From NCBI GenBank assembly GCA_008933025.1, contig WBXI01000019.1, positions 1 to 32,930 of the forward strand: 32,930 nucleotides of DNA, read 5' to 3'. Shown here piece by piece: positions 1 to 32,930 of this stretch. How positions within the stretch are numbered: the first letter of the stretch is position 1; each line of letters opens with the position of its first letter. The stretch is from Verrucomicrobiota bacterium. Lineage in GTDB: Bacteria; Verrucomicrobiota; Verrucomicrobiia; Limisphaerales; UBA9464. The notes under the pieces are model-generated. The model worked only from the letters and a program-made list of their open reading frames with translations, was not told where the DNA came from and did no database searches. A program made the translations under genes and the position numbers.

Positions 1-3000
1 CTCCGCCACCAAGACGTCGGGATCGTGCAACCGCCCGGCGTCCGCCAATCCGCGCAGACGCGCGTCCGGGATCGACGACCACAGGAAATAACTCAAACGC
101 ACCGCCAGCTCGTGGTCGGATACCGGGCCCGCCGCGTTGCCCGCCACCGGCGTCTCCGCCTTGTACAGGAATGCCGGCGCCACCAGGACCCGGGCCAGCA
201 TCAACCGGGTCGCGTCGTCGTGGGCCAACCCCTCCGACCGCAACCGCGCATACAGGGCGCGCAGTTCCGTCTTCTCGGCGTCGCGCAAGGGCCGCCGGTA
301 CGCGCGGTCCGCGAATTCCAGCACCGCGTCCACGTGCCGCGGCTCGGTCTCCAGCTGCCATTTCCTATAGGCCGCCGCCCGTTCATGGATCGGCTTCCCC
401 AGTGGCTCGAACACCTTCGGGTCCGCATCCTGCGTCGCGTATTCCATCAGCTGCGCGAAGGCATCCACCAAAGTCAGCGCGTCCTGGCTCACGTACCGCA
501 ACTGCTCCCACAACCGGTCCAATTCCGCCGCCCCGGCGTCGTCCAGCATCAACCGCTTGAGGTGGTCGTCTTCCCGGTAGAACAACGTCAGCGTCACCAC
601 CTCGTCCACCGGCACGATCTTCGCATAGCACAACGCCGCCGGGAACCAGGCCCGGAACTCGTCCAGCGCCCGCCCCAACCGCGCCGCCGACTCGCCGCCC
701 TCGCCCACCAGCACCGGCAATCCCGGGCGCAACGGCGGCACCGCGCCCGCCACCGCCACCCGCGCCTCCACCTGCGCGCTGCCGCGCGAGCCCGTCGCCC
801 GGTGCAGCGTCGCCGACGCCACCAACTCGCAGCCTTCCGCCAGATCCGCGGGCAACCGGAATTCCACCACGGCCGGAGCCTGCACGCACAGCGCCGACGC
901 CTCCACCGCCCCGCCGGCCGGATGTTTGCCGAACAACGCCGGATCCGGACCAAACGCGTCCCCAGCCACCCCGCCCCTGGTCGCTCCCACGTGCCGTGCC
1001 GACAGGGCCCGGAAAAACGGCCCGCCCAACGACGCGATCTGCCGGTACAGGACGGTGTCCGGATGCGCCGGGTCCTTCGGCGGCCCGGACACCAGCAACG
1101 CCTGCACGGCCGCCGCCAACGCGCCGCGTTCCACGCCGGCCGGCGTCGTGCGCCATTTCGAAAGCAACGACCCCGCCGGCAACACCGGGCCCGCATCCCC
1201 CGCATCCGGCTCCGTGTAGAAATGCCACACGCCCGGATGCCCCGCCCCGTCCGCGTGCGGATTGCCCCCGAGGACGTCGGGCGAAACCTCGCGCGCCAGA
1301 TCCCATTCGGTCCCGCCGTCGCCCGCCGCGCGGATGGTGAGATCCACCGCGGTCAGGTCGCACGAGTGGTTGCCATCGCGCGACCCCACGACGACGGAAA
1401 CCAGGTCGCCCTTGCGGACGGCGACGCCTTCGAACGGCCCGGCGGAGACGACCTTGCCGCCCTGGGTGGCTCCGGAGGCGAGGCGCTGGCGCGAACCGCC
1501 GCGGCGCAATTCGAGCGACCAGACGATGCCATTGCCGCACTCCGGGTGCGCGTGCGCGACGCTGGCGGCGATCCGGACGATGCCCTCGACGGGGCTCTGC
1601 CACCCGGCCGCGACCCGGAGTGTCGGCGAGGGATGCATAACGACCCCGTGGGGCTTGAGATTGCCCGGGATACGGACCGCTTTGCCCGAGGCATTGGCCA
1701 TGAAACTCGGCGTCTCGGGACTGCCCCAGCCCGAAACGAAATCGAAGCCTGCCACGTTCCGGAGTTTTCCGGCGAAATGGCCGGTGACGACCGTCGGGCC
1801 GCCGGAAGCGATGCCGAGGAAATCGAGCCACGCGCCCAGCACGGCCGGTTCGACGCCATGCTTCCGGGCCAACCCTTCCAGATCGACGTTCCCGGAAGCC
1901 GCCTCCACCTCGGCCACCGCCGCCAGACATCCGGCCGCGCCCTGGAAAACGGGGCCGCGCCGCAACGCGACGAGATTCGCGGCCGTCGCGCGAAGGTCGC
2001 GCAACGGCAGATCGGGCCGGCCCGGGGCCACCAACCGCGGATTCTCCCAGACCACGAAATCGTCGGTGCCACCATCGCCCGCGTCGGTCGCCACCAACTG
2101 CAGCGCGACGGACTCGCCGACGCCGGCGGCGGGAATCTTGAGACGGACTTCCTGGCGGGTAGCGATCGGGCTGACGGGTTCGAGGTAACCCTTGGGGCCG
2201 CCGACCTTGCCGACATGCCCGACGCTGGAGAATTTCCACAGGGCCTGCTGCCACCTGCCGATGTCGGCCACGATGGCGGGCACATCGCCGGGTTTGGCCG
2301 TTTTCCAGCGCCGGCGGAGATCGTCGAGCAAGGGGGACGCCGTCCCGCCGTCGAGCAAACGCGCCAATCCGCCGAGATATTTCGGACTCAGGTCGCGTTC
2401 GCGCGCGATCGATTCGACCGAACGTTCGCCGGTGGCCAGGGCATCGCGTTCCGCGACCAAGGCCTCCAGATACGGTTCCAGGGGCAGGCGTCCGCCCTCG
2501 TTGGTGTCCCACTGCAGTCCCTGGAGATTCACGCGGGTCGCGCCCCGGGAATCGGTGTAGCGCCGGTAAAACGCGCGGATCCGGCCCATCAGGTCGTCGG
2601 TCCAATCGCGACGCGACGCGTGCGGGGAAAAGCGGATGCCATCCGGCAGGAGCACGGCGTGCGCGGCGACGTCCTTCCCCGCCGCGAGGTACTTGTCGAG
2701 GAGCGCCGGTGACATCACGAGCGCGTTGCCGGTGTTCACGAAGCCCTCGCCGGCGGCGCCATCGACGGGAAACTCCCGCGCGGGATCCAACGAGTCGACG
2801 CCGGTGAGGTCGCGAAGGGTGTGGGTATACTCGGCGTTCGAAAGCCGGCGGAGGACGACGGGACCGGGGTCGCCGGCGCGGGACGCGGCGATCTCGTCGA
2901 GGACGGCCTCCGCCCACTCGAGCAACAACGTGCGTTCCGCGGACTCGGGCTGGGGCTTTTCCTTGGGCGGCATCTCGCGGTTCGCGAGTTGCTCGGCCAC

Positions 3001-3249
3001 GGCCTGCCAGATTTTCGGTTGCCGTTTCACGTCGGCCACCGACGCAAACCGCTCGAGATCGAGGTCGCCCTTGTGTTTCTCGGCCGAGTGACAGCCGGTG
3101 CAATACTTGGCGAGCAGGGGCCGGACGGTCGTGTCGAAGGCTGCCGGTGCGGCCGTCGCGTGCCAACCCATCGCGGCGGCGACGCCGAACAGCGCCGCGG
3201 CAAAGCGGCGACGGGCCGGCCCAGTTCTGGAGATTCGGCGGTGCGTCAT
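1..3249 (-). CDS. PSCyt1/DUF1587/DUF1595/DUF1592-type planctomycete cytochrome-c domain protein, C-terminus cut off by window edge
   Basis: Manual reverse-complement translation from ATG at 3249 stays open to base 1 (1083 codons): MTHRRISRTGPARRRFAAALFG...FDTTVRPLLAKYCTGCHSAEKHKGDLDLERF (CxxCH), RRLSNAEYTHTLRDLTGVDSLDPAREFP, ...AYRRPLRDAEKTELRALYARLRSEGLAHDDATRLMLARVLVAPAFLYKAE...DHELAVRLSYFLWSSIPDARLRGLAD. Missing from the ORF track because no stop lies inside the window. Confidence 0.9.
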   Translation of the reverse strand, partial: MTHRRISRTGPARRRFAAALFGVAAAMGWHATAAPAAFDTTVRPLLAKYCTGCHSAEKHKGDLDLERFASVADVKRQPKIWQAVAEQLANREMPPKEKPQPESAERTLLLEWAEAVLDEIAASRAGDPGPVVLRRLSNAEYTHTLRDLTGVDSLDPAREFPVDGAAGEGFVNTGNALVMSPALLDKYLAAGKDVAAHAVLLPDGIRFSPHASRRDWTDDLMGRIRAFYRRYTDSRGATRVNLQGLQWDTNEGGRLPLEPYLEALVAERDALATGERSVESIARERDLSPKYLGGLARLLDGGTASPLLDDLRRRWKTAKPGDVPAIVADIGRWQQALWKFSSVGHVGKVGGPKGYLEPVSPIATRQEVRLKIPAAGVGESVALQLVATDAGDGGTDDFVVWENPRLVAPGRPDLPLRDLRATAANLVALRRGPVFQGAAGCLAAVAEVEAASGNVDLEGLARKHGVEPAVLGAWLDFLGIASGGPTVVTGHFAGKLRNVAGFDFVSGWGSPETPSFMANASGKAVRIPGNLKPHGVVMHPSPTLRVAAGWQSPVEGIVRIAASVAHAHPECGNGIVWSLELRRGGSRQRLASGATQGGKVVSAGPFEGVAVRKGDLVSVVVGSRDGNHSCDLTAVDLTIRAAGDGGTEWDLAREVSPDVLGGNPHADGAGHPGVWHFYTEPDAGDAGPVLPAGSLLSKWRTTPAGVERGALAAAVQALLVSGPPKDPAHPDTVLYRQIASLGGPFFRALSARHVGATRGGVAGDAFGPDPALFGKHPAGGAVEASALCVQAPAVVEFRLPADLAEGCELVASATLHRATGSRGSAQVEARVAVAGAVPPLRPGLPVLVGEGGESAARLGRALDEFRAWFPAALCYAKIVPVDEVVTLTLFYREDDHLKRLMLDDAGAAELDRLWEQLRYVSQDALTLVDAFAQLMEYATQDADPKVFEPLGKPIHERAAAYRKWQLETEPRHVDAVLEFADRAYRRPLRDAEKTELRALYARLRSEGLAHDDATRLMLARVLVAPAFLYKAETPVAGNAAGPVSDHELAVRLSYFLWSSIPDARLRGLADAGRLHDPDVLVAE

Positions 3250-3327
3250 CGGGGGGAGCTGGCCGAAGATGGCACCCGATGCCGGCCGAACTCACGCCTT
3301 ATCGCTTCCCACGAATGGGCGAGGCCC

Positions 3328-6300
3328 TCAGTCCATTTCCATCACCGCGGCGCCGAACGTGAACCCACCGCCGAACGCCGCCAACCCCACGCGCCCTGCC
3401 CGGCCGGCCGCCGCCATTTCGGCGAGAACGATCGGGATGCTCGACGAGGAGGTGTTGCCGTAGCGCGCGACGTTGCTCACCACCCGGGATGCCGGGACCC
3501 CGGAACGTTGCTGGGCCGCCGCGATGATTCGTCCGTTGGCCTGGTGCGGCACGATCCAATCGAGGTCCGGCACCTTCCACCCGGCCTCGGCGCACGCCCG
3601 CTGCAGCATCGCGTTCATCTGGCGCACGGCGAGCGGGAACACCTTCACGCCGTGCATCTCCACCGGCGCGCAACCCGACGGCGTGATGCGGCCGAGATTC
3701 AGGATGCTGCCGTCCTCGCCCCGCGCCGAGAGCATGGGCCGACGCAACCGCATCCGGCACGAGGCCATGTTCGCCGCTCCCCGCACCACGGTCGCCGTCG
3801 CCGCGTCCCCGAACACGATCGCCGTGTCGAAATCGTTGGGATCGAGAAAGCGCGACATCGCCTCGGCCGTCACCACCAGCACGTTCGCCGCCGGCCGGGC
3901 CCGGCACAGGTCGTGGGCCACCTGCAACGCGTACAACCACCCGCTGCACGCCGCCAAAATGTCGGTGGCCTGCACGTCCTTCCCGGCGCCGGACCGCGAC
4001 AACTCGTGGTGCAACCGGCACGCCAGACTCGGACTGATCGACAAAGGCGTGCTCGTGCTCACGAGGATCGCGTCGAGATCCGCCAATCCCAATCCCGCCG
4101 TCGCCAACGCCTGCCGCGCGGCCGCCGTCGCCAGCGTCAGCACGGTCTCGTCGGGACCGCAGTAATGCCGCGTCTCGATTCCCGTTCGCTGCACGATGTC
4201 CGCCGGCGTCCGGCCCGGGAACCGCGCCGCCAATTCCTCGTTTTGCACCGTCACCGACCCGGTGACGAACGCGATTCCCGTCAAGCCGACGAGGTCGGCC
4301 GAATTCGAGGCGGGCCCCGCCTGCACCGAGGGATCGGACCGCGCGGCCACCGCCGCCGGGGTCCCGGCCCGGCGACGCACCTCCGGCTTCGGGTCGGACG
4401 GCACGCGGCGCACCACGGCCGGCGCGTTCGCATGCCCCGCGATCCGTGCCAAAGGCGTGCCCACCTTGACGGTCTCGCCCGGCGGCAGGAGCGACGCGAT
4501 GGTGCCTCCCACCGGCGCGCGCAGGTCGAAGGTCGCCTTGTCCGCCTCGCATTCCGCGAGCAAGTCCCCCGCGCGGATCGCATCGCCCACGCGGACTTTC
4601 CATTCCACCACCGTCACGTTCTGGTCGGCCGGACTCGATCCCACCGCCTCGAGGACGAACACGCCCGCCCCCTCGCCGATGGCCTCGGGCCACGTCACCT
4701 CGAGGTCGCAGAGTTCCGCCGCGGCGGCGAGGATCCGACGCAACGACGGCAACACTTCCAGTTGGTTCACGTAGTTGCACGGCACGTGGGTATCCGGTCG
4801 CGTCACCCGCCGCACCGCCACCGGCACGCCCGCGTGTTCCGCGATCGTCGCGACCACCTCCGCGCCGAAGCCGCCGGAGTGGTTGTCCTCGTGCACCACG
4901 ATCACCCGCCGGGCCCGCCGGGCCGCCGCCAGCACCGCCTCGGAATCCCATGGACTGATGGAACGCAGGTCCACGAGGCCGCAGGACACGCCCGCGGCGC
5001 GCATCGCCTCCGCCGCCCGCCGGCACAGGGGCACGGTCGCGCCCCAACTCACCAGCACCACCTCGTCGCCCTCCATCCCGATGGCCGCGTGTCCCGGCAC
5101 CTGCAGCAGTTTCCCCACGTCGCGCCGCGTCGCCACCGAGGCGTCGTTCAGCAGCATCTTCGGGTAGAGGAACAACGTCGGACGCCCCCCCGCCAACGCG
5201 CCCCGCAACAAGCCCGCCGCATCCTCCGCCGTGCTCGGCATCACCACGTCGAGTCCCGGAACATGGGCAAAGGTCGCCTCGAACGTCTGGGCGTGGAAGG
5301 GTCCCAACCCCGGCCGATACCCGCCGCAGGGAGCCAGCACCACCACCGGCGCGGTCCACCCGCCATCCGTCCGCCACCACATCGAGGCCAATTCGCTCGC
5401 GATCTGGTTGAACGCCAGCGGCAGGAAATCCGCGAACTGCACGAAAGCGACGGGCCGCCCCCCCGCCAACGCGCGGCCGATGCTCACGCCCACGATCGTG
5501 CTTTCCGTCAGGGCGGCATTCGTCACGCGCCCCGGGAAATCCCGGCTCAACCCGCGGGTCAACCCGAACACGTCGCCCTTCGGATCCTCGATGTCCTCGC
5601 CGTACAGGGTGACCCGGTCGTCCGCTGCCAATTGCTCGCGCAGGACGTCGCGCATCGCCTCCAGCATGGTGCGCGAACGCCCGTCGGGCGCGTCGCCCAC
5701 CCCCGCCGTCGTCGCGGGTCCGGTCCAAGGCGCGCGGGCGTCGTGATTGGCCGTCGGGTTGGGCGCCGCCAGCGCCGGTTCCACCGCCGCGCGGACGGCC
5801 CGATCCGCCTCCGCCGCGATGGCATCCAGTTCCGCTCCCGCGACCCCCGAGACGGCAAGGCGCGAGGCGAGGACCCCGATGGGATCCGAAGTCGCGCGCG
5901 CGCGCTCCAACTCGGATTCCCCGCGGTAGACCCGTTCGTCGTCGGCATTGGTGTGGTGGGTGAGGCGTTCGACGGCGACGACCGCGAGCAACGGTCCCTC
6001 GCCGGAGCGGACCCGACGGACGAGATCGCCGAAAGACCGGTGGCATTCCCAGGCATCGCGCCCGTCGAGGCGTTCGATCGGCATGCCGTGGAACTCGGAG
6101 GCGGGACCCGACGGACGATCGTAGAACGTCTTGGCGCGCGTGTGCGTGGAGATGGCAAGGCCATTGTCCTCGACCAGGAACAGGACGGGCAGGCAGGAGC
6201 GGACGGCCTCCGCGATGGCCTCGAGCACCTCGCCTTGCTGGGTGGTGCCATCGCCCATCGCGCACACGACGACGGGCATGGATCTCGAAGTTCCGGCACG

Positions 6301-6804
6301 ACCGCGTCGCGCCACCAATTCATGGGCGACGCCGACCGCCTGGAGCGCGTTGTTGCCCACGGGACCCACCAGACTGAGGACGTGGAGATCCGGCGCGCTG
6401 AGATGGGCGCTCATCTGCCGGCCGGCGGAATGCGACCGCGCGGTGCACAGGAGACTGTGAAAGAACTGAACCGGGGGAATGCCCCGGGCCAGCATCAGGG
6501 CCTTGTCGCGGTAGTGGAGGTGCAACCAGTCGTCCGAAACCAGATGCGCGGCCAGGGCCGCCACCGCCTCGTGGCCACTGCCGCCGACGTGGAAAAACGC
6601 CTCGCCACGATTGACGAGTTCCATTTCGACGCGGTCCAGATGCCGGGCCAACTGCATCCAACGCAACAACTCCAGCGCGCGCGGCAACTCGGGGCGCGGG
6701 ATGGATGGCGTGGGCACGTCGGACAACAGCGGTTCGGAACCGATTTCGCGGCCAGAATCTACGATGGGAGTCCCTTCCGGAACCGAGCCCAAGCCTTGAG
6801 GCAT
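3328..6804 (-). CDS. Fusion protein: 2-oxoacid dehydrogenase E1-alpha + E1-beta + lipoyl domain + 3-oxoacyl-ACP synthase III (FabH-like)
   Basis: 1158-aa ORF. E1-alpha (about aa 40-340) with TPP motif MGDGTTQQGEVLEAIAEAVRSCLPVLFLVEDN; E1-beta (about aa 378-700) YGEDIEDPKGDVFGLTRGL...; lipoyl domain (about aa 711-790) with ECEADKATFDLRAP, Lys756; KAS III (about aa 838-1158) with DILAACSGWLYAL (Cys953), VPHQANGRII (His1087), NVARYGNTSSSSIP (Asn1117), C-terminal FGGGFTFGAAVMEMD. Confidence 0.95.
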   Translation of the reverse strand: MPQGLGSVPEGTPIVDSGREIGSEPLLSDVPTPSIPRPELPRALELLRWMQLARHLDRVEMELVNRGEAFFHVGGSGHEAVAALAAHLVSDDWLHLHYRDKALMLARGIPPVQFFHSLLCTARSHSAGRQMSAHLSAPDLHVLSLVGPVGNNALQAVGVAHELVARRGRAGTSRSMPVVVCAMGDGTTQQGEVLEAIAEAVRSCLPVLFLVEDNGLAISTHTRAKTFYDRPSGPASEFHGMPIERLDGRDAWECHRSFGDLVRRVRSGEGPLLAVVAVERLTHHTNADDERVYRGESELERARATSDPIGVLASRLAVSGVAGAELDAIAAEADRAVRAAVEPALAAPNPTANHDARAPWTGPATTAGVGDAPDGRSRTMLEAMRDVLREQLAADDRVTLYGEDIEDPKGDVFGLTRGLSRDFPGRVTNAALTESTIVGVSIGRALAGGRPVAFVQFADFLPLAFNQIASELASMWWRTDGGWTAPVVVLAPCGGYRPGLGPFHAQTFEATFAHVPGLDVVMPSTAEDAAGLLRGALAGGRPTLFLYPKMLLNDASVATRRDVGKLLQVPGHAAIGMEGDEVVLVSWGATVPLCRRAAEAMRAAGVSCGLVDLRSISPWDSEAVLAAARRARRVIVVHEDNHSGGFGAEVVATIAEHAGVPVAVRRVTRPDTHVPCNYVNQLEVLPSLRRILAAAAELCDLEVTWPEAIGEGAGVFVLEAVGSSPADQNVTVVEWKVRVGDAIRAGDLLAECEADKATFDLRAPVGGTIASLLPPGETVKVGTPLARIAGHANAPAVVRRVPSDPKPEVRRRAGTPAAVAARSDPSVQAGPASNSADLVGLTGIAFVTGSVTVQNEELAARFPGRTPADIVQRTGIETRHYCGPDETVLTLATAAARQALATAGLGLADLDAILVSTSTPLSISPSLACRLHHELSRSGAGKDVQATDILAACSGWLYALQVAHDLCRARPAANVLVVTAEAMSRFLDPNDFDTAIVFGDAATATVVRGAANMASCRMRLRRPMLSARGEDGSILNLGRITPSGCAPVEMHGVKVFPLAVRQMNAMLQRACAEAGWKVPDLDWIVPHQANGRIIAAAQQRSGVPASRVVSNVARYGNTSSSSIPIVLAEMAAAGRAGRVGLAAFGGGFTFGAAVMEMD

Positions 6805-6935
6805 GGAGAGAGCCTAGCCGACCGGGCCCCTTCGACGCCAGCGCGGGCTCTGGCCAAAATCAACGGGCACCCCCTGCCCGGAACCCACCCACGGCCAATG
6901 GCGTGGAGTCGGGAACGAGGGCGGGGAAACATTGG

Positions 6936-7006
6936 AGCGGGTGGAGGGAATCGAACCCTCCTAGCCAGCTTGGAAGGCTGGAGCTTTACCACTAAGCTAC
7001 ACCCGC
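6936..7006 (-). tRNA. tRNA-Gly(TCC)
   Basis: Reverse complement gcgggtgtagcttagtggtaaagctccagccttccaagctggctaggagggttcgattccctccacccgc folds as a cloverleaf: acceptor gcgggtg/cacccgc, anticodon loop with TCC, T-loop ggttcgattcc. Genomically encoded CCA follows discriminator (6933-6935). Confidence 0.97.
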
Positions 7007-7391
7007 AGTACCAACTTCTTCAAATTGCCCGGCGACCGGCGACCTGTCAATGCGCCGGACAAAAACACCGGCCATCGGGAGCACGCGAACGCGGTCGTCG
7101 TCCACCAAACGGTCCCGATACAACCACCACGTTCGTCCGAGGCCAGCCCTGGCGAGTGTCCCGTCCCGTGTGGCGGCCGCATTCGCGGGGTCGGGCGACC
7201 TTCGGGAATCGGTGCCGGCGCACACCCGCGACACACACAAGCCGATCCGTCCGGAAGACTGGACCCAAGGTCCCGCCAAAAACCACGGAGGGACCCCGGA
7301 AGGGTGCCCACGCATCGAACCGGTGGACGAACGGTTTCCCCTGCCCGGTTTTCAATTTCACCCCGACGCCACGCACGGTAGGTTCGAACCG

Positions 7392-8762
7392 ATGCGCGCA
7401 CTGCTCCTTTCCGGCGGACGGATCATCGATCCCGCTTCCGGCCGCGACGAAACCGGCGACCTTCTGATACTCGACGGCCGGATCGCGACCGTGGGCCAAG
7501 ACGCCGCTTCGAAGGCACCCGCGGACGCGGAACGGATCGATTGCCGCGGCAAAGTCGTGTGCCCGGGCCTCGTCGACCTCCACGTCCACCTGCGCGAACC
7601 CGGGCAGTCCGCGAAGGAAACCATCGCCACCGGCGCGAATGCGGCGGCCCGCGGTGGATTCACCACCATCGTGTGCATGCCCAACACCGCGCCCTCCATC
7701 GACAGCGCGTCGACGGTGGCGCTGGTCCAGGAAAAGGCCCGCCAGGCGGTGGTCCGCGTGGAAATCACCGGCGCACTCTCGAAAGGAATCGCCGGCGAGG
7801 AATTGGCCCCGATCGGATCCCTCGCCCGCGCCGGGGTGGTGGCGCTCACCGACGACGGTCATTGCATCCAGAACAACGACCTGATGCGGCGGGCCCTGGA
7901 GTACGCGCGCCAATTCGGCCTGCCGGTGATGGACCACTGCCAGGACTATGGCTTGGTCACCGACGGCGTGATGCACGAGGGCTACTGGAGCACGGTGCTG
8001 GGCCTGCGCGGTTGGCCCTCGGCCGGCGAGGAAATGATCGTGGCCCGCAACATCCTGCTCGCCGAGCAGTCGGGCACCCACGTCCATTGCCAACACCTCA
8101 GTTCCGCCGGCAGCATCCGCCTGCTCCGCGAGGCACGTGCCCGCGGCGTTCCCATCTCGGGCGAGGCTTGTCCCCATCATTTCGTCCTCACCGACGCCTG
8201 CGTCGCCGGCAGCGACGAGTTCTGGAGCGCGGACGGACTCGATCTCGCCGCACGTTTCTTCGAGGGCCACCCGTTGCCCGCGTGGCCGTCCTACCATACC
8301 CATTGGAAAATGAACCCGCCGCTGCGTTCCGCCGCGGACCGGGCGGCCGTCCTCGATGCCTTGGTCGACGGCACGCTCGACATCATCTCCAGCGACCACG
8401 CGCCCCACACCGAGGCCGAGAAGGAGGTGGAATTCGACTATGCGCCCTTCGGGATCGTGGGGCTCGAGACCGAGCTGTCGCTGTCACTGATGCAACTGTT
8501 CCACACCGGACGCCTTCCGCTACGGGAACTCCTCGCCAAACTCACGTGGAACCCGGCGAAGATGCTCCGACTCGACCAGGGACGCGGCACGCTGTCGGTC
8601 GGTGCGGTCAGCGACGTCACCGTGATCGATCCGGACCGTCGCTGGACCTGCGATCGGCACGACACCGCCAGCAAATCGCGGAACAATCCTTTCCACCAAT
8701 GGCAACTGCGCGGCAAGGCGACGGCCACCATTGTTGGCGGACGGGTGGTCTGGAGGGATTAG
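7392..8762 (+). CDS. pyrC: Dihydroorotase (class I type)
   Basis: MRALLLSGGRIIDPASGRDETGDLLILDGRIATVG...KVVCPGLVDLHVHLREPGQSAKETIATGANAAARGGFTTIVCMPNTAP...HVHCQHLSSAGSIRLL...SSDHAPHT...GLETELSLSL; the ORF track's 7050 start is an upstream in-frame extension. Confidence 0.95.
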   Translation: MRALLLSGGRIIDPASGRDETGDLLILDGRIATVGQDAASKAPADAERIDCRGKVVCPGLVDLHVHLREPGQSAKETIATGANAAARGGFTTIVCMPNTAPSIDSASTVALVQEKARQAVVRVEITGALSKGIAGEELAPIGSLARAGVVALTDDGHCIQNNDLMRRALEYARQFGLPVMDHCQDYGLVTDGVMHEGYWSTVLGLRGWPSAGEEMIVARNILLAEQSGTHVHCQHLSSAGSIRLLREARARGVPISGEACPHHFVLTDACVAGSDEFWSADGLDLAARFFEGHPLPAWPSYHTHWKMNPPLRSAADRAAVLDALVDGTLDIISSDHAPHTEAEKEVEFDYAPFGIVGLETELSLSLMQLFHTGRLPLRELLAKLTWNPAKMLRLDQGRGTLSVGAVSDVTVIDPDRRWTCDRHDTASKSRNNPFHQWQLRGKATATIVGGRVVWRD

Positions 8763-8832
8763 GCGGGCACGCGCGGAACCAAACACCCGTCCGCGAACGG
8801 GGAGAACTTCCTGCCTTTCGGGCCGGCTTTGG

Positions 8833-9381
8833 CTAGGCCATCGCGGTGTACGAAACAGGCGCGGCGTGCAACAGGAGCACTTTCTTGACGGCCGTTTCGA
8901 CGGTGTCGACCAGGAAGTCATGGTGGTCGTCGCCCACCCACGGCGAATTGACCATCACCGAGGTGCAACCGGCGACCTGCGCCGCCTTGGCATCCTGCCA
9001 TTTGTCGCTGATCACGAAGGAACGGTCCAAGTCGAGGGTCCACTTGAACGCCGCTTCCAGGAACAGGCCCGGGTGGGGCTTGTAACACGGATGCGAGGAA
9101 TCGTCCGAAGCGCACAGCAGGATGTCGTCCACCGGAAGCTTGTGCCGCAGCACCCGGTGCATCAGGTCGAGTTCGTTTCGGGGGAGATCACCGCGCGACA
9201 CCGCCGGCTGGTGGGTGGCCACCAACACGACGAGGCCGGCGTCCTTGAGCGCCTGGACGAGCGGGCGGACGGATTCGATGATCTTGAACTGCTCCAGTCG
9301 CAAGGGCACCACGGGTTGGCCCCGCTGGACTTCGATGGCATTCAGGATCCCATCGCGTTCGAGGAATACGGCGGCTCTCAT
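8833..9381 (-). CDS. HAD-IIIA family phosphatase-like protein (histidinol-P / heptose-bisphosphate phosphatase-like), nucleophile Asp replaced by Glu
   Basis: MRAAVFLERDGILNAIEVQRGQPVVPLRLEQFKIIESVRPLVQALKDAGLVVLVATHQPAVSRGDL...CYKPHPGLFLEAAFKWTLDLDRSFVISDKWQDAKAAQVAG. Start could be 9435 (ORF track) or 9381. Confidence 0.85.
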   Translation of the reverse strand: MRAAVFLERDGILNAIEVQRGQPVVPLRLEQFKIIESVRPLVQALKDAGLVVLVATHQPAVSRGDLPRNELDLMHRVLRHKLPVDDILLCASDDSSHPCYKPHPGLFLEAAFKWTLDLDRSFVISDKWQDAKAAQVAGCTSVMVNSPWVGDDHHDFLVDTVETAVKKVLLLHAAPVSYTAMA

Positions 9382-9518
9382 TCCCGAACTCGAGAGCATC
9401 ACTCTTGCCAAATTCAGGAATGCCTCGCAACCCACGCTGCCACGTCGGAGGTATAGGGGGCCGTCCCGTCACCGACCGGTCACCCCGGCGCCACATCCGG
9501 GCCCCGGGGCAGCCCGGG

Positions 9519-10583
9519 TCACTCGGTCAATTCCGATGCCCCCCCGATCCGCTGCTCCATATCCTGCACGATGGGCAAAACCCGACCGAGCGTCGCCGCT
9601 TCCAACTGCCCCCGGTAGGCCTTGATGACGAAACGGGCGACCCCGATGGGATCCCCGTTGCGATCGTGCAACGGGTGGGTGACGACCGCGACCTTCTCGT
9701 TCTTGGAGTAGTACGCCCGGTTCTCGGCCAACACTTTCCTTTCGGTTTCACCCGCCGTTTTCCCAACTTCCGCGACGGCTTTGCCGGCCAGCAGGACCAG
9801 ATCCTTGGATCCCGGCCTTCGTCCATAGATCTGGAGGTCCACCAGACGGGACTGGGCCTCCAGGGTCGTTTTCAATAGGGTCTCGGCGAGACTTTCCACC
9901 GGCCGATAATCGATCCGCAAATCCGAGAAATAGGAAATCGAGTCCGACTTGGTGAACAACGCGATCCGCCCGGACGAATGCGAGTTGTCGTTGAGGGTCG
10001 GGATCGCCGTGCGGCCGTCGAACTGGATGTCGATGGCGTTGCCCTTGCAACTCACGACCAACTCGTGCCATTCGCCGCGACTCACCGGGAGGTTGTTTCC
10101 GGTGGCCTCCCCGCGCTCGCCTTTCACGAACTTGTAGAACTTCACGTTGTTTTCCTTCGCGTTCGCGCGGACCACGTAGAAGTTCTTCTCGTCCTGCATC
10201 CGGAACGCCAACCCGGCCATTTGCTCCACCGCGCCCGAAACGATCTTGAACCGAAGTCTGGCGGTGAAGTCCTGGTAACGGTCGCCCCCGAACGCCAGCA
10301 AAGGGAAGCGTTCGTCCGTGGGGTCGGTCGAGACCTGGGCCAGGACCTCGCGTCGGGCGGTCTGCTCCGCCAACGGGCTGATCGGTTTGATCAAGGGCGG
10401 AACCGCGTCGAAAAGCACCTTCCATTCCCCGGGCTTCCCGCCACCCGCGAGCGCGGGCTTCCAACCGTCGGGCAACTTCCCTTCGGGTGCCGAGAAATCG
10501 AAGACCCGCTCCGCGGCCGAGACCGCGAGACAACTCGCCGCCGCCATCACCATCGCCAGATAACGCTTCACGCGGGACAGCAT
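9519..10583 (-). CDS. Secreted protein with DUF1080 / concanavalin-like (3-keto-disaccharide hydrolase-like) fold
   Basis: MLSRVKRYLAMVMAAASCLAVSAAERVFDFSAPEGKLPDGWKPALAGGGKPGEWKVLFD (signal peptide), ...YQDFTARLRFKIVSGAVEQMAGLAFRMQDEKNFYVVRANAKENNVKFYKFVKGER...GEWHELVVSCKGNAIDIQFDGRTAIPTLNDNSHSSGRIALFTKSDSISYFSDLRID. Confidence 0.75.
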   Translation of the reverse strand: MLSRVKRYLAMVMAAASCLAVSAAERVFDFSAPEGKLPDGWKPALAGGGKPGEWKVLFDAVPPLIKPISPLAEQTARREVLAQVSTDPTDERFPLLAFGGDRYQDFTARLRFKIVSGAVEQMAGLAFRMQDEKNFYVVRANAKENNVKFYKFVKGERGEATGNNLPVSRGEWHELVVSCKGNAIDIQFDGRTAIPTLNDNSHSSGRIALFTKSDSISYFSDLRIDYRPVESLAETLLKTTLEAQSRLVDLQIYGRRPGSKDLVLLAGKAVAEVGKTAGETERKVLAENRAYYSKNEKVAVVTHPLHDRNGDPIGVARFVIKAYRGQLEAATLGRVLPIVQDMEQRIGGASELTE

Positions 10584-10624
10584 ACCGCCCGCCCAGTGCC
10601 TGTCACCCGCCGGCATGAGGGCGC

Positions 10625-11650
10625 TCATAGCGCCACCATCGCCTTGATCACCCCGCTCGCGGGATCCATCCAGACCGGGAACACCGCCGGCACGTCGTCG
10701 AACCCGGCCTCGTGGGTGATCCACGGCCGCGTGTCGATCCGTCCCTCCTCGATCAGGGCGATGATCCGGGCGAAATCGGGCGCCAAGGCGTTGCGACTCG
10801 CCATCACGGTCAACTCGCGGCGGTGGAGGATCGGGGCGTGCGCGAAAGACACCTCGGCCTGGGTGATCCCCACGTACACCAAACGCCCGCCAAACGAACA
10901 GTACTGGAGGGCTCCGGACATCGACTTGTTGGAACCGGTCGCGTCCACCACGACTTCCGCGAAGTCGCCGCCGGTCAGCGCCGCGACGGCCTCGAGTTCC
11001 GACCCGTCGCCCCGGACCAGCACGGTGTCGGGCACCCCCATCACGCGGCGGACGAACTCCAACCGCTGTTCGTTGACGTCGAGGACAATGGTACGGGCAC
11101 CGGACAGCTTGGTGAATTCGATGGTGCTCAACCCGATGGGTCCCGCGCCGATCACCAGCGCGGTCTCGCCGGCCACCGGGCCGCCGCGATTCACGGCATG
11201 GCAGCCGATGGCCAGGGTCTCGACCAACGCGAGCGGCGCGAACCCCAGCTTCCCGGAGACGTGCAGCTTCCGCGCGGGAACGGTGAACAGGCGCCGGAGA
11301 CCGCCGTCGCAATGGACACCGAGGGTCTGGTTCGACTGGCAGCAGTTGGTGAGACCCCGCCGGCACGAATGGCACTTCTGGCAATTGATGTACGGTTCGA
11401 CCGCGCATCGGTCCCCGATCCGCACGTTCGCCACCCCTTCCCCGACGGCCACCACCTCGACTCCAAGTTCGTGCCCCGGAATCCGGGGGTAGGAGAAAAA
11501 CGGCATCTTGCCGAGGTACCCGCCGAAGTCGGTGCCGCAGATCCCCACGCGGTGGACCCTGACGACGGCATCGCCGGGCCCGGGAGCCGGCGGTTCGTCG
11601 ATGTCGATGATCCGCCATTCGCGGGGTTTCTCGAGCTGGAGTGCTTTCAT
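10625..11650 (-). CDS. Zinc-dependent medium-chain alcohol/polyol dehydrogenase (MDR family)
   Basis: MKALQLEKPREWRIIDIDEPPAPGPGDAVVRVHRVGICGTDFGGYLGKMPFFSYPRIPGHELGVEVVAVGEGV...INCQKCHSCRRGLTNCCQ...ALVIGAGPIGLSTIEF. Confidence 0.9.
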   Translation of the reverse strand: MKALQLEKPREWRIIDIDEPPAPGPGDAVVRVHRVGICGTDFGGYLGKMPFFSYPRIPGHELGVEVVAVGEGVANVRIGDRCAVEPYINCQKCHSCRRGLTNCCQSNQTLGVHCDGGLRRLFTVPARKLHVSGKLGFAPLALVETLAIGCHAVNRGGPVAGETALVIGAGPIGLSTIEFTKLSGARTIVLDVNEQRLEFVRRVMGVPDTVLVRGDGSELEAVAALTGGDFAEVVVDATGSNKSMSGALQYCSFGGRLVYVGITQAEVSFAHAPILHRRELTVMASRNALAPDFARIIALIEEGRIDTRPWITHEAGFDDVPAVFPVWMDPASGVIKAMVAL

Positions 11651-11728
11651 TTCGAAATCGCGGTTCGCGTGGCGGTCACGATGCCCCCGGGTCGCCGCAC
11701 GCGGCAAGGACGCTGTGTTTCCGGGCCG

Positions 11729-12502
11729 TTACCCCGCGCCCACCCGGTCGTGCCACTCGAGCCCTCCCGGCAATCCATCCACCGCGAATTCAAGATGCAG
11801 GACGCGGCGGTGGGACGGACACAACGCCGGGGACGACGCGTGCAGCAACAGGGGTCGCATGGCCAGCAGCCCACCACGGGCCACCAGACACGTCGTCTCC
11901 CGGGTCGCCCGACGCCACCGCGCGATCCCCGCCCCGTCGAGTCGTCCCGCGCGATGGGATCCCGGCAGGACGCGCAGCGGTCCGTTGTCGGCGCCGCAGG
12001 CGTCCAGATGCCAACGCAGCACGAGCATGCGCGAGAGGATCTCCACGGGCGGGTGGACATGGGGCACCCCTTCCTTCGTGGACCAACCGTGGCAGCCGGG
12101 AAGTTCCCGGCGTTCGCGGACGGCGATCGCGGTGTCCTGATGCCAAGGCACGCGCCAATTGGCCGCGGGATTCTTGTCGAACCAAAGCGCTCGGACACAA
12201 AACGCTCCCGGACCCAGCAGGAGTCCTACCCATCCCGCCACACGCGGGTCGTCCACGAAGCCACGGACCGCGGGCACGTCGCGGAGGAGATTGCGCCGAC
12301 CGGCCCCGCCTTCCCCGCCGCACGACGCGCAAAGGACGTCGAGGGTCGCGTCGTCGAGCGTGGCTCCGGCCAGGAGAAAACCGTCGAGATGGAACCGCGA
12401 CCGTGCGTCGTCACCGGCCATCGCGCTCTCCCCGTGTTCCATGGGTTCCCCTCCAAACAACCGCGGCGTGTCCCGCCGGGGAACACGCCGCATGCGATCC
12501 AA
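11729..12502 (-). CDS. Phytanoyl-CoA dioxygenase (PhyH) family protein
   Basis: Fe(II)/2-OG motif region WRVPWHQDTAIAVRERRELPG, ...MLVLRWHLDACGADNGPLRVLPGSHRAGRLDG, distal His in MRPLLLHASSPA and Arg HRRVLHLEF. Start may be internal (Met at 12442). Confidence 0.85.
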   Translation of the reverse strand: MDRMRRVPRRDTPRLFGGEPMEHGESAMAGDDARSRFHLDGFLLAGATLDDATLDVLCASCGGEGGAGRRNLLRDVPAVRGFVDDPRVAGWVGLLLGPGAFCVRALWFDKNPAANWRVPWHQDTAIAVRERRELPGCHGWSTKEGVPHVHPPVEILSRMLVLRWHLDACGADNGPLRVLPGSHRAGRLDGAGIARWRRATRETTCLVARGGLLAMRPLLLHASSPALCPSHRRVLHLEFAVDGLPGGLEWHDRVGAG

Positions 12503-12530
12503 ACGTCGTCCCGGGATCAGGACAACCCGG

Positions 12531-13244
12531 TCAATTCCGGCGACTGCCCATCAACAGGCGCAGGACGTACCAGAACAGCAGCATGACGGACGCGAACAGT
12601 GCCAACGCGGCGGCCACGTGCTGGGTGGGGCCGTAGCGATGCATGATGTTCGACGTCGAATAGAGGATCGCGGCCGAGGCGAAGACCACCATCACGCCCG
12701 AGAACAGGAGGCCGAGGTCGAATCCGAAAGCGATGCTGGCGACGATGATTCCCATCGCGACGAAGCCCGCGATTTTCAGGATGCCGCCCAGGAACGAGAA
12801 ATCCTTCTTCGTCGTGAAGGCCACGAAGGTAATCCCGAGGAACATGGCGCCGGTGATGGCGGCGGCCATCGGGATGACGTTGGGTCCCGCAAACGCGGCC
12901 GCCATCATGATCAGCGGCAGGAAGAAGAACGCCTCGGCCACGATGTACAGCCCGAGCCCCGCGTACTGCACGGCGGGGGATGCCGAATCGTCGGCCATCT
13001 TCTGCGCGAGCCAACTGATGCCCATGAACGCGAACATCACGACCAGGATCGCGACCTTCCCCGCGCCAAGGGCCGCCGCCATCAGGCCGGCCGCGGGCGA
13101 GTGCAGCAGGACGAACTCCAGGGCGATGAATGCCAGCACCGAACCGGCAAGGTGCGCGTACGTGCGCGAGATGAATGCGGCCCGATCCCCTGCGTTGAGA
13201 TCCGCCGCGACCGGATAGCCCGATTGCACTTCGAAGTTGGACAT
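12531..13244 (-). CDS. Bax inhibitor-1 / YccA family membrane protein
   Basis: MSNFEVQSGYPVAADLNAGDRAAFISRTYAHLAGSVLAFIALEFVLL..., multiple TM helices, ITFVAFTTKKDFSFLGGILKIAG, LYSTSNIMHRYGPTQHVAAALALFASVMLLFWYVLRLLMGSRRN. Confidence 0.93.
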   Translation of the reverse strand: MSNFEVQSGYPVAADLNAGDRAAFISRTYAHLAGSVLAFIALEFVLLHSPAAGLMAAALGAGKVAILVVMFAFMGISWLAQKMADDSASPAVQYAGLGLYIVAEAFFFLPLIMMAAAFAGPNVIPMAAAITGAMFLGITFVAFTTKKDFSFLGGILKIAGFVAMGIIVASIAFGFDLGLLFSGVMVVFASAAILYSTSNIMHRYGPTQHVAAALALFASVMLLFWYVLRLLMGSRRN

Positions 13245-13323
13245 GCGTCAGAGATTTGAAACCACCGGCCGCGAAGCTACGTGCCGTGCCGGTCCCGCGC
13301 AAGGCCCCGGCCCCGGATGGACG

Positions 13324-14880
13324 CTACCCCCGGGCTTCCAGTTCGACGTCCCACAGCCTGGTGCCGTCCCGGTTGAAATGGGTCACCGTCGCCGCCTTCG
13401 TCCGCGGGTCGATCCGCACCGTTCCGAAAAACTGGTGCGGCGTCCATGGACCGGCCGTCGGCGCGCCCGGGGCCCGGGAACTGTAGCGCACTTGCGGACC
13501 GAACGTGTCGTCGAGTGCGGTCGGACCAAACGTGCCCGCGTGCAACGGGCCGCTCACGAACTCCCAAAACGGGTCGAAATCCCCGAAACGCGCCTTCGCC
13601 GGGTCGTAGTAATGCGACGCGCAGTAATGCACGTCCGCCGTCAGCCAGACCACGTTGCGGACCTTCTCGCGTTTGAGATGGGAAAGCAGGTCCGCGACCT
13701 CCAACTCCCGGCCCAGCGGCGGCCCGTCGCCGTTCGCAAAGCTTTCGGCGCCGTTCGCGTCGCCCACCACCAACCCGATCGGCATGTCGCTGCAGACCAC
13801 CTTCCAGGTCGCCCGACTGGATGCCAACGCGGCCTTGAGCCATTCGACCTGCGGGCGGCCCATGAAGTCCGTGTCCGGCCCGCGCTCCCGCTGTCGGTTC
13901 GGGCCGTTCGGCGCCCGATGGCTGCGTTCGTCGAGCATGAACAGTTCGCAGAGCGGTCCGCGCGGGATCCTGCGGTAGATCTGCTGGTCGGGATGCCGCG
14001 CGATGGGCTGGTACTCGAAGAAGGCCTGCCGCGACCGCTTCGCCAGGAGGTCCACGTCGCGCACCTGGTATCCGACCCCCGGCGGCAATTGCCGGCCCGG
14101 CCACCAGTTGTTCAACACCTCGTGGTCGTCCCATTGCACGAACAACGGCGTGTCCGCGTACAGTTCCCGGACGTGCCGATCCAACAGCGAATACCGGTAG
14201 TTGCCCCGGAACTCCGCCAGCGTCTCCGCCACCTTCGACTTTTCCTCCGTCACCAGATTCTTCCAGACGCTGCCGTCCGGCAGCGTCATCCGCGCCTTCA
14301 GCGGGTTGTCCGCGTAGATGGTGTCGCCGCTGTGCACGAGGAATTGCGGTTGCTTCGAACGAATCGCGGCATACGTCCGCATCCCGCCCCGCGATTCGTC
14401 GATGCCCAAGCCCTGCCCGCAGGTGTCGCCCGACCACGCGAAATGCACCTCCGAGTCGGATTCGCGCGACGCCGTGGTCAGCGAACCCGCCACCGCCTCG
14501 CCCGCGCCGCCCTGCGATTCCTCGAACCGGACGCGGTAATGGATCCGCGCCCCGGCCGGCAAGCCGCCGAGCAGGATCTTCGCCGTGAAGTCCGCCTCCG
14601 GCCCGGTCACGGGCCCCACCACGCGGCGGGCCGAACCGAACCCCGCGTCGGTGTCCCATTCCACCACCATCCGCGCGGGTCGATCGGTGCGGCTCCAGAT
14701 CACCGCGCCGGATTCCGTCACGTCGCCGCTCGCGATGCCGTTGGCGACGGACGGGAGCGAACCCCGGATGATCGCGGGGGCGACGGGCTCGGACTGCGCC
14801 CATGCGGGCGACGCGAGCAGCAAAGCGCCGGCGCCCGCGAAACGCCGGTGGAAGGCGCGGCGTGACATCGGGGAGTTCAC
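13324..14880 (-). CDS. PhoD-like alkaline phosphatase, Tat-type signal
   Basis: MNSPMSRRAFHRRFAGAGALLLASPAWAQ (twin Arg), VANGIASGDVTESGAVIWSRTDRPARMVVEWDTD, VHSGDTIYADNPL, LFVQWDDHEVLNNWWPG, VVWLTADVHYCASHYYDP. Confidence 0.93.
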   Translation of the reverse strand: MNSPMSRRAFHRRFAGAGALLLASPAWAQSEPVAPAIIRGSLPSVANGIASGDVTESGAVIWSRTDRPARMVVEWDTDAGFGSARRVVGPVTGPEADFTAKILLGGLPAGARIHYRVRFEESQGGAGEAVAGSLTTASRESDSEVHFAWSGDTCGQGLGIDESRGGMRTYAAIRSKQPQFLVHSGDTIYADNPLKARMTLPDGSVWKNLVTEEKSKVAETLAEFRGNYRYSLLDRHVRELYADTPLFVQWDDHEVLNNWWPGRQLPPGVGYQVRDVDLLAKRSRQAFFEYQPIARHPDQQIYRRIPRGPLCELFMLDERSHRAPNGPNRQRERGPDTDFMGRPQVEWLKAALASSRATWKVVCSDMPIGLVVGDANGAESFANGDGPPLGRELEVADLLSHLKREKVRNVVWLTADVHYCASHYYDPAKARFGDFDPFWEFVSGPLHAGTFGPTALDDTFGPQVRYSSRAPGAPTAGPWTPHQFFGTVRIDPRTKAATVTHFNRDGTRLWDVELEARG

Positions 14881-15086
14881 GACCCGAGCATGCGCCCCCC
14901 GGCACCCCGTGTTTCAAGCGGCATTTTTCCCGACGGCTCCGGCGGGACCGGCGTCGCTCCGGATGGCGCATCGCCATGCCAAATGGGCGCCCCATGGGGC
15001 CGACGGTCCCCGGCCCTTCGCCGTGGATCCGCGGCCTCGGGCCGACGATCGGCGGACGGGACGCCGGCGGAAGGAAAACGGCCGGA

Positions 15087-16464
15087 TCAATCGGGTGGAT
15101 TCCCGATCGCGACCAGATGGCCGCGGGTCCGGAACAGCAGGTTCCCGTCCGCGATCGCGGGCGACGCCAGACAGGTTTCGCCGAGGCGGTTCGTGGCCAC
15201 CACGCGGAACCGCGCCGACGCTTCCACGACGTGGACCTCCCCGCTCTCGCTCGCGAAATAGAGGTGCCGTCCGTCGGACACCGGCGACGCCGCGAAGGCC
15301 TGCCCGCCATTCGCCAAGCGTTCGCCGTAATGGATCTTTCCCGTGGCGGCGTCGAAACACGTCAACACGCCGTTGTCGGTGCATCCCCCTAAGGTTCGTG
15401 CCGACCACGAAGGGTGTCTGCAGGTAACAACCCTGCCGCGGATGCGCCCACACGATGGCCTCGTTGGTGCCCCCGATGTCCGCCGGGGTGATGTCGCCCC
15501 GGGCCGATGTCCGGATCGCGCGCATGGGCCGGGCATTGCCATGGGCACTGGTCAGGTAGACAAGGCCGTGGGCATGGATCGGGGTCGGCACCGGAATGTT
15601 GCCGCCGCCGTCGAGGCGCCAGAGTTCCCTCCCCGTCGCGGCATCGTACGCGCCGGAATGGTGCCAACCGTTCACGACCACCTGCAGGCCGCCGTCCGAT
15701 TCGACGAGCACGGGGCTTCCCCAGGTGGGCACGTCGCGACGCTCGGCACGCCACAACGTGTGTCCGTCGTCGGCGTCCAGCGCCGCCACGAACGAATCCT
15801 TCTGGACGTCCGCGAGCACGTACACGCGGCCGTCGCGCAGGACCGGCGAACTCGCGAATCCCCACTGCGCTCCCGGCACCTCGTGGTACCCGGCGTCCAG
15901 CTTGCCGAAATCCCGTCGCCACCGGAGTCGCCCCACGGTGTCGAAACAGAACAACCCCTCGGAACCGAACATCGCCACGATGTGGGTGCGGTCGATGGCG
16001 GGCGTCGAGTTGCAGTGCGTGGCCTTGGGATGCCGCTGGATCCTCGGCACGGCCTCGAAGGGTGCGGTCGACCAGATCGGTTTGCCGGTCCGGAGTTCGA
16101 AGGCCATCAAGCGCCATTGGTGGGGCACTTTCTCGGCGACGGACTTGATGTCGCCGTACAAACCGACCCGGAGTTCCGACTCCCCGGGCTTGGTGGCCGT
16201 CGTCACGAACACGCGGTCGCCCCACGCGATTGGCGAGGCATGCGCGAGTCCCGGAACCTCGATGTTCCAACGGACGTTTGCCCCGGTGGCCAAGTCCCAT
16301 GCGATCGGGAGCGGCTTGGAAACGTCGGTCCCCGAGGCGTCCGGCCCGCGGAACTGGGGCCACCGGGCCCCGGAATCCGCCGCCGCGCACGGACCGATGG
16401 CCATGGCGACGGAAAAGCCGGCCAGCCAGGCCAATCGGGACCTCGGATGCAGGTTCGCCTTCAC
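15087..16464 (-). CDS. Secreted PQQ-binding-like beta-propeller repeat protein; reading frame disrupted by one base near 15388
   Basis: GTG start at 16464 with AGGGAG about 12 nt upstream: VKANLHPRSRLAWLAGFSVAMAIGPCAAADSGARWPQFRGPDASGTDVSKPLPIAWDLATGANVRWNIEVPGLAHASPIAWGDRVFVTTA...YLQTPFVVGTNL, then the homologous continuation GCTDNGVLTCFDAATGKIHYGERLANGGQAFAASPVSDGRHLYFASESGEVHVVEA...GHLVAIGNPPD sits in another frame (ORF 15087..15548). Confidence 0.88.
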
Positions 16465-16483
16465 GGTGCCGTGGTTGCTCCCT

Positions 16484-16792
16484 TCACGGATGGCGCAACC
16501 GGAAGAATCGGGTCGACGCGGTTCCGTTCGCGCCCACGAAATCCGGACGGGACGCAGCCGCCGTGAATTCCACCGCGACCGAAAGCTCCACGGCCACGTC
16601 GACCGCCGATCCGTCCGGCAACGCGGCGGCCTGCGTATGGAAGCCGTCCTCGAGGGCGAGTTCCCCGTCGCTGCCGGCGCGGGTTTCCGAAACCAAGCGC
16701 GGCAGCCAACCCCACGCGATCGTGACGGCCGCCCATGCGGGCATCGCGAAGCCAATCCTCGGGGCCCCGTGGCGAGGGATGATTGGTTTCAT
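16484..16792 (-). CDS. Small hypothetical protein preceding the PQQ-propeller gene
   Basis: MKPIIPRHGAPRIGFAMPAWAAVTIAWGWLPRLVSETRAGSDGELALEDGFHTQAAALPDGSAVDVAVELSVAVEFTAAASRPDFVGANGTASTRFFRLRHP; ends 19 nt before the GTG of the propeller gene; not Arg-rich shadow composition. Confidence 0.5.
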   Translation of the reverse strand: MKPIIPRHGAPRIGFAMPAWAAVTIAWGWLPRLVSETRAGSDGELALEDGFHTQAAALPDGSAVDVAVELSVAVEFTAAASRPDFVGANGTASTRFFRLRHP

Positions 16793-16936
16793 TGGGTGTG
16801 CCTTGGATAATCTTCCGGCCCGATTTTCATCAAGGATTATCAAGGCCAACCCACGCCGCGGGCCATCGCGGCACGCGGGCGGACGCGCCGCACGCCGACG
16901 CCGAAAGACGGCGGACCCGGGATGAAACGCCGGGGC

Positions 16937-19900
16937 CTACTCCGCGTGCACCTGGCGCGGTTGCATGAGGTAGACGACCAGATCCCGGGCCTCGCTCTCC
17001 GCCAATCCGTCCAGCAACCCGTCCGGCATGAGCGATTGATCCAGCGTGTCCAAGCGCGCGATCTCCCGCCGTTCCAACGTCACCCGCTCGCCCTGCGTCA
17101 CCAGTGTCACCGCCCTCGCGTTCGCGTCCCGCAGGAGTCCGGTCAACGTCCGGCCGTCCGCCAGCGTCACCACGGTTGCCCGGTAATCCGCCGGGACCAC
17201 CGCGCTGGGCGTCACGATGTTCTCCAACAGGTAGTCGAGGTTCGCGCGGCCCGATCCGGTGAGGTCGGGTCCCACCGTGCCCCCTTCGCCGAACAGTTGG
17301 TGGCAGGCGGCACAGGTCTTCCGGAACACGACGAGACCGCGGAGGGCACTCGCGCCCGCGAGTTTCGCCGGCGCGAGGCGCGCGCGCCACCGGTCCACCA
17401 GGACCTTCTGCTGGCCTTGGTCCACGCGGACGGATCCCCACACCTCCGACAAACGCCGCGCCAACCGCGGGTCGCCCAATCCCGCGATCTGCCGCGCGTG
17501 GAAGGCACTGACGTCCGCACGCGGCAATCGGCCCGCCGCGACGGCGTCGAGCAGCGCCGATGCCGCCGCGGGACGCGAGGCCATCGCGGCCAGCAAGGCC
17601 GGACGCTCCTCGATCCCCAGCCACGTGATCCGGGACGATGCCAACGCCACGGCATCCGGATCGTTCGTCTCCAGCAATGCCACCAACGCCGCCGTCCGCA
17701 GCGCGCCGTCGTCGACCAACCCCCGCAACAACGCCCCGAGTTGGTCCGCGCGCGCCTCCACCAACGCCCGCAACGCCGTCCGCCGCGCGACGGCATCGGC
17801 CTTCGGGTCCATGGCCAACGCCCGCAGCTCGCCGAGCGCCCGTCCATCGCCGAACACCGCGCCCAACCCCCGCACCCGGTCCCGCGTGTCCGCCGACGGC
17901 GATTGTCCCGCCAGCGCCGCGAACCGATCCCAAGCCCGGGGTGCCGCCGCGCGACGCCTTCCCCGCATCGCGTCGGACAATCCGGCCGCCACGTCCCCCT
18001 GCTCCGTCGCGCCCCGCTCCGTGGCCCACCGCAGGAGGCGGTCGACGGGCCCGGGCCGTGCATCGATTTCCTCCGCCAACCGGCGGGCGATGTGGCGCCG
18101 GAGCACCGGATGGACGGATGACGCCATCAATTCCAATGCGGCGTCCGGATCCGCCGCGACCACCGGTTCCAGACCCACCCATTCGAGCAACGGGAGGTTG
18201 TGGTCCGCCACGTCCTCGGCTCGCGCCACCAAACGCCGGCCGATCGCGAGCCGCGCCGCGAACGGGAGGCGCTGCAGGGACGACGCCACGTAAAGCCGGA
18301 CCAAGGCGGAACGATCGCGCTCGGCCAACCGCGCGAAACGTTCGACCACCTTCGTCGTCGTCGCCGCGTCGAGATCGGTCGCGCCGCCTTCCCCGCGGTC
18401 CGACACGCGGAAGTGTTCGGCCAGCAACCGGACCGCCCAGCTGCGCGCATGTTCGTCGTCGTCGCCCGTGCGGGCCACCAACCAATCGGGCGTCAACGTC
18501 CCGAGCGCGTTCAGCGCCCACAGCGCGCGAAGCGCGTCGGCGGGATTTGTCCGCCGCCGGTATTCGTCCCGGAGCGTGGCGGCCAAGGCCCAGCGGGTCC
18601 CCTCGTCCGGCTCCCGGCCGGCCAACTCCTGCCGCGCGTGGCGCGCCAACCAATCGTCGGGACCGAATGCGAGCGTCGCCAACCCGGCCGGCGGCAACTT
18701 CGCCAGATCCGGCAACCGCACCGGCGCCGGCTTGCCATGGGTCACCTTGTAGATCCGCCCGGAGTTGCGGTGGACACCGTCGTGGTCGTGGCACTCGCCG
18801 GTGTCGGACCAATCCGAGACAAACACCCCGCCGTCCGGCCCCGCGACCAGATCGAGCCCGCGAAACCACGGGTCCGGGACCGAGAGCAGGTCCGGAAGGT
18901 GTCGGGCGACATAGCCGGAACCGTCCCGTTCGATCCGCTCCCGGTTGATGCGGTGCCCGTGCAGGTTGAGCGTGAATGCCCGGCCACGGTACTCGGCCGG
19001 CCAGTTCCCGCCTTGGTAGATCATCAGGCCCGCGTGCGCGTGTCCGCCGCCCAGCGCGTCGCTCGTCGGCGCCGCCACCCCGCCCGCATCCGCCCGCGAC
19101 TTGGTCCAGCCCGCGCCGGTGTCGAAATGATGATGGTCGGCATGCTGCCCGATGAATCCGTAGGCATGCGGCATCACATCGTCCCCATGCATCCGCTGGA
19201 AATGCGCGCCGGGAATCGCGTGCCAGAAATGGCCGATCACCGTGTTGATGAAAAACGGTTCGCCCTCCGCGTTCCAGTCGAGACCCCACGGGTTCGTCGT
19301 CCCGTGACACACCGCCTCGAACACCCGGCGTCCGGGATGATACCGCCAGATGCCGCCGCGCAGTTCCACGCGCGCCGAATCGGGATCGCCCGGGCGTCCC
19401 ACCTTGGCGCCGCTCGAGATGCCGATGCGCCCCCACAGCCATCCATCCGGGCCCCACTTCAGACCGTTCGCAAACGTGTGGCGATTGCCGGTCGTCGTCG
19501 TGAAGCCATCCAGCAGGACTTCCGGCGGCCCGTCCGGCTTGTCGTCGCCGTCGTGGTCCGCGAGGAACAGGAGCGTGGGCGGGCACAGCGCGAACACGCC
19601 TCCCCGTCCCACCTCGACGCTCGTCAGTACCTTGCCCTCGTCCCAGAACACCTTGCGGGAGTCCGCCACGCCGTCGCCATCGGCATCCCCGAGCACCACG
19701 ATGCGGTCGTTGAGGTTGGTGGCATAGTTCACCTTGGCCTCGGCGTAGGTGTAATTCTCGGCCACCCAAAGCCGACCGCGCCCGTCGAAGGTCATCGAGA
19801 TCGGCTGCCGGACCATCGGTTCGGCGGCAAACACCGTGGCTTGGAATCCGGGGGGCATCTTGAATCCCGCCAAGGCCTCGGCGGGGGGCATCGGATGCGC

Positions 19901-20008
19901 CCCGGCTTTCTCCGAGTCGTAAGGTTCCGGAAACCCGGCGGCGACCGCGGCACGCACCGCCCACGCCAATGCGACCGCCACGGCTTGGATCCTCGGGACG
20001 GAGAACAT
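16937..20008 (-). CDS. PVC-type heme-binding CxxCH protein with N-terminal glucose/sorbosone-dehydrogenase-like propeller and HEAT-like repeats
   Basis: [90 protein letters not shown]...; C-terminal [63 protein letters not shown]. Start set at signal-peptide Met (20008) rather than 20335. Confidence 0.93.
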   Translation of the reverse strand: [1023 protein letters not shown]

Positions 20009-20183
20009 GCCGGCTTGCTTACCGCCCGACGCCGCGGGTCGCCAGCGCGAATCCACCGTCTTCCCCCGCGCCGGGCACGACGGGCCGGGCACCTTCCCTT
20101 GCGGCCGCGGCATCGGAATCCCGATCGGACGCCGTGGGAATATCGATGGACGCCCCGGCGGTTGCCTGCGGTAAAAGGAAGCC

Positions 20184-20657
20184 ATGCCAAACCGGAGCGA
20201 CCAGCAACAGCCAGGGAATGGGCCGGGACCGGACTCGCGCGGCGGCGACCGGAACCGCCGGGTGGGCTGGGCCTGTGCCGCGCTGGGGGCGCTCACCGGC
20301 TTGGTCATGGGCCTGTGGTCCTTCGACGGACCCATGCCGGTCCCCGGTTGGCTGGGCGACTACGGCTCCACGGCCCGGCGTTTGGCGCGGTTGGGCCACA
20401 TCGCCTTCTTCGGCATCGGCATCCTCAACCTGCTGTTGGCCCGGGAACTGGCTGTGACCGCGCTGGGGCGGCTTGGCCGGCGCGTGGCATCGACCGCGAT
20501 GAACCTTGGGAACGTGTTTCTCCCGTTGGTCCTTTTCGGTGCCGCCGTCTTCCCGCCGCTGAAATACCTCCTCCCGTTGCCGGCCGGTGCCGTGTTCCTG
20601 GCCCTCGTCCTCGCGGCCCTCGGTGCCGCGCCGACCCGGCATCCCGCCCGCGACTGA
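20184..20657 (+). CDS. Small polytopic membrane protein, function unknown
   Basis: 157 aa with hydrophobic segments VGWACAALGALTGLVMGLW, IAFFGIGILNLLLA, NVFLPLVLFGAAVFPPL, AGAVFLALVLAALGAA; 36 nt upstream of the acyl ligase on the same strand. Confidence 0.75.
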   Translation: MPNRSDQQQPGNGPGPDSRGGDRNRRVGWACAALGALTGLVMGLWSFDGPMPVPGWLGDYGSTARRLARLGHIAFFGIGILNLLLARELAVTALGRLGRRVASTAMNLGNVFLPLVLFGAAVFPPLKYLLPLPAGAVFLALVLAALGAAPTRHPARD

Positions 20658-20693
20658 AACCCAGCGCCGGGCAAACTCATTGAACACACGACC

Positions 20694-22355
20694 ATGAAAA
20701 CCTTGTGCGACGTGCTGCGGCAATCGGCCGAAAGGAATCCGGACGCGCCGGCGGTGGGTTGGACCCGCGCGTCGGGCGGCGGCGGCTTCACCTACCGGGA
20801 ACTCCACGGAGCGATGCGGACGGGTGCCGAGGCATTGCGCCGGGCGGATCTGCGGCCCGGGGACAAAGTATTGCTCCACTTGGACGCCCGTCCCGAATGG
20901 GCGGCGGCGTTGTTCGCGATCCTCGAAGCGGGGGCGGTGGCGGTGCCCATTCCCGCCGAGACCCCGCCGGAAATCGTGGCCCGGGCCGCGGCTTTCGCGA
21001 ATGCGAGGGCCGCCATCCTCGGTGAACGGACCCAGCGTGCCGCCGCCGGGTTGCGCGCCGTCCGCTGCATCGACGTGGAACGACTGGTCCGGCCGACGGA
21101 ACCGGAAAACGGGATCGGCGAGTGCCCCTCGACAAGCCCCACGACGACGGACCCCGGCCAATCGGGGACGGGGGACCTTCGGGCGCGGGACGACGACAAC
21201 GCGCTGGCAATCCTCGCGTTCACCTCCGGCAGCACCGACCAACCGCGCGCCGTCGAACTCACCCACGCGAACATCCTCGCCGACCTTCGCGGCCTGCTCG
21301 CCTTGCGGGAGGCGCGGCCGGGCGACGCCTTCCTCTCCATGTTGCCCCCGGCACATCTCTTCGAGACGACCGCGGGATTGCTCGGCCCCATCGCCTGTGG
21401 CGCCCGCGTGGTGTACCCGGGGTCCATCCTCCCCAACCGTCTCGCCGACGCGCTGCGGGAAGAACACATCACCCACGCCCTCTGCGTGCCGGCCTTGCTG
21501 GACGCCCTGCACGCGGAGGTCGTCGACGGATTGGTCGAAAGCGGCCACGCCGACGCGGCCCGGCGCGGCCAAAGCACGGCCGAGACCGCGCGGCGGATCC
21601 GGGAAGAATTGACCCGGGAAGACCTCGGGAAACTCCGCGACGTGGCGCGCGCGCGGGTGGGCGGCTCGCTCCACACCCTGATCGTGGGCGGTGCCGCGAT
21701 CGACCCGGCCTGGACGGAAATCGCCCTCGCGTTGGAGGTCCGGCTCGAGGTGGGCTACGGGCTTACCGAGGCCGGTCCGGTCGTGAGCATGGGTCTCGCC
21801 GCGGAATGCCCGGCCGGTTCCGTCGGCCGCCCCTTGCCGGGCATATCGGTCCGCGTCGATGCCCACCGCGAGATCCAGGTCCGGGGTGCCAATGTCACGC
21901 GGGGATACCATCGTAATCCCGCCGCCACGGCCGCCGCGTTCGACGACGGTTGGCTCAGGACCGGGGACCGGGGCCATCTGGACGCGAACGGATTCCTTTT
22001 CGTCACGGGCCGCATCAAGGAGGCGATGGTCGCCGCCAACGGCGAGACCGTGTATCCGGAGGAAGCCGAGGCGTATTATGGCAGCCCGCTGTTCTCCGAA
22101 TTCTGCGTTGCCGGCCTGCGCGGCCCCAACGGGAACGACGTGCCGGCGCTGTTCGCGGTGCCGGCTTCCCCCGATGTCCGGCAGGAGGCGCTGCGGGAAG
22201 CCTATGAAAACCTCCGGGCACTCGCGCCGCCGCGGTTCCGCGTGCAGCGATTCGTCCGCCTGGACCAACCCCTTCCCCGCACCGCGACCGGCAAGGTGCG
22301 CCGGCGAACCCTGGCCGCCGCCTGCGGGGCCAAACTGCAGGTCTCCGAAACATGA
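20694..22355 (+). CDS. AMP-dependent acyl/aryl-CoA synthetase or acyl-ACP ligase (ANL superfamily)
   Basis: MKTLCDVLRQSAERNPDAPAVGW..., A3-like AILAFTSGSTDQPRAVELTHANILADL, LPPAHLFETTAGLLGPIACGARVVY, EVGYGLTEAGPVVSMG, LRTGDRGHLDANGFLFVTGRIKEAMVAANGETVYPEEAE, PLPRTATGKVRRRTLA. Confidence 0.93.
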   Translation: MKTLCDVLRQSAERNPDAPAVGWTRASGGGGFTYRELHGAMRTGAEALRRADLRPGDKVLLHLDARPEWAAALFAILEAGAVAVPIPAETPPEIVARAAAFANARAAILGERTQRAAAGLRAVRCIDVERLVRPTEPENGIGECPSTSPTTTDPGQSGTGDLRARDDDNALAILAFTSGSTDQPRAVELTHANILADLRGLLALREARPGDAFLSMLPPAHLFETTAGLLGPIACGARVVYPGSILPNRLADALREEHITHALCVPALLDALHAEVVDGLVESGHADAARRGQSTAETARRIREELTREDLGKLRDVARARVGGSLHTLIVGGAAIDPAWTEIALALEVRLEVGYGLTEAGPVVSMGLAAECPAGSVGRPLPGISVRVDAHREIQVRGANVTRGYHRNPAATAAAFDDGWLRTGDRGHLDANGFLFVTGRIKEAMVAANGETVYPEEAEAYYGSPLFSEFCVAGLRGPNGNDVPALFAVPASPDVRQEALREAYENLRALAPPRFRVQRFVRLDQPLPRTATGKVRRRTLAAACGAKLQVSET

Positions 22356-22612
22356 ATCCAAAGGAACTTGAATCCGAATTGCGGGCCCTTCTGGCGGGGC
22401 GATGCCGACTGGACGTCTCGGACTTCGATCCGGACGCCGATCTGGTCCGCGAACTGGGCTTGGACAGCCTGGCGCGGCTGCGGTTGCTGGCGGCCGTCGA
22501 GCATCGACTCGAGGTCCGGTTCGAGGACGCCCGACTCGGCGAGATCCGGACCCTGCGGCAGTTGGCGGGAGCGGTCGCGGAAGCCATCAAAACGAAAGGG
22601 GGTGCCTCGTGA
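22352..22612 (+). CDS. Acyl carrier protein
   Basis: 86 aa MNPKELESELRALLAGRCRLDVSDFDPDADLVRELGLDSLARLRLLAAVEHRLEVRFEDARLGEIRTLRQLAGAVAEAIKTKGGAS; GLDSL phosphopantetheine site; ATGA overlap with ligase stop. Confidence 0.93.
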   Translation: MNPKELESELRALLAGRCRLDVSDFDPDADLVRELGLDSLARLRLLAAVEHRLEVRFEDARLGEIRTLRQLAGAVAEAIKTKGGAS

Positions 22613-23931
22613 ACATCGGGTTGATTGCAATGAGTGGCGTGCGGGTTCGCACGCGGGAGCTGGCGGAGCTCGGCGTCACGCTGCCCGGGTTCGTGAACCG
22701 GGGGAAAGTGATCGCCTCGCTCCCCAGTCTGGGACTCCTCACCGTCGCGGCACTCACCCCGCCGGACATCGACGTGGCCTACCGGGAAATCGGCGAGACA
22801 CGGCCCGACGACCCGCTGGAGAGGTTCGATCTCGTGGGCATCTCCTCGTTCACGGCGCAGATCGACGAGGCCTATGCACTGGCGGACCGGTACCGGGCCG
22901 CCGGCGTGCCCGTGGTCTTGGGCGGGCTGCACGTGAGCCTCATGCCCGACGAGGCGGCCCAGCATGCGGACAGCATCGTCCTCAACGGTGCCGAGGGCGC
23001 TTGGCCGCGATTGGTGGAGGACTTCCGCCGGGGACGGCTCAAGCCCCGCTACGAGGGTCTCCGGTCCGGCGTCTTCCAGGCCCCGAACCATGCCTTCCCC
23101 CGCTTCGATCTGTTGCGCGGCCGGCCCTACAACCGCCTCACCGTCCAGACGTCGCGCGGTTGTCCCATGGACTGCGAGTTCTGCGCCGCCAGCATCCGCA
23201 TCACCTCGGGCTTCCAGCAAAAGCCCGTCGAGCGGGTCGTCGCGGAAATCAAGGCCGCCATGGCCGTCACCGACCATCCGTTCCTCGAACTGGCGGACGA
23301 CAACACCTTCGTCAACAAGCGGTGGGGGAAGGAATTCCTGCGGGCGATCACGCCGCTGGGCGTGAGTTGGTTCACCGAGACCGACATCTCGGTGGCCGAC
23401 GACGACGAGTTGCTGCGGTTGTTGGCCGAAAGCGGGTGCCGCCAGATCCTGGTGGGGCTCGAAAGCCCGACCGAGGACGGTCTGGCCCGGCTCGATCCCC
23501 ACGATTGGAAACGCCGGCACTGCGCCCGGTATCTGGAGGCGATCGCCAGGATCCAGTCGCACGGCGTCACCGTGAACGGCTGCTTCATCCTCGGGCTCGA
23601 CAGCCAGACGCCGGAGGTCTTCCCACGGGTGCGGGACTTCGTCCGCGAGTCCGGGCTGCTCGAGGTGCAGATCACCGTGATGACCCCGTTTCCCGGCACC
23701 CCGCTGTACCGGCGGCTCGCCGCGGAAGGACGGTTGCTGCAGCCGCGCTACTGGGATCGGTGCACTTTGTTCGACGTCAATTTCCGGCCAAAGCACATGA
23801 CCGTGTCCGAACTGGAATCGGGAATGCGCTGGCTGTTCGGCGAGATCTACAACGACGCCGAGTGCGCCCGGCGCCAGCGGCACTACATGGAGTTGGTCAA
23901 GGCGCGGATGCCACGCGACGGCGCGGACTGA
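22609..23931 (+). CDS. B12-binding-domain radical SAM protein
   Basis: GTG start in a GTGA overlap with the ACP stop. MNIGLIAMSGVRVRTRELAELGVTLPGFVNRGKVIASLPSLGLLTVAALTPPDIDVAYREI...VPVVLGGLHVSLMPDEAAQHADSIVLNGAEGAWP (B12-like domain), then TVQTSRGCPMDCEFCAASIRI (CxxxCxxC), GGRP-like VNGCFILGLDSQTPEVF. Confidence 0.92.
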   Translation: MNIGLIAMSGVRVRTRELAELGVTLPGFVNRGKVIASLPSLGLLTVAALTPPDIDVAYREIGETRPDDPLERFDLVGISSFTAQIDEAYALADRYRAAGVPVVLGGLHVSLMPDEAAQHADSIVLNGAEGAWPRLVEDFRRGRLKPRYEGLRSGVFQAPNHAFPRFDLLRGRPYNRLTVQTSRGCPMDCEFCAASIRITSGFQQKPVERVVAEIKAAMAVTDHPFLELADDNTFVNKRWGKEFLRAITPLGVSWFTETDISVADDDELLRLLAESGCRQILVGLESPTEDGLARLDPHDWKRRHCARYLEAIARIQSHGVTVNGCFILGLDSQTPEVFPRVRDFVRESGLLEVQITVMTPFPGTPLYRRLAAEGRLLQPRYWDRCTLFDVNFRPKHMTVSELESGMRWLFGEIYNDAECARRQRHYMELVKARMPRDGAD

Positions 23932-23973
23932 GCAGTCCCCCTCGTCCATCCATCCGGACGCCGGCTTGGCTCA

Positions 23974-25068
23974 CTAGCCTCCCTCCGACGCTTCCCGTCG
24001 GCGCAACTGCCCGCACGCCGCGTCGATGTCGGGGCCGCGCGACCGCCGGAAATGCACCACGATCCCGTGCGCGCTCAGGATGCCGGCGAACGCGTCGGCA
24101 ACCGCCGGGAGCGACGGTTGGTAGTCGATCCCGCGCAGGCTCAACCCGGTGGAGTTGTACCGCAGCAGGTTGACGTGCATCCGGCGCGCCGCCAGCAACC
24201 CGACGAGGAGCCGCGCGTGTTCCGGCGAATCGTTCACCCCGGCCAACAGGCAATACTGGATGGTCACCGGCCGCCCGCGCCGCGCCTGGAACCGATCGGC
24301 CGCCGCCAGGATGTCGGCGATCGAATGGCGCCTGCCCATCGGCAACAAGCGACCCCGCGTCGCGTCGTCGGGGGCATGGAGCGACACCGCGAGGTGGATG
24401 TTCAGTCCGGTCGACGCGAGGGCATCGATCCCGGGCACGATGCCGACCGTGGAAACGGTGATCCCCCGCCAACCCACCCCGCCGAGCGCGTTGTCCGCGA
24501 TCCGCCGCACGGCCACCAGAACCGCGTCCAGATTGAGCAAGGGTTCGCCCATGCCCATGAAAACGAGGGTGCGAAGGGTCCGCCCGGCGGCGTGGGCTTC
24601 CCGTCGCAGCGCGACGAATTGCCCGACCATTTCCCCGGCGGTGAGATTGCGTTCGAACCCCGTCTTGGTCGTCGCGCAAAAATCGCACCCCATCGCGCAT
24701 CCGACCTGCGACGAAAGGCAGCCCGCCGCTCGATCCCGCCGAAAGTCGGGCATCAACACCGATTCCACGGTGCGGCCGTCGCCGAGTCGCAACAGCAGCT
24801 TGGTGGTCCCGTCGGCGGCGACCTGGCGCGCCGCCAGGGACGCCGCGCTGGGCGCGAGTTCCGCCTGCAGGCGCTCGTCGAGCCCACGGGGCAATCGAAC
24901 CGCGGCGTCGTCGCGCGCATCGTGCCCGCCGTAGTAGGCCCGGAGCAACCGCGCGGCGTGGCTGGGCTTGAAACCCCAGTCCGCGAACCGTCGCGCGAGG
25001 TCGGCCGGTTCGAAGTCGGCCAGCGCCGCTCGCCCGGCCGATGCCGATGGGGAATCGCCAGCGGTCAT
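23974..25068 (-). CDS. rlmN: 23S rRNA (adenine(2503)-C(2))-methyltransferase
   Basis: LSSQVGCAMGCDFCATTKTGFERNLTAGEMVGQF, TLVFMGMGEPLLNLDAVL, HLAVSLHAPDDATRGRLLPM, YCLLAGVNDSPEHA, IVVHFRRSRGPDIDAACGQL. Confidence 0.96.
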   Translation of the reverse strand: MTAGDSPSASAGRAALADFEPADLARRFADWGFKPSHAARLLRAYYGGHDARDDAAVRLPRGLDERLQAELAPSAASLAARQVAADGTTKLLLRLGDGRTVESVLMPDFRRDRAAGCLSSQVGCAMGCDFCATTKTGFERNLTAGEMVGQFVALRREAHAAGRTLRTLVFMGMGEPLLNLDAVLVAVRRIADNALGGVGWRGITVSTVGIVPGIDALASTGLNIHLAVSLHAPDDATRGRLLPMGRRHSIADILAAADRFQARRGRPVTIQYCLLAGVNDSPEHARLLVGLLAARRMHVNLLRYNSTGLSLRGIDYQPSLPAVADAFAGILSAHGIVVHFRRSRGPDIDAACGQLRRREASEGG

Positions 25069-25069
25069 G

Positions 25070-25582
25070 TCAGCATGCCTCCAGGATTTGGATCAGTCTT
25101 GCCAGCGCCGCCTCCACGCCCATCCCGTGGGTCTGCACGACCGCATCGGCATCGACCGGCGGTTCGAAGGCGTCCTGGGTCCCGGTCATGCCGCTCATCT
25201 TCCGGGCCGCTGCCTTGGCGTAGAGGCCCTTCACGTCGCGGGAGATGCAGGTGTCCAACGGACAGTGGATGTGAACGAGACGCAGGCGGTCGCCGAGGAT
25301 CCCCCGCACGAGTCGACGATGATGCTCTTTCGGGGTCACGAAGGCGCAAATCACCCGGCTTCCCTGCCGGTCGAGCAGTTGGGCGAGATGGGCGGCACGG
25401 CGGAGGTTCTCGCAGCGATCGGCATCGCTGAAACCGAGGTCCGCACAGAGTCCGGAACGGAGGTCGTCGCCGTCCAGGATCACGACCGGGTCCCCCACGG
25501 CACGCAGGTGTTCCCCCAGCGCCCGCGAGAGCGTCGTCTTCCCGGAACAGGGCAGTCCAAAAAGCCAGAGGACCGGTTTCAT
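25070..25582 (-). CDS. cysC: Adenylylsulfate kinase (APS kinase)
   Basis: MKPVLWLFGLPCSGKTTLSRALGEHLRAVGDPVVILDGDDLRSGLCADLGFSDADRCENLRRAAHLAQLL...VHIHCPLDTCISRDVKGLYAKA; P-loop GLPCSGKT and DGDDLR motif. Confidence 0.93.
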   Translation of the reverse strand: MKPVLWLFGLPCSGKTTLSRALGEHLRAVGDPVVILDGDDLRSGLCADLGFSDADRCENLRRAAHLAQLLDRQGSRVICAFVTPKEHHRRLVRGILGDRLRLVHIHCPLDTCISRDVKGLYAKAAARKMSGMTGTQDAFEPPVDADAVVQTHGMGVEAALARLIQILEAC

Positions 25583-25758
25583 GCGCGGCGTTGGCGGCTC
25601 GGGCGACGCCGCACGAACCTGCCCGACATGTCCGTGACAATGCGGTTGTCCTCCATGGTCAGGTGAATTTCATCGGCGACGAAGGCACGCCACTCGGTAG
25701 CAAGCCCGCTCGAAGGCTGGCAAGCCGGGATCAGGAACTCCATGGAGAAGCTCCGGGA

Positions 25759-25790
25759 TTTCTTCCGGGACGCCGGCATCCCGGAAGAAA
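25759..25790. repeat. Perfect 12-bp inverted repeat with 8-nt spacer
   Basis: TTTCTTCCGGGA-cgccggca-TCCCGGAAGAAA; arms exactly complementary; in the intergenic region between cysC and the pseudopilin gene. Confidence 0.9.
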
Positions 25791-25916
25791 GGTCGGTCGC
25801 GACGACGTCGGCAGGCGCCCCGGTCCATCCGGAAGGCACAAACGGGATTTACAGGATCCCCTTCCGCTAGGAGCCTTTCCCGAGTCTCCTAGCCAGCATC
25901 GCCTCCTTGGCTCGCC

Positions 25917-26654
25917 ATGAAGCAACGTCGACATCCCGGAACCGCTTTCACCCTGATCGAGTTGCTGGTGGTCATCGCCATCATCGCGATCCTCGCCTCC
26001 ATGCTCCTGCCGGCGATGTCGCGGGCCAAAGCCAAGGCCCAGCAAACGCGTTGTCTCAGCAACCAACACCAGATCGGCATCGCCTACCACATGTACGTGG
26101 ACGACAACGCCGACTCCTATCCCGCCCAGTGGGGTTGGGGCGCCGGCGGCGGGAAAAAGGGCACGTACAAACTCGATGCCGGCGTGGCCTTGTCTTTCGG
26201 CGTTTCCATCGACCCGACCAACCGCCCGCTCAACCGCTACACCAGCACGACCGAGCTCTACCGGTGTCCGGCGGACAAGGGCGACGAGGAATACCAGGCG
26301 AAGCACTGCTTCAACGAGTACGGCAACAGCTACCTGCCCCAGTTCCAGCACGACTCGTTCCGGGTGAAACACGTGGCCGGGGACCTGAAGGCGACCAAAG
26401 GCACCTACGAGGCCACGCCGATCAAGGGGAGCGAGGTCGGGAAAAGTCCCGCGAACAAGATCGTCCAGGGCGACTGGACGTGGCATGCCAACCGCGACGT
26501 CAACGATCCGCGGAGCAATTGGCACAACTACAAGGGCCAGGCCCGCTACAACATGTTGTTCGGCGATGCCCACGTGGAATTCTTCCAGTTTCCCAAGGAA
26601 ACCCCGACTTGGCTCGCCGCCCCGCCGCCCGACCCCGGCTTCCGTTGGTGGTAA
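25917..26654 (+). CDS. Type IV pilin-like/pseudopilin with prepilin N-terminal methylation motif
   Basis: [71 protein letters not shown]...[14 protein letters not shown]. Confidence 0.93.
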
Positions 26655-26661
26655 GAGTCCC

Positions 26662-27516
26662 TCACTCGACCCACGCCCAATCCCAGGGCCATCCCGACGA
26701 CCAACGGGGCTTGGCGTAGTTGAGATTCGGACCGGCGCGCTCGAACCGGTTCTGGTTCACCCATTCGGCATGCCCGTCGCTGAATGACTCGTTGATCCCC
26801 GCCGGCGAGTTATACACGTTCACGGTCCCCAGCGCCGGCACCGCACCCCGCGTCCCGTGATTCGACGTCCAGGCTTTCTGCGTCGGAAACACAAGGGTGT
26901 GGTCGCCGGTCAGCGGCCCGCCCGGGTCGGAAGATTTCGCCGGCGAGTTGGAACCGCGGAAACGCGGGTCCGGCAGCGCGCCGCTGCCGCGAAGGCCGGT
27001 GAGGATCATGTAATTGTCGACGTGCAACAGGCCCTTCTCGTCGAAGAGCCGCGGCGGGTCGCTCCGCGAGGGACACCGCCACGTCGTCGGAAGCGCCCGC
27101 TTGTTCTTGGCGTCGTCGGCAAATTGCGCGGCATTGCTCCGGACGCCGCCACCGGCCATGCCGTAGCTGATCAGTTTCAAGCCCTGGTCCCGGCTCATCA
27201 CGTACAGGGCGTCGAGATGCCACGCCGTGGTCTGGTCGGCCGTCGGAAACACATCGTGGTAGTCGTCCGCGTACATTTGGAACGCCAACCCCTGCTGTTT
27301 CAGGTTCGAAAGACACGCGATGCGCTGGGCCTTTTCCTTCGCGCGGGATAGCGCCGGCAACAGCATGCCCGCCAGAATCGCGATGATGGCGATCACCACC
27401 AGCAGTTCGATCAGGGTGAACCCGGGCGGCCGCGCGGCCCGGCGGGCGCGGTGCCGAAGGGAGATCGGGCATTCCGGCCGTGGGATCCGGTGCGATGCGG
27501 CGTCGGGAGATTGCAT
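26662..27516 (-). CDS. Type IV pilin-like/pseudopilin with prepilin N-terminal methylation motif
   Basis: ...[66 protein letters not shown]...[22 protein letters not shown]. Exact start uncertain. Confidence 0.92.
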
Positions 27517-27749
27517 GCGAAGCGCGGTGCCCGCGGGAATCCGGAACGGAGACGACGTCGTCGTTCCTGCATTTCCACGGGATTGACGTCGTGTTTATCG
27601 CCCCCGGGGTCGGGAGGCAAGGCCGGCCACCGAGGCCAAGGAAGAGAATGGCGTGCCTCCAAGCGGCCTTCGCCCCGCCCAATTCCATTTCCCCGACGCA
27701 TGCCGGCAGGTCCGGTCGGGGATTTGACGCCATCAAAACCGGACGGGGA

Positions 27750-27917
27750 CAGGGCTGGGAACACCGGGGCGTGGGAGCTGCCTTCAAGAGTGCCCTGGCG
27801 ACGATCCTCGGGTGGGATTCCGACCGCGTGACCGTCGGGTAGGGCGAGTTGATTGAATCCGACGGCAAACCAGAGCTGCATGCGGCTCTTGATGCGGCGG
27901 GATTCTCAATTGCATGA
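27750..27917 (+). pseudogene. Possible decayed heavy-metal-associated (HMA)-like domain
   Basis: Frame of ORF 27480..27842 read through its TAG: ...WEHRGVGAAFKSALATILGWDSDRVTVG*GELIESDGKPELHAALDAAGFSIA*; pattern resembles an HMA domain lacking the CxxC. Weak, by-eye only. Confidence 0.2.
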
Positions 27918-27984
27918 CTCATCGTCGCAGTAGGGTTTCGCCCCATAGAAACAAAGCTTCGCTCTCACGCAGCATCACTCCCGT

Positions 27985-28398
27985 TTGAAAACGCTATTCA
28001 CGTCCGAGGCGATATCCAAAGGCGCACGATCAGGGACCGTGCAATCGCCCGATGGGCTGCTCAATGTCACGTTGGGAAACCCACTCGAGAAAGGCATCGA
28101 GACGCGCGGCCCCAATCCCGAACTGTTGTTTGCCGGTGCCTATTCCGCCTGTTACCACGGCGCCTTGGTCAATGCGGCCAAGAAGCTCGGAACTCCGGTC
28201 CAACGTTCCGCCGTGCGTGCGATGGTGAGTCTTGTCGAGGACGACAAGGGCGGTTACGGCCTTGCCGTCGAGCTTCATGCCCGACTCCCGGACATCGCTC
28301 CCGATCAAGCGCGACGCATCATGGAGGAAGCTCACCAAACCTGTCCATACTCCAAGGCATTGCGTGGCGGGGCTTCCGTCGCGCTCATTGTGGATTGA
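27985..28398 (+). CDS. Organic hydroperoxide resistance protein (Ohr/OsmC family)
   Basis: LKTLFTSEAISKGARSGTVQSPDGLLNVTLGNPLEKGIETRGPNPELLFAGAYSACYHGALVNAAKKLG...EEAHQTCPYSKALRGGASVALIVD; two Cys positions typical of Ohr; putative TTG start. Confidence 0.88.
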   Translation: MKTLFTSEAISKGARSGTVQSPDGLLNVTLGNPLEKGIETRGPNPELLFAGAYSACYHGALVNAAKKLGTPVQRSAVRAMVSLVEDDKGGYGLAVELHARLPDIAPDQARRIMEEAHQTCPYSKALRGGASVALIVD

Positions 28399-28475
28399 AG
28401 TGCCTGCCATCCGGTTATGCTCCGCACCCCATGCGCGTCCCCCCAGAGGGTTCGCTGACAACAACCGCCTGTTTC

Positions 28476-29483
28476 ATGACCAAACTCGCCACCAGCCGCG
28501 AAATCCGCCTCGCCTCACGCCCCAAGGGCATTCCCACCGCCGCCAATTTCACTTTGGCCGAAACCACGTTGCCTCCCCTGCAAGATCAGCAGGCGCTCGT
28601 GCGCAACCTCTTCATGTCCGTCGATCCGTATATGCGTGGCCGGATGAACGAAGGAAAGTCCTATGTGCCGCCATTTGAAATCGGCCAGGTACTCGAGGGC
28701 GGCGCCATCGGCGAGATCGTCGAATCGCGCGCGGTTGGGTTCAAGCCCGGCGACGTGGTCGTGTCGCGCTACGGTTGGCGGGAAGCCTTCGTCGCCGCGC
28801 CAAAAGACTTTCGCGCGGTGGACAAGACAGTCCAGCCACTCTCCGTTCACCTCGGCACGCTCGGCATGACCGGCATGACGGCTTGGGCGGGCTTGACGCT
28901 GCTCGAGGTGAAAGCCGGTGATGTCATTTTCATTTCCGGCGCCGCGGGTGCCGTCGGCAATGTGGCGGGCCAACTGGCGAAACTGCGTGGCTGCCGCGTG
29001 ATTGGCTCGGCCGGTTCCGCGGAGAAAATAAGGAGTCTGTTGGACGAATGCGGATTCGACGCCGCGTTCAATTACAAGACCGGCCAAACGCTCGATCAAT
29101 TGAATTGCGCCGCGCCAAAAGGGATCGACGTTTATTTCGACAATGTCGGCGGCGAGTCCTTGGAAGCCGCGCTCTCCGCGTTGCGGGTGCATGGTCGCAT
29201 CATTGCCTGCGGCGGCATCTCCTCCTACAACGACGACAAGCCAAAGCCTGGTCCCGCCAATCTCTTCAACATCACCACGAAGCGGCTCACCATGAAGGGA
29301 TTAATCGTGGGCGACTGGCTGGATCATCAAGGCGACTTCGAAAAGGAAGTGGGCGGCTACTTCCGCGCCGGAAAGCTCAAGAACAAGGAAACCGTGGTGG
29401 AAGGAATCGACCACGCCGCGGACGCATTTCTCGGGCTCTTCACCGGAATGAACTCGGGCAAGATGGTCGTGAAGCTGACGTGA
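28476..29483 (+). CDS. NADP-dependent oxidoreductase (MDR, CurA/leukotriene B4 12-hydroxydehydrogenase-like)
   Basis: MTKLATSREIRLASRPKGIPTAANFTLAETTLPPLQDQQALVRNLFMSVDPYMRGRMNEGKSYVPPFEIGQVLEGGAIGEIVES...ISGAAGAVGNVAGQLAKLRGCRVIGSAGS...FDNVGGESLEAAL. Confidence 0.93.
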   Translation: MTKLATSREIRLASRPKGIPTAANFTLAETTLPPLQDQQALVRNLFMSVDPYMRGRMNEGKSYVPPFEIGQVLEGGAIGEIVESRAVGFKPGDVVVSRYGWREAFVAAPKDFRAVDKTVQPLSVHLGTLGMTGMTAWAGLTLLEVKAGDVIFISGAAGAVGNVAGQLAKLRGCRVIGSAGSAEKIRSLLDECGFDAAFNYKTGQTLDQLNCAAPKGIDVYFDNVGGESLEAALSALRVHGRIIACGGISSYNDDKPKPGPANLFNITTKRLTMKGLIVGDWLDHQGDFEKEVGGYFRAGKLKNKETVVEGIDHAADAFLGLFTGMNSGKMVVKLT

Positions 29484-29520
29484 CGCTCCCCGAGCGACGC
29501 CAGCGAACGAAGACTAATGT

Positions 29521-30903
29521 ATGTCCTACCAAAGCATCAATCCGTCCACCGGAAAGGTCCTGAAGACGTTCAAGGAGCACACCGACACCCAGCTCGAGAA
29601 AGCGCTCCGCATCGCCGCGACGTGCTACACCGCATGGCGGCATGCATCATTCGGCCAGCGCGCCGCCGTGGCCGCAAAAGCCGCCGCCATCCTGCGCGAG
29701 CGCCTGGACGAGTTTGCCCGCCCGGCAACGCTCGAGATGGGAAAACGCATCGACGAGGCACGCGGCGAAGTGGCGCTCACCGCGGACATCATCGACTACT
29801 ACGCCACAAACGCCGAACGCTTCCTGGCTCCGCAAAAGCTCAAGCCCAAGGCGGGGCGGGCCGTGATCGAAAGCAGTCCGCTCGGCGTCCTCTTCGGCGT
29901 CCAACCATGGAATTTCCCCTATTACCAGCTCGCGCGTTTCGCCGCGCCCAATCTGATGGCTGGCAATGTCGTGATGGTGAAACACGCGGGATGCGTGCCG
30001 CAATGCGCCCTTGCCTTCGAGCGGCTGTGGCGCGAGGCCGGTGCGCCCGTTGGCGCCTATACCAATCTTTTCATCTCCCACGACCAGGCAAACAAGGTCA
30101 TCGACGATCCGCGCATTCGGGGCGTCGCTTTGACCGGTGGCGTGGACGCCGCGCGCCGCGTCGCCGCGCGCGCCGGACGTAACGTCAAGAAAACCACCAT
30201 GGAACTCGGCGGCAACGATGCCTTCATCGTGCTGGCCGACGCGGACCTCGACAAGACCGTCAAGTGGGCCGTCTGGGCAAAGATGAACAACATGGGCCAA
30301 TGCTGCGTCGCCGCGAAACGCTTCATCATCGTCGAACAACTCTACGATAGTTTTCTCGCCAAATTCCAAACTGCGCTCGCGACCTTCGCGCCCGGCGACC
30401 CGATGGAGACAAGAACCACGCTCGCACCGCTGTCCACGGAAGCCGGGTTGGTCGCATTGCTTGCCCAGTTGGAACGCGCCGTGTCGAAGGGTGCAACCGT
30501 CGTGTTCGGCGGCAAGCGCATCGATCGACCGGGCTGGTACATGCAGCCGACGATTCTCACGAACATCAAGCCCGCGAATCCCGCCTACCGCGAAGAGTTC
30601 TTCGGACCCGTCGCGCTCTTCTTCCGCGTGAAAAACGAGGACCAGGCCGTGGCCCTCGCCAATGATTCCGATTTCGGTCTGGGCGGGTCCGTCTTCACTC
30701 GGAACATCGCGCGCGGCCAACGCGTCGCCAGCCGCTTGGACACGGGCATGGTCTTCATCAACCACCCGACCTGGACGGCAGCGGACCTGCCGTTTGGCGG
30801 AATCAAATATTCCGGCTACGGACGCGAACTCTCCGGGTTGGGCATTCAGGAGTTTGTGAACAAAAAGCTCGTGCGGGTCTCCTCGCTCGCCGCGGCGGCG
30901 TGA
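29521..30903 (+). CDS. NAD(P)-dependent succinate-semialdehyde-type aldehyde dehydrogenase
   Basis: MSYQSINPSTGKVLKTFKEHTDTQLEKAL..., GVQPWNFPYYQLARFAAPNLMAGN, TTMELGGNDAFIVL (Glu), MNNMGQCCVAAKRFIIV (Cys), EEFFGPVALFFRV. Confidence 0.93.
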   Translation: MSYQSINPSTGKVLKTFKEHTDTQLEKALRIAATCYTAWRHASFGQRAAVAAKAAAILRERLDEFARPATLEMGKRIDEARGEVALTADIIDYYATNAERFLAPQKLKPKAGRAVIESSPLGVLFGVQPWNFPYYQLARFAAPNLMAGNVVMVKHAGCVPQCALAFERLWREAGAPVGAYTNLFISHDQANKVIDDPRIRGVALTGGVDAARRVAARAGRNVKKTTMELGGNDAFIVLADADLDKTVKWAVWAKMNNMGQCCVAAKRFIIVEQLYDSFLAKFQTALATFAPGDPMETRTTLAPLSTEAGLVALLAQLERAVSKGATVVFGGKRIDRPGWYMQPTILTNIKPANPAYREEFFGPVALFFRVKNEDQAVALANDSDFGLGGSVFTRNIARGQRVASRLDTGMVFINHPTWTAADLPFGGIKYSGYGRELSGLGIQEFVNKKLVRVSSLAAAA

Positions 30904-30990
30904 CGGCTCGCTCCCCGACCCATTCGACGCAAACCCCCTTGCTATGGAATTCGCCTCGTCGCCCAATATTTCAACCACTCCCTCGCCCTC

Positions 30991-32052
30991 ATGAAAACAA
31001 ATGCCCATTCCGCGCTCGATGCCTCGGCGCTACTCGCCCCCTCGCGCATTCAACGCCGCGATCCCGGCGACCATGATGTTCGGATCGAAATCCTCTTCTG
31101 CGGCGTCTGCCACTCGGACGTCCACACCGTCCGCAACGAATGGCATGGCACCACCTACCCTTGCGTTCCAGGCCACGAGATCATCGGACGGGTCGCGAAA
31201 GTCGGGGCGAAGGTCGGGAAGTTCAAGGAAGGCGACATTGCCGGGGTGGGTTGTTTGGTGGACTCGTGCCGAACCTGCGCGAGTTGCATGGCCAATCTGG
31301 AGCAGTTCTGCGAGGCCGGTGCCATCTTCACCTACAATTCGCCCGACAAGCATTCCGGCGGCGTCACCTACGGCGGCTACTCCGAATCCATCGTCGTGGA
31401 CGAGGCGTTTGTGCTCACAGTTCCGAGGAATCTCGACCACGCCGGGGCTGCTCCCCTGCTCTGCGCAGGCATCACCACTTACTCGCCTTTGAAGCACAAC
31501 AACGTGTCCAAGGGACAGAAGGTGGGCGTGGTGGGGCTGGGCGGCCTTGGCCACATGGCGGTAAAAATCGCCAAAGCCCTGGGCGCGCATGTGGTGGTTT
31601 TCACCACGTCGCTGAACAAGGTGGAGGATGCATTGCGGCTGGGTGCAGACGAGGTCGTGCATTCCAAGGACGAGGCGGCCATGAAGAAGCACCTGAACAG
31701 TTGTCACTTCATCCTCGATACCGTGGCCGGGAAGCACGACATCAATGCCTACCTTGTTCTGCTCCGACGGGACGGAACCTTGACCCAGGTCGGCGTCCCA
31801 TCCGAACCTCTCGCCGTGGATGTCAGCAACCTCATCTTCGGCCGCCGCAATTTCAGCGGCTCGCTCATCGGCGGTCTGAAGGAAACCCAGGAGATGCTCG
31901 ACTTCTGCGGCGCGCACAACATCACCTCCGACATCGAACTCATCCCGATTCAAAAGGTCAACGAAGCCTACGACCGCCTCGTGAAGGGCGATGTGAAATA
32001 TCGCTTCGTCATCGATATGGCGTCGCTCAAGCAGGCGAGCGCCCTCGCCTAA
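30991..32052 (+). CDS. NAD(P)-dependent zinc alcohol dehydrogenase (cinnamyl-alcohol-dehydrogenase/YahK type)
   Basis: VRIEILFCGVCHSDVHTVRNEWHGTTYPCVPGHEIIGRVAKVG...GCLVDSCRTCASCMANLEQFCEAGAIFTYNSPDKHSGGVTYGGYSESIVVDEAFVLTVP...VGVVGLGGLGHMAVKIAKALGAHVVVFTTS. Confidence 0.95.
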   Translation: MKTNAHSALDASALLAPSRIQRRDPGDHDVRIEILFCGVCHSDVHTVRNEWHGTTYPCVPGHEIIGRVAKVGAKVGKFKEGDIAGVGCLVDSCRTCASCMANLEQFCEAGAIFTYNSPDKHSGGVTYGGYSESIVVDEAFVLTVPRNLDHAGAAPLLCAGITTYSPLKHNNVSKGQKVGVVGLGGLGHMAVKIAKALGAHVVVFTTSLNKVEDALRLGADEVVHSKDEAAMKKHLNSCHFILDTVAGKHDINAYLVLLRRDGTLTQVGVPSEPLAVDVSNLIFGRRNFSGSLIGGLKETQEMLDFCGAHNITSDIELIPIQKVNEAYDRLVKGDVKYRFVIDMASLKQASALA

Positions 32053-32076
32053 CTCATCCATCGAACAAGGCAACCG

Positions 32077-32271
32077 ATGAAACCACGAGGACCCCAAGCC
32101 GAAAAAGAATTCGGCAAGGACATGAAGACGTTCGAGCAACTCCCCGCCAGGATCAGGGAGTCGATCATCCTCCAGCAACAGGCGGAAAAGGCAACCGGCC
32201 CAGCGGCAACCGTCCCCGACAAAGTGATTCGGGAGAAAGCCAGACTGAACTCTTCCCTGCCTTCTGCGTGA
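32077..32271 (+). CDS. Small hypothetical protein
   Basis: 64 aa MKPRGPQAEKEFGKDMKTFEQLPARIRESIILQQQAEKATGPAATVPDKVIREKARLNSSLPSA; lies between the ADH and the type III PKS; low support. Confidence 0.4.
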   Translation: MKPRGPQAEKEFGKDMKTFEQLPARIRESIILQQQAEKATGPAATVPDKVIREKARLNSSLPSA

Positions 32272-32323
32272 GAAGGATTCCGCTGCCGGGCGCACCGCGC
32301 GTTCTCCATCATCCCTCATCACC

Positions 32324-32930
32324 ATGTATTTGACAGGCATTGGCACAGCAGTTCCGCAAACGCGTTACACCCAGGCGCAGTGCTGGACTGCGTTGCAAGA
32401 GTCACCGCAGTTCTCCCAACTAACCCCGCGCTCCCATGCCGTGCTGCGCAAAGTGTTGTCCGGCGACAACGGCATCGTCACCCGACACCTTGCGGTCGCG
32501 AATCTGGAGGAAGCCTTCGTCCTCACGCCCGACGTGCTGAACGCGCGCTTTGCCGAACACGCGCCCGCGCTCGCCACGCAAGCCGCCGAGCGTGCTCTCG
32601 CCTCCGCCCGTCTCACGCCCGCCGATGTGGACGCCATCCTCATCAGCACTTGCACCGGCTGCCTGTGTCCCGGACTCACGAGCTACGTGAGCGAGAGGCT
32701 CGGCCTGCGTGCGGATGCGCAGGCGCTCGATCTGGTCGGGCAAGGTTGCGGCGCGGCGCTGCCGAACTGTCGCACGGCGGAGGCGTTGCTCGCCTCGGGG
32801 CGTGCGCGCCGCGTCCTCTCCGTCTGCGTCGAGGTGTGCAGCGCGGCCTTGTATCTCGACGACGATCCCGGCGTGCTCATCAGCGCGTGTCTCTTCGGCG
32901 ATGGCGCGGGCGCGGCGGTGTGGGCAGCGC
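32324..32930 (+). CDS. Type III polyketide synthase (chalcone/stilbene/alkylresorcinol synthase-like), truncated by window end
   Basis: Manual translation from ATG 32324, open to window end: MYLTGIGTAVPQTRYTQAQCWTALQESPQFSQLTPRSHAVLRKVLSGDNGIVTRHLAV...DAILISTCTGCLCPGLTSYVSERLGLRADAQALDLVGQGCGAALPNCRTAEALLASGRARRVLSVCVEVCSAALYLDDDPGVLISACLFGDGAGAAVW; catalytic Cys in QGCGAALP. Confidence 0.92.
   Translation, partial: MYLTGIGTAVPQTRYTQAQCWTALQESPQFSQLTPRSHAVLRKVLSGDNGIVTRHLAVANLEEAFVLTPDVLNARFAEHAPALATQAAERALASARLTPADVDAILISTCTGCLCPGLTSYVSERLGLRADAQALDLVGQGCGAALPNCRTAEALLASGRARRVLSVCVEVCSAALYLDDDPGVLISACLFGDGAGAAVWAA

Follow-up and report, generated by a model that had tools for sequence, protein, structure and literature searches.

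Can a condensing enzyme take its starter acyl group directly from a lipoyl arm carried on its own polypeptide? The question is raised by one gene in the window, i.e. the whole stretch of DNA that was analysed (32,930 nucleotides from a Verrucomicrobiota bacterium). In the initial annotation this gene was read as one uninterrupted open reading frame for a complete TPP-dependent 2-oxoacid dehydrogenase E1, a lipoyl domain, a linker and a KAS III. This was confirmed by the 1158-residue frame and by six Pfam domains, in the order E1_dh, Transket_pyr, Transketolase_C, Biotin_lipoyl, ACP_syn_III and ACP_syn_III_C, each scoring above its curated cut-off. The strand had been left unstated; the minus strand is the coding strand of the frame at 3328-6804, and the plus strand of the same interval gives an unrelated reading. 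The features used in this work are the following.

3328..6804, minus strand: whole gene, E1-alpha / E1-beta / lipoyl / linker / KAS III, 1158 aa, no internal stop
5749..6660, minus strand: E1-alpha, Pfam E1_dh residues 49-352, TPP motif G184-D-G...N214
4765..5670, minus strand: E1-beta, Transket_pyr 379-553 and Transketolase_C 571-680 (Pfam)
4435..4662, minus strand: lipoyl domain, approximately residues 715-790 (Biotin_lipoyl 730-788)
4537..4539, minus strand: Lys756, predicted lipoylation site (conservation)
4297..4434, minus strand: flexible Ala/Arg/Pro-rich linker, approximately residues 791-836 (Pfam and AlphaFold2 model)
3331..4296, minus strand: KAS III domain, residues 837-1158 (ACP_syn_III 948-1010, ACP_syn_III_C 1071-1156)
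4198..4200, minus strand: Asp869, replacing the CoA-stacking Trp32 of FabH (alignment; role of Trp32 from PMC4606726)
3946..3948, minus strand: Cys953, KAS III nucleophile, E. coli FabH Cys112 (alignment)
3829..3831, minus strand: Phe992, replacing the CoA-stacking Arg151 of FabH (alignment; role of Arg151 from PMC4606726)
3544..3546, minus strand: His1087, E. coli FabH His244 (alignment)
3454..3456, minus strand: Asn1117, E. coli FabH Asn274 (alignment)

The residue numbers given earlier for Lys756 and for the Cys953/His1087/Asn1117 triad were exact, and all four residues are invariant in 33 full-length proteins. In the larger set of 77 fusions, Lys756 is likewise kept in every sequence. The lipoyl domain opens with a conserved G722-x-x-P725-x-D727 motif. 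In the TPP motif of E1-alpha, N214 is invariant across the fusions and D185 is found in 75 of 77, the other two having Glu. In E1-beta, H504 is invariant (n=77), while position 403, canonically Glu, is Glu or Gln among the relatives (Gln in 48/77). The linker between the lipoyl and KAS III domains measures 37-73 residues in the 33 proteins. These 33 family proteins were also the input for an AlphaFold2 model, which has a mean pLDDT of 86.5 and parts of which match the Thermus branched-chain E1-beta (1um9) and FabH structures. In the model the lipoyl domain is mostly strands, and the N-terminus (1-29) and linker residues 819-835 (pLDDT <50) are disordered. Among the NCBIfam models, the KAS III domain scores 269.5 with PRK09352 (cut-off 249) but 238.4 with TIGR00747 fabH (cut-off 292.1).

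A Pfam scan of the fusion chain found no E2 catalytic domain (2-oxoacid_dh, HxxxDG), no peripheral subunit-binding domain (PSBD, E3-binding) and no ACP or PP-binding domain. Neither E2 nor E3 was present among the window ORFs scanned, as had been stated before.

In a whole-genome search of relatives, the majority of genera within the same family had the full-length fusion, and it also turned up elsewhere in the order, in other families. There are 74 fusion loci in the GTDB collection, spread over Verrucomicrobiota, Planctomycetota, Spirochaetota, Gammaproteobacteria and the Rhizobium tropici/rhizogenes group; the intact architecture is present in no fewer than four phyla. Among the collected loci there are 78 full-length ORFs, or 72 once duplicates are removed. 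The distribution is patchy yet persistent: the fusion is carried by about 36 of 390 Verrucomicrobiota genomes, 3 of 274 Gammaproteobacteria, 2 of 297 Planctomycetota, 1 of 200 sampled Rhizobiaceae and, by KAS profile, 7 of 248 Spirochaetota (one of the seven in broken frames). No match to the fusion was found in a plasmid collection at E 1e-100. Each of the nine carrier genomes inspected has one or more KAS III genes apart from the fusion, so that the fusion is an added route and not the housekeeping FabH.

The architecture is real, with full-length homologues recurring across the phyla. The idea that the ORF is an assembly chimera, or a decaying fusion of unrelated genes, can draw on a few broken relatives (L221 and L084), but it is left with a negligible probability by the 78 full-length ORFs, which come from several phyla and share invariant catalytic residues, and by a clade support of 100/100. 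Because these homologues are present in other genomes as well as in this one, a chimera is excluded. Of the broken relatives, L221 (genome G1464) is split over three overlapping frames and L084 over two. Three candidates for a natural split operon were rejected: the two from Gammaproteobacteria (G141 and G219) both proved to be fusions, G141 being cut by the contig end, and in G1464 the breaks fall inside domains and look like frameshifts.

The KAS III domain was compared in an alignment of 77 fusions, E. coli FabH (MG1655) and 17 KAS III controls taken as free-standing. Cys112, His244, Asn274, Gly209 and Arg249 (FabH numbering) are kept in 77/77 fusions; Arg249 we take to be an ACP-contact residue. 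Phe87, presumably an acyl-pocket residue, is Thr, Ser or Ile in the fusions, and its replacement by Thr or Ser should make the acyl pocket larger and not suited to acetyl. In FabH, Trp32 and Arg151 stack on either side of the CoA adenine, and Thr28 is a further contact of it (PMC4606726). All three positions are replaced in every one of the 77 fusions: Trp32 by Asp (38), Glu (38) or Met (1), Arg151 by Phe (61), Pro (13), Tyr (2) or Leu (1), and Thr28 by Arg, Trp, Met and others. The result is unchanged (46/46) when 31 closely related Rhizobium proteins are left out. The same three residues are kept in 16 of the 17 controls, the sole exception (L104) running off a contig end, so that it may be part of a longer protein. 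In a tree, the fusion KAS domains are separate from FabH with support 100/99.

A second tree was built from the E1 and lipoyl columns only (54 rows); its deep joins involve long branches. In this tree the fusions form one clade (100/100), and the group beside it (99/95) consists of single-chain E1ab-lipoyl-E2 proteins (L194-L205) together with one E1 gene (L166). The single-chain proteins come from other Verrucomicrobiota and are approximately 1010-1080 aa long, plus one longer ORF; the L166 gene directly precedes a PKS whose domains include lipoyl, E2, ACP and KS. One protein, L168, sits inside the fusion clade beside L211 (98/95), yet its C-terminal domain is an E2. This swap is a single case from one metagenome assembly. 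The sister family and L168 both have an E2 at this point of the chain, so the KAS III occupies the place of the acyl-accepting E2.

For the substrate of E1, the closest solved E1-beta is the branched-chain enzyme of Thermus (1um9), 39 percent identical in the structure alignment. The E1 profile models matching the fusion are generic, and transketolase and pyruvate dehydrogenase (PDH) models match as well. A branched-chain acyl group is plausible from the closest solved structure, and this match together with the Phe87 replacement favours a branched or bulky acyl group. The source genome encodes an E2-E3 pair elsewhere (contig C269, the E3 above cut-off) and another E1 (contig C51).

The reading that we prefer, to which we assign a probability of roughly 0.6, is a single-chain starter-unit synthase with transfer from the lipoyl arm to KAS III followed by condensation. 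The substrate of E1 would be a 2-oxo acid, with branched-chain or other bulky acids the most likely; E1 would decarboxylate it and reductively acylate the lipoyl arm. The arm would then swing to a KAS III, either on the same chain or on a dimer partner, and deliver the acyl group to Cys953, and KAS III would condense it with malonyl-ACP to give 3-oxoacyl-ACP and CO2. In this way KAS III would take over the acceptor role of E2, no free acyl-CoA would be formed, and the product would enter fatty-acid or lipid synthesis. The reduced lipoyl arm would be re-oxidised by an E3 (dihydrolipoyl dehydrogenase) encoded elsewhere, presumably the shared genomic one. The direct transfer suggested by the initial annotation gains support, at the level of sequence comparison, from the loss of the CoA clamp, the position of E2 in the sister family and the swap in L168. 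Gln at the canonical Glu position of E1-beta in 48/77 fusions, and the missing lipid operons in most carriers, speak against the synthase. Its description of the chain as self-contained stands only in part. E1, lipoyl domain and KAS III are indeed joined in one chain, but re-oxidation of dihydrolipoyl requires E3, so that the chain is not fully self-contained, and both E2 and E3 exist elsewhere in the genome.

Three other readings were weighed against the preferred one. KAS III could be an acyltransferase only, handing the lipoyl-bound acyl group to ACP or another nucleophile with no condensation. KAS III-like acyltransferases of antibiotic pathways are known, ChlB3 being an example (PMC9573744), and the replaced E2 is itself an acyltransferase; the Cys-His-Asn triad, however, is intact in all 77 fusions, as expected for decarboxylative condensation, and we regard this reading as unlikely. 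In a conventional route, the fusion would do no more than join genes: a free E2 would act in trans, transferring the lipoyl-bound acyl group to CoA, and KAS III would use the free acyl-CoA. The E2-E3 pair on the other contig could serve such a route. This reading is hard to reconcile with the replacement of the CoA-clamp residues in every fusion, with a chain that has no PSBD and with a single-chain sister family that carries its own E2, and it is considered quite improbable. The clamp loss could also be explained by an acyl-ACP donor instead of the lipoyl arm.

The remaining reading keeps the mechanism and varies the substrate: E1 would use pyruvate or a ketose phosphate and make an acetyl or hydroxyacetyl starter, as in NapB/NapD. 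The E1 of L166, which groups with the sister family and lies beside the lipoyl-E2-ACP-KS PKS, points in this direction, as do the transketolase and PDH model matches. Against these stand the best solved match, the Thermus branched-chain E1-beta, and the change of Phe87 to Thr or Ser, whose enlarged pocket would be ill-suited to acetyl; we give this variant a low probability.

A same-strand FA_hydroxylase gene precedes the fusion gene in 31/31 Rhizobium loci, with a gap of approximately 190-350 nt in 29 of them, and the R. tropici copy is assigned as OlsE by NCBIfam, above cut-off. An OlsC homologue lies downstream on the opposite strand in 29 of the 31 (the reference gene being OlsC by NCBIfam, above cut-off). 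The 31 loci probably owe this arrangement to a single ancestral event. OlsC is an ornithine-lipid hydroxylase with a link to acid tolerance in CIAT899 (PMC5936775), a laboratory strain of R. tropici outside the loci analysed here. The position next to olsE and olsC points to a role in membrane lipids, and the fusion may serve a membrane lipid in the R. tropici group. A wider proposal is put forward tentatively, at somewhat less than even odds: a single polypeptide would hold a complete starter route that needs neither CoA nor E2, its KAS III having evolved to receive acyl groups directly from the lipoyl arm, and in this group the route would furnish an unusual acyl chain to ornithine lipids or to other membrane lipids linked to acid tolerance and symbiosis. 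Outside Rhizobium no conserved operon naming the product was found; the neighbours are generic and most carriers are without a lipid operon. A BMC shell-protein gene is near the fusion in four Pirellulaceae loci. A small protein upstream in L027 was considered as an ACP and rejected, having no Pfam match.

As the initial annotation had supposed, no E1-lipoyl-KAS III chain is described in the open-access literature searched, which mostly leaves subscription papers outside its coverage. Diversion of E1/lipoyl machinery and Bkd-linked condensation are already known; the transfer from lipoyl to KAS III is the part that would be new. If it is true, two textbook hand-offs (E2 to CoA, and acyl-CoA to FabH) would become one swinging-arm transfer within a protein. 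Keto acids could then be committed in a new way to fatty-acid or polyketide synthesis, with no pool of free acyl-CoA, and the protein would be a module ready for use in engineering branched starters. In bean-nodulating rhizobia, a conserved neighbour of the ornithine-lipid hydroxylase genes would obtain a concrete, testable role; hydroxylated ornithine lipids are linked to acid tolerance there (PMC5936775). The bean-nodulating R. tropici group is also a tractable host for work on the fusion.

Compared with the PDH and branched-chain (BCKDH) complexes, the fusion shares a TPP-dependent E1 (alpha and beta) and a lipoyl domain with a predicted modifiable Lys, but its chain is without the E2 catalytic domain and the PSBD. 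With the branched-chain E1 enzymes of Thermus (1um9) and human (1dtw) it has in common the E1-alpha and E1-beta folds, the TPP motif and the catalytic His pair; it differs in joining alpha-beta to lipoyl and KAS III and in the Glu position of E1-beta, which varies between Glu and Gln. From FabH its KAS III has the fold, the Cys-His-Asn triad and Arg249, whereas the CoA-binding T28, W32 and R151 are replaced and Phe87 is Thr, Ser or Ile.

In NapB/NapD-type systems E1 and lipoyl machinery is diverted to load a carrier protein, by means of an E2 catalytic domain and an ACP (lipoyl-E2-ACP). The likeness would lie in this diversion, and a related E1 (L166) stands beside a lipoyl-E2-ACP-KS PKS in a family member; the fusion has KAS III for E2 and no ACP domain. 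Photorhabdus BkdABC is needed for iso-fatty acids, and its product is described as a 5-methyl-3-oxohexanoyl thioester (PMC4578411, PMC8248439); BkdB carries an ACP domain (PMC4578411, PMC4901931). By these descriptions BkdABC is a functional precedent, in trans, for starter formation and one condensation by 2-oxoacid dehydrogenase machinery, but from a three-gene operon with the ACP domain in BkdB, whereas the fusion is one chain without ACP. The single-chain E1ab-lipoyl-E2 proteins end in an E2 acyltransferase and are approximately 32-38 percent identical, compared through L168; they are the sister group and have the same order of E1-alpha, E1-beta, lipoyl and C-terminal acyl acceptor.

One E1ab-lipoyl chain was found to carry an E2 catalytic domain at its C-terminus and no KAS III:
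111-3353 of L168 (contig 43 of G084): E1ab-lipoyl chain, E2 motif HRVVNG
In the E1 + lipoyl tree this protein is enclosed by the fusion clade, although its C-terminus is an E2. E1ab, lipoyl and E2 are likewise joined on one chain in a Verrucomicrobiota family (L194-L205), mostly of 1010-1080 amino acids, where several tails carry HRVVNG or HKVVNG as the E2 motif, with Asn at the usual Asp position.

Within the fusions, residue 403 of E1-beta (window protein numbering), canonically Glu, is Gln in 48 of the 77 sequences, many of them from Rhizobium, and Gln is also found here in some proteins of the sister group. The nearby E406 is almost invariant among relatives. Two fusions, L068 and L164, form a divergent subclade, the His motif of their KAS III being PHPG as against PHQA. 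A further KAS III, from a genome in which a search for the fusion found none, lacks the CoA clamp and has Arg, Glu and His at FabH positions 28, 32 and 151, respectively:
3522-4553 of L214: KAS III, extending past the contig end

Two copies of the fusion are broken:
5823-9315 of L221: in three overlapping frames
9872-13341 of L084: in two overlapping frames
The breaks fall within or close to domains and are probably frameshifts or decay.

Besides the fusion, the window contains the following genes:
7053-8759 (+): dihydroorotase-like ORF of 569 amino acids, exceeding the models in length; its real start may be internal to the called one
16940-20335 (-): PVC-type heme-binding CxxCH protein with DUF7133, the name referring to Planctomycetota/Verrucomicrobiota
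20694-23928 (+): AMP-binding enzyme, then B12-binding radical SAM protein with DUF4070

At four Pirellulaceae loci (L029, L038, L040 and L041) the fusion is followed on the same strand by homologous genes, and the one copy scanned contains two BMC (microcompartment shell) domains. The distance between fusion and BMC-type gene is 6 nt in L038. Elsewhere, a PKS directly follows an E1ab gene:
3-6266 of L166 (contig 48 of G036): E1ab gene and PKS
The PKS comprises lipoyl, E2, ACP, KS and KR domains, and the pair may form a loading module in this member of the family.
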